Part shown: positions 1-64,000 of the stretch, piece by piece
How the letters are laid out: every line of letters starts with the position of its first letter
Numbering within the stretch: position 1 is the first letter of the stretch
Source: Euryarchaeota archaeon
GTDB taxonomy: Archaea; Thermoplasmatota; SW-10-69-26; JACQPN01
Length of the DNA: 64,000 nucleotides
Reading direction: 5' to 3'
Assembly (NCBI GenBank): GCA_016207515.1
Contig: JACQPN010000001.1
Coordinates: 1-64,000 of the forward strand
The notes under the pieces: generated by a model
Database searches by the model: none
What the model was told of the DNA's origin: nothing
Seen by the model: only the letters and a program-made list of their open reading frames with translations
Position numbers and translations under genes: made by a program

Positions 1-140
1 CGCCAACACGTTGGGATCATCGAACACGGGCTTCACCAGGACCACCGGTCGGGGGTCAGGGTCGACGGGTTTTAGCCCGTTTGCCCGGGTCGTTTTTGGA
101 GTTACAAAAGGGGCCGGTTTAGGAAGTTACAGCACACATC

Positions 141-413
141 ATGCAACGCGGCTATGCGCGCGATTACTACGACGTTTGGCGGCTCCTGCGCGAGGGCAAT
201 TACGACCTCACGCAGACGAGGGTGCTTCTCATCCGAAAGTGCAAGCTCACAGCCGTTCCCTTCGAACCCCGATTGATATTCGACGAGAACCGCCTCGTTG
301 ACGCCGGCCAGCACTGGGAAACGGCTCTCGCCAGGCTCACGAAAGACCTAGCACCGTTCGACTCTGTCATTCGCGAACTCCGGAAGTCGCTCGGACCGAT
401 TCCACGAGGATAA
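141..413 (+). pseudogene. AbiEii/AbiGii-type nucleotidyltransferase toxin, C-terminal remnant
   Basis: The 90-residue product carries ARDYYDVWRLL near its N-terminus. This resembles the conserved C-terminal segment of the AbiEii/AbiGii toxin family (DUF1814), the nucleotidyltransferase half of type IV toxin-antitoxin pairs. The frame is closed by a TAG only six codons before this ATG, and the nucleotidyltransferase core that should precede it is absent. No AbiEi-like antitoxin is visible, although the window edge limits the view. I read it as a degraded remnant at the border of the conserved biosynthetic region. Family assignment rests on one motif and overall length, so it is moderate. Confidence 0.55.
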
Positions 414-554
414 GCGGCGCCATGAGATAGCGGCCCTCGCGGAACGGCGTCCCTGCAAAGTCTCAGTTGGCGCCTCCCACACCATGAAAAAGGGTGCTGG
501 TGCGCGCCCTGTTTCCCGCATAAGAGCGCGTGTGCGGAATCCGCGATGCTCTCG

Positions 555-1595
555 TCACAGCATCTTCTTCGCGTACATCAACTCTGCATTGAGGATCGAC
601 CCGCCCGCCGCTCCCCTCACCGTGTTGCTCCCGCTCACGAAGTACTTGTAATGCAGGACGTTGTCCTTCCTCAATCGGCCCACCGAGACCGCCATGCCTT
701 TTTCGAGGTTCCAGTCACGTCTCGGCTGGGGACGGTTCTCTTCCCGTTTCACGTGGAGCGGGCGCAGCGGTGCGAGCGGCGTCTTGAGTTTCTGCGGTTC
801 GGCCGTCCATTGGCTCCACGTTTCGAGGATCTCGTTCTCGTTGGTGATGCGCTCGAATTCGAGGTTGACGACGGCGCTGTGGCCTTCTTCGACGGGGACT
901 CGGGTACAGGTCGCCGAAATGGGGAATGCGGCGTTTTTCACGGCGCCGTTCTCGAAGTTCCCCAGCATCTTCAGCGGTTCGGTCTGGACCTTTTCCTCTT
1001 CGCCGCCGCCGATGAACGGGATCACGTTTGCGGTGATGTCGAGCGACGGGACGCCGGGATAGCCCGCCCCGCTTATTGCTTGCATCGTCGTGATCACTGC
1101 TTTCTTGATCTTGAACTTCTCGTGGAGCGGTTTCCAGCTCATCGTGACGACGACTGCCGCGCAGTTCGGGTTCGTGACGATGTAGCCGTCGGTGCGTCGC
1201 CTTCGTTTTTGCACTTCGACGAGCGCCACGTGCTCCGGGTTCACTTCCGGTATGAGTAGGGGAACGTCCGCTTCCATCCGGTGGTCACGCGCGTTCGAGA
1301 ACACTCGTAGACCAGCGCCCGATAGTTTTTCCTCGATGGGGCCCGCGGTGCCGCTGGGGATCGCCGAGAAGACGAGGTCCGCGTCCAGGCGATCGTCGGA
1401 AGCGAGGACTGGCATGGACGCGACCGCCTTGGGCATCGCATCGTTCAGCACCCAGTTCGCCGCCTCGGCGTACGTCTTTCCGGCGCTACGTTCGGAGGCG
1501 ACGAGTGCCGTTATCTTGAACCATGGATGGTCTTGAAGCAGCGAAATGAATCGCTGTCCAACAGCCCCGGTCGCCCCTACTATCGCCACCTTCAC
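555..1595 (-). CDS. asd: Aspartate-semialdehyde dehydrogenase
   Basis: Reduces aspartyl phosphate to L-aspartate-4-semialdehyde with NADPH. The N-terminus has the dinucleotide-binding GATGAVGQ. The active-site cysteine is in TNPNCAAVV (Cys145) and a catalytic histidine in EEGHSA (His239), numbered from the chosen start. The sequence matches the archaeal/fungal type of the enzyme. I start at the GTG giving VKVAIVGATG because AGGTGA lies about four bases before it; an upstream GTG at 1625 would add ten residues that do not resemble the family. It is the last gene of the aromatic operon, 70 bp after lysC. The product feeds both lysine/threonine synthesis and, in archaea, ADH synthase, whose gene opens this operon. 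Confidence 0.95.
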   Translation of the reverse strand: MKVAIVGATGAVGQRFISLLQDHPWFKITALVASERSAGKTYAEAANWVLNDAMPKAVASMPVLASDDRLDADLVFSAIPSGTAGPIEEKLSGAGLRVFSNARDHRMEADVPLLIPEVNPEHVALVEVQKRRRRTDGYIVTNPNCAAVVVTMSWKPLHEKFKIKKAVITTMQAISGAGYPGVPSLDITANVIPFIGGGEEEKVQTEPLKMLGNFENGAVKNAAFPISATCTRVPVEEGHSAVVNLEFERITNENEILETWSQWTAEPQKLKTPLAPLRPLHVKREENRPQPRRDWNLEKGMAVSVGRLRKDNVLHYKYFVSGSNTVRGAAGGSILNAELMYAKKML

Positions 1596-1665
1596 ATTTT
1601 CACCTTTCTTGGGAGTCGCTCGCACACATCGGCGGGCGCAAGCGTCCTGGACGTCCGCTCCATCT

Positions 1666-3045
1666 TCATTTGTGCACCTGGTTGAGGAAATGCTCGTGTA
1701 CCGCGGTTATGGCCTTCATCTTGTCCGCCGTCTTCACGACGAAGTTCAAGGCGATGTCCGAAGCGCCAACGCTTATCATCTCGACGTTGACTCCGGCTTT
1801 TCCGACCGCGGTGAATATGTGGCCCGCCGTTCCCGGCACGGCGCCGATCCCTTTGCCGACGACGCAGACGAGACTCATCCCGTCGATCGGTTCCACGCCC
1901 TGGACGATCCCGTCCTGCATCGCTTGAAGGGCCCGTAGACCGGATTCGATGTCCTTGGAGTTCACAAGCAGCGCGAAGTTCGCTTGGCTCGCGGCCATGT
2001 TGTAGACGTTCACGCGCGATTGACCAAGGGCGCTGAAGACGCGCTGCCCGACACCGGGCGTATAGGCCATCCCGGGCCCGTAGAGTTTGAGGATCGCGAG
2101 GCCGTCCTTTGCCGCTACACTTATGAGGGCCCTGCGGGCGGTGTTGGGGACACGTTCGATGATGGTGCCTTCGGCCTCGGGCCGGTTCGTGTTCTTCACG
2201 ACGATCGGTATGCTCTTCTTCGCGACGGGTTCGACGGTCCGGGGATGCAAAATCTCGGCTCCAAGATAGGCAAGCTCGGCCGCCTCGTCGTAGCTCATCC
2301 TGTCGACGGGGATGGCCTTCGAGACGATGCGCGGATCGGCCGTGAGGAAACCGTCCACGTCCTTCCATACTTCGAGCCGTTCGGCGTTCAAGGCGTTGGC
2401 GATGATCGCAGCTGAGTAGTCGCTCCCACCGCGCCCGAACGTCGTCACGTGGCCGTCGATGTCGCAGCCGAAGAAACCCGTGATCACCGGGATGAGCCCC
2501 TGCTCTATCTGGGGCTTCAGTTCCTCCTGGAAGCGGCGTTCGATCATGTGAAGAAGCGGTGAGGCGCCTCCGAAGACGCCGTCGGTGAGGAGGCCTATCT
2601 CGTCGGCATCGCACGAGCGGGCTTTGACGCCCATCTCGCGTAAGACCGAGCCGAGGACGCGTACTGACAGCCGTTCGCCGAATGAGAGCGCATAGTCCTG
2701 CGTCTTCGGTGTCAATTCTTCGGTGTAGGATATGCCGTAGAGCATGCGTTCGAGGCGTTGCAGGAGGGCGTCTATCTCTTCAGAGGCTTGGAGTCGATGA
2801 GAGTTGTCCTTGATGCAGAGTTCGATTGCATCCACGTGACGGTGGCGGAGATCTGCAAGGAGGGCTTTGATGTGCGCCTCGTCGTCCTTGATCTTTGGAA
2901 GGCTAGTGGATATCTGGTCGGTCACACCCTCCATCGCGGAAAGCACCACGGCGCGGGGCCCCGTCTGCATGCGGATTATCTCGGCCACACGCGCGAATTG
3001 GGCGCCCGAAGTGAGGCTCGCGCCTCCGAATTTCATCACTCGCAC
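1666..3045 (-). CDS. lysC: Aspartate kinase with C-terminal ACT domains
   Basis: Phosphorylates L-aspartate, the first step towards aspartate semialdehyde. The N-terminal kinase domain has MKFGGASL (usually KFGGTS), then SFGERLSVRVL and the nucleotide-binding GRGGSDYSAA at roughly residues 215-225. The last third holds two ACT repeats (around GLAILKLYGPGMAYTPGVGQ and VCVVGKGIGAVPGTAG), the usual site of amino-acid feedback. At 459 residues it is full length for a monofunctional enzyme. The start could be the GTG at 3045 or the ATG three codons later. It lies 64 bp downstream of tyrA and 70 bp upstream of asd on the same strand. Its place in an aromatic operon makes sense because aspartate semialdehyde is a precursor of archaeal dehydroquinate. 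Confidence 0.95.
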   Translation of the reverse strand: MRVMKFGGASLTSGAQFARVAEIIRMQTGPRAVVLSAMEGVTDQISTSLPKIKDDEAHIKALLADLRHRHVDAIELCIKDNSHRLQASEEIDALLQRLERMLYGISYTEELTPKTQDYALSFGERLSVRVLGSVLREMGVKARSCDADEIGLLTDGVFGGASPLLHMIERRFQEELKPQIEQGLIPVITGFFGCDIDGHVTTFGRGGSDYSAAIIANALNAERLEVWKDVDGFLTADPRIVSKAIPVDRMSYDEAAELAYLGAEILHPRTVEPVAKKSIPIVVKNTNRPEAEGTIIERVPNTARRALISVAAKDGLAILKLYGPGMAYTPGVGQRVFSALGQSRVNVYNMAASQANFALLVNSKDIESGLRALQAMQDGIVQGVEPIDGMSLVCVVGKGIGAVPGTAGHIFTAVGKAGVNVEMISVGASDIALNFVVKTADKMKAITAVHEHFLNQVHK

Positions 3046-3109
3046 GTCGTCGCCCCCACTTCGTCAAGCCAGGCCACGAACTGATTCCCTCGTCGGTCCA
3101 CGGGCATGT

Positions 3110-4198
3110 TCACTTGGTTTCACCGCCGTAGTACCGGTTCAAGCCTTCCATCATGCGGCGGAAACGTGTCGGCCTATTTCTCCCTTCACGTATCTCCTCG
3201 ATCGCCCGGACGAGGGCCGAATACACTTTCGCATTTTGTGGGTTCAAGGCTTGGATCTCCCGATAAAGGTCGGGGTTCTCGGCGGAGACCTCGCGCGATA
3301 GTTCGAGCTGTTTTTGGAACGTGGGGCCGCCCGTGTCAGCAAAGTCATCGATCGAGTGGCCGCTCTTTTCAAGCGTCCTGGAAAAGGCTAGGCTGGTCGC
3401 ATGCGCGAGGCCCAACACATAAGCCATGTACTCGTCGTGTTCTTCGAGACCCATGCGCACGATCCGGACCGCCGTGTCGGAGAAGAGCGCCTCCGCCGCA
3501 CGGTCGGCCTTCAGTTTCCCCACGGAGGCGACGACGAGGTTCTTTCCAGAAAGAAATCCTGCGGTCGGGCCCCACATGGGATGAAGCGATGTCACTCTCA
3601 GCCCTCGCGCGGCGGATTTCCGGAGCGCTGAAGCGACCGGGGTCTTGAGGCTGCAGATGTCGAACGTCAGGGCCTTCGAGTCTGAAGGTATGGAGGCGAC
3701 GGCCTTTCCCGCGACGGCCATCGGGGTCGCGATCATCACCACGTCGGAGCTTCGGGCCGAGGCTTCGAGGTCCTTCGCTTTCGCATATCCTCGCGGCGCA
3801 CCCCGCGGGTCATGGATGGAGACCTGCATCCCACGGGAATTCAGATAATCGGCGAACCATCGGCCCATCCGGCCGCGCCCGCCGATGATGAGGGCCTTCC
3901 CAGAGGATCGCCGACGCTTGCCCGGTGGCGCTTCCCCTTTCTGTACATCGACCGAGGCCGCGATGAGGATCCGCATCAGATTCTCGCCGACGGCCGGGTC
4001 GATCCCACGCTTCCTGCAGAGTCTCAAAGTGTCGCTGATGACCTCTGCTTCGACGCGATAATCGCGGATCGGGAGCCTGAGGCCGCGCTTCAGGTCGCCG
4101 ATTCTCCTCGCGTAGGTCAGTCGCTTCGCCACGAGCTCGACCAACCGCCGGTCCACGTCATGGATCTCACGTCGCATCCTATGGATGTCACTTGCCAA
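3110..4198 (-). CDS. tyrA: Chorismate mutase / prephenate dehydrogenase fusion
   Basis: Converts chorismate to prephenate and then to 4-hydroxyphenylpyruvate on the tyrosine branch. Residues about 1-90 form an AroQ-type helical chorismate mutase (RREIHDVDRRLVELVAKR, then KRGLRLPIRDYRVEAEV). Residues from about 105 form a Rossmann prephenate dehydrogenase with ALIIGGRGRMGRWFADYL and the substrate-binding SLHPMWGP. I place the start at a TTG (4196-4198), preceded at about seven bases by GGAGG and overlapping the end of aroC by 11 bp; a longer reading to an ATG at 4237 lacks family similarity. No prephenate dehydratase is encoded nearby, so the phenylalanine branch must lie elsewhere. Confidence 0.93.
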   Translation of the reverse strand: MASDIHRMRREIHDVDRRLVELVAKRLTYARRIGDLKRGLRLPIRDYRVEAEVISDTLRLCRKRGIDPAVGENLMRILIAASVDVQKGEAPPGKRRRSSGKALIIGGRGRMGRWFADYLNSRGMQVSIHDPRGAPRGYAKAKDLEASARSSDVVMIATPMAVAGKAVASIPSDSKALTFDICSLKTPVASALRKSAARGLRVTSLHPMWGPTAGFLSGKNLVVASVGKLKADRAAEALFSDTAVRIVRMGLEEHDEYMAYVLGLAHATSLAFSRTLEKSGHSIDDFADTGGPTFQKQLELSREVSAENPDLYREIQALNPQNAKVYSALVRAIEEIREGRNRPTRFRRMMEGLNRYYGGETK

Positions 4199-5279
4199 GC
4201 GCACCCCTCCCCTTCTCTCGAAGAAGCAGGTCCGCAAGGACGAAGGCCCCGCAGGCCTCGACGACTGGAACGGCCCGCGGCACGATGCACGGGTCGTGGC
4301 GGCCTGCGACTCTCAGTTTCGCGGGCTGCATCGTGTCGAGGTCGACCGTGTCCTGTTCGATAGGGATGGAGGAGGTCGGTTTGAAGGCGACGCGGAAGCG
4401 TACCGGCATCCCTGATGTCAATCCGCCGAGGACGCCGCCGTGGTTGTTCGTCCTCGTGCGGACATGGTCCCCCTCGATGATGTAGGCGTCGTTGGCTTGC
4501 GAGCCGCGCATCTTCGTGAAGGCGAAACCCGCACCGAATTCCAGGCCCTTCACCGCGGGGATCGCGAAGCATAGGTGCGCCACAAGCGATTCCACGGAGT
4601 CGAAGAACGGGTCGCCCAATCCCACCGGCAGTCCCTCTGCGATGAATTCCACGATTCCCCCCACGGAATCGCCGGCGCTACGGGCGTCGGTGACCTCCTT
4701 CTCCATGAGCATGGCTTCCGGGGCGCTAGCACATCGCACGGGGTTCGATTCGACGTTCGCTTTCGCCTCGTCGAATCCCACTTCATGGCCCACTTCGATC
4801 CTGCCGATCGCCGTCGTGTGCGCCGTGACGCTGATCCCTTCGCGCGCCAGGATCACGCGGGCGGCGCATCCGGCCATGACAAGGGCCGCGGTCAAGCGGC
4901 CGCTGAACATGCCGCCGCCGCGGATGTCGTTCATCCCGGCGAATTTCATTGTGCCCGTGAAATCGGCGTGCCCGGGCCGCGGTCTTCTCTTGAATTCCAG
5001 GTACTTCGAAGGGTCTGTGTCCGAGTTCTCGATGTACATGAGGATGGGCGCCCCAGTGGTCGTCCCTTCGAGAACGCCGGACGCGACAATCACCCTGTCC
5101 CCCTCTTTCCGTTGGGTGACGATCTTGCTTTGCCCGGGCCTCCTCCGGTCCAACTCCTTTTGGATCGCATCCAAGTCGAGGGCGAGGCCCGCGGGGCAAC
5201 CGTCGACGACCACGCCCACCACTTGCCCGTGGCTCTCGCCGAAGACCGCCATCCTTAGGGCGCCGCCGAAAGTCATCAT
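4188..5279 (-). CDS. aroC: Chorismate synthase
   Basis: Eliminates phosphate from EPSP to give chorismate, using reduced FMN. The family signatures GESHG near the N-terminus, RPGHADFTGTMKF, and GGGMFSGRLTAALV in the middle are all present, as is the C-terminal AGRHDPCIVPRAVPVVEA. The start is the ATG of MMTFGGALRMAVFGESHG, which sits after GGGGAGGGGATCGC; upstream ATG/GTG codons would add about 33 residues of arginine-rich sequence unlike the family. The 363-residue length is normal. It lies 70 bp after aroA and overlaps tyrA by 11 bp, so the two are probably translationally coupled. Confidence 0.96.
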   Translation of the reverse strand: MMTFGGALRMAVFGESHGQVVGVVVDGCPAGLALDLDAIQKELDRRRPGQSKIVTQRKEGDRVIVASGVLEGTTTGAPILMYIENSDTDPSKYLEFKRRPRPGHADFTGTMKFAGMNDIRGGGMFSGRLTAALVMAGCAARVILAREGISVTAHTTAIGRIEVGHEVGFDEAKANVESNPVRCASAPEAMLMEKEVTDARSAGDSVGGIVEFIAEGLPVGLGDPFFDSVESLVAHLCFAIPAVKGLEFGAGFAFTKMRGSQANDAYIIEGDHVRTRTNNHGGVLGGLTSGMPVRFRVAFKPTSSIPIEQDTVDLDTMQPAKLRVAGRHDPCIVPRAVPVVEACGAFVLADLLLREKGRGALGK

Positions 5280-5349
5280 GCGATCCCCTCCCCACCTGCA
5301 TCGAGGGGCCCGTGGAATGATCGGCCGAAACGGCGACCCATGTCTATCC

Positions 5350-6618
5350 TCATTCTCGCACCACCGCCTTCGCGCCAAGACGTTGAAGGTGCGTCACGAA
5401 GCCAGGGTACGACACCGCCGCGGAGGATTCGTCGTCGATGACGACGCGTCCGCTCGAGACGAGTCCGGCGATCGCGAAGGCCATCGCGATGCGGTGGTCG
5501 CCGTACGTGTTGATCTTCGCGCCGCGCAAGGGGCTGCCGCCGTCGATGCGGAGTCCGTCCGGCAACTCCACGGCGCTTGCGCCCATCCTCGAAAGGCCCT
5601 CGGCCATCGCCTTGATCCGGTCGGATTCCTTCAAACGTAGATGCGCCGCCCCGGAAAGCGTGGAGGTGCCCTTTGCGCTCGCCGCGACGACGCAAAGGAT
5701 CGGGAACAGATCCGGCGTGGCCTTGAGATCAAGGTCGCAGCCCGTGAGGTCGCCGCCGTTGACTTCCACGGACCCCCGTCCAAGCTTGACCATTGCGCCG
5801 AACTTCCTCAAGTGTTGGATTATCGCCTTGTCCCCCTGGGCGAGGCCGTTGTCGACGCCGAGGACTTTCACGCGCCCGCCCGTGATCGCCGCGGCCGCAA
5901 GCGGAAACGCCGCGGACGAGAAGTCGCCCGGGACCCTGAACGGGTTCTCGCGGTACTTCTCCCCGCCGCCGGTCTTGAAGGAGTTCTCGCGTCGCTCCCA
6001 TTTCACGCCAAAGCCTTCGAGCATCTCGAGTGTCACCTCCACGTAGGGTTCGGAGAACATCTCGTTGGTGACCGTGATCTGCGTCGATTTACCGGCAAGA
6101 GGGGCGGCAATGAGAAGCGACGAGATGAATTGCGAAGAGACGTCACCGCGAATCGTCACGGTCCCCCCGCGCATCGGCCCCGTGATGACGACGGGAGCGC
6201 AACCGTTGTCGCGGCTCGAAAAGGCGTCGGCGCCCAAAGTCGACAACGCGGAAAGAAGCGGCCCCATCGGGCGACGCCGGATGGAGGCATCGCCTGTGAA
6301 GATGGTGGTCCCTGGGAGGAGCCCTGCCAACCCCGAGAGGAGACGTAGCGTCGTTCCCGAGTTCTTCACGTCGATGACGTCGGGAGGCGCCGACAGCTCC
6401 TCCGTCTCCACCCGGTACCCGTTCTTTATCGGCGTGAACTCGGCACCGAAGAGCTCAAGCGCCTCAAGAGTCGCGAGCGTGTCCGCGGAGAGCAAGGGGT
6501 TCGTGATGCGGCCTTTCTTCGCGAGCGCGCTCATGATAAGCGCGCGGTGCGTGTAGGATTTTGAAGGCGGCGCATCGATCACACCGCTTATCTCGGAGCG
6601 TTCGACCGTGAGCGTCAT
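5350..6618 (-). CDS. aroA: 3-phosphoshikimate 1-carboxyvinyltransferase (EPSP synthase)
   Basis: Transfers enolpyruvyl from phosphoenolpyruvate to shikimate 3-phosphate. Diagnostic segments are PPSKSYTHRALIMSALA (substrate-binding Lys-Ser), KNSGTTLRLLSGLAG, GDASIRRRPMGPLL, and near the C-terminus LRLKESDRIKAMAEGL and YGDHRIAMAFAIA. The 422-residue length suits the two-domain inside-out alpha/beta fold. The start codon overlaps the stop of the upstream shikimate kinase gene by four bases (ATGA), so the kinase and this synthase, which act consecutively, are tightly coupled. Confidence 0.97.
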   Translation of the reverse strand: MTLTVERSEISGVIDAPPSKSYTHRALIMSALAKKGRITNPLLSADTLATLEALELFGAEFTPIKNGYRVETEELSAPPDVIDVKNSGTTLRLLSGLAGLLPGTTIFTGDASIRRRPMGPLLSALSTLGADAFSSRDNGCAPVVITGPMRGGTVTIRGDVSSQFISSLLIAAPLAGKSTQITVTNEMFSEPYVEVTLEMLEGFGVKWERRENSFKTGGGEKYRENPFRVPGDFSSAAFPLAAAAITGGRVKVLGVDNGLAQGDKAIIQHLRKFGAMVKLGRGSVEVNGGDLTGCDLDLKATPDLFPILCVVAASAKGTSTLSGAAHLRLKESDRIKAMAEGLSRMGASAVELPDGLRIDGGSPLRGAKINTYGDHRIAMAFAIAGLVSSGRVVIDDESSAAVSYPGFVTHLQRLGAKAVVRE

Positions 6619-7469
6619 AGGAGCCCTCCGTTCGTCGGCCGCGAGAGGATTATCTCGCCCTCAAGTCTTCCCCACGCCGCCTTCACGGCATCGACTGTGG
6701 CCTCGCTGCAGACGGCGACGGTGGCAGGCCCGGTCCCGGTGAGGCCGGCCGCAAGCGAGCCCGCCCTGATCGCCTCCGCCGTCGCCTCAAGTGAAAGACC
6801 GGCGACGGCTGAACAGTATATCCCATTCAAAGTGAGCGCCTTCATCCATCGGCCTTCGGCGGCCAATCCATGGCAGGCTTCCATCTGCGCTCTTACGGGC
6901 GAGTAATCGACCTTGGCCGCCTCCGTCTTTCGTATTTGACGCGCCGGGACCAATATCGCTATCCGGAGCGAGGGGTCGATCTCGCGACGCGAGATGAGCA
7001 GGCGCGAAACGTTGTCCGTCACCACGACACCGCCGAAGTAGGACGCGCAGGCGTCGTCGTAGGCACCCGTGACACTCACGCCTGCCGCGAGTGCCGCGTC
7101 GACGCCCAATGAGATCGTTTCCTCGGGCCCAAGGGAGCGACCCGCGGCGCGGGAGGTTGCGAGGACTAGGGCGTTCGCCGCCGCGGAGCTGCTTTTCAGG
7201 CCCCGGGAGATAGGAATGTCGCTTTTCGTCGTGGCGCGGGCCCCTTGTTCTTTCATGCCAACATGGTCAAGGGTGCGGCGCACGCACTCCTCGGCAAGGC
7301 GCGTGGTCTCGTCGGGTTGCCCCTCTATCGCGACGGCGATCGTCGGATCGGCAGTTAGTTCCACTTCAGCCGTCGTCGTGAGGCCAATGCCGAAGGCGGC
7401 CCCTTTCCCGGTGGCAAGAGCATTGACGATGGTCGCTGCCCCATGGACGGTGGCAGCGCCTCTCACCAC
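6615..7469 (-). CDS. aroK: Archaeal (GHMP-type) shikimate kinase
   Basis: Phosphorylates shikimate. It belongs to the GHMP kinase superfamily, the archaeal replacement for bacterial AroK. It has HGAATIVNALATGKGAAFGI at the N-terminus, the ATP-binding loop ISRGLKSSSAAANALVLA, and the C-terminal glycine-rich GLTGTGPATVAV. I prefer a GTG near 7469 (giving VVRGAATVHGAATIVNA) because GGAGG lies five bases before it; a TTG at 7484 is the alternative. The four-base ATGA overlap with aroA and the 55-bp gap after the aroDE fusion place it firmly in the operon. Confidence 0.93.
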   Translation of the reverse strand: MVRGAATVHGAATIVNALATGKGAAFGIGLTTTAEVELTADPTIAVAIEGQPDETTRLAEECVRRTLDHVGMKEQGARATTKSDIPISRGLKSSSAAANALVLATSRAAGRSLGPEETISLGVDAALAAGVSVTGAYDDACASYFGGVVVTDNVSRLLISRREIDPSLRIAILVPARQIRKTEAAKVDYSPVRAQMEACHGLAAEGRWMKALTLNGIYCSAVAGLSLEATAEAIRAGSLAAGLTGTGPATVAVCSEATVDAVKAAWGRLEGEIILSRPTNGGLL

Positions 7470-7524
7470 GTGCCCTCCGGCCAAGGCCCCGCGGCCTTCA
7501 CGAAGGAAGGCGACCGCAGCGACG

Positions 7525-9012
7525 TCATCGAACTGACGCCTCCAGCATCGCGAAGCGCATCAAGGCCCTCGGCGCGGGCCGGTCGAACCAGAACTGGAAC
7601 GAGAGGATCCCTTGTTCGAGAAGCATCTCGGTCCCTTTGACCACGTTCGCGCGACGCTTCTTGGCCGCTGCGAGCAGCGGCGTGACGGGAGGGGAATAGA
7701 CCGCATCGAGGACAGTGAGTTTCGAGTGGATGGCCGCGTAATCGAACAAGGGCGCCCCATCAGGCGCGGGGGACGCGCAATTGACGAGCACGTCCGTATC
7801 GCGTAACGTTTTCTCCGCGAGCTCAAGTCCGCCGGCGCCGTGAAGACCAAGCCTCGAGCGTAGATCGGTGGCGCTCTTCGCCGTCCGGTTGAGAAGCGTG
7901 ACCTTGGCGCCTGAGCGCGTGAGGGCGAGGCTCACCGACCGTCCGGAACCGCCGGCGCCCAAGACCACCGCCTTCGCGCCTTCGAGTCCGACGCCCGCCC
8001 GTTCGAGCGCCCTCACGGCGCCTTCGCCATCGGTCGTGTGGCCTATGAGACGCCCGGAGTCATTACGGAGACAGTTCACCGAATTAGTGAGCCGCGCGGC
8101 TTCGGTGAGTTCGTCTGGAAGCAGTGCGGCCCGTTCCTTGTAGGGGGCCGTGATGTTGGCGCCGAGGATGTTGGCGCCGTGAAGGACCGCGAAGAGCGAT
8201 GAGAGTTCCACTTGGTCAGCATCGTAGGCGAGGTAACGTGCATCAAGTCCCGCCCCGTCGATGGCGGCGTTTTGGATGGCGGGTGAGAGCGAATGGGAAA
8301 CGGGGCTGCCGATGAGAAGGAGGAGCTTCGTCGCGGGGGTCGTCGGCCTTTTCGCGGCCGCAAGGTGCGCCCTCATCTCTTGGGCGGGTAGTTGCCCCGC
8401 AGCGGCCGCCGAGCCGGTGCTCCGACAATAGACCAACGCCTGCCCCATGAGTGGTGCCGCGGCCCGTAGGCTTGCGTCCCCCAAGCCCATGACGGCGACG
8501 GGGATCCCCTCCCGTCGAGCGCCGGCGATGCAATCGACGAGTCGGAGTCGAGCATCGTCGGTCTTGACAAGGGAGGCGTATTTCACGACGTCCGCCCCGG
8601 CGCGTACCGCGCGTCGAAGCCCCACGAGTATGCGACGGGCGGGCGGAGTGCCGCGTAGCGAATGTGCGGAGACGATGACCGCGGCGCCCGCCTCGTGGAT
8701 CCGCTTGATCCGCTTCGTGAGTTGGGCGGTCTCATATTCGAGATCCACCCACTCGAAGCCTGCATTGGCGGCTTTGTAGAGGAGCCTCATGCGTTCCGGT
8801 TCCGGAAGTACAGAGTCGCCACCATGTCCCTTGGGCCGTAGCGTGGCGACGAGGGGCTTTCGCAAGGAGCCCCGGATAGCCGCGACGCCCTCATCGGTAA
8901 GGCCTGATATCGCGTCGAGCCGGATCTCGACGAGGTCGCCACGGGCACGCTGGGCGACGGAAACCGTGCGTCGGGCGGTCTTCTGCTTCACCGATTCGAC
9001 GAGGAGCGTCAA
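7525..9012 (-). CDS. aroDE: Fused 3-dehydroquinate dehydratase (type I) / shikimate dehydrogenase
   Basis: One 495-residue polypeptide carries two consecutive pathway steps. Residues 1 to about 220 are a class I dehydroquinase barrel with EIRLDAI, the catalytic histidine in VSAHSLRG (His117) and the Schiff-base lysine in VVKYASL (Lys144). Residues from about 228 are shikimate dehydrogenase with GSPVSHSLSPAIQNAAI, the catalytic lysine in NITAPYKE (Lys292), HTTDGEGA, the NADP loop GAGGSGRSV and the C-terminal GTEMLLEQG. All expected catalytic residues are present, so both halves should be active. The gene starts one base after the stop of aroB'. Such AroD-AroE fusions are known in plants and some microbes. 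Confidence 0.95.
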   Translation of the reverse strand: MTLLVESVKQKTARRTVSVAQRARGDLVEIRLDAISGLTDEGVAAIRGSLRKPLVATLRPKGHGGDSVLPEPERMRLLYKAANAGFEWVDLEYETAQLTKRIKRIHEAGAAVIVSAHSLRGTPPARRILVGLRRAVRAGADVVKYASLVKTDDARLRLVDCIAGARREGIPVAVMGLGDASLRAAAPLMGQALVYCRSTGSAAAAGQLPAQEMRAHLAAAKRPTTPATKLLLLIGSPVSHSLSPAIQNAAIDGAGLDARYLAYDADQVELSSLFAVLHGANILGANITAPYKERAALLPDELTEAARLTNSVNCLRNDSGRLIGHTTDGEGAVRALERAGVGLEGAKAVVLGAGGSGRSVSLALTRSGAKVTLLNRTAKSATDLRSRLGLHGAGGLELAEKTLRDTDVLVNCASPAPDGAPLFDYAAIHSKLTVLDAVYSPPVTPLLAAAKKRRANVVKGTEMLLEQGILSFQFWFDRPAPRALMRFAMLEASVR

Positions 9013-9013
9013 T

Positions 9014-10102
9014 TCAAGCCTCCGCCACGGTCTCGCGGACTTTCATGCCGAAGTGCCGGCCCCCCTCTTCGAGGCGCACGAGCACCGTGTCGCCCGGCCG
9101 GATTTCGGATACCGACTTCGCTCCCCGGTCGGTCATGAGCCTGATCGTCTCCGCATTCTGGAGGATAACGGAGTGGTCGCGCCCCCCCGCGCTCACGGAC
9201 AGAAGGACGAGCGGCCGCCTCTCGATCTTGACGCGTCCGACGACCGCGTGGCGCGTGCGTCCTCGCCGGTCGGTGAGCAGCACATCGTCACCGGAGCGCA
9301 GTTCAGAAAGGTACCGCGTCTTTCCGCCCGGCGCCAAGACGTAGGAGTGGACGGGGCCTGCGTTGACCCTAAAGGGCCGCGCGGCGACGTATTCCGATTC
9401 GATGGATTCGGCGTGGATGAGAAAGAGACACGCGCTCGACGAGCCGACGAGCATTCCCTCACCGTGGCCCATGATGGAACACGTGTCGACGCAGACGCGG
9501 TCGCCCATGCCGAGAAGTCTCAGGGACGTGACCCGCGCTCTCGTCAAGCGGATATGGTCGGCTTCGAGTCGGTCGACGAGGCCGCGAAGCTTCGCGAGTT
9601 CCTTGCGTTGGGCGCTTCGAAGGAGCACTCCGTCCACGCCGGCTTCGAGCGTGTTGAAGAGGAGTTCGGCGTCTTGCGCCGTGTCGACCTCGGCAAAGAC
9701 GCGGGCGCTCATGGCTTGTGCGGCCGCGACAAGGTTCTCGAAGGGAATGATCTTCCAATCCGACGCGTCAACGAGAGTAACCTTCCCTCGCGCCAGGCCT
9801 TTCAATGCCGCCTGCTGGGTCCTCTTGTCGTTGATGCGCACGCGGCGGCCGATCTCGGTGCGGCCCCTGAAGACGCGGGCGCCATCGAGGACGATCTGCT
9901 CGAAGCGGCCGAGTTTCTCCGCATTCTTCGGTGGGGGACCAGTGAATGCTATCGAGTGGAATCCATGCTCGAGTGCCGCGGCCACGTCGGACTTTGTGCG
10001 TGCGGCGATCCAGATGGAGCGTTCGCGAAGCGGTTTTTCTCTTCCGCCTCGTCTTTCACGGACGGCTCGTCTCGACCTGTCGCTTGTCGTGGCCGAGGTC
10101 AC
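9014..10102 (-). CDS. aroB': 3-dehydroquinate synthase II (archaeal type)
   Basis: Oxidatively deaminates and cyclises 2-amino-3,7-dideoxy-D-threo-hept-6-ulosonate to 3-dehydroquinate, replacing bacterial AroB. Family features are SIWIAARTKSDVAAALE, the mid-protein VCVDTCSIMGHGEGMLVGS, AGPVHSYVLAPGGKTRYLSEL, and the C-terminal beta-rich half. I start at the GTG that overlaps the upstream stop as GTGA (10099-10102), giving 362 residues, close to the usual family length. The first 30 or so residues are arginine-rich and not obviously conserved, so translation might begin later, but no ATG, GTG or TTG lies nearer the conserved core. It follows ADH synthase, which makes its substrate. Confidence 0.94.
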   Translation of the reverse strand: MTSATTSDRSRRAVRERRGGREKPLRERSIWIAARTKSDVAAALEHGFHSIAFTGPPPKNAEKLGRFEQIVLDGARVFRGRTEIGRRVRINDKRTQQAALKGLARGKVTLVDASDWKIIPFENLVAAAQAMSARVFAEVDTAQDAELLFNTLEAGVDGVLLRSAQRKELAKLRGLVDRLEADHIRLTRARVTSLRLLGMGDRVCVDTCSIMGHGEGMLVGSSSACLFLIHAESIESEYVAARPFRVNAGPVHSYVLAPGGKTRYLSELRSGDDVLLTDRRGRTRHAVVGRVKIERRPLVLLSVSAGGRDHSVILQNAETIRLMTDRGAKSVSEIRPGDTVLVRLEEGGRHFGMKVRETVAEA

Positions 10103-10896
10103 CCCTTCAGGAGTTTCGTGGCAGCCCGGACGTCGGCGGTCCCACGGCAGATCTCGGAGACTGCCCGGCACATCAGTTCGGGCCGCTTGTGCTGCCAGAC
10201 GTTTCGTCCTATGGAGACGCCGCGCCCGCCGGCTTCGATGGAATCGGCGACCATCTGGAGGACGGCTTCGTCGGAATCCATCTTTGCGCCGCCCGAAAGC
10301 ACGACCGGTTTGGAAGTCCCTCGCACTACCTCCTTGAACGTCTCGACGGAACCAGTGTAAGGCACTTTGAGGATGTCAGCCCCGAGTTCAGCTCCGAGGC
10401 GCGCGACGTGCTTCACAAGCGTGACATCGTGTGGGTTCTTGATCGCAGGGCCCCTCGGGTACATCATTGCAAGTAGCGGCAGGCCGAATTCGCCGCATTC
10501 GCGGCTCACGCGGCCGAGATCTTCAAGCTGCGTGCTTTCCGTGGGCGACCCGACGTTGATGTGAACGGAAATGGCGTCGGCGCCGAGACCGATGGCCTCC
10601 GGGACGGTGCAGACGAGCCGCTTGTCGTTCGGGTCGGGATTCAAGGATGTGGAGGCCGAAAGATGGACGAAGAGACCGGCGGTTCCGAGCGAGCCGGCGA
10701 TCTCGGGGACAAGCCCTTTGTGCGCAATGATTCCGGTCGCTCCGCCGGCGGCGACAATGCGCACGGTCGCTGTCGGGTCCTCGATCCCGCCCATCGGCCC
10801 GGCGGAAACGCCATGGTCCATGGGCACCAGCACAAATGTGCCGGAGGGTTTGTCCATGATTCTGGCGAGCCTTCGCTCTCTGCCAATTATTGACAC
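10099..10896 (-). CDS. 2-amino-3,7-dideoxy-D-threo-hept-6-ulosonate synthase (ADH synthase)
   Basis: Condenses aspartate semialdehyde with 6-deoxy-5-ketofructose 1-phosphate, the first committed archaeal step to dehydroquinate. It is a class I aldolase-like barrel (DhnA/MJ0400 family) with FVLVPMDHGVSAGP, then GLGADAISVHINVGS, LLAMMYPRGP, ADILKVPYTGS carrying the Schiff-base lysine, and VVLSGGAKMDSDEAVL. The 265-residue length is typical. It begins with GTG and opens the nine-gene operon; a TTAAATA element lies about 30 bp upstream. Its substrate is supplied by lysC and asd at the far end of the same operon. Confidence 0.93.
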   Translation of the reverse strand: MSIIGRERRLARIMDKPSGTFVLVPMDHGVSAGPMGGIEDPTATVRIVAAGGATGIIAHKGLVPEIAGSLGTAGLFVHLSASTSLNPDPNDKRLVCTVPEAIGLGADAISVHINVGSPTESTQLEDLGRVSRECGEFGLPLLAMMYPRGPAIKNPHDVTLVKHVARLGAELGADILKVPYTGSVETFKEVVRGTSKPVVLSGGAKMDSDEAVLQMVADSIEAGGRGVSIGRNVWQHKRPELMCRAVSEICRGTADVRAATKLLKG

Positions 10897-11053
10897 GGTG
10901 ATACTCCAGTGGATACTCGAAATGCCTCTATTTAACCATTGATGACGGAGGGAAAAGCCGCCGCTTTAGATTGTAGTCTCAGATAAAAGCCACTTTTGAC
11001 CATTTACGTAAAAAGCTAATATGGGACGTACCAATACGGTCAATGGCGTCGAT
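10897..11053. promoter_or_regulatory. Divergent promoter region between ADH synthase and the ACT regulator
   Basis: For the minus-strand operon, the sequence GGTTAAATAGAGG (10924-10936) looks like a TATA box about 30 bp before the GTG start. Between it and the gene are two direct copies of GATACTC (10900-10906 and 10912-10918), 12 bp apart. For the plus strand, AAAAAGCTAATATG (11010-11023) could serve as TATA, preceded by the palindrome TTTACGTAAA (11003-11012). TTTRACCATTKA occurs twice in the same orientation (10931-10942 and 10995-11006), once near each core promoter. The shared element may be an operator, but this rests on inspection only. Confidence 0.5.
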
Positions 11054-11554
11054 ATGTGGAAAGCCTTGACGAAATACTTCCAGCGGTACCCGGCGCAGAC
11101 GCGTGTCGCCCAGACGCTGCTTCGGCTCGGCCTATCCGTCCGGGAGGACGGCATATACTGTGCCGAGATATCGATCCCTGACACGTCGCTCGCGCGGGCC
11201 TGTAACGTCGACCGGCGAGTGATCTCTGCCACGGTCAAGACCATCCGCGAAGAACCCGACCTACAACGCCTTTACGCCAAACTCCGGCCGACGCTGCACC
11301 TCAAAGACGCCGCCACGGAACTCGGCTGGGGCGTGCTCGAGATAATCCCGACCGACGCCCACATGGCGGGGATACTTGCAGACGTCGCTAGCATCGTCGC
11401 CGCCAAAGGGATCAGCGTGAGGCAGGCGATAGTCGACGACCCGGAGCTCACCGACGAGCCGAGGCTCTACATCGTCACCGAGAAACCGATCCCGATGGAC
11501 GTCATCCCAGCGATCAAGTCGGCGAAGGGTGTGAGAAGCGTCGTGATACAGTAG
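11054..11554 (+). CDS. ACT-domain regulator of amino acid metabolism (COG2150-like)
   Basis: The 166-residue protein has an N-terminal helix-turn-helix-like region (MWKALTKYFQRYPAQTRVAQTLL, then LARACNVDRRVISATVKTI) and a C-terminal ACT domain (LEIIPTDAHMAGILADVASIVAAKGISVRQ). This matches the archaeal family annotated as predicted regulators of amino acid metabolism. By analogy it would bind DNA in response to an amino acid, but ligand and targets are not known. Its divergence from the aromatic operon, and its position ahead of an aminotransferase, suggest control of aromatic amino acid synthesis. I prefer the ATG at 11054 over 11021, because the latter overlaps the likely TATA box. Confidence 0.8.
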   Translation: MWKALTKYFQRYPAQTRVAQTLLRLGLSVREDGIYCAEISIPDTSLARACNVDRRVISATVKTIREEPDLQRLYAKLRPTLHLKDAATELGWGVLEIIPTDAHMAGILADVASIVAAKGISVRQAIVDDPELTDEPRLYIVTEKPIPMDVIPAIKSAKGVRSVVIQ

Positions 11555-11645
11555 ACCCCTGGCGGCCGCGCGCTCAGTCGTGATCGCCAACGGCCATTGG
11601 GCTTCGCGGCACGAGCTTTTTCTATCTGACGGTCATCCGGGGCCC

Positions 11646-12851
11646 ATGTCCTCCCTCCGCTCCTTCCGCCTTTCCGACCCGCACCTTGCCGAACGCGTCC
11701 ACCTCTTCCCCGAGTCGGTCATCCGCGAGATGACCCGGCTCGCAATGAAGCACGGCGCCGTGAACCTTGCCCAGGGATTCCCCGATTGGGACCCTCCCTC
11801 AGTCGCCATCGATGCGGCGAAGAAAGCGATGGATTCGGGAAAGAACCAGTACGCCATCACGTGGGGGACGAGCGAACTCAGGAACGCCGTGCCGAAATAC
11901 GCGCGTTTGTTCGCCGGGATCGAGGCCGACCCCGAGAAGAACGTGACCGTCACATGCGGTGCCACGGAAGCGATGATGGCCGCCTGCCTAGCGCTCGTCG
12001 ACGCTGGAGACGAGGTCATCGTGCCAGAGCCATTCTACGAGAACTATGGCCCCGACGCGGCGCTTTCCGGCGCTAGACCGCGTTTCGTCCCGCTCTACCC
12101 GGACCGCGGATTCTCGTTCGATGAAGAGGAACTGAAGTCTTCATTCAATGCGACAACGAAGGCCATCATACTGAACACCCCGAACAACCCGAGCGGCAAG
12201 GTGTTGACGCGACACGAGTTGAAACTCATCGCCGATCTATGCATCGACAACGACGTGGTCGCCGTCACCGATGAGATATACGATTTCCTCACCTACGGAG
12301 ACACGCGGCACGTCTCGCTCGCATCGCTTCCAGGCATGATGGAGCGGACCATCACCATCCAAGGGGCTTCGAAGGTCTATTCGATGACCGGTTGGCGCGT
12401 CGCTTGGCTCATCGCGCCCGAGATCATCTCGACGGCCCTTCGCCGGGTCCACGATTTCCTCACCGTCGGCGCCCCCCACCCTCTTCAAGCGGGCGTGGCG
12501 GCGGCCATCGAGACGCTTCCACGATCCTACTATTCGGGCCTGAAGGCGCGCTACCTCGACCAACGTGAAAGGCTCGTGTCGATGCTACGAGGCGCCGGCT
12601 TCAAGGTCACGCCTCCCGAAGGTGCCTACTACATCCTGAGCGATTTCGCCGACGTCGAGGCGCCGAAGGCTGCCAAGACGGACGACCGTGCCTTCGCGGA
12701 GTGGCTCGTGAGCGATATCGGCCTCGCCGGCGTCCCGGGAAGCTCGTTCTTCTCGAACCCCGATCTTGGCAAGTCGCTCATCCGCTTCCACTTCGCAAAG
12801 AGCCTCCAAGTCCTCGACGCAGCCGCAAAACGACTGGAAAAGCTGGGTTGA
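11646..12851 (+). CDS. Class I/II pyridoxal-phosphate aminotransferase
   Basis: A fold-type I aminotransferase of 401 residues. It has VNLAQGFPDWDPP near the N-terminus, CGATEAMMAACLAL, ILNTPNNPSGKVL, the DEIYD aspartate that holds the pyridine nitrogen, and the Schiff-base lysine in QGASKVYSMTGWRVAW (Lys243 from this start). The overall pattern resembles the KAT/MtnE-like subgroup that uses methionine, glutamine or aromatic donors. Placed next to the aromatic operon and its regulator, it could supply the last transamination to tyrosine or phenylalanine; that is inference. An in-frame start 22 codons upstream (11580) is less likely because the added segment lacks family similarity. Confidence 0.88.
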   Translation: MSSLRSFRLSDPHLAERVHLFPESVIREMTRLAMKHGAVNLAQGFPDWDPPSVAIDAAKKAMDSGKNQYAITWGTSELRNAVPKYARLFAGIEADPEKNVTVTCGATEAMMAACLALVDAGDEVIVPEPFYENYGPDAALSGARPRFVPLYPDRGFSFDEEELKSSFNATTKAIILNTPNNPSGKVLTRHELKLIADLCIDNDVVAVTDEIYDFLTYGDTRHVSLASLPGMMERTITIQGASKVYSMTGWRVAWLIAPEIISTALRRVHDFLTVGAPHPLQAGVAAAIETLPRSYYSGLKARYLDQRERLVSMLRGAGFKVTPPEGAYYILSDFADVEAPKAAKTDDRAFAEWLVSDIGLAGVPGSSFFSNPDLGKSLIRFHFAKSLQVLDAAAKRLEKLG

Positions 12852-12923
12852 ACGAAACGCGCTGATGGGTGCGCACGGACCTTGGCCGCCCGCCGATCGG
12901 AGTCCGCACCTTTGGATCGGTGC

Positions 12924-15098
12924 TCACAATCGGGGTGAGGTCCCGACGGTCATCGCCTCGTTCGACTCAGGACCCGTGCCGGCGACGTTTCCCGCGCGCA
13001 CCTTGTAAAACCAGGGCCCGAGGCCCCGGCCCGTGTCGAGGAAAGAAGTCACGTTACCAAGCGTCGTCACCGGCACTTCGCCACCGCTTGCCGCTCCACG
13101 GTAGATCACATAGTTGTCGACCCCGTCGCCGCCGTCGCTTGACGGCGGCTGCCACGAGAGAAGGATATTGCCCGGCGTAAGTTGCGTCTTCGCGGAGAGG
13201 TTACGGGGTGCTCCGGGCACTAGCGTCATGCTGGCCGCAGACACTTCCGACGCTTGAATGCCTTCGCCCGCGATGTTGACAGCGGAGATACGGTAGTAAC
13301 GCGTGGCGTTGTTCGGGAGACCGGTGTCGTCGTACGCCAGGACAGGGCCGAACTGTGCGAGGACCGACAAGCTCCCGCTCGTCGTCCCGCGGTAGATGCG
13401 ATAATGGGTGACGGGCGAACCGCCGTTCGACGTCGGCGGCGCCCACGTGAGGGATATCGTTCCCGCGCCCGCACCCGTCGCGGAAACAAGCGAGGTCGGG
13501 CCCGACGGGGCGGCAAACGTGGTCGCGTTGGCTTCGCCGCTCAAAGGTCCCGTGCCGGCCGCGCTCATCGCCGCCACCTGGTAGAATCTCGACGCGCCGG
13601 TGGGGAGTCCAGGGTCCACGTAGCTCGTCCCCGGTCCGGTCTGGAGGAGGAAGACCTCGGCGCCGCTCGCACTGGCCCGGTGTATCCGATATCCCGTCAC
13701 GGGCCCGCCTGAAACCGGCGTCGACCACGCGAGCGTGATCTGGCCTGCGCCTGGACCTGCGACGGCGGAGAAAGCCAACGGGGCGCTTGGAACGGCCGGC
13801 GTGCTAGCGACCGCCTCGTTGCCCACGGGACCTTCCCCCGCCACGTTCGACGCACTTATCTGATAGTACAAGGTCGCGCCGTCGCCAAGGCCCGGATCGA
13901 CGTGGGTCGTCTGCCCGCCGATCGCCGCGTGGAGGACCTCGGCACCGGCGCTTGTCCCTCTATACACGTTGTAGCCGCTGATGGGAGCGCCGCCGTTTGA
14001 CGCAGGTGCTTGCCAGGTGAGCGAGATCTCGCCTGCGCCGGGACCAGGCGTTGCGACCAGTCCCTGCGGCGCCGATGGAGGCGTCGGTGGTGGCGGAACG
14101 TACTTCACTATCTGGCGGAAAAAGGATGAGCCGTCGTAGCCCCCGACGACGTGACCCGCGCCTCCCACCCAGACCGCCGCCGTCCCATACCGGACGGTGG
14201 GAAGACGGCCGTCCATCGTGGTCGCGTTGTCCGTCGACGGGTCGTAACGGTAGATGCGGTCGCTTGCGCAATCCGTGTTGTTGCAGCCGCCGAACAGGTA
14301 CGCGTGGGCGCCGTCCCACGCGGCGCTGGTGCGGTATAGAGGTGCCGGAAGACGGGCGGCCATGACCTGGACAAGATCCGCGGCCGGATCGAACCTCACT
14401 ATCTGGTCGAGCGGACCCCCATGCCGGTTGAGGCATTGATCGACGTCGCAGCCGCCGAAGATGTACGCGTACTCTCCCGACCATACGGCAGCCGTCCGTT
14501 CCCGAGGGTTTGGAAGCCGCGAACTCATGTTCATGTAACTGTCCGTCGCGGGGTCGTACTGCATGATGTTGTTCCAAGGGCAGACCATGAGGGCGCAACC
14601 GCCGAAGATGTAGGCGTGCGTGCCATCGTATATCGCGCTCGCGTAGAAGCGGTCGATGTACATGCGCCGCGGCATGAGGACGGCCGTGTCGGTGGCCGGG
14701 TCGTAGCGGACCGTCTCATTCGTGCCGCACGCGGTCGGCGTGCAACCGCCGAAGACGTAGGCGTACTCCCCCGTCCAGACGGCCGAGGCACCATACCGTC
14801 CGGTCGGCAGTTGCGCTCCCATCGCCGTCACGCTCCCCGTCGTCGTGTTGTAACGGACTATCTCTTTGATGAACGTCTTGTCCCAGCCGCCGAAAACGTA
14901 GATGTCCGAGCCGACCGCGATCGCCGTGAGGCGCTCCCGGCCGGTCGGAAGCAGGCCCGGTGCGGTCGTGACGGTGTCGGCCTTCGCCTCGTACGCGATC
15001 CATGGCGTGAGGCCCGGCGTCAAGAGCATCGCTAGGACGAACACGTTCGACAGTGCCCCCGATGACGCAGCATCGCTAGGGCGGCGATTACCGACCAA
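12924..15098 (-). CDS. Secreted Kelch-repeat / fibronectin type III protein
   Basis: A 724-residue predicted extracellular protein. The N-terminus has a hydrophobic segment (SNVFVLAMLLTPGLTPWIAYEAKA) consistent with a signal peptide. Residues about 60-340 hold six Kelch-type propeller blades, recognisable by repeated YVFGG/YIFGG/YLFGG followed by RYDP motifs. Several blades carry paired cysteines (GGCTPTACG, GGCNNTDCA), suggesting disulfides outside the cell. Residues about 345-720 form four fibronectin III domains with SxPxGLxA and LTWQAPASNGG-type motifs. The start is TTG with GGAGG about eight bases upstream. It converges on the aminotransferase gene and is 110 bp from trpA, with no evident link to the neighbouring metabolism. 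Binding partner unknown. Confidence 0.85.
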   Translation of the reverse strand: MVGNRRPSDAASSGALSNVFVLAMLLTPGLTPWIAYEAKADTVTTAPGLLPTGRERLTAIAVGSDIYVFGGWDKTFIKEIVRYNTTTGSVTAMGAQLPTGRYGASAVWTGEYAYVFGGCTPTACGTNETVRYDPATDTAVLMPRRMYIDRFYASAIYDGTHAYIFGGCALMVCPWNNIMQYDPATDSYMNMSSRLPNPRERTAAVWSGEYAYIFGGCDVDQCLNRHGGPLDQIVRFDPAADLVQVMAARLPAPLYRTSAAWDGAHAYLFGGCNNTDCASDRIYRYDPSTDNATTMDGRLPTVRYGTAAVWVGGAGHVVGGYDGSSFFRQIVKYVPPPPTPPSAPQGLVATPGPGAGEISLTWQAPASNGGAPISGYNVYRGTSAGAEVLHAAIGGQTTHVDPGLGDGATLYYQISASNVAGEGPVGNEAVASTPAVPSAPLAFSAVAGPGAGQITLAWSTPVSGGPVTGYRIHRASASGAEVFLLQTGPGTSYVDPGLPTGASRFYQVAAMSAAGTGPLSGEANATTFAAPSGPTSLVSATGAGAGTISLTWAPPTSNGGSPVTHYRIYRGTTSGSLSVLAQFGPVLAYDDTGLPNNATRYYRISAVNIAGEGIQASEVSAASMTLVPGAPRNLSAKTQLTPGNILLSWQPPSSDGGDGVDNYVIYRGAASGGEVPVTTLGNVTSFLDTGRGLGPWFYKVRAGNVAGTGPESNEAMTVGTSPRL

Positions 15099-15208
15099 CC
15101 ACTTCCGCCTCCGTGAAGAGCAGTCGGCCGCGGTGGAATAAAGCTATCTCGGGAAAGTCTGTTTTCTAACGAGCGGAGTACCCGCCGAGCGAAACGCCGG
15201 TGGCCCGC

Positions 15209-16015
15209 TCAAAGCGCCTTCGCTCCGATGCCTTTCTTGAGTGAAGCCGCGAACCGGGTGACGTTAGAGCGTGAGGCGCGTCTCTCGATCATCTCCACGA
15301 TGGCGCTTCCCACGATGACCCCGTCCGCGCCCGCCTTCACGAGCTGTGCCGCTTGAGACGCCTCTTTGACGCCGAACCCCACCGCCAAGGGGACCCCGAC
15401 CTCGCGGCAGATGGACTTCGCGCGCCGGACAAGGGCGAGCGTCTCCTTCGCAAGACCCGCGCGTTTTCCCGTGGTGCCATACGAAGAGACGAGGTACAGG
15501 AAACCGCTCGTGCCCTTGGCGAGCGTGCGCAACCGGTCGTCGTCGCAGGCCGGGGACGCAAGAAGCACCAGGGAAAGGCCCTCGCTCTCCATCGACATGC
15601 GCAGCGGCCCGGCCTCTTCGAAGGGTAGGTCGGGCACGATGGCCGCCTCGATGCCGCTCTCGCGGCATCTTGAGGCGAAGGTCTCAAGCCCCATCTGGAG
15701 GATCGGGTTGTAGTAGCCCATCGCCACGACCGGTGCGCGGCCTGCCTTCCCAAGCGTTTTCGCAATCTTGAAGGTGTCCGTCGGCCGGGTGCCGTTCGCC
15801 AGCGAGCGCATAGCGGCCCGTTGTATCGTCGGCCCGTCTGCCACGGGGTCGCTGAACGGCATCCCGAGCTCCAGGATGTCCGCACCGCCCGCTACGAGGG
15901 CCTCTGCGTAACTGCGCGACCTCTCAAGCGTCGGGTCGCCCGTCATGAGGTACGTGATGAGCGCGTGTCTTCCGTCCGAGAAGACTTCCTCGAGCCGGGT
16001 CATGGGCAGGGCCAC
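15209..16015 (-). CDS. trpA: Tryptophan synthase alpha chain
   Basis: Cleaves indole-3-glycerol phosphate to indole, which is channelled to TrpB. The barrel shows LELGMPFSDPVADGPTIQRA with the catalytic glutamate (Glu49) and aspartate (Asp60). Phosphate-binding loops AVGFGV and ADGVIVGSAIV are near the C-terminus. Length is 268 residues, normal for the family. It is the last gene of trpEGDCBA, 64 bp after trpB. The GTG at 16015 or the ATG at 16003 could be the start. Confidence 0.96.
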   Translation of the reverse strand: MALPMTRLEEVFSDGRHALITYLMTGDPTLERSRSYAEALVAGGADILELGMPFSDPVADGPTIQRAAMRSLANGTRPTDTFKIAKTLGKAGRAPVVAMGYYNPILQMGLETFASRCRESGIEAAIVPDLPFEEAGPLRMSMESEGLSLVLLASPACDDDRLRTLAKGTSGFLYLVSSYGTTGKRAGLAKETLALVRRAKSICREVGVPLAVGFGVKEASQAAQLVKAGADGVIVGSAIVEMIERRASRSNVTRFAASLKKGIGAKAL

Positions 16016-16079
16016 CCCGGGTCCGTCTCCACGAAGCCCGCGTCCCGCCGTGACCAGGCAGAACGTAGGTTTCCCCTCG

Positions 16080-17267
16080 TCATCGCTTCGACCCCAGATT
16101 CTCCATGATCGTGTGCATGTCCTTGTCGCCGCGGCCGGAAAGGGTGACGACGATCACGGAATCCGGTGACATGGCCTTCGCGCGCTTCAAGCCTTCCGCG
16201 ATCGCATGGGCGGGCTCGAGCGCCGGGATGATCCCTTCGAGCCTCGACAGAAGTTGCGTCGCCGCAAGGGCCTCCTTGTCGGTGGCGGTGACGTATTCGG
16301 CGCGTCCGGAGTCCTTGAAGGCGGAATGCTCGGGGCCGACGCCGGGGTAATCGAGGCCCGCCGAGACGGAGTGCGTCTCGGTCACCTGGCCGTCCCGGTC
16401 TTGGAGCAGGTACGAGAACGATCCATGGACGACGCCCGGCCGGCCGAGGGAAAGCGTCGCCGAGTGCTTTCGCGTCTTCACGCCCTCGCCGCCCGCTTCG
16501 ACCCCGACGAGGCGGACCTTCGGGTCGTCCTTGAACGGGTGGAACGTCCCCATGGCGTTACTTCCGCCGCCCACGCATGCGATGAGGCAGTCCGGCATGT
16601 GGCCGAGCTGCTCCTGGGCCTGTCTTCTCACCTCGCGCCCTATGACGCTCTGGAAATCGCGCACCATCGTAGGGAACGGGTGTGGACCGACCACGCTCCC
16701 GATGCAGTAGTGTGTCGTCTCCACGTTCGTCACCCAGTCCCTTAAGGCCTCATTGATTGCGTCATTCAATGTCTTCGAACCCGACTCCACCGCGTGGACC
16801 TTCGCCCCCATGAGCTTCATGCGAAAGACGTTGAGCGCCTGCCGCTTGATGTCGACCGAGCCCATGTAGACCTCTGCCGGTAGGGCGAGGACGGCGCCGG
16901 CCATGGCGGTCGCGACGCCATGTTGGCCCGCCCCGGTCTCGGCGATAAGGCGCGTCTTCCCCATGCGCTTCGTCAGAAGAGCCTGCCCCATCACGTTGTT
17001 GAACTTGTGGGCTCCGCCGTGGACGAGGTCCTCGCGCTTGAGGAAGATCTGGGCGCCACCGCAATGTGCGGTGAGGTTCCTTGCGAAGTACAAGGGAGTC
17101 GGCCGGCCGCCGTAATGGCGGTGGAACCACTCGAGTTCGGCGACGAAACCGGGCTCGTCCTTGAAACGCAAGTAAGCGTCCTCGAGTTCTTTGAGCGCCG
17201 GCATCAAGGTCTCGGGCACGAATTGGCCACCGTAGGCACCGAAGCGCCCACCCGTTGCCTGGCTCAA
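16080..17267 (-). CDS. trpB: Tryptophan synthase beta chain
   Basis: Condenses indole with serine using pyridoxal phosphate. The N-terminal [19 protein letters not shown] is diagnostic of the TrpB1 type that partners TrpA. The PLP lysine is in [13 protein letters not shown] (Lys88), and GGGSNAMG binds the cofactor phosphate. The 395-residue length is standard. A 156-bp gap separates it from the upstream trpC, where many operons carry trpF. Confidence 0.97.
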
Positions 17268-17423
17268 ATCCCGACACCGCCGCTTTGCACGACAGGGGCC
17301 GGAACGTACCGCTCGTCTATCGCCTCACGAAACGAAGAGATCCGCACGCGCACCATCGACGGCCTGAGAGTCATGGTGTTCAAGGTCCGTGCCCCTCCAC
17401 GCGCCCGCGGGGCATGAAACCTC

Positions 17424-18191
17424 TCACGCTCCGATTATCTTGCGAAGCATGGTTGCGGGGTCCCGGTCCCTCATCAGGCTCGAACCCACGAGGATGCCGT
17501 CGGCGCCGGCCCCGAACAGGACGTCCGCGTCGAGCCGGGAGGCGACCCCGGAGAGCGAGATCGTCGGGCCGAGCTTTCCGCAGGCCTTGAGCACCGCTAT
17601 CGTACGCTTCAAGTCCACGGTCATGGTCGGCAGGTCCCGGTTGTTTATCCCAAGGATGTCCGACCCGGAGGCGGCGGCCGTCCGGTATTCACCGTCGTCG
17701 GCAGCCTCGGCAAGCGTCTCAAGGCCTAGCGAGTGCGCGTAATCGACGGCAGTCTCCAGTGGCAGCTCGGTCAGTCTTCTGTCGAAAAGAGTGACGATGA
17801 GGAGGACGGCGCTGGCGCCGTGCGCCGCCGCGGCCTCGATCTGGGCCCTTGAGACGACGAAGTCCTTCATGAGCGCCGGAAGTCCGCAGGAGCCGGCGGC
17901 GGATAGCGATTCGAGCGAGCCGCGGAACGATTTCGGTTCCGTGAGCACCGAGAGGCCACAAGCACCCGCGTTCTTCAGGTCCTTGGCCAAGCTCGAGACA
18001 TCAATGTCCGGGCGAAGCACGCCGCCGCTTGGCGAGGCCGGTTTTATCTCGGCGATGATGGCCCGCTCGCGCCCGAGCACCGCTTCGCGAAGCGACGGTG
18101 GCCGCGACCGGACCTTCGCCGGTCGCGCGTCGTAGTACCCGGACTTCACAAGGGCCCGCGCCTGGAACGCAAGGTCCTCCAAGTGGTCCAA
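17424..18191 (-). CDS. trpC: Indole-3-glycerol-phosphate synthase
   Basis: Closes the indole ring from carboxyphenylaminodeoxyribulose phosphate. The barrel has IIAEIKPASPSGG with the catalytic lysine, LMKDFVV with the second lysine, ILGINNRDLPTM and ISLSGVASRLD. I start at a TTG (18189-18191), four bases after the trpD stop and preceded by GGGAGG; a TTG three codons later is also possible. Readings that begin upstream add arginine-rich sequence unlike the family. The product is the monofunctional enzyme, without a fused phosphoribosylanthranilate isomerase. Confidence 0.94.
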   Translation of the reverse strand: MDHLEDLAFQARALVKSGYYDARPAKVRSRPPSLREAVLGRERAIIAEIKPASPSGGVLRPDIDVSSLAKDLKNAGACGLSVLTEPKSFRGSLESLSAAGSCGLPALMKDFVVSRAQIEAAAAHGASAVLLIVTLFDRRLTELPLETAVDYAHSLGLETLAEAADDGEYRTAAASGSDILGINNRDLPTMTVDLKRTIAVLKACGKLGPTISLSGVASRLDADVLFGAGADGILVGSSLMRDRDPATMLRKIIGA

Positions 18192-18195
18192 CCTC

Positions 18196-19278
18196 CTACA
18201 CCTCCCTGGTCGCCGCCACGTATGCGGCAAGCTTTCCCGCCGCGCGGCCCGAATCAAGGGACTCGCGCGCCTTGACCAGGCCGTCCTTCATCGAGTCGGC
18301 CTTTCCCGCGACGTAGATGGCGGCCGCCGCGTTGAGGAGCACGATGTCCCGCCGCGGTCCTTTCTCCTTGCCATCGAGAATCGCGTGCGCTAGCGACGCG
18401 CTTTCGCGAGGCGCAAGCGGCTCCATCTTCCCTGGATCGTGGCGTTCCAGGCCGAACTCTTCTGGCGTGATCGTGAAGTACGTGACTTCGCCCCTCTCGA
18501 GGAGCCCGACGACGGTCTCCCCGGATAGGGATATTTCGTCCATGCCGGCTCCTCGTAGCGACGTCCCCCACGGTCCATCGGAGCGGCCGTGGACTACCAC
18601 CGCGCGTTCGGCGCCCAAGCGGTTGAGCACGGGGGCGAGTTTCATGACGAGTCCTTCGGCGAAGACGCCGAGCACTTGGCCTTTCGCGTTCGCGGGATTG
18701 GTGAGTGGTCCAAGGATGTTGTAGACGGTGCGAAGTCCCAGGTCCTTGCGGACCGGCATCGCGTGCTTTATCGCGGGATGGAAGTTCGGCGCGAACACGA
18801 ACCCTATGCCGATCCTCTCCACCAAAGCCGCGACTCTTGCGGCATCGATCCCGATGTCGGCCCCGAGCGCTTCGAGGACGTCGGCCGAGCCCGACGGTCT
18901 CGTGGCGGACCTGTTGCCGTGCTTGGCGACCGCGGCCCCGGCGCCGGCCGCGACGAACGCCGCGATCGTGGAGACGTTGAAGAGTTTTATCCCCGCCCCG
19001 CCGGTGCCGCACGTGTCGATGAGGCGGCCCTCGACTTTTGGGTGGATCTTGGAGCAGTGTCTACGCATCGACCTTGCAAACCCCGTTATCTCCTCGACCG
19101 TCTCCCCTTTCATCCTGAGGGCCGTGAGGAACGCGGCAAGTTGGATGTGGCTCACACCGCCTGCCATGATCGAGTCCATCGCGGCCTCCGCCTGCGATTC
19201 GCTCAAGGCGTGGCCCTCGACGACCCGGGTCAGGGGCTCGCGGATGTGGGCCGGACCCGTCTCGCTCATCGAAGGCAC
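18196..19278 (-). CDS. trpD: Anthranilate phosphoribosyltransferase
   Basis: Joins anthranilate to phosphoribosyl pyrophosphate. The pyrophosphate-binding motif is DTCGTGGAGIKLFNVST, followed by AVAKHGNRSATRPSGSADVLEALG and the C-terminal half of the family fold. A few positions differ from the usual consensus (KLFNVST for TFNIST), but the catalytic framework is complete. Length 360 residues. It starts 10 bases after the trpG stop and ends four bases before trpC. Confidence 0.96.
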   Translation of the reverse strand: MPSMSETGPAHIREPLTRVVEGHALSESQAEAAMDSIMAGGVSHIQLAAFLTALRMKGETVEEITGFARSMRRHCSKIHPKVEGRLIDTCGTGGAGIKLFNVSTIAAFVAAGAGAAVAKHGNRSATRPSGSADVLEALGADIGIDAARVAALVERIGIGFVFAPNFHPAIKHAMPVRKDLGLRTVYNILGPLTNPANAKGQVLGVFAEGLVMKLAPVLNRLGAERAVVVHGRSDGPWGTSLRGAGMDEISLSGETVVGLLERGEVTYFTITPEEFGLERHDPGKMEPLAPRESASLAHAILDGKEKGPRRDIVLLNAAAAIYVAGKADSMKDGLVKARESLDSGRAAGKLAAYVAATREV

Positions 19279-19288
19279 CCCCGCGGCA

Positions 19289-19879
19289 TCATTCCTTGGC
19301 CATCTCCAGGAAGTTCGTGATCAACTTCTTCCCGTCCTCGGTCAGGATGGACTCAGGGTGGAATTGGACGCCTTCGATCGGGTAGCGCTTGTGTCTTGCG
19401 CCCATGACCTCGCCATCTTGGCTACGCGCCGAGACCTCGATCTCCGCCGGAAGGCTCTTCTCCTCGACCACGAGCGAATGGTAGCGGCCGCCCGTAAGAG
19501 GGTTCGTCAACCCCTTGAAAACGCCTTTCCCGTCGTGCGTTATCTCCGACGTCTTTCCATGCATGAGCGACTTCGCGTGGACGACCCGGCCGCCATAGTG
19601 ATGCGCAAAGCCTTGGAGTCCAAGACAGACGCCGAGCGTCGGCGTCTCCCTGGCGATGGTCTTGAGGATCGCCGCCGAGACGCCGAAATCCCGCTCCTTC
19701 GCGGGGTTGCCCGGTCCCGGCGAGATCACTATCCCGCGTGGGGCGAGTTTCGCGACCTCGTCCGGGGTGATCGCGTCGTTCCTGTAGACGACAGGGTCGC
19801 CCCCCAATTCGCCGATGTACTGGACTAGGTTGTACGTGAAGGAATCGTAGTTGTCGATGACGAGGATGCGTGGTGGCAT
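19289..19879 (-). CDS. trpG: Anthranilate synthase glutamine amidotransferase subunit
   Basis: Hydrolyses glutamine and delivers ammonia to TrpE. The class I amidotransferase triad is visible: nucleophilic cysteine in LGVCLGLQG (Cys85), and histidine and glutamate in GVQFHPESI (His174, Glu176). The oxyanion motif ISPGPGNP is at about residue 53. Length is 196 residues. The gene begins one base after the trpE stop codon, so the two subunits are almost certainly co-translated. A second role in folate synthesis cannot be excluded. Confidence 0.96.
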   Translation of the reverse strand: MPPRILVIDNYDSFTYNLVQYIGELGGDPVVYRNDAITPDEVAKLAPRGIVISPGPGNPAKERDFGVSAAILKTIARETPTLGVCLGLQGFAHHYGGRVVHAKSLMHGKTSEITHDGKGVFKGLTNPLTGGRYHSLVVEEKSLPAEIEVSARSQDGEVMGARHKRYPIEGVQFHPESILTEDGKKLITNFLEMAKE

Positions 19880-21211
19880 CTAACCGAATCCCTCCAGAAC
19901 CGATGTCAGGGCTTTGGCTTTTGCCTCGGTCTCGGCCCATTCGCCCTCGGGCGTCGAGTCCGCGACGATCCCGGCCCCCGCCTGTACGCGTAACTTCCCC
20001 CGCCGCGCCGCAAGCGTCCTGATCGTGATCGCGCTGTCGAGGTTCCCGTTGAGCGAAAAGTAGCCGACGGAGCCCGCGTAGGGGCCTCGAGGCGCCGCCT
20101 CCAAGCGGGCGATGATCTCCATGGCGCGCACCTTCGGGGCGCCGGTGACCGTGCCTGCCGGAAAGATCGCATCGTAGGCGTCCAGGCAATCGAAGCCGTT
20201 TCGGAGCTTCCCTTCGACGCGGCTCACGATGTGCTGCACGTGGCTGAATCGCTCGACTTTCATGAGTTCGGGGACGCGAACGCTTCCGTACTCGCTCACC
20301 CTCCCGACGTCGTTTCTAGCAAGGTCGACGAGCATCGAATGCTCCGCGAGCTCCTTCTTGTCGGAGAGGAGGTCCCGTTTCAAGCCTTCGGTCTCGGCGG
20401 CGGTCTTCCCGAGCGGCCGCGTGCCGGCTATCGGGTAGGTCGCGACCGTATCGCCCTCGACCTGGACGAGCATCTCCGGGCTTGTCCCGATGACTTCGCG
20501 GTCGGCGAACTTCATGTAGTGCATGTAGGGGCTGGGGTTGATCTTGAGGAGGCCCTTGTAGAATTCAAGGAGGTTCCCGGAGAAACCGGCCTCGAACCCC
20601 TTTGACAAGACGACTTGGAAGACCTCGCCGTCGTGTATGCGCCCCTTTGCGGCGTCGACCATCTTGTGGAAGCGCGTTTCGCTCGTGTCGCACCTTAGGG
20701 CCGAGACGTGGAGAGAATCCTTCTTGGCGGGCGGAAGGTGCGCGATCTCGTCCGACCGGTCGTCGGCCACGCTCACGTACACGACCTTGCCCTCATCGTG
20801 GAGGTAAGTGATCCCGTCGAGGAACAACCCGTATTCGAGGAGGGGAAAACCGGAGTCGCCGTTGTCGGGGACCTTCTCGAGGCCACGGACGTATTCGTAC
20901 GTCGTGTATCCTACGAGGCCGCCGAGAAAGCGGAGGTGGCTCTCGGTGGGGTGGAAGGCGGATAGGAGCGAGCGAAGGACCTCGTCGAAGGTCTCGGCGT
21001 CCGGCGCCACGTCTTGCGCCGCGCCGGTTTTCCTCAGTCTCCCATGGTGGAGGGATACCTTGCCGGCGGGTGCGAATCCGATGAAGGAGTATTTCGAAAA
21101 CCGCTTGGGCCCTTCCGCGCTCTGGAGAAGGTATGCTTCGTCGTACGCCGCAAGGATCCGTTCAAAGAGTTCAAGCGGGCCCTCCCTGATGGGGAGTTCG
21201 CGGACGATCAT
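19880..21211 (-). CDS. trpE: Anthranilate synthase component I
   Basis: Forms anthranilate from chorismate and ammonia, tying the trp genes to the aromatic operon. The N-terminal domain contains AYLLQSAEGPKRFSKYSFIGF, the region that holds the LLES-type tryptophan feedback site in other TrpE proteins. The C-terminal catalytic domain has YPIAGTRPLGKT, ARNDVGRVSEYGSV and PAGTVTGAPKVRAMEI. Length is 443 residues. It is the first gene of the operon. A strong TATA element lies close enough upstream that the mRNA may be nearly leaderless. Confidence 0.96.
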   Translation of the reverse strand: MIVRELPIREGPLELFERILAAYDEAYLLQSAEGPKRFSKYSFIGFAPAGKVSLHHGRLRKTGAAQDVAPDAETFDEVLRSLLSAFHPTESHLRFLGGLVGYTTYEYVRGLEKVPDNGDSGFPLLEYGLFLDGITYLHDEGKVVYVSVADDRSDEIAHLPPAKKDSLHVSALRCDTSETRFHKMVDAAKGRIHDGEVFQVVLSKGFEAGFSGNLLEFYKGLLKINPSPYMHYMKFADREVIGTSPEMLVQVEGDTVATYPIAGTRPLGKTAAETEGLKRDLLSDKKELAEHSMLVDLARNDVGRVSEYGSVRVPELMKVERFSHVQHIVSRVEGKLRNGFDCLDAYDAIFPAGTVTGAPKVRAMEIIARLEAAPRGPYAGSVGYFSLNGNLDSAITIRTLAARRGKLRVQAGAGIVADSTPEGEWAETEAKAKALTSVLEGFG

Positions 21212-21232
21212 CGACCGTAGTTATTGATGGCG

Positions 21233-21243
21233 AGATTTATACT
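21233..21243 (-). promoter_or_regulatory. TATA box of the trp operon
   Basis: On the minus strand the sequence reads AAAGTATAAATCTC. This is a good archaeal TATA box, about 25 bp before the trpE ATG, so transcription should begin almost at the start codon. No Shine-Dalgarno sequence is seen before trpE, consistent with a leaderless message. Confidence 0.7.
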
Positions 21244-21504
21244 TTCTTATGCGTTTTTGTACATCAATGTTCTTTTTTTTCGGCATTCTTGCGCTTCTTT
21301 GGCGAGGCCCGCTCGACCGTGATGATCGCTTTCCCGCCCGGCCAGCCAAGTTCGTTCCCTCCCAACTTGCCACGGCGGACCGTGCCACGGCGGAACCCGG
21401 GCCGCCGGCGCCCGGCCCATGCGGGGTCTGCCTGCCTGCCCGGCATCCGACGCCCGGGGCCGCGTGATCGCGAAACAAACGCCCATCGGAAATCCGGGCT
21501 TAGT

Positions 21505-21520
21505 TGTCCGAAACCGGACA
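21505..21520. promoter_or_regulatory. Candidate arg operator, copy 1 (upstream of argC)
   Basis: TGTCCG-AAAC-CGGACA is a perfect 6-4-6 inverted repeat ending 36 bp before the argC TATA-like element. The same palindrome with a different spacer occurs upstream of argG, and the flanks TTGTCCG...GGACACnCGTG are also conserved between the two. Lying upstream of the core promoter, it is placed more like an activator site than a blocking repressor site. The binding protein is unknown. Confidence 0.6.
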
Positions 21521-21593
21521 CACGTGACCGGCGCTGTCTCCGCGTCGTCATCTGCCTTAATACCGCCGGCGACCATGAAACGCCCCGATACAG

Positions 21594-22634
21594 TTGATCG
21601 CCAAGAAAAGCGTCAAGGTCGGAGTCGCGGGCGCGACGGGATACGCAGGAGCCGAGCTACTTCGCCTGTTGCTCGGCCACCCGGCCGTGGAGGTCGCTTC
21701 AGTCACCTCACGCACGTTCGCCGGAAAACGCGTCGAGAAAGCGCTCCCACACTTGAACGGTGCGGCGGGACTCACGTTCCGACCGCATTCAGTGGGTGCA
21801 TACGAAGCAGTGGACGTGTTCTTCTCGGCGCTGCCGCACGGCGTAAGCGCCGCATTCTCGGCGCAAGTGGCAAAGACGGGCGCGAAGGTCATCGACCTCT
21901 CGGCCGACTTGAGACTCGACGAGAAGACCCATGCGGCGTGGTACGGGGGGACGCACCCCGCACCGGATCTCCTTGCAAAGGCCGTTTACGGCCTTCCAGA
22001 ACTCAACCGCACGAGCATCAAAGACGCTTCCGTCGTCGCCAACCCCGGTTGCTATCCTACGGGAGCGATCCTTGCGATCCTGCCGCTTCTGGAATTCGGC
22101 TTGGCGTCGAAGACCGGGATAATCGTCGATTCGAAATCAGGCGTCTCGGGCGCCGGACGCGAACCCAGCCTTGAGACGCACTTCCCCGAGATGAACGAGA
22201 GTGTCCGCGCGTACAAGGTGGGTAACCACAGGCACACGCCGGAGATCGAAGGCGCGATCGCGCAAGTGGCGCCTGGCGCCCAAGTCACGTTCACGCCGCA
22301 CATCGTCCCGATGAACCGCGGGATAACGACCACCGCCTACCTGAGGCCCGAGGGCAAGGTGGACCAGGCGATGCTGACCGCCCATTACGAGAAGAAGTAC
22401 TCGGAAGAGCCCTTCGTGCGCCTCACCGAGGCGCCACCGGATTCGAAGGTCGTGAGACTCAGCAACTTCTGCGACGTGAGCGTCAAGTGGGTCGAAAGGA
22501 CTGGGACCATCGTCGCGATGTCGGCGATCGACAACCTGATGAAAGGCGCCGCGGGGCAGGCCGTCCAGAACATGAACATCATGCTCGGTCTCGATGAGAC
22601 CATTGGGCTTCCGAAGACCGGTGTCTATCCATGA
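21594..22634 (+). CDS. argC: N-acetyl-gamma-glutamyl-phosphate reductase
   Basis: Reduces N-acetylglutamyl phosphate to the semialdehyde with NADPH. It has the N-terminal VGVAGATGYAGAELLRLLL, the catalytic cysteine in VANPGCYPTGAIL (Cys153), SGVSGAGREP and the C-terminal half of the family. In some archaea this family also acts in lysine synthesis (LysY), but lysW/lysX are not adjacent and argJ is, so arginine is the clear role. The best start is a TTG at 21594; no Shine-Dalgarno is apparent and the TATA-like element is about 31 bp upstream, so the message may be leaderless. It overlaps argJ by four bases (ATGA). Confidence 0.95.
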   Translation: MIAKKSVKVGVAGATGYAGAELLRLLLGHPAVEVASVTSRTFAGKRVEKALPHLNGAAGLTFRPHSVGAYEAVDVFFSALPHGVSAAFSAQVAKTGAKVIDLSADLRLDEKTHAAWYGGTHPAPDLLAKAVYGLPELNRTSIKDASVVANPGCYPTGAILAILPLLEFGLASKTGIIVDSKSGVSGAGREPSLETHFPEMNESVRAYKVGNHRHTPEIEGAIAQVAPGAQVTFTPHIVPMNRGITTTAYLRPEGKVDQAMLTAHYEKKYSEEPFVRLTEAPPDSKVVRLSNFCDVSVKWVERTGTIVAMSAIDNLMKGAAGQAVQNMNIMLGLDETIGLPKTGVYP

Positions 22635-23854
22635 ACAAACCAGTGCTGATCGAAGGCAGTGTAGACGATGTCCGGGGTTTCACGTCTCTTGGCGTGCACG
22701 CAGGGCTGAAGCGGGCAAAGCCCGACATGGCCCTCATCGTGAGCGACGTCGAGGCGACAGCCGCCGCCGTGTACACGAAGAACGCGATCAAGGCGGCGCC
22801 CCTTCTCGTCACCAAGAAGAACCTCGCCCACTCGGGCGGCAAGGCGCGGGTAGTGGTAGTGAACGCCGGGTGCGCCAACGCCTGCACGGGCGCCAAAGGC
22901 ATGCAAGACGCGGAGGCAATGGCCGGCATGACGGCGGCCGCGATCGGCGTCGACCCCTCTCAGGTCATCGTCGCGTCGACCGGCGTCATCGGACAACCGC
23001 TTCCCATGGAGAAGATCGGCAAAGGCATCGGCGCGTTGACCCTCGCTTTCCGCTCTGGCGCCAAGCCCGCGAAAGCGGAGGATGCGATACTCACGACCGA
23101 CACGACGACCAAGCACGTGCTCGTCGAATCGTCCTGGAAAGGCAAGAAGTTCCGCATCGGCGGGATCGCGAAGGGAAGCGGGATGATCCACCCCAACATG
23201 GGGACGATGCTCGGATTCCTGGCAACGGACGCTGCGGTCGCGCCCGAACTCCTGCGCAGCCTCCTCCTTGAGGCGACTGAGGCGTCATTCAACATGGTGA
23301 GTGTGGACGGCGACACGTCGACAAACGACATGGCCACGGTGATGGCGAACGGCGCCTCTGGCGTCGAAGTCACGGCCGGAGCGAGCGAGACTGTGTTCGC
23401 CGAAGCCTTGGGCCTTGCATGCGTGACGCTCGCCAAGAAGATCGCACGCGACGGCGAGGGCGCCAATGCGCTCATAGAAGTCACCGTGAAAGGGGCCTCG
23501 ACGGAGAAAGACGCACGGAAGGCGGCGTTAGCGGTCGCGGGATCGAACCTCGTGAAGGCCGCGGTCTTCGGCAAGGACCCGAACTGGGGCCGCATAATCG
23601 CCGCCGTCGGCTACAGCGGAGCGAAGGTCAAGCCCGAAAAGGTCGCGCTCTACATGGAGAACGGCGTGGGGCGCGTCAAGATCGCAAATAACGGCGCGGG
23701 CATCCCGGCCGACCAGAGCCTCTTGAAGAAGATCCTCATGAGCGACGAGGTCAAGATAGAAGTGGACCTCGGCTCGGGGCGCTCCTCGGCGCGCGCGTGG
23801 GGCTGCGACCTCTCGTACGACTACGTGAAGATCAATGCGAAATACACCACATAG
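22631..23854 (+). CDS. argJ: Glutamate N-acetyltransferase / ornithine acetyltransferase
   Basis: Transfers the acetyl group from N-acetylornithine to glutamate, giving the recycling version of the arginine pathway. The 407-residue precursor has KGSGMIHPNMGTMLGFLATDAAV. The family self-cleaves at the Ala-Thr bond there, and Thr199 becomes the nucleophile. The C-terminal NDMATVMANG-type segment is also present. It starts inside the argC stop (ATGA overlap) and ends 16 bases before argB. Whether it also uses acetyl-CoA (bifunctional) cannot be read from sequence. Confidence 0.95.
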   Translation: MNKPVLIEGSVDDVRGFTSLGVHAGLKRAKPDMALIVSDVEATAAAVYTKNAIKAAPLLVTKKNLAHSGGKARVVVVNAGCANACTGAKGMQDAEAMAGMTAAAIGVDPSQVIVASTGVIGQPLPMEKIGKGIGALTLAFRSGAKPAKAEDAILTTDTTTKHVLVESSWKGKKFRIGGIAKGSGMIHPNMGTMLGFLATDAAVAPELLRSLLLEATEASFNMVSVDGDTSTNDMATVMANGASGVEVTAGASETVFAEALGLACVTLAKKIARDGEGANALIEVTVKGASTEKDARKAALAVAGSNLVKAAVFGKDPNWGRIIAAVGYSGAKVKPEKVALYMENGVGRVKIANNGAGIPADQSLLKKILMSDEVKIEVDLGSGRSSARAWGCDLSYDYVKINAKYTT

Positions 23855-23870
23855 GGACAACGCGGATCCA

Positions 23871-24767
23871 ATGTCGCAACAACATGGTGGAAGCGTCGTG
23901 TCGCAACACGCATCGTCGCTCCCCCGACGCGGGGCCGCGCCTTCCAACGGCCGCCGGGTCACGCTTGTGAAGCTCGGCGGCCACGCGATGGAGGACGCCT
24001 CATCGAGGACAAGATTGCTCCAGGACCTGGTGCGCCTCATCGACTTAGGACTAAGCCCCGTGATAGTCCACGGCGCCGGCCCCCAGATCGACGCAGCCCT
24101 CAAAAGACAAGGGATCGAGCCGCGGTTCGTGAACGGCTTGCGGGTAACCGACGACGCCACCCTTGCGGTGGTGGAGGCCACCCTCGCCGCCGTGGGCAAA
24201 TCGCTCGTCGGGGAATTGGAACGATCTTTCGCGAGAAGCGTTTCGATCTCCGGGCGCGACGGCCATACTTTCAACGCCGTGAAGAAGGGGATGGACACCC
24301 CCCGGGCCCTATCGGGGGGAGAGGCGGACCTTGGCCTCGTGGGCGAGATCAAGTCGGTGGACGTAAGGCTGGTCGAATGCCTCCTTGCCGCAGGGTTCAT
24401 CCCGGTCATCTCCCCGATTTCGAGCGACGGCGCGGGCGGGCGCCTCAACGTGAACGCCGACGAGGCCGCCGCGGCGCTCGCCGTCGCCTTGAAAGCAGAG
24501 AGTCTCATACTCATGACGGACGTCGCGGGCGTCAAAGACGCGGCCGGCCACGTCCTGACTTCGTTGTCTGCCGATGAGGCGGACGCTCTTTTGAAATCAG
24601 GGGTCGCCAATGGCGGCATGGTCCCCAAACTCACCTCGGCCATCGCGGTGGTCGAGGCGGGGGTCGGCAGGGTGGTGATCACGGGAGGGACGCGACCCGA
24701 TCCCCTCACCGGCGCCCTCTCGGGGAAAAACGCTGGAACGACCGTCATCGGAAGGTGGGGCACATGA
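23871..24767 (+). CDS. argB: Acetylglutamate kinase
   Basis: Phosphorylates N-acetylglutamate. This amino acid kinase fold has VTLVKLGGHAMED, VIVHGAGPQIDAALKRQG, FVNGLRVTDDATLAVVE and LNVNADEAAAALA. I start at the ATG of MSQQHGG, 16 bases after argJ; an upstream ATG would overlap argJ and add no family sequence. The first 30 or so residues are serine- and arginine-rich and look non-conserved. It ends overlapping argD by four bases (ATGA). Confidence 0.94.
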   Translation: MSQQHGGSVVSQHASSLPRRGAAPSNGRRVTLVKLGGHAMEDASSRTRLLQDLVRLIDLGLSPVIVHGAGPQIDAALKRQGIEPRFVNGLRVTDDATLAVVEATLAAVGKSLVGELERSFARSVSISGRDGHTFNAVKKGMDTPRALSGGEADLGLVGEIKSVDVRLVECLLAAGFIPVISPISSDGAGGRLNVNADEAAAALAVALKAESLILMTDVAGVKDAAGHVLTSLSADEADALLKSGVANGGMVPKLTSAIAVVEAGVGRVVITGGTRPDPLTGALSGKNAGTTVIGRWGT

Positions 24768-26002
24768 TGGAAAGAAGGATGAACTTCGACTACGCCCGTT
24801 TTTGGGACGAGACCATGATGAAGAACTATGCCACGCCCGGCGTCTTCATCGAGCGCGGCTCGGGATGCCGCGTATGGGACACGGCGGGCAAGGAGTATCT
24901 GGACTTCCTCGCCGGTCTCGCAGTCGCAAGCACCGGTCACTCGCACCCAATGGTGGCCGAGGCGGTCGCCAAACAGGCGAAGGAACTCATCCACACAAGC
25001 AACCTCTACGGCAACGTGCCGCAACTGCGGCTCGCCCATAGGCTGATCGGCCTCATCGGACCCGGAAAGATCCTCTTCGTGAACAGCGGCACCGAGGCGA
25101 ACGAAGCGGCAATCAAGCTGGCGCGTTCATTCGGCCACCGCAAAGGTGTCGAGGCACCCGAGATAATCGCGTTCGAGAACTCGTTCCATGGAAGGACACT
25201 CGGCAGCCTCGCGGCCACCGGGCAACCCAAGTACCAGGAGCGATTCGGGCCGCTTCCTTCAGGGTTCAAGTTCGCCCGATTCAATGATCTCGCATCCGTA
25301 ACTGCCCAAATCGCCGACGAGACGGTCGCGATCATGGTGGAACCCGTCCAGGGCGAGGCCGGCGTCTACCCGGCGCGCCAGGAGTTCATGAGAGGATTGA
25401 GGGACCTCTGCGACAAACGCGACATCCTGCTCATCCTCGACGAGGTCCAGACGGGAATAGGTCGCACGGGAAACATGTTCGCGTTCCAACGGTTCGGCAT
25501 CCGGCCGGACATCGTCACTATGGCAAAGGGCCTTGCGAGCGGAATCCCGATAGGCGCTGTACACGCGACTGACGAGGTGGCGGCCACCTTCAAGCCCGGC
25601 GATCACGGATGCACTTTCGGCGGGAACCCCCTTTCGACGGCTGCGGCCCTGGCAACGCTCGACGTCATCGAGGAGGAGGGGCTCGTCGAGAACGCGAAGG
25701 CGCTCGGCGAGTACATGTTCGAGGAGTTGGAGATCGCGCTTGGAGGGCACGTGTCCGAGATCCGCGGCATGGGCCTTCTTTGCGGAGTGGAACTCGCAAG
25801 TCCGGAAGCGAAGGCGGTTCGAAAGAGGGCGGAAGAGAGCGGTCTTCTCGTCGGAAGCATCGGTGAATCGGTATTACGCCTTGCCCCACCGCTCATCGTG
25901 ACCAAGGGCGAAGTTGACGAAGCGGTCGAGAAACTGCGGACCGCGCTGCGGCCTCGCCTGGCTCCCCGTCGCGAAAAAGCCCACGCCGCGCTTACCCATT
26001 GA
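24764..26002 (+). CDS. argD: Acetylornithine aminotransferase
   Basis: A class III PLP aminotransferase that makes N-acetylornithine from the semialdehyde. It has FVNSGTEANEAAIKLAR, ENSFHGRTLGSLAATGQ, LILDEVQTGIGRTG and the PLP lysine in TMAKGLASG (Lys255 from this start). Length is 412 residues. The ATG at 24764 overlaps the argB stop. The family can also use succinyl-diaminopimelate, so a dual role in lysine synthesis is possible. It is the last gene of argCJBD and converges on the ACT-regulator gene, which ends 51 bases away. Confidence 0.94.
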   Translation: MMERRMNFDYARFWDETMMKNYATPGVFIERGSGCRVWDTAGKEYLDFLAGLAVASTGHSHPMVAEAVAKQAKELIHTSNLYGNVPQLRLAHRLIGLIGPGKILFVNSGTEANEAAIKLARSFGHRKGVEAPEIIAFENSFHGRTLGSLAATGQPKYQERFGPLPSGFKFARFNDLASVTAQIADETVAIMVEPVQGEAGVYPARQEFMRGLRDLCDKRDILLILDEVQTGIGRTGNMFAFQRFGIRPDIVTMAKGLASGIPIGAVHATDEVAATFKPGDHGCTFGGNPLSTAAALATLDVIEEEGLVENAKALGEYMFEELEIALGGHVSEIRGMGLLCGVELASPEAKAVRKRAEESGLLVGSIGESVLRLAPPLIVTKGEVDEAVEKLRTALRPRLAPRREKAHAALTH

Positions 26003-26053
26003 ATCCGCGGCCCACGACCGGACGGGACGCCTGTCCCCCGTCGCCCCGAAAGT

Positions 26054-26725
26054 CTATGCCGTCCCCGTCATCTTGTTCAACGTCTCGAAGGCGGCCACCA
26101 TGTCCTTCTCGCCTATGACGAACATCGTGTCCTTGTAGCAGCTTATGACCTCGATGAAGTTGATGCCGCGGCTTGCGAGGGCCGACGAGAGGTAGGCCAT
26201 GATGCCCGGAACCTCCTCTATGACGTCGGGGCTTGTCACGATGAGTTCGACGAGGTTCTTCTGCGTCTTGATTATCTCGTCCTCGCCGAGGATCTCCTCG
26301 ATCTCAGCCGAGACCGCGCCGTCAGTGATGATGGTGAGGCTACCAGTCCCTTGGATCACGTGGAGGCTGTGGTTACGGCCCCTAAGCGCGTTCATCGCTT
26401 TTTCGAGCTTCGCGAAGATGTGCCAGCTGGGTTTGGCCGTGATTATCGCGACCTTGGTGCGGATCTCGATCTTGGAGCGGGCCAGGACTTTCAGGATCTT
26501 CTCCTCGCTTATCCCCTCGCGCGGGTCGAGTTCGTACCTGCGGCAGGCGATGAGCGCGGCTTCCTCGGACTTGACCCCTTCTTCGTCCATTATCTTCCGC
26601 GCAAGCGCCGAGAGGTTGATGATCTGGAGTTTCATCGAGTCCTTGATGGAGGGGTGCCTGTCGATGTACTCGCGGACGACCTGTGCCACGGAGGGCTTTC
26701 CTTCGCCGGTCCTCTTGCGGGCCAC
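26054..26725 (-). CDS. ACT-domain regulatory protein
   Basis: A 223-residue archaeal protein. The N-terminal half is a helical, possibly DNA-binding region (VAQVVREYIDRHPSIKDSM, LSALARKIMDEEG, AALIACRRY). The second half has two ACT-like units (KVAIITAKPSWHIFAKLEKAMN and LIVTSPDVIEEVPGIMAYLSSALASRGINFIEVI). It resembles the archaeal proteins annotated as ACT-domain or aspartokinase-like regulators. Standing alone on the opposite strand between argCJBD and argGH, it is the obvious local candidate to sense an amino acid and control them. Ligand and DNA binding are unproven. A TATA-like ATTTATTTCCC lies about 25 bp before its start. Confidence 0.75.
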   Translation of the reverse strand: MARKRTGEGKPSVAQVVREYIDRHPSIKDSMKLQIINLSALARKIMDEEGVKSEEAALIACRRYELDPREGISEEKILKVLARSKIEIRTKVAIITAKPSWHIFAKLEKAMNALRGRNHSLHVIQGTGSLTIITDGAVSAEIEEILGEDEIIKTQKNLVELIVTSPDVIEEVPGIMAYLSSALASRGINFIEVISCYKDTMFVIGEKDMVAAFETLNKMTGTA

Positions 26726-26827
26726 AGCGGCGCTACGCTCAGCTGGGAAATAAATGCGAGGCTTCCGGGCCGACCCATCTAGCCTGCATCGGAAACCGCC
26801 CCGCCTTTCCGTGTTTCCGGTCCGAAT

Positions 26828-26843
26828 TGTCCGATTTCGGACA
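26828..26843. promoter_or_regulatory. Candidate arg operator, copy 2 (upstream of argG)
   Basis: TGTCCGATTTCGGACA is a perfect inverted repeat (seven-base arms, two-base spacer), about 30 bp before the likely argG TATA element AAAAAGGATATCC (26873-26885). An extra GTCCGA half-site lies just upstream (26820-26825), one helical turn from the first arm. It matches the argC-upstream palindrome in arms, overall length and distance to the promoter. It could also act on the divergent ACT-regulator gene, whose start is 103 bp away. Confidence 0.62.
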
Positions 26844-26915
26844 CCCGTGTTTCAGGGGGTCCCCTTGGAGGCAAAAAGGATATCCCTTCGCTCTTCCCTC
26901 ATCCGGCGCGATAGA

Positions 26916-28184
26916 ATGGCGAAGAAGGTCGTGCTTGCGTACTCAGGCGGGTTGGATACGAGCGTCGCTATCCGCTGGCTCAAGGAGACCCACGGGCTTG
27001 ACGTGGTCACGCTCACGCTCGACATCGGCCAGCCTACCGCCGGCCTCGACGATGCCGTGTCCAGGGCGAAGAAGATCGGCGCCGTCCAGACGATCGTGGT
27101 CGACGCCCGCGACGAGTTCATCCGGGAGTTCATCTGGCCGGCGGTCAAAGCCAACGCGCTCTACGAGGGGATCTACCCCCTTGCCACCGCCCTAGGGCGC
27201 CCGCTCATCGCCAAGAAACTGGTGGAGGCGGCCCACTCGGAGAACGCCGACTTCGTAAGCCACGGTTGTACGGCCAAAGGCAACGACCAGGTACGGATCG
27301 AGGTGGGCGTGCGTTCCCTGGACCCCGCGATAAAGGTCATCGCGCCGATGCGCGAATGGGTATACACCCGGGCCGAGGCGGTGGATTATGCCAAGAAACA
27401 CGGGATCGTCGTCCCCGTGAAGAAGGAAAGCCCGTACTCCATCGACGAGAACATCTACGGCCGCTCCGTCGAATCAGGCCTCCTGGAGGACCCGAACGCG
27501 GAGCCGCGGGAAGACGCCTACGCGTGGACGAAGTCGCCGACGGCGGCCCCCGACGAACCGGCGACCGTCACGATCGGTTTCGAGCACGGTGTGCCGGTGA
27601 GCCTCAACGGGATGCCGATGTCGGGGATCGAACTCATAGGCAAACTCAATTCGATCGGCGGAGAGAATGGGGTGGGCCGCATCGACCACGTGGAGAACCG
27701 GCTCGTCGGCATCAAGAGCCGCGAGGTCTATGAGGCGCCGGCCGCCCTCATCCTCGTGAAGGCGCACAAGGACCTCGAGACGATCACGATCACCAAAGAC
27801 GTCGCGCACTTCAAGAGCGGCCTCGAACAGAAGTTCGCGGAACTCACGTACAACGGCCTTTGGTACTCGCCCCTGATGAAGGCCATCGCGGCGTTCGTTG
27901 ACGAAACGCAGAAGAACGTGACCGGGGCCGTGACCCTGAAGCTCTTCAAAGGAAGCGCGACCGTCATCGGCAAGGAGAGTCCGCACTCGCTTTACGATGT
28001 GAAGCTCGCCACCTACGGGACGGGCGACGCGTTCGACCATACGAGCGCCAAGGGGTTCATCGACGTGTGGGGCCTTCCCTCGCGAGTCGCCGCGGCAGTA
28101 GATCGCAAGAGCCATACTAGCGGACCCGACCCCAAGAAAGAGACTCTACGCGTCGCCGAAGGGCAACAAGGCGTCCGACGGTAA
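26916..28184 (+). CDS. argG: Argininosuccinate synthase
   Basis: Joins citrulline and aspartate with ATP. The P-loop-like VVLAYSGGLDTSVAIRWL opens the protein. VSHGCTAKGNDQVRIEVGV and SPYSIDENIYGRSVESGLLEDP follow, all diagnostic. Length is 422 residues from the ATG at 26916; longer readings from 26754 run through the promoter and operator and are not credible. The start lies about 31 bp after the TATA-like element, so the message is probably nearly leaderless. argH begins six bases after its stop. Confidence 0.96.
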   Translation: MAKKVVLAYSGGLDTSVAIRWLKETHGLDVVTLTLDIGQPTAGLDDAVSRAKKIGAVQTIVVDARDEFIREFIWPAVKANALYEGIYPLATALGRPLIAKKLVEAAHSENADFVSHGCTAKGNDQVRIEVGVRSLDPAIKVIAPMREWVYTRAEAVDYAKKHGIVVPVKKESPYSIDENIYGRSVESGLLEDPNAEPREDAYAWTKSPTAAPDEPATVTIGFEHGVPVSLNGMPMSGIELIGKLNSIGGENGVGRIDHVENRLVGIKSREVYEAPAALILVKAHKDLETITITKDVAHFKSGLEQKFAELTYNGLWYSPLMKAIAAFVDETQKNVTGAVTLKLFKGSATVIGKESPHSLYDVKLATYGTGDAFDHTSAKGFIDVWGLPSRVAAAVDRKSHTSGPDPKKETLRVAEGQQGVRR

Positions 28185-28190
28185 GCGCGC

Positions 28191-29684
28191 ATGCCAAAAC
28201 GCGTCCGAAACCCTGCGTCGCGGCGACGGCCTCAACGGGCAAGCCCCGAAAAACCTTGGGGTGGTCGTTTTTCGCAAACCACGTCCCCCTCCGTGGAGCG
28301 GTTCACGTCATCGATCGTGGTCGATGCGAGGTTCGTGAGGGAGGACGTCATGGGCTCCATCGTCCACGCGAAGATGCTTGGAAAAGCGGGCGTCCTTTCG
28401 CCGGCTGAATCAAGGCGCCTTGTCGCGGCCTTGCGGCGCGTCTGGCGGCTTCACCGTGACGGCCGATTCGTACTGGACGATTCGATGGAAGATGTCCATA
28501 TGGGGGTTGAATCGCTGGTGACGCGGTTTGCCGGCCGCGCGGGCGAGAAGCTCCATTCGGGCCGCTCGCGTAACGACCAGGTCGCCCTCGACTTGCGCCT
28601 CTACGCGCGCCTACGCGCCGCCGAGGCGGCCAAAGCCACCGCCGACCTCGCAAACGCCGTATTGTCCGTCGCGGATCGCAACCGGCGCACGGTGATGCCC
28701 GGTTACACGCACATGCAGCCCGCGCAGCCCGTGACCCTCGCGCATCACCTTCTCGCCCACGCGGCGAGGTTCCTTCGCGACAGCGAAAGGTTCCTCCACC
28801 TGCGCTCGACTTTGAACCATTCGCCGTTGGGCGCGGGCGCCCTCGCGGGGACGCACCTTCCCATCGACCGATCGCGAACGGCCCTGGCACTCGGGTTCGA
28901 GGCACCCGTGGATTCGACGATGGATGCGGTCTCGGACCGGGCCTATCTTGCCGAACTGGTCTTCGCCTGCGCGCTCCACATGATCCACCTCTCGTCGCTC
29001 GCGGAGGAACTCATAATCTGGTCAGGCCCGGGGTTCGGCTTTGTCCGACTTCCTGAAACGCATACGACGGGCTCCAGCATAATGCCGCAGAAGCGCAATC
29101 CCGACGTGTGCGAGCTCATCCGGGCCAAGGCTGCCGTCGTTTCCCAACAATCGGGCGCCGTCTTGGGTGTCTTGAAGGGCCTCCCCCAGGCGTACAACCG
29201 CGACCTCCAGGAGTTAAAACCTCTCCTGACGGAGTCGTTGACGACGACCTGCCTCTCAGCGGCCTTGATGGCGGAGATGGTCTCGGGGGCCAGCTTCGAC
29301 CGGGTCCGGTTGAAGCAAGCCCTCGACGCCGGTTTCCTCGAGGCGACCGACGTGGCGGAGGCGTTGGTGCTTCGGGGCGTCCCGTTCCGTAGAGCTCATC
29401 ATGTCACGGGTCGCGCGGTGAGGCTAGCGGATGCGAAAGGCCACCGGCTCACAGAATTGGATCCTAAGGAGGCGGCGAGTATCTATGAGGAACTTCCCGT
29501 CGTCCTCGAGGGGTTGAAACGCGCCAGGGGAGCGACGCTACGAAATACCGCCGGCGGGCCCCATCCGGAGGCGACGCAGCGGACCCTCAAGCGCCTCCGC
29601 TCGCGTTGCGCGGCAGCGCAACAGAAGGCCCGCTTTTTCCTTCGGAGCGAACGCCGGATCGAACAGCGCGTCCTGCGACCGTGA
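28191..29684 (+). CDS. argH: Argininosuccinate lyase
   Basis: Splits argininosuccinate into arginine and fumarate, completing the pathway. This fumarase/aspartase-superfamily protein has EKLHSGRSRNDQVALDLRLY, MPGYTHMQPAQPVTLAHH and the flexible signature loop GSSIMPQKRNPD. The N-terminal 25 residues are basic and not conserved, and the C-terminal tail is arginine-rich, making it slightly longer (497 residues) than usual. No ornithine carbamoyltransferase gene (argF) lies in the window, so the citrulline-forming step is encoded elsewhere. Confidence 0.95.
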   Translation: MPKRVRNPASRRRPQRASPEKPWGGRFSQTTSPSVERFTSSIVVDARFVREDVMGSIVHAKMLGKAGVLSPAESRRLVAALRRVWRLHRDGRFVLDDSMEDVHMGVESLVTRFAGRAGEKLHSGRSRNDQVALDLRLYARLRAAEAAKATADLANAVLSVADRNRRTVMPGYTHMQPAQPVTLAHHLLAHAARFLRDSERFLHLRSTLNHSPLGAGALAGTHLPIDRSRTALALGFEAPVDSTMDAVSDRAYLAELVFACALHMIHLSSLAEELIIWSGPGFGFVRLPETHTTGSSIMPQKRNPDVCELIRAKAAVVSQQSGAVLGVLKGLPQAYNRDLQELKPLLTESLTTTCLSAALMAEMVSGASFDRVRLKQALDAGFLEATDVAEALVLRGVPFRRAHHVTGRAVRLADAKGHRLTELDPKEAASIYEELPVVLEGLKRARGATLRNTAGGPHPEATQRTLKRLRSRCAAAQQKARFFLRSERRIEQRVLRP

Positions 29685-29869
29685 GAGTGTCGGGGTGCGC
29701 GTCGTAATTGTCCGACGCCGTCGACGGGATCCTTACCACTCGATCGGAACGTCCCCCACGGTCGCACATGCGCGTCGCCCGTTCCCGGATGCCCTCGTCG
29801 GTCCACAATCCGCGTCGCGGAGTCTCGACTCGCTCGGCGCTTACGCCGCCAGATCGCGGCCGAAGACCT

Positions 29870-29880
29870 ATTTTTAAATA
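29870..29880 (+). promoter_or_regulatory. TATA box of the cyclophilin-FKBP lipoprotein gene
   Basis: CTATTTTTAAATA is a well-formed archaeal TATA element in the 208-bp gap after argH. Spacing to the first possible starts (TTG 29893, GTG 29902) is about 13-22 bp from its end, favouring the GTG as a leaderless start. A lone TGTCCG (29709-29714), like one arm of the arg palindrome, lies earlier in this gap without its partner arm. Confidence 0.6.
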
Positions 29881-29892
29881 CTACCCTCTCGC

Positions 29893-31419
29893 TTGAACCG
29901 CGTGCCCTCCGACGGGAAGAGCGCTTTGGCGGTCATCGCACTCTTGCTCTTCGTCCCCGCGTCCGGGTGCACGACACCCACCGATTCACCTCCCGTTGAC
30001 GACGTGGTCCCGCCGGTCACTGAAGACCCTTGCGCGGTCAGCGACCCGGTGAGGGCGTTGAAGTGGAACAATCCCGTCGTGGTCTTCTCGACGCCCCTTG
30101 GCAGCTTCAAAGCGGAGATCTTCCAGGAACAGGTGCCCATCACCGCCTCGAATTTCCTTAACCTTGCGCGTTCCGGCCTGTACAATGGGACCCTTTTCCA
30201 CCGCGTGATCAAGGGTTTCGTGATCCAAGGCGGGGATCCCTTGAGCAAAGACGGCGACCCATCGAACGACGGCTTCGGGGGTTCAGGCACCGAGATCCCG
30301 GACGAGTTCCATCCCGACCTTTTCCACGACCAGGAAGGTGTCCTTTCGATGGCGAACTCCGGCCCCGACACGGGTTCGAGCCAGTTCTTCGTGACCCTCG
30401 CTCCCGCGCCGCAACTCGACGACCGTCACTCGGTCTTCGGGCGCGTCTGCAGCGGCCTCGACATCGTCCGGCGGATCGGCAACCTCACCACCGACCCTGC
30501 GACCCAACGCCCGAAGTCCCCACCCGCGATGAATCTTACAGTGAGCTTTCCGGGAGCGCCGACCGGCTACGTCGTGAAGCGCGAACTCTCGTCGCGGCCA
30601 TACGTTGACGAGGCCATCCGGGGCGGAAGCCACAGGGTGAACGTAAGCGGCGTCAACGAGACGGATATCCGCTATTGCGCTCCACGCGGCGAGAACGACA
30701 CGACCCTTTGTCCTCGGGCTATGCGGTGGCCTATCGCCGTGAAGAACACGGGGAACGTGAGGACCGTGGCGAACGTGACCATCGACTTCCCGGAGGGGTT
30801 TTTCACCTTCGTGGCCGAAGACAACGTGGGTGACCCCGGCGGGCCCCCGGTGGAGAGTCTTACGAACACATCCACGATTTCCTTCGAGGTCCCCGCCGGG
30901 CAACTCCACACCATCATCGTCCAGGCCTTCGCGGACCTACGTAACATCACCGAAGGGTACTATACGGCGACCGTGACGGTGACCGCACGGGAAGACCCGG
31001 CCGTTACCGGCCGCATACCGCTCCCGTTCCAACTTGGTGGATTGGGCGCCGCCCTCGACCAGCGCTCGCGCGTCGCTTTTGACTACGTGATCTACCTTCC
31101 GAATGGGCTCTTGGTGGACACGTCGATCGAGAGGATCGCGAAGGATACGGCGATCCCCAAGTTCACCCAGGGGTTCCAGTTGAGGGATTCGTACTCGGCC
31201 GTCGCCATGAGTATCGACGGCCAGACGCCTGTCCCGCAGATCTACGCGCCCATCGCCGCCAACATCGCGGGTTTCCTCGTGAACGAGACCGCCGTATACC
31301 AGTTGGAGGCCATCGACGCCTATGGGATCTTCAAGCCACAGCGCCCCGAGGTGATGCAGGGGCTGCGAGTGGCTTTCGTCGTGATAATACGGGAAAAACT
31401 GGTGGAATCCGGGCCGTGA
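29893..31419 (+). CDS. Lipoprotein with cyclophilin and FKBP-like peptidyl-prolyl isomerase domains
   Basis: The N-terminus (ALAVIALLLFVPASGC) is a lipoprotein signal with a lipobox cysteine at residue 26, so the protein should sit on the outer face of the membrane. Residues about 57-215 are a cyclophilin: ITASNFLNLARSGLYNGTLFHRVIKGFVIQGGDP and the QFFVTLAPAPQLDDRHSVFGRV end are all recognisable in pieces. A beta-sandwich-like region follows (about 240-390). The C-terminal 110 residues (VAFDYVIYLPNGLLVDTSIE) resemble an FKBP-type domain. If right, one exported chaperone carries both isomerase folds. The cyclophilin call is firm, the FKBP call weaker. Start TTG 29893 or GTG 29902. Confidence 0.8.
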   Translation: MNRVPSDGKSALAVIALLLFVPASGCTTPTDSPPVDDVVPPVTEDPCAVSDPVRALKWNNPVVVFSTPLGSFKAEIFQEQVPITASNFLNLARSGLYNGTLFHRVIKGFVIQGGDPLSKDGDPSNDGFGGSGTEIPDEFHPDLFHDQEGVLSMANSGPDTGSSQFFVTLAPAPQLDDRHSVFGRVCSGLDIVRRIGNLTTDPATQRPKSPPAMNLTVSFPGAPTGYVVKRELSSRPYVDEAIRGGSHRVNVSGVNETDIRYCAPRGENDTTLCPRAMRWPIAVKNTGNVRTVANVTIDFPEGFFTFVAEDNVGDPGGPPVESLTNTSTISFEVPAGQLHTIIVQAFADLRNITEGYYTATVTVTAREDPAVTGRIPLPFQLGGLGAALDQRSRVAFDYVIYLPNGLLVDTSIERIAKDTAIPKFTQGFQLRDSYSAVAMSIDGQTPVPQIYAPIAANIAGFLVNETAVYQLEAIDAYGIFKPQRPEVMQGLRVAFVVIIREKLVESGP

Positions 31420-31453
31420 CCCTAGTGGGACGTTCCCCCCGGGTGGAGGCGAG

Positions 31454-32935
31454 ATGGCGCAAGCGACCCTGACCTTCTTCGGCGGGGTAGACGAGATCGG
31501 AGGGAACAAGTTCCTCCTCGACACCGGGAGGACGCGCGTCTTCCTCGATTTCGGGATGTCTTTCGGGCGCGAGAAGGATTACTTCAGCGAGTTCCTGCAG
31601 CCGCGCGCGCTGAACGGCGTCGGCGATTATTGGGCCTTGAACATCCTTCCACGGATACCGGGCATATACCGCAACGACTACCTCTCCCACCAAGGCCTGC
31701 CAAAGGAGGAGCGCGGCCTCGACGGCGTGATCGTCACGCACGCTCATATGGACCACATCGGCGACATCCATTTCCTGCGAGAGGACGTGCCCATCGTCGC
31801 AAGCGACGCGTCGTTTGGCATCATGAAAGCACTCGAAGAGGTGGGAAGCGGCGACGAGTACCTGAACTTCAAGCCGGCTTTCAGGGTGGGCTTAGGAAAG
31901 AGCGGAAAGACCATTCGCCAAAAGGATGTCGCCACGATCCCGCGCCCGACGCTCACTTTCGGCGTCAATGAGCAGGCCATCGGCGACGTGAAGGTGCGCG
32001 GGACGCCCGAAGACCATTCATTGCCCGGGGCGCACGGGATATTCGTGGATGCGGCGACGACTCGAATCACCTACACGGGCGATTTCCGGTTCCACGGGAG
32101 GCATGGCGGAAAATCGATGGCGTTCGTCGACGCTGCCCGTGCGTTTGAACCGGATTACCTGCTCATCGAGGGAACCCGCGTCACCGACGATGCGGGCACA
32201 TCCGAGGGCGAGGTCGCCGCGGAGATCGCGGGGACGATCCGTTCGACGCCCAAGTTGGTGATCGCCAACTGGCCCGTGCGAGACACCGACCGCCTCCTGA
32301 GCTTCTACGACGCGGCCAAGAGCGCCGGGCGTAAGCTCTGCGTGAGCAGCAAGCAGGCCTTCGTCCTACAAGAGCTTCGGGCCGCCGGTGAGACCGAACT
32401 CCCCTCCCTCGACGACCCGCATCTACGCATCTACATTCGCAGGAAAGGGTGGGGACTCTGGGGACGGGCAGGGATTCCACAGGAGCTTGCGCTCCAAGAT
32501 TACGACACCCTGGAACGCACCTTCGCGACACATAGGAACGCGATAATGGCCGAAGGGGTCCGCGATAGGCCCGAGGATTATGTGGTGCGGCTTGATTTCT
32601 TCGAGCTCGCCGAACTCATAGACCTGCAACCGCCGCCAGGGTCCGTCTACATCCGCTCGGTCACCGAACCCTTCGACGAGGAGATGAAGATCGACAAGGA
32701 GCGCACCGAGAACTGGCTCAAGCACTTCGGCCTCTTCCCTTACGTCCAAAGGCACGCTTCGGGCCACGCTTCGGGCCCGGAGCTTTGGAACGCGATAAAG
32801 GCGATCGAGCCTCGGACCGTAGTGCCTATACACACCGAGCGCCATGACCTGTTCGTGAAGAACCTCGAACCACTAGGGATAAAGGTCGCCCGACCGCAAA
32901 ACGCGCTTCTCGGCGGAAAACCGATGGAGTTGTAG
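31454..32935 (+). CDS. RNase J-like metallo-beta-lactamase ribonuclease
   Basis: A 493-residue beta-CASP-type metallo-beta-lactamase protein. The metal-binding motif THAHMDHIGD is at residues 95-104, GTPEDHSLPGAHG carries the next histidine, and TYTGDFRFHG the bridging aspartate. RHASGHASGPEL and VVPIHTERHDLF are the C-terminal motifs typical of RNase J-type enzymes, which degrade and trim RNA with 5'-3' exonuclease activity. GGAGG precedes the ATG by five bases. It follows the isomerase gene by 34 bp and may be co-transcribed, though no functional link is obvious. Confidence 0.85.
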   Translation: MAQATLTFFGGVDEIGGNKFLLDTGRTRVFLDFGMSFGREKDYFSEFLQPRALNGVGDYWALNILPRIPGIYRNDYLSHQGLPKEERGLDGVIVTHAHMDHIGDIHFLREDVPIVASDASFGIMKALEEVGSGDEYLNFKPAFRVGLGKSGKTIRQKDVATIPRPTLTFGVNEQAIGDVKVRGTPEDHSLPGAHGIFVDAATTRITYTGDFRFHGRHGGKSMAFVDAARAFEPDYLLIEGTRVTDDAGTSEGEVAAEIAGTIRSTPKLVIANWPVRDTDRLLSFYDAAKSAGRKLCVSSKQAFVLQELRAAGETELPSLDDPHLRIYIRRKGWGLWGRAGIPQELALQDYDTLERTFATHRNAIMAEGVRDRPEDYVVRLDFFELAELIDLQPPPGSVYIRSVTEPFDEEMKIDKERTENWLKHFGLFPYVQRHASGHASGPELWNAIKAIEPRTVVPIHTERHDLFVKNLEPLGIKVARPQNALLGGKPMEL

Positions 32936-32941
32936 TACCAT

Positions 32942-33053
32942 GGAGGCGTGGCGCAACGGGGGCGTAGCACAATGGAGCCGTGGGCGAACGGAGGCGTGGA
33001 AGAACAGGGGCGTACGAGAATGGAGCCGTAGAAAAATGGAGGCGTAGAAGGGT
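32942..33053 (+). repeat. Seven-copy 16-bp tandem repeat with Shine-Dalgarno-like core
   Basis: Seven adjacent 16-bp units run GGAGGCGTGGCGCAAC, GGGGGCGTAGCACAAT, GGAGCCGTGGGCGAAC, GGAGGCGTGGAAGAAC, AGGGGCGTACGAGAAT, GGAGCCGTAGAAAAAT, GGAGGCGTAGAAGGGT. Units 2-4 and 5-7 also match as 48-bp blocks. The array starts six bases after the RNase J stop codon and ends at the start of the next gene. Several units contain GGAGG, GGAG or ATGGAG, so they look like repeated ribosome-binding or start-site fragments. Confidence 0.85.
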
Positions 33054-33615
33054 GGCCGAAGACGATGCGCTGTTCGCCGTCATCGACAGGAGCGTACGCT
33101 CCAGCGCGCATCTAGTCGCCGGCGAATTGCTTTCGGGAGCGAAAAAGGCGGCCGTTTTCAGATACGCGGACCGCCGGCTCGCAAAGGAGCTGGACGCTGC
33201 GAAGCTCGACTTGGAAGCCGTGGGCCGCTCTCGACCCGGAGACCCCGTTCCGGATCTCAGGTTCCTTCCATACCAACGCCAGGACGACACAAAGTGGTCT
33301 GAGTATCCGCATTTCTACATCGAGATGCCATGGCCGGGAAAAGGAATCAACGACAATTCGGCCAAGCTCATCGGCCACATGGCGAAGGCGAAGGCGCGGC
33401 CCCGCGGCTACGTGATGGGCGTCTACTTCTGCTTCACACAGGCACCCCCGAACGCGCATTTCCCGCCCGTCGATGTCGGAGCCTTTCGCGAGAGTGAAGC
33501 ATTGTTGAAGAATCAGATGGCGGCCGGAGGCGGCACGCTCCTGTTCGAGGGCGAGGACGCGACCGTGCAGCTTCAGGGCGCGGCGGCCTTGATGAAAGTG
33601 ATGATCTGGCGATAG
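33052..33615 (+). CDS. Hypothetical protein of unknown function
   Basis: A 187-residue soluble protein with no signal peptide or membrane segment. I do not recognise the family. It begins with a helical segment (AEDDALFAVIDRSVRSSAHLVAGELL), then a basic region and a mixed alpha/beta part containing YPHFYIEMPWPGKGIND, MGVYFCFTQAPP and GGGTLLFEGEDATVQL. The start is a GTG ten bases after the GGAGG of the last tandem repeat unit; a GTG at 32980 would translate part of the repeat into arginine-rich sequence. It follows the RNase J gene on the same strand and may share its transcript. Confidence 0.65.
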   Translation: MAEDDALFAVIDRSVRSSAHLVAGELLSGAKKAAVFRYADRRLAKELDAAKLDLEAVGRSRPGDPVPDLRFLPYQRQDDTKWSEYPHFYIEMPWPGKGINDNSAKLIGHMAKAKARPRGYVMGVYFCFTQAPPNAHFPPVDVGAFRESEALLKNQMAAGGGTLLFEGEDATVQLQGAAALMKVMIWR

Positions 33616-33879
33616 GAATCGTGATCAAGCCGATTTTGGGATGCAGCCGTCTGAGGGATAGGACGGGCAAGCGTCCGTGAACAGGTCTCCGTGATGGCCA
33701 TGAGGCGCGAAGAAGGGCCGGGGAATCCGGATTGGTGCCAAGGCCGCGATTCCCTGTCTCCGGCTAACGGCGCCGAATCTCGCGACGTCGTATGATGTCG
33801 TCCTGCCAAGGGGCAACCTGAAGTCGTCACCCCCTCTGGTGACGCCGCGTTCTTCAAAGACGTACGAAGCGTCCTACAT

Positions 33880-34971
33880 GTGGCGGAAGGTTTGGGGGAC
33901 AGCGGAGGTAAGGCTCGATTCAAATTACAGGCGTTGGGCGTTCTTGGCTTGCTCTTGACTGCGAGCCTGCCGCTCGACGTCGTCAAGGCGCATCTTCCCG
34001 GTGACGATTGCGACGTGCGCCCGGGGATGAGTATCCAATCCAACATTGACGCTTCGCCTCTGAACGCCCGCCTCGTCATTTGCGCAGGAATTTACGCGGA
34101 ATCGCTTTTCATCAACAAGAACGGCCTGACGCTTGACGCCCCCTCGGGCGCTGTCCTTGACGGGGCGATCCTGAGTGGCACGAGGTACGGCGTCCGGATC
34201 GCGAACGGCGTCACCGGTTTCACGCTCCTCGGCTTAGAGATCAGGAATTTCGACGACCTCCTCCGCACGGACGATCCCTCAAGCGGCATCGTGGCGCTCG
34301 GAGCGAGTACGGATGTGAGGCTTTCCCGCGTGAACGTGCACGACAACGCGTGGACGGGAGTCCTTTTCGCGAACGGGACCGGCACCCGCTGGACGATCGA
34401 GAACAGCACGTTCGCGAACCACCGGCTCGCGCACGTTTTCGCGCAGGATGCGAAGGACGTCGAGATACGGAACAACACGTTGATCGGGAGTCAACACTCG
34501 ATGATCGTGCTTCGCGGGAAACAGGGCTCGATCTCAAATAACGTCGTGACGGGAACAGGGACCACTGGCATCCTCGTCGGGCCGAGTTTCAACCAAGCCA
34601 AATGGTCTCAAGGTTTGAAGATCCACAACAATACTCTCACTGGAAACCGTACTCACGGCGTTTGGGCCTTGGGTCTTCAGGATGGGATCATTCGCGACAA
34701 CGTGGTGAACGTGACGGGGGCCGCGATGACCCTTGGGGGAAACCCAGAGGACATAGTCATCCTGAAAAACGCCGGAGCCCCGATCGTGGAGACCAAGGAA
34801 ACCAAGGCCGCGCGAAAGACTTTCAAGAATGGATTGGCCCCCGATTACCGGCTCCAGACGTGGGATCTCGCCGTGATCTCCTGCGAGTGGTTCGTTTGCG
34901 CGCTTGGTGCGCACCCCGTTGGTTTGGACAACTCTCGCGTCCGAATATTTAGAGCCGTCTTCTCCACGTGA
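33880..34971 (+). CDS. Secreted right-handed parallel beta-helix protein
   Basis: A hydrophobic segment near residue 20 (ALGVLGLLLTASLPLDVVKA) suggests export. From about residue 45 the sequence has the coil pattern of pectate-lyase/NosD-type beta-helices: ICAGIYAESLFINKNGLTLDA, then repeated short strands with N-rich turns such as IENSTFANHRLAHV, IRNNTLIGSQHSM, ISNNVVTGTGTTGI and IHNNTLTGNRTHGV. Many N-x-S/T sequons suggest N-glycosylation. The last 60 residues leave the repeat and include two cysteines. Substrate unknown; such proteins bind or cleave polysaccharides or serve as surface proteins. Start is GTG at 33880. Confidence 0.75.
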   Translation: MAEGLGDSGGKARFKLQALGVLGLLLTASLPLDVVKAHLPGDDCDVRPGMSIQSNIDASPLNARLVICAGIYAESLFINKNGLTLDAPSGAVLDGAILSGTRYGVRIANGVTGFTLLGLEIRNFDDLLRTDDPSSGIVALGASTDVRLSRVNVHDNAWTGVLFANGTGTRWTIENSTFANHRLAHVFAQDAKDVEIRNNTLIGSQHSMIVLRGKQGSISNNVVTGTGTTGILVGPSFNQAKWSQGLKIHNNTLTGNRTHGVWALGLQDGIIRDNVVNVTGAAMTLGGNPEDIVILKNAGAPIVETKETKAARKTFKNGLAPDYRLQTWDLAVISCEWFVCALGAHPVGLDNSRVRIFRAVFST

Positions 34972-35064
34972 AGAGTCGTAGGGACGTGTGGAGGGGGCCT
35001 CCCATCGGCGTGTCTTTTCGAGGGGCTGGTCGGTCTGTTCACGGGCCCGTTCTCGTGAACGCCG

Positions 35065-35859
35065 CTACCCTATGTACTTCAGATCCTCATCGCTCGGTCC
35101 CTGGCTCGCCTTCTCCAGGTCCCTTAGCTGTTGTGCGAGTTTGTCCATCTGCTCGGCTCTCGATTCGAGGTCTTTGAAATCGATCTTGACGCCGAGAAGA
35201 TGCGCGAGCACTTCCAAGACGGCCTGGGCGCTCTTCGGGTCGACGAGGTAACCGCTCGTCTCGCCCATGAGGCAGACACCGTCTAGGCCGCGCTGCATGC
35301 CCATGCCAAGAAGGAGGCCGGATGCGCCGACGATGCCGCCGCCGGGCTCGTTCTTCCTGAACACGACCTCGTACTTTTTCATCTGCTTGACGAGCTCCTT
35401 GCTCGTGGCAGCACCGAGGACTCGCGGTTTCTCCTGTGTCCGGCCGGTGCCGTATCCACCGAGCGTGTAAAGCTCCTTGACGCCCCATTGTCCAAGGTAC
35501 GAGAGGATCGCGTCGGCCAAGGCGTATTGGCCGTCGGCCGTGAGGCCCTGGTAGTCGCCGATGAGTATGATGAGGTCGTTTCGAGCGGCTCCCTTCGCCG
35601 TGTAGTAGTAGAGCTCGTTGTTGACGAGCCGTATCGTCCCGTCCGGTTGCACCAAGACCTGCGGTGGGAAGTACTTGGACGTGATCTCGGCGAACTTCTT
35701 CGCCTTCAACTCGGAGATGAGATGGTCGGCGGCGAGTTTCCCGACGTTTCCCACACCGGGAAGCCCCTCGATGAGGATGGGGTTTCGCACTTTCGGCTTC
35801 GAGAACTGCGTTATCTCGACGTCCTTCATCGGTTCTCGTTGGGCCTTGGGTTTTGCCAT
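35065..35859 (-). CDS. PAC2-family proteasome assembly chaperone homologue
   Basis: A 264-residue archaeal PAC2-family protein (COG2047-type). Conserved segments are PILIEGLPGVGNVGKLAADHLI near the N-terminus, IGDYQGLTADGQYALADAIL and GIVGASGLLLG. The C-terminal tail (FKDLESRAEQMDKLAQQLRDLEKA) is a predicted coiled coil. Eukaryotic relatives help assemble the 20S proteasome; the archaeal role is less certain. It begins directly after the Nop10 stop and closes the conserved block eL44, eS27, aIF2-alpha, Nop10, PAC2 seen in many archaea. Confidence 0.9.
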   Translation of the reverse strand: MAKPKAQREPMKDVEITQFSKPKVRNPILIEGLPGVGNVGKLAADHLISELKAKKFAEITSKYFPPQVLVQPDGTIRLVNNELYYYTAKGAARNDLIILIGDYQGLTADGQYALADAILSYLGQWGVKELYTLGGYGTGRTQEKPRVLGAATSKELVKQMKKYEVVFRKNEPGGGIVGASGLLLGMGMQRGLDGVCLMGETSGYLVDPKSAQAVLEVLAHLLGVKIDFKDLESRAEQMDKLAQQLRDLEKASQGPSDEDLKYIG

Positions 35860-36021
35860 CTATTTCCCCTCCTCGAGACGGCGCAGTTGGCGCCGGTATT
35901 TCCCGAACCTGTCCTCCGGCGAGTACTTTGCCGGGCCGGGTTTTCCCGTGTTACCGCCGCACGACGGGCACGCGGGTTTCATGGTGTAGATTCCGCACTT
36001 GCGGCACTTGTTGAGGGTCAT
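35860..36021 (-). CDS. nop10: Nop10-like H/ACA RNA-protein complex component
   Basis: A 53-residue protein starting [19 protein letters not shown]. It has a zinc-binding pattern of four cysteines (CRKC and CPSC) followed by the conserved PAKYSPEDRFGKYRRQLRR. Nop10 stabilises Cbf5 in the H/ACA particle that makes pseudouridine in rRNA and tRNA. Its start overlaps the stop of aIF2-alpha as ATGA (36018-36021), and its stop abuts the PAC2 start, so the three genes are tightly coupled. Confidence 0.95.
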   Translation of the reverse strand: MTLNKCRKCGIYTMKPACPSCGGNTGKPGPAKYSPEDRFGKYRRQLRRLEEGK

Positions 36022-36827
36022 GCGGCCGGTTTCTCGGTCGGGACTTCCCTGCTGAAAGATGCCTCGCCGCCGTGTTTCTTCATCTCGTTCACGATGCGTT
36101 CGGCCGCCTTCCTCAGTTCGTCCTCGGCGACCTTGTAGTCGGGCGCTTTGACCTTGATGAGGTACCTGGGTGCTCCGAGGTACTTGAGCGTTATCTCGAC
36201 GTCCTCGTAATCGGAAGTCCCTGCCTTCTCCAAGGCGGATTTCAGTTTCTTGACGCCGTCGGGGGCGTAGCTCGTGAGGTCCAAAACACCCTTGACCTCC
36301 ACGAACGGGATAGAGATGTTGTCCTGGGCGATCTTCACGAACCTCGCGACCCACGCGCCGTCGATGCCTTCGCCCTTCAATTCCTCCGGGCTCGCGGCGG
36401 CGGTCTCGAAAGCACGGTAGAGTGTCCCGAACTTCTCGACGAGAAGCCCGCCGATCTCCCGGTCGGCCTTCTCCTTCGGGATGTTCAGTTCGGTCGCCAG
36501 TATCTCAAGGAGTTTCGAGGCCTTCGTCTCGTTCTTCCACTCCGAGATGCTCTCCCGCCGTTGGTGTTCATTGACCTTCTTGAGCGACAGGTCGACGTGG
36601 CCTTTCGAGCGGTCGACGCCTATGACCTTGCAGACGACCTTCTGGTTCTCGCGCACGTGGTCTCGGACGTACTTGACCCAGCCCGTGGCGATCTCTGCGA
36701 TGTGGATGAAGCCTTCCTTTCCGGGGTACTCCTCGAGGACGACGAAGGCGCCGAAGTTCTTCACCTCTCTTACGGTGCCGACGACGAGTTCTCCTTCCTC
36801 TGGAAAGTCCCCCTTCGAGGACATCAC
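36018..36827 (-). CDS. Translation initiation factor aIF2 subunit alpha
   Basis: The alpha subunit of the initiator-tRNA-binding factor aIF2. Residues about 8-85 are an S1 domain ([34 protein letters not shown] and [11 protein letters not shown]). A helical middle domain follows ([19 protein letters not shown]), then the C-terminal alpha/beta domain ([40 protein letters not shown]). Length is 269 residues. The start codon overlaps the eS27 stop by four bases. Confidence 0.97.
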
Positions 36828-37015
36828 TCGACTTCTCCGACAACTTCGCCCTTGAGTTCGGCGAGCCCACCCGCCGGTTGTGCGAGGTTGCTGCCGCAGA
36901 CGAGGCAGTTCACGACCGTCGACGCCTTGTTGAAGAGCACTTGGTCGTTTCCGCAGTCAGGGCATTTCACTTTGAGGAACTTCGATACGGTCCCCGGGAA
37001 TCTCTCTTTGGCCAT
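36824..37015 (-). CDS. rps27e: Small ribosomal subunit protein eS27
   Basis: A 63-residue zinc-ribbon ribosomal protein with [20 protein letters not shown] and [19 protein letters not shown] carrying the four metal-binding cysteines. The start is the ATG of MAKERFPG; a longer reading to 37090 adds sequence from the end of eL44 in another frame. It begins five bases after the eL44 stop and overlaps aIF2-alpha by four bases. Confidence 0.97.
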
Positions 37016-37020
37016 TTGGA

Positions 37021-37302
37021 TCACTCCACCAGTTCGAATTTCTTGGCGCGTTCCGACGGCGGTTGATGCGCCTTCTTGCAGACCTTGCACCTGTACCTCA
37101 GGTTCACGCGCTTCGTCGGTTTTTCGCGGCCCTCCGGTTTCGGACGCGGGAAACCGCGGTAACCGGCGGTCGCCCGCCTGAATCGCCGCTGCCCTTGCTT
37201 CAACTCCGACGTGCGTCGTTTCTTGACGCGCTCGACGTCGTGCTGTTGGTGCTTTTTGCAGTTGGGGCAGTATCGGGAGATAGCGCGGGGAAGTTTCACC
37301 AT
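37021..37302 (-). CDS. rpl44e: Large ribosomal subunit protein eL42/L44e
   Basis: A 93-residue basic zinc-binding ribosomal protein. It has [17 protein letters not shown] and [14 protein letters not shown], with two CxxC pairs, and the basic [21 protein letters not shown] middle. It contacts the E site of the large subunit. It is the first gene of the block, driven by a strong TATA element 28 bp upstream. Confidence 0.97.
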
Positions 37303-37329
37303 CGGATTACGCTCCAGCGGGGCGAACTC

Positions 37330-37339
37330 AATATATAAG
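37330..37339 (-). promoter_or_regulatory. TATA box of the rpl44e operon
   Basis: On the minus strand the sequence is GCTTATATATTGAG. This is the clearest TATA box in the window, 28 bp before the rpl44e ATG, as expected for a highly transcribed ribosomal protein operon. Confidence 0.8.
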
Positions 37340-37375
37340 CTTCGCGCCCGAAGTAAACCGGTTAGCGGATAACCC

Positions 37376-38641
37376 CTATTTATGCCTTCTTCGGTAGTGA
37401 ATGGCCTCGGACAAGGAGGAATACGCCGCGTAGAGCGAGCCCGCGGCGACCGCCACGACGAGGCTCATTACCGAAAACGATGGCCACGGTTTCGTGCCGC
37501 GGTCTCCCCAATCGGCCTCGAAATGGTCAGCGAAGTATCCGGCCGCCGTATCCGAGTGCAAGACGATGACCGCTTCACGGTTGCGCTTGAATGACGCCTC
37601 CCCCAGGTTCGCGCTTCCGACCCAAACGGCGTCGGAATCGAATATGAACCCCTTGTTGTGGATCTTCGACAATCCGCCGAGGACGGCGAGGCGGGCCTCC
37701 ATCCTTGCAACCCCACGCTCATCGATATCATGCAACGTCGCAAGGTTGGAGTCCGGATCCGAGTCCGCGTACTTCGAATCCATTAGTAGCCGCACGCGCG
37801 TCCCGGCGGACGCAGCGGATGTTAGCCCTTCGAGTACCGCATTCTCATCGTCACGCCAGCGGGGCGGCACTTGGAGATGCTCCGCGTCGATGGAGAGCGA
37901 TGAGTCACGTATGAGCGAAGAGAGCCTTTCGAGCACCATCGGGGCGGGAGAGAAAAAGGTCTCGACCGAACCTGCGTCGGGGACGAGGGCCGGTAGGCCC
38001 CGGACACGGCCTTCACCGTCCGGCGCGCGAGGACAATCGGCGCGTGGTCTCGATGGTTCCAAGACGCGTACCCCTCCCGACGCGCCGCCCGTGTCTGTCA
38101 TGAAGATCTCCTCGAAGCGCGCCGCGACCTCAGCGCTTTCAACGACGACGCCCCAACCACGGTTGCCTTGCCCCCGCACAGGGTAGCCCGTCGGACCAAG
38201 GTTCTCGGAGCCCACAAGGACCCTCGCGTGGTCCACGACAATGTACTTTGCATGCATGCTCGCGAAGGAATAGCTTGTGGCTCCGCCGGTGAGGGTCACA
38301 CGCACGCCGCTGGCCAATGCCGTTTCAATGAAAACACGTTCCTCGTCCGCGATTCCGCCGACAGGAGAGCCGTCGAGAAGCATCTCCACCTCCACGCCGC
38401 GCCGGACGGCGTGGCAAAGGGGCGCTAGGATGTGGTCCCCGCTGGCGACATAGCTGGATAGGAGCAGGCTGGAGTTGGCCGATCCGACTACGTCGACAAA
38501 GGCGGAATATGACGTCTCGGGCGCGGTGAAGGTATGGACCGACCCGGGCTCGAGGGAAACGGCTTCGGGTGGTGCGAGATGGCCGGCGCTTGCGGTCCCG
38601 CTCAAGAGTAGCCAAAGGCCGAGTGCGAGAAACGGGGACAC
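37376..38641 (-). CDS. Exported phospholipase D-like protein
   Basis: A 421-residue protein with two HKD motifs of the phospholipase D superfamily: [22 protein letters not shown] (His130, Lys132, Asp137) and [22 protein letters not shown] (His328, Lys330, Asp335). Both active-site halves are therefore complete. The N-terminus ([22 protein letters not shown]) is a signal peptide, and a C-terminal hydrophobic segment ([22 protein letters not shown]) with a basic tail anchors it, leaving the catalytic part outside the cell. The family hydrolyses phosphodiesters in lipids or nucleic acids, or transfers phosphatidyl groups. Substrate cannot be assigned. Confidence 0.9.
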
Positions 38642-38925
38642 TCACGTCGACCGTGATCACGGCCTAAGGCGTTTTTCCCGCAAGCGTCGAACGCCGATGG
38701 GCGAATGCCAAATCACCTTCGTTGAAGCGTCAGGTTTATTGCGTTCACATTGTTGGGGTGACGACGCGACGAGGTAGGTCGCGTCCCGTAGCCAAGCCAA
38801 TGTGCGGATATTCGTCCCGTTTCAGTTCGCTGGCTACATAGCAGCAGTCTGGACACGTAGCCAAGCATTGCGAGGGCTCGCTGACGCTCGCCCTCTTATG
38901 GCTTGGCTACGTAGTAGACGGATTT
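38642..38925. other. Intergenic region with hairpins built from tRNA-Arg 5' sequence
   Basis: No gene is seen. The segment GTAGCCAAGC, identical to bases 7-16 of the downstream tRNA-Arg, occurs at 38788-38797 and 38857-38866, the latter within a 16-base copy of the tRNA 5' end (GGACACGTAGCCAAGC, 38851-38866). Each copy is followed by its inverted complement: GCTGGCTAC at 38829-38837 and GCTTGGCTAC at 38901-38910. The result is two consecutive long hairpins, the second with an inner GAGGGC/GCCCTC stem. The spacing of the three direct copies is 69 and 75 bp. Confidence 0.7.
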
Positions 38926-39000
38926 GGACACGTAGCCAAGCCAGGATATGGTACAGGCCTCCTAAGCCTGGGATCGTGGGTTCGAATCCCACCGTGTCCG
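38926..39000 (+). tRNA. tRNA-Arg (anticodon CCT)
   Basis: A complete cloverleaf is visible: acceptor GGACACG/CGTGTCC (perfect), D arm GCCA...TGGT, anticodon stem CAGGC/GCCTG with loop CTCCTAA (anticodon CCT, reading AGG), a five-base variable loop, and T arm GTGGG-TTCGAAT-CCCAC. The discriminator base is G and CCA is not encoded. No intron is seen. Its 5' end is duplicated twice just upstream. Confidence 0.93.
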
Positions 39001-39149
39001 TCAAAGGGGGAAGCGGCATCACACAACGGGTACGTCCGGGTGACTCGTCGCATGCCGCGCAACGTCCCCACTACCTTTACGCGTTGGAGGCAATCGCCGG
39101 GATCCGGTCGCCAGGTTCAAGACCATCGTGCCGCTTGTGACACCTCGAC

Positions 39150-39797
39150 ATGGTCAAGTCCCGAGGCCTGCCAGCGCCCTTCACAGGTACAGGCCCGCTG
39201 CGGCTCCTGGAGATCGGCGCGGGAAAGAGAAGCGATCTCGACTCGTGGCCCGAGGTCGCGGCCGCGCGCGCAAGCCTTAGGAGAATCGAGCTGGTCCGAA
39301 ACGACATCGTGCCGTTTGACGGCGTGGACGTCGTCCACGACCTTTCCAAACGGCCGTGGCCGTTCCGGGACGCCGAGTTCGATGGCGTCGTCGCCGTACA
39401 GGTACTGGAACACCTCGAAGACCTTGGTGAGGTCATGGAGGAGATCTGCCGCATCGTAAAGCCTGGTGGGCGAGCCCTCGTGGAGGTGCCCTACGCCTTG
39501 AGCAAGGCGTATTTCCAGGACTTCACGCACAAGACGCCTTTCACGGAGAACACGTTCGATTACTTCGCCCCCGATGGCGAGGCCCCACCGTGGAGCGATT
39601 ACAACTACTACTCCCGGGCTCGCCTTCGCACGAAACGGCTTGAGGTGATCCCCGACCTCGCCCCGTTCATGGGTGTAGGCCCGCATGGAATCGAGAAATA
39701 CCTCGGCAACGCGACCCTACGGGCCACCCGCTTCCTTTTCGACCGTGGCCCGCTTGCCATGCGCTTCGTCCTTGAGGTCGTGGGGCTGAAGGGTTGA
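39150..39797 (+). CDS. Class I SAM-dependent methyltransferase
   Basis: A 215-residue methyltransferase of the type 11 group. It has LRLLEIGAGKRSDLDS as the SAM-binding glycine loop, an acidic DVVHDLSKRPWPFRDAEFDGVVAVQVLEHLEDLG segment and VKPGGRALVEVPYAL. The remaining part (TPFTENTFDYFAPDGE, PFMGVGPHGIEKYLG) resembles methyltransferases found with glycosyltransferases in surface-glycan loci. The stop overlaps the next gene, a glycosyltransferase, as TTGA, so the two are probably coupled and may act on the same glycan. Substrate unknown. Confidence 0.82.
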   Translation: MVKSRGLPAPFTGTGPLRLLEIGAGKRSDLDSWPEVAAARASLRRIELVRNDIVPFDGVDVVHDLSKRPWPFRDAEFDGVVAVQVLEHLEDLGEVMEEICRIVKPGGRALVEVPYALSKAYFQDFTHKTPFTENTFDYFAPDGEAPPWSDYNYYSRARLRTKRLEVIPDLAPFMGVGPHGIEKYLGNATLRATRFLFDRGPLAMRFVLEVVGLKG

Positions 39798-40789
39798 AGG
39801 CGGTGATGGTCTACCAGACGCCCCATCCCGTGCATCGCGATTGGGCGCAGGCCGCCGGGATGGCGCTCCACCCGTGGCTTCCCCGCCCGGGGCCCTACCC
39901 GGCGATTCCGTTGAGGGACCTCGATGCGGCCCTCCACGTCCCGAGGTGCGACGTCGCCGTGGCGGAAGGGGGAGGCCCCGCTGGAGCTTGCGCGCTTGCC
40001 AACCGCATCGGCCGTGTCAAACGGGCGGTCGTACTCGCAGCCGATGAGACGTGGTCGCGTCTCCGGCGAGGCGTCCCGTCCCCGCTCCCCCGGGGCGAGC
40101 GGTGGTGGTGGCGCGCATTCTCGGGCTGGCTCGACGGCGCGATAGCCGTGAGTCCCTACGTGAGAGACGATCTGAAGGTGTTGCTACCAGACCTTCCGGT
40201 CGAGGTCGTCCGACCCCATGTCCTCCAGGATGTCAGAAAGTCGCTCGAAACCATCGAGCCCGCGCTTGAAGGGTCGAAGATCCTCCACATCTCGCATGCG
40301 TCGGGCAAGAACGGGACCGCGGTCCTCATGGAAGCGTTCGCTGAGGTAAGGCGACACGTGCCGGCTGCGGAGCTCCACATCATTGGTGACGCGCGCGGCA
40401 CCTTCGGGGACCGCCCTTCGGCCGGCGTAGTGGAACATGGTCGCGTCGAATCGATTGCACCACTCCTTCGAGATAGCGCCCTCTTCGCGCTCCCTGGCCT
40501 AGGCCAGGCCTCACCCGTGTCGACCCTTGAGGCGATGGTGGCAGGAGTCCCAGCGCTCGTATCGACGGAGACCGGGACCAAGGACATCGTGGCCGGGGTC
40601 GACACTGGGCTTGTCGCGGGAACGGGCGTGGATGCCATCACGGAGGCGATCTTGGATTACCTGGAACTTGGTTCCGACAAGCGCCGCGAACTAGGCCGGC
40701 GCGCCCGACGTCTGACGTCGGACCTCACGCCGGAGAATCAGGGGGCCTCCTTCGAACGCGCCCTCGCCTCGCTCGCGGCCGTCGACTAG
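39794..40789 (+). CDS. Glycosyltransferase, GT4-like
   Basis: A 331-residue protein with a two-domain GT-B pattern. The C-terminal half has ILHISHASGKNGTAVLMEAFAEVRRHVPAAELHIIGD, VEHGRVESIAPLLRDSALFALPGLGQASPVSTLEAMVAGVPALVS, which matches the nucleotide-sugar-binding E-x7-E region of family 4 glycosyltransferases. The N-terminal half is shorter than usual and less recognisable. Start is TTG at 39794 overlapping the methyltransferase stop. It probably works in surface glycan or N-glycan assembly. Confidence 0.8.
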   Translation: MKAVMVYQTPHPVHRDWAQAAGMALHPWLPRPGPYPAIPLRDLDAALHVPRCDVAVAEGGGPAGACALANRIGRVKRAVVLAADETWSRLRRGVPSPLPRGERWWWRAFSGWLDGAIAVSPYVRDDLKVLLPDLPVEVVRPHVLQDVRKSLETIEPALEGSKILHISHASGKNGTAVLMEAFAEVRRHVPAAELHIIGDARGTFGDRPSAGVVEHGRVESIAPLLRDSALFALPGLGQASPVSTLEAMVAGVPALVSTETGTKDIVAGVDTGLVAGTGVDAITEAILDYLELGSDKRRELGRRARRLTSDLTPENQGASFERALASLAAVD

Positions 40790-40858
40790 ACGCTGGAGCG
40801 GACGGGCCGATCGCCCAAAAATTCATAACCGACGCACCGGCTGCCTGTCCGGTCGGTC

Positions 40859-41482
40859 TTGGAAGATTTCCAGCTTCTCCCACTTCTCCTTGCGTCGCGC
40901 GGGCGGTTCCATTCGCCGGACGGCGCGTTACTCGAAGGCGACCCTGGTGACGTGGTGAAGCAAGCCGCGGGCGGCAAGGCCCTGTACGTGATAGACGCGG
41001 ACGGGATCGCCTCGAACAAACCGAACCTCAGACTACTCAAAGCGGCGTCGCGTAAGGCCGAGCTGTGGGTGGACGCCGGTCCTCGCTACGCTGACGACGC
41101 GATGGATCTCTTCGTCGGCGGCGCGGACAGGGTCACGGCGCGTTGGTCGAAGTTGCGATCCGAGGACGAACTTGCGGAACTCGCTGAACTCTCCGAGGAC
41201 GCCTACCTAGGCGTCGAATACGATGGGGGTTTCCGGCAGAATCCGGGGATGAAAGCGACCGCGGAGCGCGACATGCGGGAGATCGCGACGAAGTTCGGCG
41301 TCGGTGTCGTGGTCGTCGACTTGAAAAGCGGCGCTGGATCCGGAGCCCCCTCGAGGGGCGTCGTTTCAGCTTGGGAAGGCTTCAACGGCCGCAAGTACGC
41401 CCTCGGAGGGGACTTCGACGAACACTCGATCGCCGACCTCCGAAGCCTCGGCTTCTCCGGCGCCATCGGGACTCGGAGATGA
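40859..41482 (+). CDS. HisA-related TIM-barrel protein (COG1411-like)
   Basis: A 207-residue protein resembling HisA (ProFAR isomerase) in its first half: GDPGDVVKQAAGGKALYVIDADGIASNKPNLRLLKAAS. Later strands include ELWVDAGPRYADDAMDLFVGGADRV and FGVGVVVVDLKSGAGSG. Archaea carry a family of HisA-related proteins of unproven function, often near cofactor or one-carbon genes. No other histidine genes are present, so I do not call it hisA. Start is a TTG about 40 bp after a TTCATAAC TATA-like element. Confidence 0.7.
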   Translation: MEDFQLLPLLLASRGRFHSPDGALLEGDPGDVVKQAAGGKALYVIDADGIASNKPNLRLLKAASRKAELWVDAGPRYADDAMDLFVGGADRVTARWSKLRSEDELAELAELSEDAYLGVEYDGGFRQNPGMKATAERDMREIATKFGVGVVVVDLKSGAGSGAPSRGVVSAWEGFNGRKYALGGDFDEHSIADLRSLGFSGAIGTRR

Positions 41483-41488
41483 TGGAAG

Positions 41489-41947
41489 TTGGACGAATAC
41501 GAGATGGCTTTGGCCCTCGCCTTCAAGCGGCGCGGGAAAGGGACGCTCACCGAGGCGGAACTGCGCCAGGTGCTGAGTTTCGAGCTCAACTGGTACACCC
41601 CGACGGACGCCCGGCGCTTCATAGACGAAGTCCGCCGGCGAGGCCTCGTCAAGGAGGACGGGGAGTTCCTCGTCGTGGCCTCGGCGGCCGGTCCCGTCGA
41701 CGCTCCGCTAGATTTCAAGCCCCCGCGGCCCAGTGCGCTTGACGCACCGTCGGTGCGCGAACGGATAGCCCTTCTTCCGGAGTCAAGCGGTGTCTCGACG
41801 GTCGAAGTGGGCGAAGCGTTGGCCTCGCTCGAGGCGCGGACTCGCGGCCTTCATTCAAGGGATGCCCTCACGTTGTTCGTTCTCGCGCGGCATGGCGTCG
41901 ACGTCCGGTCGCTCGCGCGTGAACTCTCCGACGAGATCCTCCGCTGA
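41489..41947 (+). CDS. DUF2240-like archaeal protein
   Basis: A 152-residue soluble protein starting six bases after the HisA-like stop. The N-terminal half looks like a winged-helix fold (GTLTEAELRQVLSFELNWYTPTDARRFIDEVRRRGLV). A proline-rich linker and a helical C-terminal part (EVGEALASLEARTRGLHSRDALTLFVLARHGVDV) follow. Length and layout fit the archaeal DUF2240 family, function unknown. Start is TTG 41489 or the ATG five codons later. Confidence 0.65.
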   Translation: MDEYEMALALAFKRRGKGTLTEAELRQVLSFELNWYTPTDARRFIDEVRRRGLVKEDGEFLVVASAAGPVDAPLDFKPPRPSALDAPSVRERIALLPESSGVSTVEVGEALASLEARTRGLHSRDALTLFVLARHGVDVRSLARELSDEILR

Positions 41948-41992
41948 ACAGGGCGCCCTCCCGCGCACTTTCGCGCCCCGTCGCGCCGATCC

Positions 41993-43528
41993 TTACATCC
42001 ACCCGACACCCCAGAGCGAAACGAGTACGGGCACGATGAGGACGCCGAGGAGATTTGTCCTGCGGACCCTTGCGACAAGCGGCACGGTCCCGAGACCGCC
42101 GCAAACGAAGTACAGGAGCAGTCCGGAAGCCCCGGTGAAAAGGAGCACGAAGACGGCCGTCAGGGCGAGGCCGAGGAGAGCGACCCGTCTTGCGCCTCCG
42201 CCCGCGATTAGACCTACCAGGGCGCCCGAAAGCGAGACCGCAACCACGCCCCCCACGACCATCGCCGTTGCGGCCCCCACGAGCACCCCGATCACTGCAG
42301 GGCCGGGCAGGAGATCGGCCCAGGAGAGGTCGATGGCCAAGCGTGAAAGCGCCGCCGCCTCGCCGGAACGCGTACTTCCAAGGAGAAAGAGCGCACAAAG
42401 TGCCGCAAGCCCGTTCGCCGCTTCGGCGGCGGAGAAGCGGACGATGGAGCGTTCGGCGTCGATCTCCGAGGGGGACAAGAGCGTCGCCGCAGCGGCCGGC
42501 GTGACGCCCGGAAGGAGACCGACGATCGCCCCCGCGACCGCGCCGCACGCCGAATCGCCAAGGAACTCTTTCGTCGGCTGGGCCGCCTCGAAGAGTTGTT
42601 GGCGCCGCTCTACGGGGGCCGCATCGAGAGCCAAAAGCAACGACGGGAGTCCGAATAGGCCCGCAAGGACCGGGAAAATGGGGGAGGATGGGAAACCCAC
42701 GGGCGATTCGACGTGGACGAGCGGAAGCAACAGACCGAGAAGACCGCTCGCAACGAAGAGGAGGGCGCCGACGAAGATCGCAAGAAGGCGCGACCACGGC
42801 CCCACCCAGTAAGAAACGGAACCTCGAACGCGCAACTGATCCCCCTCGCCGATGTCGTCGAGCCATCCTATGTCGTCCTCGACTCTTACGCGACCGGTCG
42901 GGGTTTCGAGTACGAAGCCACGTTTGGACACGGCATCCACCGTCCCCGTCACGGTGAGTCCCGTGACCGGCGTCTGCCTCGAGAAAGCGCCATCGCCGCG
43001 AACTACCCCGAACGGGCACGGCGTGATCACTCGGCGATACGGCACGGCGCCCTTCTCCGTGACCACCAAGGCGATCGTCGCGCATAGAAGAAGCGCGGGA
43101 AGGGCCGAACGCAGGTCGCTTGAAGCCGTCGATGGAGGGAGGAAGATGGACGCTCCCGCGAAAACGAGGAGGAGACCGATCGAAAGGCCGGCGAGGCTGC
43201 CTGCGACGGAAAGCGTCACGGCCTCGTGGAAGCGGCCGCTGAGGAAGAGCTTCTGGGCCGGCAGAGCCGATAGCGCCTGCCGCTCGTCGTAGGCGCCAAG
43301 GATCGTCCCAGGGACGATCGCCCCCATGGCGCCGGCCATCGAGAAGGCGACGAGAAGGGCAGAGCTCTCCTGGATCGTGAGCGTGGGAAGTTGAGCCAAC
43401 ATGAAGGGGATGGAGGCGAGGCCGAACAAGGCGAGAGTGTTCGAATGGAATCCGGGAACGAGGCCAAGGACGCTGCCTGCGAGGGCGGCGCCTACGAGAA
43501 GGGCGGTGTACGACGCCGGGTCAGTCAT
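41993..43528 (-). CDS. TctA-family (DUF112-like) polytopic membrane protein with an inserted OB-like domain
   Basis: A 511-residue membrane protein with about ten hydrophobic spans. The inverted-repeat signatures of the archaeal TctA-like family are seen as LGLVPGFHSNTLALFG near the N-terminus and GLLPGVTPAAAATLLS in the second half. Residues about 188-243, between the two halves, are soluble and look like an OB fold (LTVTGTVDAVSKRGFVLETP, GDQLRVRGSVSYW). Related TctA proteins are the large subunit of tripartite tricarboxylate transporters, but no TctB/TctC partner is here. It overlaps the upstream OB-fold gene by eight bases. Confidence 0.75.
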   Translation of the reverse strand: MTDPASYTALLVGAALAGSVLGLVPGFHSNTLALFGLASIPFMLAQLPTLTIQESSALLVAFSMAGAMGAIVPGTILGAYDERQALSALPAQKLFLSGRFHEAVTLSVAGSLAGLSIGLLLVFAGASIFLPPSTASSDLRSALPALLLCATIALVVTEKGAVPYRRVITPCPFGVVRGDGAFSRQTPVTGLTVTGTVDAVSKRGFVLETPTGRVRVEDDIGWLDDIGEGDQLRVRGSVSYWVGPWSRLLAIFVGALLFVASGLLGLLLPLVHVESPVGFPSSPIFPVLAGLFGLPSLLLALDAAPVERRQQLFEAAQPTKEFLGDSACGAVAGAIVGLLPGVTPAAAATLLSPSEIDAERSIVRFSAAEAANGLAALCALFLLGSTRSGEAAALSRLAIDLSWADLLPGPAVIGVLVGAATAMVVGGVVAVSLSGALVGLIAGGGARRVALLGLALTAVFVLLFTGASGLLLYFVCGGLGTVPLVARVRRTNLLGVLIVPVLVSLWGVGWM

Positions 43529-44174
43529 CGCTCCCCGCAGGCGTGCCTCGGTCGTCGCTATCTTTCGTCGACGCGTTCGGCCAGAAGCCTTCGGCGGCCT
43601 TGACTTTCAAACAGTACTGGGCGGTGGCTGGCCTGTACTCGGTGACGCCGGTGAACCGCATGGCGCCGGAGAAAGCGAGTTCGCTCGTGATGCGAACGCA
43701 TATCCGATGGCCGCCGTCGAGGTCCTCGATTCCTTCGCCATCCTGCGCCATGACCCCAACGACGGTCACCGTGCGGCCCAGGATACGCGGCGCTTGCGCG
43801 TTGAGTTCGGCCACCGTGAGAAGGGATCGCACCTTGATCGTCCGGAGCGAATCGACGTTGGCAAAGACAACCACGCCGTCAAGGCCGGTGGCCACACGGC
43901 CGCGCGCCTCGATGAGTTCGTCCTCCAAGACGGGCACTATCGCGGGAAACGACAGCTTGGCCGTCCCGCCGGCGGTGTCCGCGATCGATAACATCGTGTG
44001 CCCGGTGCGTCCGACCCGGGCGTCGACGACGTGACCTCGCACGGAGACGTCCTCGCCGACGCGGGATTGGAGGCTTGCGAGGTCCACGATCTCCTCCCTG
44101 CGGCCCACGTTCGAGCCGAGGAGCGCCGCGAGGGCGACGATTGCAAGGAGGAACGCGACTTGGAGGTTGCGCAC
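43521..44174 (-). CDS. Membrane-anchored protein with tandem OB-fold domains
   Basis: A 217-residue protein starting at a GTG that gives MRNLQVAFLLAIVALAALLGSNVG, a single N-terminal membrane anchor. Two OB-like units follow: VGEDVSVRGHVVDARVGRTGHTMLSIADTAGGTAKLSF and LGRTVTVVGVMAQDGEGIEDLDGGHRICV. These are typical nucleic-acid- or ligand-binding OB sheets, but they are probably extracytoplasmic here. It resembles small archaeal OB-fold proteins of the COG4085 kind. An AAATATGC element about 30 bp upstream may be the TATA box. Translational overlap with the TctA-like gene, which has its own OB-like insertion, suggests they form a complex. Confidence 0.65.
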   Translation of the reverse strand: MRNLQVAFLLAIVALAALLGSNVGRREEIVDLASLQSRVGEDVSVRGHVVDARVGRTGHTMLSIADTAGGTAKLSFPAIVPVLEDELIEARGRVATGLDGVVVFANVDSLRTIKVRSLLTVAELNAQAPRILGRTVTVVGVMAQDGEGIEDLDGGHRICVRITSELAFSGAMRFTGVTEYRPATAQYCLKVKAAEGFWPNASTKDSDDRGTPAGSDD

Positions 44175-44339
44175 CTTCCCGGACGGGCCTTGGGGCGCAT
44201 ATTTCCTTTTTCCCGGGGGAATCGGCCGCCCCACCGGAACAATGCCAGTCACCCACGGGAGTTGGGGACAAGGAAAAACAAGAAGGTTTAATGTGCGTCG
44301 GTCCGTCCTCATGATAGGAACACGCGGGGCGCTTGAGAA

Positions 44340-44690
44340 ATGTTCGAATGGGTATTCCCGGTACTCGACATCATTCTGGCCTCCCTCACTTCGGCACTTC
44401 TTTTGAGCTTCAGGAACAGTTCCGAGGCGCGCGTCAGCGCCGAACGGATGAAGACGCTCTACGGGCGCCTGCGGATCGGGCTTCTCCTAGTCGTCCTCGG
44501 ACTTCTCATCAGCATCACGAACACGGCTTTCGCGGCCGGCCGGGGAGAGGCAGAACGTGACCTCGTCCGGATGGCGATCTACCCGATCTATTATGTCGGC
44601 GTGGTGCTCATCGCCGCTTCCACGTGGTACCCGGCGCCAAAGGCCCGCGACCGCCTCGACATGGAAGGGGGCGGCATCCCATCGCGATAA
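44340..44690 (+). CDS. Small three-span membrane protein
   Basis: A 116-residue protein with three predicted membrane helices: WVFPVLDIILASLTSALLLSF, LRIGLLLVVLGLLISITNTAF and AIYPIYYVGVVLIAASTWY. The loop after helix one reads RNSSEARVSAERMKTLYGRL, and a nearly matching loop occurs in the next gene (GSAKARVSAERFFNGYKSF), so the two are paralogues. I do not recognise the family and suggest no function. The start is an ATG. Confidence 0.7.
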   Translation: MFEWVFPVLDIILASLTSALLLSFRNSSEARVSAERMKTLYGRLRIGLLLVVLGLLISITNTAFAAGRGEAERDLVRMAIYPIYYVGVVLIAASTWYPAPKARDRLDMEGGGIPSR

Positions 44691-45040
44691 GCCTCTTCGA
44701 CGCGATCTCCATCTCGCTCGAACTTGTGATGGTGATGAACCTGCTATCGATCGCCGCGAATTTTGCCGGTTCGGCCAAGGCTCGCGTCTCCGCCGAGCGC
44801 TTCTTCAACGGGTACAAGAGTTTCCGTTGGGGGATCAGCTTCATCCTCTTCGGAATCGCGATCATCGCGGAGGCGGACGCAGTGCGCTACACAGCCGGCC
44901 TTTCCCTCGACGATCCGGCCTTCACCTCCATCATCATCGCGGGGCAGGTGATGGTCGTCGCCGGCATGTCGATGATAAACGGCATCATCCTCTCGAACAA
45001 GTACGACAGGCCCCCGCCGGACCTGCGTCCGACCGCATGA
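44687..45040 (+). CDS. Small membrane protein, paralogue of the preceding gene
   Basis: Three predicted membrane helices (ISLFDAISISLELVMVMNLLSI, WGISFILFGIAIIAEADAV, FTSIIIAGQVMVVAGMSMI) with the shared ARVSAER loop. The frame has no ATG, GTG or TTG near the conserved beginning. The nearest upstream start is a GTG at 44624, which would overlap the first gene by 67 bp and add a non-hydrophobic, arginine-rich leader. The codon at the expected position is ATA (44687-44689), overlapping the stop of the first gene as ATAA. I give that position but the true start is uncertain. Confidence 0.55.
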   Translation: MSLFDAISISLELVMVMNLLSIAANFAGSAKARVSAERFFNGYKSFRWGISFILFGIAIIAEADAVRYTAGLSLDDPAFTSIIIAGQVMVVAGMSMINGIILSNKYDRPPPDLRPTA

Positions 45041-45052
45041 TGGGGCAGGGAC

Positions 45053-46147
45053 CTACACTTCGACGAGGTCGCGGCCGGCCGTCGTCAACATCTTGCACCC
45101 GGTCTTCGTGACGACGACGTCATCCTCGATCCGGACTCCGCCCCATTTCGGGACGTATATCCCCGGTTCGACCGTGAACGCCATCGTCTCCTCGAGCGTC
45201 GTGTCGCTCAGCGCCGCGATGCGACCGCCGTCATGCACGGCCAATCCGATGGAATGCCCCGTCGAGTGGATGAATCGGCCCTTGTACTTCGTCGAGTTGA
45301 TGACCTTCTCCACCGCCATGTGCACGTCCGACGCCTTCGCGCCGTGGTGGATCATCTTGAACCCGACCTCTTGGGCCTCCTGGACTATCTCGTAGACCGT
45401 CCGCATCTCCTTCGTCGCTTTCCCGAAGACGAACGTGCGGGTGATATCCGACGCGTACATTTTGTAGAACGCGCCGAAGTCGCAAAGCACGTAGTCGCCT
45501 TTCTTGAGACGCCGCTCCCCGGGGCTATAATGGGGCTCGGCCGCGTTCTCGCCGAACGCGATTATCGTCTGGAAACTCGGGCCTGACGCGCCGTAACGCT
45601 GCATGCGGTCGTTTATCTCCGCCGAGAGCTCCATCTCCGTCATACCGGGGACGAGCATCTTCGGGATCTCGTCGCCCACCTTGGAGACGAGCTTGCATGC
45701 CTTTCGCAGCCTCTCAAGTTCCACCTCGTCCTTGTAAAGGCGCGCCTTCATCACGGCGTCGGTCACGTCCACGAATTTGCGCCCGGGAAGCGCCTTCTTG
45801 AGGTAGAGGAAATTCTGGTGAGTGAGTTCATGCGCGTTGATGCCGACGGTCTTCGCTCTCCCCACGGATTTCTTCAGATGCTCCGTGCGCTCCTTGCCGG
45901 TCGTGAAAACGAGCACATCCGCCTCGCGACCCTTCCTCGCCGATTGTTCCTCAAGAAGCGATGACAAGACCTGGCACGAGCCGTCGCGGTGAAGGACCGC
46001 GCCACCGCCCTCGAAGAGGCCCCCTTCGACGAGGTCGGTCGCGTAGAAGAAACTCATGTCCATGTGCGGCGCTTCGGCGTTGAAGAGCACGATGGCGTCG
46101 ACGGTCTTCGGGGCGCGCTTGAAGATGGACTTGATGCGGGACTTCAT
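45053..46147 (-). CDS. Xaa-Pro aminopeptidase/dipeptidase (M24B)
   Basis: A pita-bread metallopeptidase that releases residues next to proline. The C-terminal catalytic domain has the metal ligands in CDFGAFYKMYASDITRTF (two aspartates), the histidine in HSTGHSIGLAVHD, EPGIYV and RIEDDVVV (two glutamates). The N-terminal domain is the creatinase-like fold. I start at the ATG of MKSRIKSIFK, giving 364 residues; a CTTTATTTGAC TATA element lies about 28 bp upstream, so the message may be leaderless. Confidence 0.93.
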   Translation of the reverse strand: MKSRIKSIFKRAPKTVDAIVLFNAEAPHMDMSFFYATDLVEGGLFEGGGAVLHRDGSCQVLSSLLEEQSARKGREADVLVFTTGKERTEHLKKSVGRAKTVGINAHELTHQNFLYLKKALPGRKFVDVTDAVMKARLYKDEVELERLRKACKLVSKVGDEIPKMLVPGMTEMELSAEINDRMQRYGASGPSFQTIIAFGENAAEPHYSPGERRLKKGDYVLCDFGAFYKMYASDITRTFVFGKATKEMRTVYEIVQEAQEVGFKMIHHGAKASDVHMAVEKVINSTKYKGRFIHSTGHSIGLAVHDGGRIAALSDTTLEETMAFTVEPGIYVPKWGGVRIEDDVVVTKTGCKMLTTAGRDLVEV

Positions 46148-46231
46148 GGTATCCAGACGACAACGTTTGGCCGTCAAATAAAGGGATGCTCCATCTTGAC
46201 CCCCGCCGGTCGTGAGCGCTTCGTGAACGTG

Positions 46232-46318
46232 CGGCCGGGGCGGGATTTGAACCCGCAGGACCTGTCACGATCCCTGGATCTTCAATCCAGCGCGTTGACC
46301 TGGTTCCGCCACCCGGCC
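46232..46318 (-). tRNA. Class II tRNA with anticodon GAA (nominally Phe; scaffold Leu/Ser-like)
   Basis: The cloverleaf is complete: acceptor GGCCGGG/CCCGGCC, a three-bp D stem GCG/CGC with loop GAACCAGGTCAA, anticodon stem CTGGA/TCCAG with loop TTGAAGA (anticodon GAA), and T arm GCGGG-TTCAAAT-CCCGC. The variable region is 17 bases and folds as a five-bp stem GGATC/GGTCC with a six-base loop. That makes it class II, as for leucine and serine tRNAs, whereas tRNA-Phe is class I. The discriminator is G and CCA is not encoded. Folding is secure; amino-acid identity is not. Confidence 0.8.
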
Positions 46319-46384
46319 GGGAGATTGTGGCCAACCTCCGGGACAACATTCGACCTGGGAAACTCTTAAGTTCTTTCCCGATCT

Positions 46385-46463
46385 AATGGTACGTAGACCT
46401 GTCACGGTCCCGGACTTTCGGTCCGGAAAACGGGGCTCGCGTTCGCGGGCCCCGGGTTTTTTC
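46385..46463 (+). ncRNA. Candidate structured RNA with terminator-like hairpin
   Basis: On the plus strand three hairpins follow each other: GACC-TGTCAC-GGTC (46397-46410), CCGGAC-TTTCG-GTCCGG (46411-46427), and GGGGCTCGCG-TT-CGCGGGCCCC (46433-46454). The last is followed by GGG and six T (46458-46463), like an intrinsic terminator. The first two are a diverged copy of the antisense of the neighbouring tRNA's variable and anticodon arms. A promoter is not clear (weak CTTAAG near 46364-46369). It could instead be a decayed tRNA fragment on the minus strand. Confidence 0.4.
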
Positions 46464-46860
46464 GTCAGGCGACGGTCTTCCAGGAGGCGGCATTCAGCGC
46501 GGAGGCCGAGTCGCTAACATTCTTTAGTTCTTCGGCCCAAGGTCAACGCATCAGGTTCGGCGTATCCCAGAACGCGATAGTCGTTGGGGCCGTCACGCCC
46601 TTATGGGCGACATGGCCTGCGGTTGCGGCTACGCCCCAAACGGCGGTGAGTCGAAAAATCACTACTCTCCGCCTCTTCGCGGCTGTTCCATGTGGGAATA
46701 GAAGCGGCGGTCCAGTTCATGAAGAATTCGCCGGAGCTCGTGCGTAATGTAGCCCCCGACGAATAGGACCGCGCCTCGCGCCCCGGTGGCCGCCGCCTAG
46801 CGTGTCACGGCAGGGAAGGAGCGTGGGTAACGGGGTCGCCGCTTCCTCGGTTCGCCGCCA
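46464..46860. other. Intergenic region, nothing recognised
   Basis: About 400 bp between the structured segment and the end of the giant surface-protein gene. I find no credible coding frame, tRNA, or recognisable conserved RNA in either strand. SRP RNA and RNase P RNA signatures were looked for and not seen. Confidence 0.5.
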
Positions 46861-49800
46861 CTATCGGTCCTCTTCCTTCTTTCTGCGCCTACGCCATGCG
46901 ACGATCACCAGAAGCGCGGTCAGTAGCCCCAACGCGATGGCGCCGTAGACGGTCCATGGTAGGCCGCCGCGTTCGGTGGGCGCTTCGCCCGTGACATTGC
47001 CCCCAAGAGCGGATGATCCCGCCACGTCTTGACCCGCGCCCGCACTCTTTTCGGCGCCGCCCGACAAGCCCGCCCTTGATATTGTCCCTGGTGCGACCAC
47101 GGTCCAAGTGGCGGGTAAAGTCAAGTTACCAACCGCAACGGGCACGGTCTGGGCGCCCATGGTCGGGTTGGCTTGGAACGTGACGGAGGTCTCGGCGAGC
47201 TTCACTTCGTTTCCGAATTCGTCGAATCCTGTGAGATTCACTGTGACGGTCGTGTTTGCTTCCACCGTTTCCGGGGCGTCCACTACGAGCCGAGCGAGCG
47301 ACGACGGCAGGATCTGGACTCTCACCGTGGCCCCCACCGCGCCTGACGCTTGCGCTAGCCGCGCCGTGATGGTGTAGTTTCCGGCTTTCGTGCCGGGCTG
47401 CAGGATGGCTCCGGTGAAGTTCCCGGCGCCGTCCGAGACCCCCCACTGGATGGCGCTCGCGGCCAAAGGCACCTCGTTTCCAAAGGCGTCCTTCGCAACG
47501 GTCGCGTAGGGGATTGGCGTGGCGTTGCCGGCGGTCAACAGGAGGGCGCCGTTGAGGATTACAAGTGACGCCACCGGGCCAGGGCTCACCGTCACGGTCG
47601 CGGTCGTCGACACTCCGCCGGCTGATGCCGTCACCGCCTTGGTCCCGGGAGACGTCCAGACGAAGCCCGCGTCCAGGGCTTGGAGATCGGGCGTTGAGCC
47701 CGGCGCATCCCATGTGACGGCGGCGATGGTGACGACGTTGCCGTAGGCGTCGGACGCACCACGCACCGTGCAGGAGGCGGTCACGCCCGCCGTCGCGTTT
47801 GCCGGACATGAGAGCTTGAAATCGGAGAGCGGGCCCGAAACGACCCGAACCTGCGCGGAAGCAGTCTTGCCTGCCCCCGTCGCCGTGATGAGGTAAGTAC
47901 CCACGGTCGCGGGGGGCGTGAAGAGGGTGACGCCTCCGTTCGCCTGCGAAAAGCGTCCGGAAGGCGAACTCCACGCGAGCGAGGGATCGCCGATCTTGTT
48001 ATGATGGATGTCGTGGGTCGCCACGATTCCGCAAACGGTCGCGTTCCCCGCCTCCACGGTGTCCACACATCCGATATGAAGGTGCTCGATTCCTAGGGGA
48101 TTGACGGTGACGTTGGTCACGTTCCTTACTCCGCCCGTCGTGGTCACCGTGATCGCGTACGCGCCCGCGGCCCCCCGTGGGTCGAAGGTTGCGGCGGTCG
48201 AGTTCGACGGCACGACGGTGCCGCCAGACGTGCTCCACGTGAGAGCGTCCGTTCGGTCATTCCCGAATGCGTCTCGCGGCACGGCGACGAAGCTCCCCGT
48301 CGAGCCGGCGTTGATGGCGCCGGGCGCAGAGGTGAACGCGATCTTGTATAGCGGACCAGGTGCCATCACGAACACCGCCGTAGAGTTCTTCGACAGGTCC
48401 GACGCGAGCGTGGCGGTGATCGTGTACGTCCCGGCTGCTTGCGTCGGGTTGAACGTGTTCCTCGTGAATGAACCGCCCGCGGCGGAGTCGAGCGTCCAGA
48501 GGATGTCCTTCGCCATGTCCAATTGGATCGGGTTGCCGAATGCGTCGGTGCTCGTGGCCTCGTAGTCGAGGCTCGTGACGTTGTCCGCGGATTCGGTCGT
48601 CCTCGCGTTCACGATGAAGAACGAATTCGGCGCTGCCGGCCGGATCTGTAGGCTCGCGGACGCGTTTCGCGACGAGTTCGACGACAGGTGGACCCTGACC
48701 GTGTACAGGCCAGCGGCATTGCTCGGATTCAGGACGTTTGATGAGAAGCTGCCCGCACGGATGGAGTCGAGCGACCACGTCACGTCGGTGGTGGAGTCCA
48801 TGGGCACGGGATTGAGCCGCGAGTCCGTCGCGGTCACGTTGTAGGTGACCTGACTCGTCTGACCGGCCCGTTGGGTCACGGGACCGTTTGTGATCTTGAG
48901 ATAGAACGGGTCCGACGGGCGTATCGTCATGTTCGTCGATGCCGTGACGCTTGTGTTTGCCAGGAGCGTGGCGGTGACCGTGTAGTTACCCGAAACGGGG
49001 CCTGCCACGAGCAGGTTGTTCGAGAAGAAGCCACCTGCCCGGGGCGACACGGCCCAGGAGACCTCGGTGGCGGAGTCGATTTCGACGCGGTTCCCGAACC
49101 TGTCTGTCGCGTTCACGGCCAGGCTCACGTTCGTGGAGCCTGCGAGTGCCGACGCGTTGCCGCCCGCCACCGTGAGGGTCACGATTGACGCCGGCCGGAT
49201 CTTGAACCCGACGCTGTTGTTCTTGGACGCGTCCGATTTGAGCGTCGCCGTCACGTTGTATCGTCCGGATGTGTTCGTCGGCGAGAGTACGTTGAGACCC
49301 ATGGTGCCACCGCTCGAGGGGCTGATACTCCAGGTCACGTCGTTGGCGGCGTCCAGGGCGACGGCGTTGCCGAAGGAGTCCGTGGCGGAAACCCCGTAGG
49401 TAATGGACGAGGTGTTCCCCGCCGTCTGGATACGGTTCCCGGTCGTCACCACGATCTTGTCGGGTCCGGCAGGCCCGATGTCGAAACGGACGGTGGCGCT
49501 GATGTTCGAATCCGAGTCTAGGGAGGCGCGTATCGTGTAGTTACCGGCGGTGTTGGTGGGCGCGAAATCGTTCGCCGCGAACGAACCGCCAGTGGACGCG
49601 TTGACGGTCCATGTCACATTCTTGGCAGAGCTCAACGGGATGTTGTTGCCGAATGCATCCGTGACGTTCGCCATGTAGGTGACTATTGACGTGTTTCCGG
49701 CCGTCTGCGTGATGTTGCCGTTCGTGATGCTGATCCTCAGAGGAGTGGCAGCGACGATTTGGAGGAACGCCTCCGCCGGTTCCGGGACGGAGCCGTTAGA

Positions 49801-52800
49801 TGCCGAGGTCTTGTAAAGGCCCGCAATAGTTCCCGGGTTAAGGACGTTGGTACTGAAGGAACCGCCGGCGCTGTTGTTGATCGACCAGGTGACGTCCGTG
49901 GCCGCGTTGAGTGTCACGTTGTTTCCGAGCTTGTCCTTGCCCGTGGCGTTGTAGGTGAGGCTCGTGGTCGCCCCGGCGGCGGTCACGTTGAGCGGCGTCT
50001 GGATGTAGATCACAGCCAGCGCCCCGGGCGTCAGCGTGAAATCCGCGTTCGCCTTGATGCTCGTGTTGAGCGTGTACGTGGCCGTCACCGTGTATCTTCC
50101 CGTGATGGTGGATGGCGCCAGGACGTTGGCGTTGAAAGAACCGCCGACGCTTCCCGTGGTGCCGTTGACGGCGATCTCCCACGTGGCGTTCGCGGTTGGA
50201 ACACTCGCGTTGTTACCGAACGCATCCCTGCCCGTGACCTTGTAGGTGATTGTACGGCCATCGGTGGCTTGTTGGGAGAGGTTGCCGTTGTCGATGACGA
50301 TCGCCACGATCGCGCCGGGTTGTATCGGGAACGTCCGGGAGCCGTTCGTCGACGTGTTGGAATTGAGCGTGGCCGTCACCATGTAGAAGCCTGAGGCGGT
50401 TCCAGCGGCGAGAACGTTTCCGGAGAACGTCCCGCCTGCGGTGGGCGAGATCGACCATGAGACGTCCGTGGTGGCGTTCAAGGTGACTGCGTTGCCGAAG
50501 GCATCTGAGGCGTTGGCGTTCCAGGTGATGTTTCCTGACGCACCGGCCACATGGAAGCCCGCTGATGGCACTGGGATGATGGAGTTGACCGGTCCGGTGT
50601 TCATTGTGAAGTTCACTGTGTCGCGGGCGGTCGTGAGGTTTCTGAGCGCGGCCGTCACGATGTAGCGCCCGGCCTTGGTGGACGGAGCCAGTACGTTTTG
50701 CGAAAAGTTCCCTGCGTCGCTGGCGGACACTGCCCAATCCACGTCTGTGGCCGAGTCGATGGTCACGTTGTTTCCGAACGCGTCCTTCGCCACCGCCGAA
50801 TAGGTGACGTTCGAGGTCGCATTGGCGGATTGTGTGGTAGCGGAAGTCGTTATCGTGAGTGACGCGGCGGAGCCTGGAAGTATCGTCAACGTGACGTTCG
50901 CGGTCCTTCCGGTCGTCGCGTTCGTGGCCGTTATCGTGTAGTTGCCGGCCACATTTGAGGGGGAGAAACTCGCTCCGATGAAGGTGCCGCCGGTCGATGG
51001 GCTGACGGTCCAAGTGAGGTCGTTCGTCGCGTTTATCTCAACGTCGTTTCCGAGTTGATCCGTTCCCGAGGCGTTGTAGAAGACGGCAGACGTGGAGCCC
51101 GCCGTCTGGGTCGTCGTCGAAGGCGTCGCCGTAAGGTTGTAGAGCGGTCCTCGAGAGACCGCGACCGTGGCGGTCCTCGCGTCGGAAAGGCCCGCCCTGT
51201 CCGTGACGGAGAGCGTCACCGTGTACGTTCCGTTTCTCGTGAATTGGTGGGTCGGGACCGCCGACGTGCTAGAGTTGCCGTCGCCGAAGTCCCACGACCT
51301 GCCGCTTACCGGTCCGCCGAAGGACGAGGAGATGTCGGTGAACGTGAATTGCGTGGACGTGTCGCCGGTCCTGTTCGTCGGGGCGATGCTGAACAGCGCG
51401 AAGGGCGGGGAGCCGATCGTCCTGTCGATGGCGAGCGAGTGCGTCGTCCCCATCGCGACCGCGGTCACGTTGAGCAGGCCTGTGACGACAGTGTGTGACG
51501 ACCGGCTGGTCGTCGACGTCGGGACTGCGAGTTGCCCGTTGGAGTTGGAACCCGATGCGTAGGCGTTGCCGTCGCCCGCAAGGACAAGCGAATGGCGTAT
51601 TTCCCAAATGCCGCCGCCTAGGAGTGTCGCGTTCGAAAGCGCGGTGAGTGCGACCGGGCTCGTCCTTTGCGTGGTGCTCCCGTCCCCGAGTCGGCCGTCA
51701 TCGTTTCTGCCCCAAGCATAGATCGTGCCATTTGCGGCCAGGGCGTACGAAGAGTAGGCCCCGCCAGCCACTTGGACGATCTGTGAGATGCCTGCTACCT
51801 TCGCCGGAGTCGAGCGGTCCGTCGTCGTGCCGTCGCCGAGCTGACCGTAGTCGTTTGCGCCCCACGAATAGACCGTCCCGTTCGGCATGAGCGCCAGCGA
51901 GTGGTATCGGCCCGCCGAAAGCTGTACTGCGCCCGAGAACGTCGAAAGCCTCGTAGGGGAAGTGCTGTCCGTGGTGGTGCCGTTTCCGAACTGCCCGCGC
52001 GAGTTCCCGCCCCACGCCCAGATGTCACCGTTCGAATCGACGGCCAGTGAATGGCTGTCGCCGACGGCGATGCGGACGGCGTTCGAGAGCCCCGTCGCCT
52101 GCGTGGCGTATGCGCGTCCGGACGTGGTTCCGTCTCCAAGCCGGCCGTCAGCGTTGTAGCCCCAACCGAAGACCGTTCCGTCGGATTTCAACGCCTGCGT
52201 GTGGCCGCCCCCGACTGCGATCTGCACGACCCCGGAAAGGTAGGTCGTGGCATCGGTGCGCACTTCCACGGGTGTCGCCTGGTTGGTGTTCGTGTTCCCG
52301 TCCCCGACGCGCCCGTCGCTACCTTGCCCGCCCCATCCCCAAACGGTCCCGTTGGAAAGGAGCGCATGAGAAGTGAAGTCCTGCCCCCCGACTTCGACGG
52401 CGTTCGCCAGGCCCGTGGCCGTGACCGGGGAAGTGACGGTGCCGGCGATGCTTCCGTCGCCGAGACGGCCGTTGCCTGCGTTGCCCCATGTCCGTACGTT
52501 GTCGCCGACGGCTCGCACCGTGATGCAGCCATAGCAGAGGCCATCCCCCGCGGCGTTACCCGCCGTGACGGTCCTCGGGCCAGAGCGCGCGTTCTGGTCG
52601 ACGCTGACGGTGATCGTGAGTTGGGTGGAGGAGCTCACGGTGACCGCCGTGACGCTCACGTTCCCGCCCGAGACGTTCACGGTCGTTCCCGAGGTAAAAT
52701 TCGCGCCCTTCACCGTCAAAGTCGTTCCCGTCGTTCCCGTGTTGAGGAAAGGCGGATAGATGAGGGACACGGTGGGCGGCGCCGTCAACGCGAAGGTGCC

Positions 52801-55800
52801 GCTCGTGACGTTCGTCCCGGTCGCGTTTGGAAGCGTCGCGTTGGCTATGAACGTGTACGAGTTTGATGCGTCTCCCGTGATCGTGAGGCCCGAAAACGTC
52901 GCGACGCCGCGTACGGCGGACGCGGTGGCCGTTCCGGAGAGTGTCGCCGTCTTTCCTGCGGGGACGCCAAGCGCTACCGTGATGATCCCGGTGAACGTGT
53001 CGGCGACGTTGCCGTAGGCGTCCTTCGCTTTCACCACTACGTCTGAAATGGTCACACCGGTCTTTTCGGAGGTCGGGGACCTCGTGAAGCTCAAGGACGA
53101 GATGACCCCGAGCGTCGTGTCGATGGTGAGGTTCGCCGATGAGTTCCTGGTGTTGCCCGCGTTGTCCGTGAGATTCGCGGTGATGTTGTGGAGACCAGCG
53201 CCCGTGATGTCGGCGCTCGCGCAGTTGATCGTCGTCCCGTTGTCCTTGCAGACGAGGCTTAAGACACCCGAGGTGGCGTCCGTCGCCGAGATCACCGAGG
53301 TGAAGTTCGCCGATCGGCAGGTGGTGACGAGCGGTTGGTCGAGACAGGTCAGATTGATGGACGGCAAGGTCGTGGTACGATCGACTTTTACCCTGATGGT
53401 CCGGGCGGTCTCGTTGTTTCCCACTTCGTCCGTCGCGTAGTAAGTCACGTTGTGGTCGCCGTCTGACGACAGGGTGGCATTCGCTCCCGATTGGACCGCG
53501 CCGCCGTCCACCTGAAAATGGGACACGATGGTGCAGTTCGACGCGACGCTGAAAGTCAGGTTGACGGCCGACGTGTTCCATCCGTTGGAGCCGGCCGTGC
53601 CGGTGGCGTTCGCGCTAGTCACGGGAGGGCCCGTGCAGGCAGGCGCCATTGTGATCTTCGTGATGAAAACGTCCCCTCCACTGTAGTAATAGTACGTCGA
53701 GCTCGCGTCCTTTACCAACGTCTGTTGGAAGGCGTTTGACGTGACCGGAAAGTCTTCCGACGACGTGGACCCTAGCACGTAAATGTTGCCGCTGGAGTCG
53801 ACGGAGAGACCAGTGGCGTAGTCAGACTGGTTTCCCCCGAGGAACGTCGAGAAGCTCAAACCGGTCCCGGTCGCGTTCATGACGGTGACGAAACTGTCTT
53901 GGCTCGGCCAGTCAGGAGAATCCGTCGGAGTCCTCCCGCGCGCGCTTTGCAAGGTGCGGGCCGTGGTCGGGAAATTGTCGGATCCAGTTTGACCTGTCAC
54001 GTATGCGGTCCCGGTGGAATCCACGAAGAGACCATTGGCGTATTCCGTCTTGTTCCCCCCTAGGTACGTGGAGTAGATGAGAGAGGTCCCTGTGGAGGAG
54101 ACCTTCGTGACGAAGGCGTCCCCCGTCGGGTAGGATTCGGTCGTGTTCTTTGCGCGGGCGCGTTGGAATGCGTTGGCCGTCACCGGGAAATCGTCGGACG
54201 TGGTCGTGCCCGCGATGTAGATGTTACCGTTGGCGTCCACACTCATCTTTCCGGCGTAGTCGTGTCCCTTACCCCCGAGAAACGTGGAAAACGTGAGAGC
54301 GGTACCGGCGGAATTCAGTTTCGTCACGAAGGCGTCCTGGACCAGACAGCAGGCGTTTTCGCTGCTCGCTTTCGACCTGGTGGTCTGGAATGCGCCGGCG
54401 GTCGTGGGGAAGTTGTCCGACGACGTCGACCCCGATAGGTACGTGTTGCCGACCGAATCCACGAACGCAGCTGACGGATAATCGTAGCCGTCGCCGCCGA
54501 TGAACGTTGAGTAGGTGAGGCTTGTGCCGAGGGAGTTGAACTTGGCCGCGAAGACGTCGGCGCTGTAGTAGGAGTTCGAGTTCCGGGTGAGGGTTCTCTG
54601 GAACGCGTTCGAGGTCACCGGGAAATCGCTCGAGGTGGTGGAACCTTGGACGTACACGTTTCCGCTCGAATCCACGCTCATGGCGTGGGGATACTCGGAG
54701 TCGACTCCACCGAGGAGCGTGGAGAATGTCAGGGCCGTTCCCCCGGGATTCACTTGCGCGACGAAAACGTCCGCAGGCGGATAGTAGGAATTTTCGGTGG
54801 ATGACTTGGCACGCGTTCTTTGGAATGCGTTGGAACTCACGGGGAAATCGTCGGACGACGTGGACCCCGTTATGTAGGCGGCGCCGTTGGAGGCGACCAC
54901 GAGAGCGGATGCGTATTCACCGCCCTTACCGCCAAGGTAAGTCGAATAAGCGAGGTTCGTCCCAGTGGGGTTGATCTTCATCAGGAATGCATCCGATCCC
55001 GGGCAACAGGATGATTCGGAGGCGGGCTTGGAACGCGAACTCTGCAGTGCGTTGGCCGTGACCGGGAAGTCGTCGGATGTCGTGTAGCCTGCCAAGTAGG
55101 CGTTGCCACCCGTATCCACCGTTATCCCGTGCGCGTATTCCTGGTCCGATCCGCCCACGTAGGTGGCGTAGACGATGGATGTCCCAGACGGGTTGAGTTT
55201 GGCCACGAAAACGTCGGTCTTAGGCCACTGCTCGTTCGATGCCTTGTTACGCGTCCGGCGGAGGGCGTTAGGAGTGGTCGGGAAACTGTCGTCGGATGTC
55301 GTGCTGCCCACGACGTAGACGTTGCCAGAGGAATCCACAAAGAGGGAATGCGCGTATTCGAAGCCCTGGCCCCCTAGGTACGTGGCGTATTCGAGCCGAG
55401 GATCGATGACGAGGTCGCGCGCAGCGTCGTAGGGCGCGACCGAAAACCCTATGGTGCCATCCCACGACTTCTCGAACCGTCCGGCCACGTCTTGGTGCTC
55501 TCCCATTGCGCCCGTTTGGTAGAGCGATGGAGGGGCGTGGCGCAGGATGTCGCCGTCAGTCCCATGGAGCAGGAGATCTCCGGTGGCGGCCAGTTCCACC
55601 GTGGCTCCGGTGAATGCCATCTTGATGAGCGATGGGTCGGCGCCCGGGTGCACCATGAAATCGTACTCTAGCGCCGTTCCGCCAGGCGGATAGAAGATCA
55701 GGTCGATCCCCGGATACAGGTCGCCGTAGCTGACACTTGAAAAGTGGCGAGCGCCTGAGACCCATTCCGATTCGTCGCTGCCGCGGAAATAGCTGCTGAC

Positions 55801-56262
55801 GCCTTCCACGGGGCCGACGCCCGTGGGCGTGGTGTGGGGTCTTGAGCCCGGAAATTCCATGCGCATGGCGCTTCGGCCAGAGACCCACGTTACCGCGTCG
55901 GTCTCAAAGGCCAACATCGAGTCGCTTGAGCGTGCTGCATAGAGAACGTTGGCGTCGAATTGGCCGCGGTTTTCCTCGATGTGGATGGGGATCGGGGGCG
56001 CCGTCGGGGCCGTTACCTTTGGTGCCGGTCGACCGGACGCTCCGTCCAAAGCGGCGGTTCCAGTGATTGAAAGGAGGGGCTCGCCGGTCGCGGTAGGTGG
56101 CACGGTCGACGGCAAGGTCCACGAAGCGGACTCGTCGGTCTGCGGCGTGGGAAGAATGAGGCCTCCTGGCACCACGAGAATGACCACGAGGAACGTCGCG
56201 ATCACCTTGGGGTTCCGGATCGTTCGTAGCCAGTACTTCCATGACCCTGTATCTTGCGCCAT
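46861..56262 (-). CDS. Giant cell-surface protein: SBBP propeller, Ig-like, RCC1, PKD and 15 tandem beta domains
   Basis: One 3133-residue polypeptide. The N-terminal hydrophobic segment (VIATFLVVILVVPGGLIL) is a signal or anchor. Residues about 90-290 are a DUF7948-like domain beginning EENRGQFDANVLYAARS. Eight SBBP repeats of about 73 residues follow to about 870 (TYLGG...VDSSGNVYVVGSTTS), then Ig-like and IPT/TIG modules to about 1240. RCC1 repeats run from about 1245 to 1610 and a PKD domain (SWDFGDGNSS) to about 1700. Fifteen Big/invasin-like domains of 70-97 residues carry the motif DAFGN. The C-terminus is a membrane anchor (IALGLLTALLVIVAW) with a basic tail. Many N-x-S/T sequons are present. 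Likely an adhesin or surface-layer fibre; the partner is unknown. Confidence 0.9.
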   Translation of the reverse strand: MAQDTGSWKYWLRTIRNPKVIATFLVVILVVPGGLILPTPQTDESASWTLPSTVPPTATGEPLLSITGTAALDGASGRPAPKVTAPTAPPIPIHIEENRGQFDANVLYAARSSDSMLAFETDAVTWVSGRSAMRMEFPGSRPHTTPTGVGPVEGVSSYFRGSDESEWVSGARHFSSVSYGDLYPGIDLIFYPPGGTALEYDFMVHPGADPSLIKMAFTGATVELAATGDLLLHGTDGDILRHAPPSLYQTGAMGEHQDVAGRFEKSWDGTIGFSVAPYDAARDLVIDPRLEYATYLGGQGFEYAHSLFVDSSGNVYVVGSTTSDDSFPTTPNALRRTRNKASNEQWPKTDVFVAKLNPSGTSIVYATYVGGSDQEYAHGITVDTGGNAYLAGYTTSDDFPVTANALQSSRSKPASESSCCPGSDAFLMKINPTGTNLAYSTYLGGKGGEYASALVVASNGAAYITGSTSSDDFPVSSNAFQRTRAKSSTENSYYPPADVFVAQVNPGGTALTFSTLLGGVDSEYPHAMSVDSSGNVYVQGSTTSSDFPVTSNAFQRTLTRNSNSYYSADVFAAKFNSLGTSLTYSTFIGGDGYDYPSAAFVDSVGNTYLSGSTSSDNFPTTAGAFQTTRSKASSENACCLVQDAFVTKLNSAGTALTFSTFLGGKGHDYAGKMSVDANGNIYIAGTTTSDDFPVTANAFQRARAKNTTESYPTGDAFVTKVSSTGTSLIYSTYLGGNKTEYANGLFVDSTGTAYVTGQTGSDNFPTTARTLQSARGRTPTDSPDWPSQDSFVTVMNATGTGLSFSTFLGGNQSDYATGLSVDSSGNIYVLGSTSSEDFPVTSNAFQQTLVKDASSTYYYYSGGDVFITKITMAPACTGPPVTSANATGTAGSNGWNTSAVNLTFSVASNCTIVSHFQVDGGAVQSGANATLSSDGDHNVTYYATDEVGNNETARTIRVKVDRTTTLPSINLTCLDQPLVTTCRSANFTSVISATDATSGVLSLVCKDNGTTINCASADITGAGLHNITANLTDNAGNTRNSSANLTIDTTLGVISSLSFTRSPTSEKTGVTISDVVVKAKDAYGNVADTFTGIITVALGVPAGKTATLSGTATASAVRGVATFSGLTITGDASNSYTFIANATLPNATGTNVTSGTFALTAPPTVSLIYPPFLNTGTTGTTLTVKGANFTSGTTVNVSGGNVSVTAVTVSSSTQLTITVSVDQNARSGPRTVTAGNAAGDGLCYGCITVRAVGDNVRTWGNAGNGRLGDGSIAGTVTSPVTATGLANAVEVGGQDFTSHALLSNGTVWGWGGQGSDGRVGDGNTNTNQATPVEVRTDATTYLSGVVQIAVGGGHTQALKSDGTVFGWGYNADGRLGDGTTSGRAYATQATGLSNAVRIAVGDSHSLAVDSNGDIWAWGGNSRGQFGNGTTTDSTSPTRLSTFSGAVQLSAGRYHSLALMPNGTVYSWGANDYGQLGDGTTTDRSTPAKVAGISQIVQVAGGAYSSYALAANGTIYAWGRNDDGRLGDGSTTQRTSPVALTALSNATLLGGGIWEIRHSLVLAGDGNAYASGSNSNGQLAVPTSTTSRSSHTVVTGLLNVTAVAMGTTHSLAIDRTIGSPPFALFSIAPTNRTGDTSTQFTFTDISSSFGGPVSGRSWDFGDGNSSTSAVPTHQFTRNGTYTVTLSVTDRAGLSDARTATVAVSRGPLYNLTATPSTTTQTAGSTSAVFYNASGTDQLGNDVEINATNDLTWTVSPSTGGTFIGASFSPSNVAGNYTITATNATTGRTANVTLTILPGSAASLTITTSATTQSANATSNVTYSAVAKDAFGNNVTIDSATDVDWAVSASDAGNFSQNVLAPSTKAGRYIVTAALRNLTTARDTVNFTMNTGPVNSIIPVPSAGFHVAGASGNITWNANASDAFGNAVTLNATTDVSWSISPTAGGTFSGNVLAAGTASGFYMVTATLNSNTSTNGSRTFPIQPGAIVAIVIDNGNLSQQATDGRTITYKVTGRDAFGNNASVPTANATWEIAVNGTTGSVGGSFNANVLAPSTITGRYTVTATYTLNTSIKANADFTLTPGALAVIYIQTPLNVTAAGATTSLTYNATGKDKLGNNVTLNAATDVTWSINNSAGGSFSTNVLNPGTIAGLYKTSASNGSVPEPAEAFLQIVAATPLRISITNGNITQTAGNTSIVTYMANVTDAFGNNIPLSSAKNVTWTVNASTGGSFAANDFAPTNTAGNYTIRASLDSDSNISATVRFDIGPAGPDKIVVTTGNRIQTAGNTSSITYGVSATDSFGNAVALDAANDVTWSISPSSGGTMGLNVLSPTNTSGRYNVTATLKSDASKNNSVGFKIRPASIVTLTVAGGNASALAGSTNVSLAVNATDRFGNRVEIDSATEVSWAVSPRAGGFFSNNLLVAGPVSGNYTVTATLLANTSVTASTNMTIRPSDPFYLKITNGPVTQRAGQTSQVTYNVTATDSRLNPVPMDSTTDVTWSLDSIRAGSFSSNVLNPSNAAGLYTVRVHLSSNSSRNASASLQIRPAAPNSFFIVNARTTESADNVTSLDYEATSTDAFGNPIQLDMAKDILWTLDSAAGGSFTRNTFNPTQAAGTYTITATLASDLSKNSTAVFVMAPGPLYKIAFTSAPGAINAGSTGSFVAVPRDAFGNDRTDALTWSTSGGTVVPSNSTAATFDPRGAAGAYAITVTTTGGVRNVTNVTVNPLGIEHLHIGCVDTVEAGNATVCGIVATHDIHHNKIGDPSLAWSSPSGRFSQANGGVTLFTPPATVGTYLITATGAGKTASAQVRVVSGPLSDFKLSCPANATAGVTASCTVRGASDAYGNVVTIAAVTWDAPGSTPDLQALDAGFVWTSPGTKAVTASAGGVSTTATVTVSPGPVASLVILNGALLLTAGNATPIPYATVAKDAFGNEVPLAASAIQWGVSDGAGNFTGAILQPGTKAGNYTITARLAQASGAVGATVRVQILPSSLARLVVDAPETVEANTTVTVNLTGFDEFGNEVKLAETSVTFQANPTMGAQTVPVAVGNLTLPATWTVVAPGTISRAGLSGGAEKSAGAGQDVAGSSALGGNVTGEAPTERGGLPWTVYGAIALGLLTALLVIVAWRRRRKKEEDR

Positions 56263-56641
56263 ACTTCCGTTCTCCGTCCGCCGAGGCCCGTTTGCCCGTC
56301 AAGAATTTCGGCCGTGGCGCGTTCTTCGCGCTGCCGGTCGGCACGCCCCGCATCAGGTTTTCGCCGGACAGGTCCGGGGAAAACATCATTTAGTATGAGG
56401 ATTGCGCAGAATTATGGGGGAATTCGCCCCGAAAGAGGGAACAACCCCCTGCAAGTCCCTTTACCGTGGGAGTTTCACGCGAGCGGAACTTGCACGCTCG
56501 TTCTCGCCACAGGCGCGCCCCGTGGCCCGCCGTTCACGTATTCGGCGTTTGCCGTGCGAGAATGATCTGTCGGGCGTTAGCGAGTCTCGTGTTGTCTTAC
56601 TCGTGGCCTACGATGGCACCGCGGAAGAAGCATTCGAGCGC
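56263..56641. other. Upstream region of the giant surface-protein gene
   Basis: About 380 bp without a supported gene. It holds the 28-bp inverted repeat at 56357-56384, and beside it an AT-rich CATACTAAATGATG (minus strand, about 56385-56398) that may be the TATA box. A leader of about 95-120 bases then precedes the start codon of the giant gene, with GGCGGACGGAGAACGGAAGT just before it. Confidence 0.5.
56357..56384. repeat. 28-bp inverted repeat upstream of the giant surface-protein gene
   Basis: The sequence is GTTTTC-G-CCGGAC-AG-GTCCGG-G-GAAAAC: two 13-base arms with one mismatch around a two-base centre. It lies immediately downstream of the AT-rich putative TATA box of the minus-strand gene, at or just past the expected transcription start. 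It could be an operator that blocks transcription or a hairpin at the 5' end of the message. Confidence 0.7.
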
Positions 56642-58150
56642 CTACGGTCCCGGCCGGCCAAGATGGCTTTCCCCCGCAATCCTTTCTGCCAACTTCTCAC
56701 CTAGGGGGGTAAGCCGATAGTAGACCCAGACGCCCGCAAATCCGGGAATCGCGCCACGGAACTGGCGCAGGATCTCTGGCCGCGATCTGGACTCCGTCCT
56801 CCACCCGGGCATGTACGCATCGAGCCGCGCTTCAGCGCCCTCGGTGAGTTCGGCAACGATTGTCGAAATGCGGGGCGCTCCGATCCCGGTCCGTTCCGAT
56901 ATGGCCCTCTGCATGAGGCGGTCTTCGCCGGTCTTTTCGACGCCTTCGGGAACGCTTGAGCCTCGGATGGCAAGGATCAACATTTGCCATTGCGGGCGGC
57001 GTTGTGCTTCTCCTCCCGAATCGATGCGGGCCGGCCCCGCGGGCGCCGCGGCCTGGCCCGGAGGAGCTTGGGATTCGGACGGCGCTGGGCTATCACTGCC
57101 CACAGGGTGCGAAGCGTCGGCGGCGGCTGGTGCGCCGAGGGGATGCACGGCGTCGTATGCCGCGAAGACGACCGCAGCCACCGCGAGCCCGAGGCCATAG
57201 CCCGCCGCATCGCCGACCCCGGGTGGAAGCGTCGCGGGCGCATGGGGCGGCACGAGGGTCAGTGGACCCGCAACGAGAGCGGCGGCTAATCCAGCGCCGC
57301 CGGAGACAAAGCTCCTGAACGCCACGGGACGAAGCGATGATGGGGAAAGTCCGGCGAGCGTCACCACCGGCCTCACGAGAGCGAGCGTCACAAGGTTCAG
57401 CACGACCGTGGCGCCGTACCAGAACGGCTCGCCTGCGGGAAGGGTGCTCCGCACGCTGTCCTCCAGTAGCGCCATCTCGGGTCCTATGAGGAGGATCACG
57501 ATGGATATCACGGCCGTGGGACCGCCGGACCCGGTCAGCAGCCGCCATGAGGCCGCCACGCTGACTAGCATCAAGGCCAGCAGGCCCAGCCCATTTGCGA
57601 GCACGACCCCCTGGGTAGGGAGGCCTTGATCGACGAACTGCAGGGAGCCCGCGGTTCCCCAATAGAGGGCCCGGGCAAGAAAGCCAAGGCAGACCCAACG
57701 CTCCCACGGTTTTCCACGGGCGAGGACCCAGCACGACAGGCCTAGGGCGCCGTAGAACGGCACCGAGCGGACGTAGTGCTCGTTATCCGCCATGAAGCGG
57801 TGGAAAGGGAATTCGGCAAAGGCAAGAACTGCGCCAAGCCCCATCATGAGGTACGCCCCTTTGCGCGCGAGAGCCCCCCCTTGGCGGGCCAGGACAAAGG
57901 CGATGAGGAGTGCCCCGGTGGGCGCGTCAAACGCCCGGAAAAGTTGGGTAACGAACCCCTCGTCCGAGTGGAGCCAGATCGCGTAGTCACGGGGGAGGCC
58001 AAGGACCGCGGTGACGCCGGCGTTCAGAAGAAACAGGACGCCTAGAATCCGGAGCGCGAGGCGTGGCTCTTGGGCACTCCGAAAAAGCACGAGGGCCGTG
58101 GCCAATTGGCCGATCACGAGGACATAGGGGAATATCGTGGATGCGTCCAA
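56642..58150 (-). CDS. Polytopic membrane protein with cytoplasmic winged-helix domain
   Basis: A 502-residue protein. Residues 1 to about 340 contain roughly ten hydrophobic spans (for example VLVIGQLATALVLF, LALRILGVLFLLNAGVTAVLG, GLAVAAVVFAAYDAVHPLG). An alanine/proline-rich linker (about 345-390) leads to a C-terminal domain with winged-helix character: WQMLILAIRG, ISERTGIGAPRISTIVAEL and GVWVYYRLTPLGEKLAERI. The layout suggests a membrane-bound transcription regulator or sensor. It precedes the giant surface-protein gene on the same strand, 380 bp away, which makes that gene a possible target. Start is TTG. Family not recognised. Confidence 0.7.
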   Translation of the reverse strand: MDASTIFPYVLVIGQLATALVLFRSAQEPRLALRILGVLFLLNAGVTAVLGLPRDYAIWLHSDEGFVTQLFRAFDAPTGALLIAFVLARQGGALARKGAYLMMGLGAVLAFAEFPFHRFMADNEHYVRSVPFYGALGLSCWVLARGKPWERWVCLGFLARALYWGTAGSLQFVDQGLPTQGVVLANGLGLLALMLVSVAASWRLLTGSGGPTAVISIVILLIGPEMALLEDSVRSTLPAGEPFWYGATVVLNLVTLALVRPVVTLAGLSPSSLRPVAFRSFVSGGAGLAAALVAGPLTLVPPHAPATLPPGVGDAAGYGLGLAVAAVVFAAYDAVHPLGAPAAADASHPVGSDSPAPSESQAPPGQAAAPAGPARIDSGGEAQRRPQWQMLILAIRGSSVPEGVEKTGEDRLMQRAISERTGIGAPRISTIVAELTEGAEARLDAYMPGWRTESRSRPEILRQFRGAIPGFAGVWVYYRLTPLGEKLAERIAGESHLGRPGP

Positions 58151-58274
58151 AGGCAGTCAATGCGCGATACGGCGTCAGCACATGAAGTCTTCTCCCATGG
58201 GCCGTAGACGTCGGGCTTTCGCCGTCGCGCCCCTTCCTTTGCCGTCTCCTTATTACAACGACCTATCCAATCTC

Positions 58275-58284
58275 CTTTTTATAC
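58275..58284 (+). promoter_or_regulatory. TATA box of the MoxR/DUF58 operon
   Basis: CCTTTTTATACCCC is a strong archaeal TATA element about 36 bp before the GTG start at 58320, giving a short leader. It is the only clear promoter ahead of the five larger same-strand genes, apart from a possible internal one before the DUF58 gene. Confidence 0.65.
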
Positions 58285-58319
58285 CCCCAGGGTAACTTGT
58301 GATGGAGTGATGGCTGACG

Positions 58320-59831
58320 GTGGGTAAGGAGTTCCTCGCATTCTACGCTGCCACCAGCGTAGCTCTCGTCGCCCTAGTGCCCGTTTTCAACGAGGTGAAC
58401 GACGCTTATGCGAAGTCGTTCGAGATCGACTTGTCGAAGCTTCCTGACGACCTCGACCTCAAGCCCCCGGACGATCTCCAGCCGCCGGACAACATCAAGC
58501 CGCCGGAGGACTTCAAGCCTCCGCCGGATTGGAAGCCGCCTCCCGATTGGGAGCCTCCGCCGGATTGGAAGCCTCCACCGAACTTCACGAAGGAGGATTG
58601 GGAGAACCTCACGAAGAACCAGTCGCAGCCGAAGCCCGCGAAACAGATGGTGGAGGAGATTTATTACAACACCAGCAGGAACAAGAACCAGGAATCCAGG
58701 TTTGCCGAGTTCAACGTGACCCGCACCTACGATGTAGCTCTTGTGGCGCGCCTTGTGCTTAGTGACTACGTGGGGAATCTCCACATCACAATCACATATC
58801 CGAATGGCACGGTCGCCAAGGATTGGCGGTTCGATGTCTCTGAAGCGCACGCAACGGATTATGATCAAACAGTGGAACTCACGCACATGGGCGGGGACTA
58901 CGTGGTCGCGTTAGATTACCTCAACCTGAACGTTGGTGCCGGTTACCACGACCTGTTCGTCGAAGGCGTCTACACCGAATCATCCCCCGGCGGAAACTCG
59001 ACTTTTAGGATAAGTCAAGCCTCCACCAACACCCCGACCCCGATCCCGCCGGGGGTCACCGTCATCCTCATCGGAGCCCTCGCGGCCACGGCCGGACTCA
59101 CCTACATGAAGTTCGCTCCCGGGCGAAAGAAGACGAGACAGGCGCCCGCTCCCGTCGCTCCGCTTCGGATCGCGCCGACCCTCGTCATCGGTTTCCCGCA
59201 GATGCCGCGCGACCTTCCGGACGTCTGGGGCGCCGGTGAAGACCTCGAGATCGAAGTACGACGCATTGGTGGAAGCCCCACGACGCCCCGCGAAGCCCTA
59301 AATCTCGAATGCCCTCCCGCAAAGCCCATCCCCATGGAGATCGGGGGCGCGCCGGCGGTCATTTCCCTCAAGTTCAAGGTGCCCGCCACGTATACGTTGA
59401 AGGTGGCCTCGGTCACCGGTGAGAGCCGCCAAGCGGAACGCAGCATCCGCATCGTGAAGTACGACGAGGAGATAGCCTCCGAGTTCGAACGGTTGCGACG
59501 ACGCGCGGCGGAACTGGCCGCGGGACAAGGCCCGACGTCGCGCACCCCCCCCTCGACGCGCCCGTCATCGTCGTTCGAGGCGATGACCGCCCGGGACGTG
59601 GTCGACAGGCTCGCCGAAGGTCGCGGCGAGGCCGTTGCCGAGGCACTCGCCCAGATCCTCAACATCTTCGAACTCTCAAGATACTCGGGAAAGAGCGTGG
59701 AGCGGCTCCATTACTCGGCGTTCGTCCGGGCGATGCGCGGCATCGAATCGGAGGAGGCCGGGAAAAGCGAAGTCGAGGGGGCGCTCAATGAGCGCGGCGG
59801 GCAGGGCAAGAGGAGCGCTGCAACGCGGTGA
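58320..59831 (+). CDS. Single-pass membrane protein with PPDW-repeat stalk
   Basis: A 503-residue protein opening a MoxR operon. Residues 1-30 are a signal segment (FLAFYAATSVALVALVPVF). Residues about 48-92 are short proline-acidic repeats of the PPDW/PPPDW type, probably an extended stalk. Residues about 110-235 are an extracytoplasmic beta domain with several N-glycosylation sequons. One membrane helix follows (VTVILIGALAATAGLTYMKF, about 243-262), then a cytoplasmic part. The last 80 residues (ALAQILNIFELSRYSGKSVERLHYSAFVRAMRGIE) resemble the C-terminal segment of DUF4129 proteins, common partners of MoxR and DUF58. The stop overlaps the next start as GTGA. Confidence 0.7.
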   Translation: MGKEFLAFYAATSVALVALVPVFNEVNDAYAKSFEIDLSKLPDDLDLKPPDDLQPPDNIKPPEDFKPPPDWKPPPDWEPPPDWKPPPNFTKEDWENLTKNQSQPKPAKQMVEEIYYNTSRNKNQESRFAEFNVTRTYDVALVARLVLSDYVGNLHITITYPNGTVAKDWRFDVSEAHATDYDQTVELTHMGGDYVVALDYLNLNVGAGYHDLFVEGVYTESSPGGNSTFRISQASTNTPTPIPPGVTVILIGALAATAGLTYMKFAPGRKKTRQAPAPVAPLRIAPTLVIGFPQMPRDLPDVWGAGEDLEIEVRRIGGSPTTPREALNLECPPAKPIPMEIGGAPAVISLKFKVPATYTLKVASVTGESRQAERSIRIVKYDEEIASEFERLRRRAAELAAGQGPTSRTPPSTRPSSSFEAMTARDVVDRLAEGRGEAVAEALAQILNIFELSRYSGKSVERLHYSAFVRAMRGIESEEAGKSEVEGALNERGGQGKRSAATR

Positions 59832-60796
59832 GCGCCGGTACGCGCCTAGTGTACCTCCTGGGCCTCGGCTCCGCGGCACTCATCCTCGTGTACTTCGCCC
59901 AGACGGGCACGAGTGTCGCCACCCCGAGCGGCTCATTCCGGCTCTCGGCGCTTCTGCCGTTCGCCCTCGCAGGGCTTGCGCTTCGCTTCGTGGGCGTCCT
60001 CTCGGGCCGTCAATCCGAGGCGCGGCTCATGCGCGTGCTGTCTTGGATCCCACCGGCGACTTTCTTCGTGCTCCGCCCCAACGTCCTCTCACCGCAGATC
60101 ATCGCCGTCATCGGGGCATTGTTCTTCCTCGACGTCTTCGTCTCCCGGCCGGGCCTAGGAGAGCCGGGAAAGACCTGGCGGCCGACGAAGAAAGCGCTTC
60201 TTGCCGCCCTCCTCTTCGTCGTGGCAGGCTACGCGGCGACCACGATGCTTCCCGCAGGGACCGTCGTGACGAAGGTCGTCCTCTTCCTCACGCTTCTCGG
60301 CGCATCCGTCGTCTTGTGGCTCTCGCAACAGGACAACCTCACGAAACCGGCGGCCACATTATACCTCTTCTCCGTGCTATTCTTCACATTGTTCCTCGCC
60401 AACAGCCTCCCCTACGGGCCGCTTGCCGAGTGGGGCCTCATCATAATCGGCCTCGTGAGCGCCCTGCAGCCGGCGCTCGCGGGAACCCGCGAGGCCCCGC
60501 CGCCTCTCATCCCGCAGGATGCGAGGGCGCATGTGCAGCGTCTTGAGGTGAAGACCGACCAGCAGCGATCGCTCTCCGACGCGCTTGTGAACGCGTACGT
60601 CTCGCGTGGGATGTTCGCTACCGAGATCGGGGAACGGGTCGCCTCGTCGATGACGCGCCTCGGAAGATCCGGGGAAGGCGAGCGGCTTCGAGGCCTCATA
60701 CTGGCGGAAGCCAAGCGGGGAAAAAAGCGCCGCGCCCATTTGATGGGAGAGATCACGCGCATCATCCAAGGAAGCATCCAGGTGAACACGTTATGA
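59828..60796 (+). CDS. Polytopic membrane protein of the MoxR operon
   Basis: A 322-residue protein with about seven hydrophobic spans in the first 220 residues (for example LVYLLGLGSAALILVYFA, LLPFALAGLALRFVGVLSG, LLAALLFVVAGYAATTML). A soluble C-terminal region of about 95 residues follows (LEVKTDQQRSLSDALVNAYVSRGMFATEIGERVASSMTRL), predicted helical and cytoplasmic. Family not recognised. It starts within the stop of the preceding gene and lies 23 bp ahead of the MoxR gene, so it probably forms part of the same membrane complex. Confidence 0.7.
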   Translation: MSAGTRLVYLLGLGSAALILVYFAQTGTSVATPSGSFRLSALLPFALAGLALRFVGVLSGRQSEARLMRVLSWIPPATFFVLRPNVLSPQIIAVIGALFFLDVFVSRPGLGEPGKTWRPTKKALLAALLFVVAGYAATTMLPAGTVVTKVVLFLTLLGASVVLWLSQQDNLTKPAATLYLFSVLFFTLFLANSLPYGPLAEWGLIIIGLVSALQPALAGTREAPPPLIPQDARAHVQRLEVKTDQQRSLSDALVNAYVSRGMFATEIGERVASSMTRLGRSGEGERLRGLILAEAKRGKKRRAHLMGEITRIIQGSIQVNTL

Positions 60797-60819
60797 TGAC
60801 GAGACGCAGGTGAAAAGAG

Positions 60820-61830
<1,011 letters not shown>

Positions 61831-61869
61831 GCAATATAGGTACAAGTACGTACTCACGGATCTGATGGA

Positions 61870-63159
61870 ATGGCGATGCAAGGCCCCGCTGCGACGCTTC
61901 TCGTGAAGGCCAGCGGAGCCGCCCTCTTGTCCGGCCTCATCCTCGGAAACCACCACCTCATCCTCCTTGGCCTCGTGCCGATGAGTGTCGCTCTCCTAGG
62001 CCTCTCGGTTGCGCCGCCTCAAGGACCGGTCGTGCGTCTTGTCGTTTCAAGCCCGAAGATAGTCGAAGGGACGCGCGTCGCGTTCCGGATGCAAGGACAG
62101 GTCCCCGAAGGGTCCGGTGTGGTGATCGCAAGATTCGAGCTCCCGGCTGTCGCAAACATCGTCCGAGGATCCAACTTCGCCGTGTTCTCGAAAAAGGAGA
62201 ACGAGGCCTTGAACATCGCCCACGATTGCGAGGTTGAATTCCCGAAACGCGGCCTTTACGAAATCCCCCCCTTGAGGCTCACGCTCATCGATGGCGGGCT
62301 GCTTCGCAGATCGGAGAGCCTGGACGCTGGCGCGACCGTGACCCTTGAAGTCGTCGCGAAGCCCGTGGCCGTGCGCGGTTTCCGTAGCGCTCCGCAACGC
62401 GGCGCGCAAGCGGGGCCGGACGAGGACAAGACGCCGGGCGGCCAGGAGCGCAACTCGTTCCGCCAGATCCGTCCATACCGCATCGGCGATCCACTCCGCA
62501 AGGTCAATTGGAAAGCGACCGCGCGGGCGCAGAGCCTTGGCAAGAACGAGCTGCTCGTCAACGAGTACGAGCCCGAAGGGCAACGTGCCGTGCTCGTGAT
62601 ACTCGATGCGACATCCCGAATGGACGTAGGGGGTCCCATCAAGACGCGCTTCGACAGGGCCGCCGACGCCGCCTACGAGCTCTGCCTCCACTTCAACTCA
62701 CGAGGCCATCCCGTAGGACTACTCGCCTTCGGGCCGAAAGGCGCCCCATCGCTCCCGATCCGGCCGGGCGGCCAGAACCTCCTCGCCATCCGCCGCGCAG
62801 TGTTCACGATGAAGGCCGGCGACGACGGTGAAACGCTCGATTCACGGCTCGAAAAACGCAAGAGGGAACTGCTCGCGAAGTCGCCGATGGTCGTGGTCGT
62901 GAGCCGCGTCGACGCCCAGTTCACGCCGCTGCGAGCGACCTTGCTGGAATTCAGGCGCCGCATGCGCGTCCTCAGAGGTTCGACGCCTCCGGTGGCGGTC
63001 CTTGACGTCGATTCGAAGGAAGACGCCGACACGACCCCGCTACTTGCTCTCGAACGCCAGGCCGAGATCAAGGAGACGCGGCGGGCGACGCTCCCCGTCA
63101 TACGTTGGAACGACGCGTCGAAACGGCTGCGTGTGCCGATCAAGGGGGCTTCGAGATGA
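61870..63159 (+). CDS. DUF58 (VWA-like) protein
   Basis: A 429-residue protein with two hydrophobic spans near the N-terminus (about 20-45) and a cytoplasmic DUF58 domain. The signature RPYRIGDPLRKVNWKATAR is followed by LVNEYEPEGQRAVLVILDATSRMDVG, a VWA-like strand whose metal site would be DATSRM, and KSPMVVVVSRVDAQFTPL. DUF58 proteins are the usual partners of MoxR ATPases. A TATA-like CAATATAGG about 35 bp before the ATG could allow extra internal transcription. Its stop overlaps a 23-codon ORF as ATGA. Confidence 0.92.
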   Translation: MAMQGPAATLLVKASGAALLSGLILGNHHLILLGLVPMSVALLGLSVAPPQGPVVRLVVSSPKIVEGTRVAFRMQGQVPEGSGVVIARFELPAVANIVRGSNFAVFSKKENEALNIAHDCEVEFPKRGLYEIPPLRLTLIDGGLLRRSESLDAGATVTLEVVAKPVAVRGFRSAPQRGAQAGPDEDKTPGGQERNSFRQIRPYRIGDPLRKVNWKATARAQSLGKNELLVNEYEPEGQRAVLVILDATSRMDVGGPIKTRFDRAADAAYELCLHFNSRGHPVGLLAFGPKGAPSLPIRPGGQNLLAIRRAVFTMKAGDDGETLDSRLEKRKRELLAKSPMVVVVSRVDAQFTPLRATLLEFRRRMRVLRGSTPPVAVLDVDSKEDADTTPLLALERQAEIKETRRATLPVIRWNDASKRLRVPIKGASR

Positions 63160-63227
63160 CCGAGGGCGCGGCGATCCGGGGCCTCGGCCCGATGTGTTGC
63201 GCCAGGGACCGGAGGGCGGCGACGTGA
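63156..63227 (+). CDS. Possible 23-residue bridging microprotein ORF
   Basis: The ATG overlaps the DUF58 stop (ATGA) and its own stop overlaps the next gene's GTG start (GTGA). It encodes MTEGAAIRGLGPMCCARDRR plus three more residues, with adjacent cysteines. It has no membrane span or recognised domain. It may simply carry ribosomes across the 65-bp gap between the two genes, and chance cannot be excluded. Confidence 0.3.
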   Translation: MTEGAAIRGLGPMCCARDRRAAT

Positions 63228-63874
63228 TCGCGAAGCTCCGTCTCCTTCCGCACATCCTCCTCCTCTCGATCCTCCTCGCCCTCGCCTTCCAGGTCTCGTT
63301 CGTCGCCGAGACGATGGGCCCGATGCCGATACCCCAGTATGGAGGCCTCGACCTCAAAGTCATTATTCTCTTCGTCCCCACGCTTGTCATAGGAATCTTG
63401 AGCCTGACTGCAAAAAAGGGGGCGGGCGCTCCCCTCGTCGTTTATTGGACACTTGGGATAATCTCGACGGCAACCATCATGCGCAGTTCCATCCGCGTCT
63501 TCCTTCCGCTCGGCGGGACCGTGAGCGCTAGCGAACGCTTCGACCTCGTCGAAGCGCTCCTGGACGTCGCCGCGTTCGCCGTGAGCATCTGGATCCACCT
63601 CGAAGCGCTCACCATCGGCGTCGTTTCAGAACTCAAGGCCCGCGGCGCCGACGACGTGATGGCCGCAGAGGCGCAGGAGGTCTTGTCCCATTCGCTTCGA
63701 AGCCGGATCGCCGCCGGGACGGTGGCCGTCCTCGGCCTCGCCATCATTGCGGCGCTAGGGACTGGGCTTCTCGCGAAGGCGCAACTTGGATCGTTCACGC
63801 TCGCGATGCTTCTTGCAAGCGTCGTACTTGCCGCCGTGGGGCTACGCGCCGCGGTGGCGGCTCGGCCGAAGTAG
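63224..63874 (+). CDS. Polytopic membrane protein at the end of the MoxR operon
   Basis: A 216-residue protein with five or six membrane spans (ILLLSILLALAFQVSFVAET, VIILFVPTLVIGILSLTA, VVYWTLGIISTATIMRSSI, VEALLDVAAFAVSIWIHLEA, IAAGTVAVLGLAIIAALGTGLL, FTLAMLLASVVLAAVGLRAA). The GTG start has GGAGGG seven bases upstream. Family not recognised. By position it is probably part of the membrane assembly served by MoxR and DUF58. Confidence 0.75.
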   Translation: MIAKLRLLPHILLLSILLALAFQVSFVAETMGPMPIPQYGGLDLKVIILFVPTLVIGILSLTAKKGAGAPLVVYWTLGIISTATIMRSSIRVFLPLGGTVSASERFDLVEALLDVAAFAVSIWIHLEALTIGVVSELKARGADDVMAAEAQEVLSHSLRSRIAAGTVAVLGLAIIAALGTGLLAKAQLGSFTLAMLLASVVLAAVGLRAAVAARPK

Positions 63875-64000
63875 CGCGCCGTGCCCACTGCGTTTTCCGC
63901 GTGGGTCCGGGGAGAATGCGGCGTCCTTCGGGGCGAGGCAGCCCGGGACCAAGTCATCTTGATCGACTTCTGGCCCCCGCCGAAACGCAGAAATATGCAA
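63875..64000. other. Window end, no gene recognised
   Basis: The last 126 bp hold no supported coding frame. An AT-rich TTGCATATTTCTGCG on the minus strand at the very edge could be promoter sequence, but its gene would run out of view or back over this region without a credible frame. Confidence 0.4.

Follow-up and report, generated by a model that had tools for sequence, protein, structure and literature searches.

A seryl-type class II tRNA with a phenylalanine anticodon, and a predicted antisense RNA encoded beside it, in an archaeal genome

What is a tRNA with the long variable arm of the serine and leucine tRNAs doing with a phenylalanine anticodon? The question is raised by a single locus (C1) in the window – the whole stretch of 64,000 nucleotides of archaeal DNA that was analysed – where a preliminary description had recognised a tRNA of the Ser/Leu class bearing the Phe anticodon GAA. 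The gene is real: ARAGORN calls a tRNA-Phe(gaa) at 46231-46318 on the minus strand, Rfam family RF00005 matches 46232-46318(-) with 58.5 bits (gathering score 29), and both the 17-nt variable region and the discriminator G73 are in place. Its features are as follows.

46232..46318, minus strand: class II tRNA gene with GAA anticodon (46281-46283), G73 and a Ser-type body (ARAGORN, Rfam, Ser-versus-Leu profile)
46257..46273, minus strand: long variable arm of the tRNA, with a Ser-type one-nucleotide linker (structure and profile)

The tRNA has a 7-bp acceptor stem, a 3-bp D stem, a 5-bp anticodon stem (loop TTGAAGA) and a 5-bp T stem, its variable region forms an arm of 4-5 bp, and the fold is more stable than 199 of 200 shuffled sequences (z -3.2). 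The Levitt pair 15-48, which is G-C in all 49 Ser and Leu reference tRNAs, is A-T here and in the tRNA of a related locus, C19 – a compensated double change that speaks against a decaying pseudogene and for selection on the fold. The gene's neighbours share its strand (minus). One, whose end is at 46861, encodes a 3133-aa protein; the other, at 45053-46177, encodes an M24 peptidase. The 3133-aa protein (46861-56262, minus strand) has a hydrophobic C-terminal stretch, contains numerous repeats and is probably a surface protein.

The host genome (G000; 2.67 Mb in 25 contigs, 98% complete) contains everything that the preliminary description proposed looking for: a normal class I tRNA-Phe(GAA) with A73, separate from the window gene (G000:C2:222762), as well as full sets of serine tRNAs (four anticodons: GCT, GGA, TGA and CGA) and leucine tRNAs (five: CAA, GAG, TAA, TAG and CAG). 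The window tRNA gene is therefore surplus. Two further solitary class II GAA genes are found in the same genome, at C9:58858 and C19:95260, along with a cluster on C12 (158-169 kb) of extra class II genes with GAA, CCT, CAT and CTA anticodons and an extra, split-looking class II CCA gene at C9:75095 (L052). Bacterial contamination can be dismissed as the source of the window gene, as the genome contains an archaeal RNase P RNA (107.7 bits, above the cut-off) and tRNAs that obey the archaeal G73/A73 rules. One 6.3-kb contig, G000:C13 (L024), carries a clearly bacterial-type tRNA-Leu with an encoded CCA and is itself probably assembly contamination.

Which amino acid, then, would such a tRNA carry? 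An isotype position profile was derived from 49 tRNAs (20 Ser, 29 Leu) found in the host genome and in related ones; it is correct for 48 of the 49 in leave-one-out and places the window tRNA with serine over leucine by +33.0 bits, or by +27.1 bits if position 73 is left out. The reference discriminators are uniform (G73 in 20/20 Ser, A73 in 29/29 Leu), and the combination of a one-nucleotide variable-arm linker with G73 is the same as in 20/20 reference Ser tRNAs; the Leu features – A73 and a two-nucleotide linker – are absent, as is a Ser anticodon, GAA being carried in its place. The preliminary description had suggested a Leu or Ser isoacceptor that changed a single anticodon base. The class assignment survives, with serine favoured by the profile, whereas the simple one-base origin from a current isoacceptor is rejected: the body is far from that of any Ser or Leu tRNA in the genome, and the gene is one of a few surplus genes that resemble each other.

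Phenylalanine has to be weighed separately. In archaea, its determinants are A73, C13-G22, G20, G34, A35 and A36 (PMC9976931), of which the window tRNA has only the anticodon G34 A35 A36, with G73, U20 and G13/A22 at the other sites and a 17-nt variable arm that is not of class I. It might still be an ordinary, if odd, Phe isoacceptor that PheRS charges through GAA, with no mistranslation at all: the three anticodon bases rank among the major Phe determinants of archaea, and PheRS mischarges a yeast tRNA-Tyr into which GAA has been introduced (PMC9976931), so PheRS might charge the window tRNA too. We consider this decidedly improbable, as A73, G20 and C13-G22 are all present in the genome's own class I tRNA-Phe, and as sister modules (introduced below) bear Leu anticodons, CAG being combined with a body that is clearly Ser-like. 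The Ser profile, the one-nucleotide linker, G73, the limitation of Phe determinants to the anticodon and the presence of SerRS (one copy above the cut-off) together make serine the likely charge.

The preliminary description had taken the meaning of the tRNA without its neighbour, overlooking an adjacent divergent antisense unit that shifts what the tRNA is likely to mean. About 77-107 nt upstream of the gene, the anticodon and variable arms of this very tRNA occur again as a partial copy, which, read on the opposite strand, forms part of the following arrangement.

46357..46379, no strand assigned: near-palindromic promoter-like element GGGAAACTCTTAAGTTCTTTCCC, TATA-like both ways (motif matches; same element at C9 and C19)
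46392..46464, plus strand: predicted divergent small RNA (sRNA) of about 70 nt with three hairpins (fold z, promoter-motif spacing)
46396..46427, plus strand: segment antisense to tRNA nt 28-61, covering the anticodon and variable arms (duplex energy, direct repeat)
46431..46462, plus strand: GC-rich hairpin followed by TTTTTT, a terminator-like end of the predicted sRNA (terminator scan)

A promoter motif trained on the regions upstream of 44 ordinary tRNAs matches the near-palindromic element in both directions, starting 57 nt ahead of the tRNA and 36 nt ahead of the antisense segment – roughly the spacing at which archaeal transcription is expected to start. The terminator-like site is the sole one in 46180-46860 (shuffle mean 0.8), and the 73-nt predicted sRNA folds into three hairpins with a z of -3.4, none of its shuffles being as stable. 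These features point, with about even chances in our estimate, to a seryl-type class II tRNA with GAA that shares a palindromic promoter with a small antisense RNA transcribed in the opposite direction.

The arrangement recurs. Eleven other genomes were surveyed for extra class II tRNAs with covariance models and ARAGORN, several of the relatives being incomplete and the host genome being the sole representative of its family. Apart from G364, which has a GAA gene with A73, comparable genes appeared only in G001, of the same order, which has two (anticodons CAG and GAG, both with G73, the GAG one with C33; loci G001a and G001b), and in G356, of the same phylum, which has one with GAA. An antisense segment lies upstream of the tRNA at six loci: C1, C9 and C19 of the host genome, G001a, G001b and G356. 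The promoter motif precedes the antisense start by 36, 34, 32 and 34 nt at C1, C9, C19 and G356, and the upstream copy adjoins a GC-rich hairpin at both G001 loci and at G356. An automatic scan gave a terminator-like site on the sRNA strand at C1 and C9 and none at C19, G356 and G001a. A common neighbouring protein gene was not seen across C1, C9, C19 and G356: C1 is flanked by the giant protein and the M24 peptidase, C9 by a DUF3179-like protein and an AdoMet synthetase, C19 by an MFS-like transporter and a toxin-antitoxin-like pair, and G356 by a Kae1-like protein (all names but that of the M24 peptidase read from sequence).

Class II GAA tRNAs are not widespread: in a scan of 390 genomes of the phylum, limited to the TGAAGA loop, the additional genuine cases came down to G356 and G364. 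The G364 gene (G364:C3:12100-12184; L231, L236), from another family of the phylum, is a class II GAA tRNA with A73; neither it nor the unusual class II tRNAs clustered on C12 have an antisense partner upstream. Hits of the pattern scan in named genomes were mostly chance matches or intron-bearing class I tRNAs, an exception being a Ser-like class II GAA tRNA in a Bacteroidetes MAG (L121), which is without an upstream copy. A scan of viral sequences for class II GAA tRNAs found none.

How specific is the complementarity? Each sRNA was paired in silico with 12 tRNAs, using the antisense part alone with the terminator left out, and the cognate duplex proved the strongest at five of the six loci. 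At C1, it reaches -52.1 kcal/mol (z -6.1) against -34.4 for the runner-up; the corresponding cognate and next-best values are -61.5 and -49.3 at C9, -69.2 and -55.2 at C19, -67.2 and -53.9 at G001a, and -75.6 and -59.6 at G356. At G001b, the cognate duplex (-36.5 kcal/mol) is neither significant nor set apart among the 12 tRNAs. Among all 720 ways of assigning the six sRNAs to the six tRNAs, the true one has the lowest total energy, beating the other 719. As the arms differ between loci, segment and tRNA must have changed together, whether by selection for pairing or by repeated local copying. At the level of sequence, the locus has one trait of an RNA–RNA toxin–antitoxin system, an adjacent predicted antisense RNA complementary to the would-be effector tRNA. 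Co-folding of the predicted sRNA and the tRNA brings a net gain of just -9.9 kcal/mol, because each folds well alone, and pairing would hence need a loop-to-loop start. At three loci, the base opposite U33 is altered so that the predicted sRNA acquires a UUCG-like loop, as read from the sequences; the direction of the other base changes (12 wobble-keeping versus 7 wobble-breaking transitions) does not significantly favour antisense pairing.

The same copy could also act on the tRNA's strand, mimicking the anticodon and variable arms within the 3' region of the upstream transcript and binding the same protein, as a regulator or a decoy. Both hairpins and the loop GAA are kept in the copy, and the genes upstream of C1, C9 and C19 share the strand of the tRNA. 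Such a role nevertheless seems improbable to us: the variable arm differs in sequence from locus to locus despite there being one SerRS in the cell, the antisense segment is where the predicted start on the opposite strand falls, the sole terminator-like site at C1 and C9 is likewise on the opposite strand, and U33 – replaced in the copies – is a loss that spoils a tRNA mimic but gives the antisense RNA its UUCG-like loop.

Alternatively, the copy may be a functionless by-product of local tRNA duplication, similar to the tRNA through recency or gene conversion, next to a tRNA that may itself be idle. Partial self-copies are indeed common near ordinary tRNAs in this genome and its relatives, and we allow this explanation some weight while holding it unlikely. 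The copies near ordinary tRNAs are almost all near-exact 5' or 3' tRNA ends that build palindromes, whereas those at the module loci are internal, diverged and always of the hairpin region, and at several loci, drawn from three genomes, have a promoter-like sequence on one side and a terminator-like one on the other; the compensated 15-48 change in the tRNA argues in the same direction. An origin from an integration site (att) was also considered and discarded, the copied segment being internal and not a tRNA end. As for the ordinary tRNAs, in many the first 17-34 nt are repeated exactly ahead of the gene, or the 3' end behind it, within palindromic hairpins of about 60-110 nt – for example at 38838-38924 in the window, beside tRNA-Arg(CCT) (38925-39002), and at L255, L282, L308 and L328 in relatives. 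These end copies look like small elements inserted at tRNA ends.

Returning to the antisense reading, a mechanism can be outlined from what is observed: the gene, its fold, its surplus status, its Ser-type features and the cognate-specific complementarity. The sequence supports a tRNA with Ser-type features that is without three archaeal Phe determinants, and the comparison of loci supports an adjacent unit complementary to the anticodon and variable arms of its own tRNA. We infer that this unit would be transcribed as an sRNA of ~70 nt, which would meet the tRNA loop to loop in the cell and then pair with it, hiding both the anticodon and the variable arm read by SerRS. The unmasked tRNA would be serylated and would place Ser at UUC/UUU codons, so that the RNA-only module might be a silenced mistranslator freed under some condition or an addiction-type toxin with its antidote. 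The recurrence of the tRNA/antisense pairing at several loci suggests an RNA-only module that is unreported. The most far-reaching form of the proposal – a new RNA-only module in which a tRNA that mistranslates Phe or Leu codons as Ser is silenced by its own divergent antisense RNA through kissing contacts at both the anticodon arm and the variable arm, and which would act as an addiction unit or a controlled-mistranslation switch – is offered tentatively, as a possibility that falls somewhat short of even chances. If true, cells would hold code-breaking tRNAs together with a dedicated RNA brake, toxin–antitoxin-like systems would gain a type made up of two non-coding RNAs, with a tRNA as the effector, and regulated mistranslation in archaea would become directly testable. 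It would also caution against assuming that every class II tRNA with a Phe annotation carries Phe.

Several known systems resemble parts of this proposal. In CopA/CopT and in type I toxin–antitoxin control, a structured antisense RNA meets its target loop to loop, as proposed for the window sRNA, which differs in being encoded beside its target and not on the target's opposite strand; to our knowledge, the targets in such systems are mRNAs or primers, not tRNA. A tRNA with its own antisense RNA was not found in the open-licence literature, a scope that makes the absence weak evidence. The archaeal and bacterial CreTA systems – in which CreT sequesters a tRNA via a mini-ORF and CreA acts via CRISPR effector proteins (PMC8501985) – are likewise small units with a translation-aimed RNA effector restrained by an RNA encoded alongside, although in the window module the role of effector would fall to the tRNA, with direct pairing as the antidote's mode of action.

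Odd class II tRNAs themselves have precedents. Nematodes have nev-tRNAs (Hamashima et al. 2012; review: PMC4033280), which resemble the window tRNA in joining a class II structure to a class I anticodon and in exceeding the usual tRNA set; of these, nev-tRNA-Gly decodes its codons as Leu (PMC4033280). They differ in their nematode origin, and an antisense partner is not described for them. Bacterial allo-tRNAs (Mukai et al. 2017, reviewed in PMC7609411) share with the window tRNA a class II structure, Ser identity or features and non-Ser anticodons, of which they have many, and some related sequences have suspected ties to mobile elements or toxin–antitoxin systems (PMC7609411). Their acceptor domains are 8/4 or 9/3, that is, 12-bp, whereas the window tRNA is 7/5 (7-bp acceptor, 5-bp T stem), archaeal and accompanied by a divergent antisense partner; the review mentions no such partner.

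The C12 cluster of the host genome forms a distinct setting for unusual class II genes. It lies in a 12-kb, one-strand array of small defence-like genes (L051; G000:C12:157500-169700), including HepT with a nucleotidyltransferase, a PIN toxin with a ribbon-helix-helix partner, AAA-DUF4143, DpnII and others, which looks like a cassette array. Its repeated spacer units contain a Cys-rich ORF that runs on the opposite strand and has nine matches, none of them outside contig C12; these units also hold the class II tRNA-like genes with GAA, CCT, CAT and CTA anticodons. Three class II tRNA-like genes – two in this array (L051 ~1066-1203 and ~10337-10473) and the one at C9:75095 – have a structured insert of ~55 nt between the 5' strand of the acceptor stem and the D stem, which recalls the extra loop at that place in bacterial allo-tRNA-like sequences (PMC7609411), and in another gene of the array (L051 3943-4067) an insert lies in the T arm.
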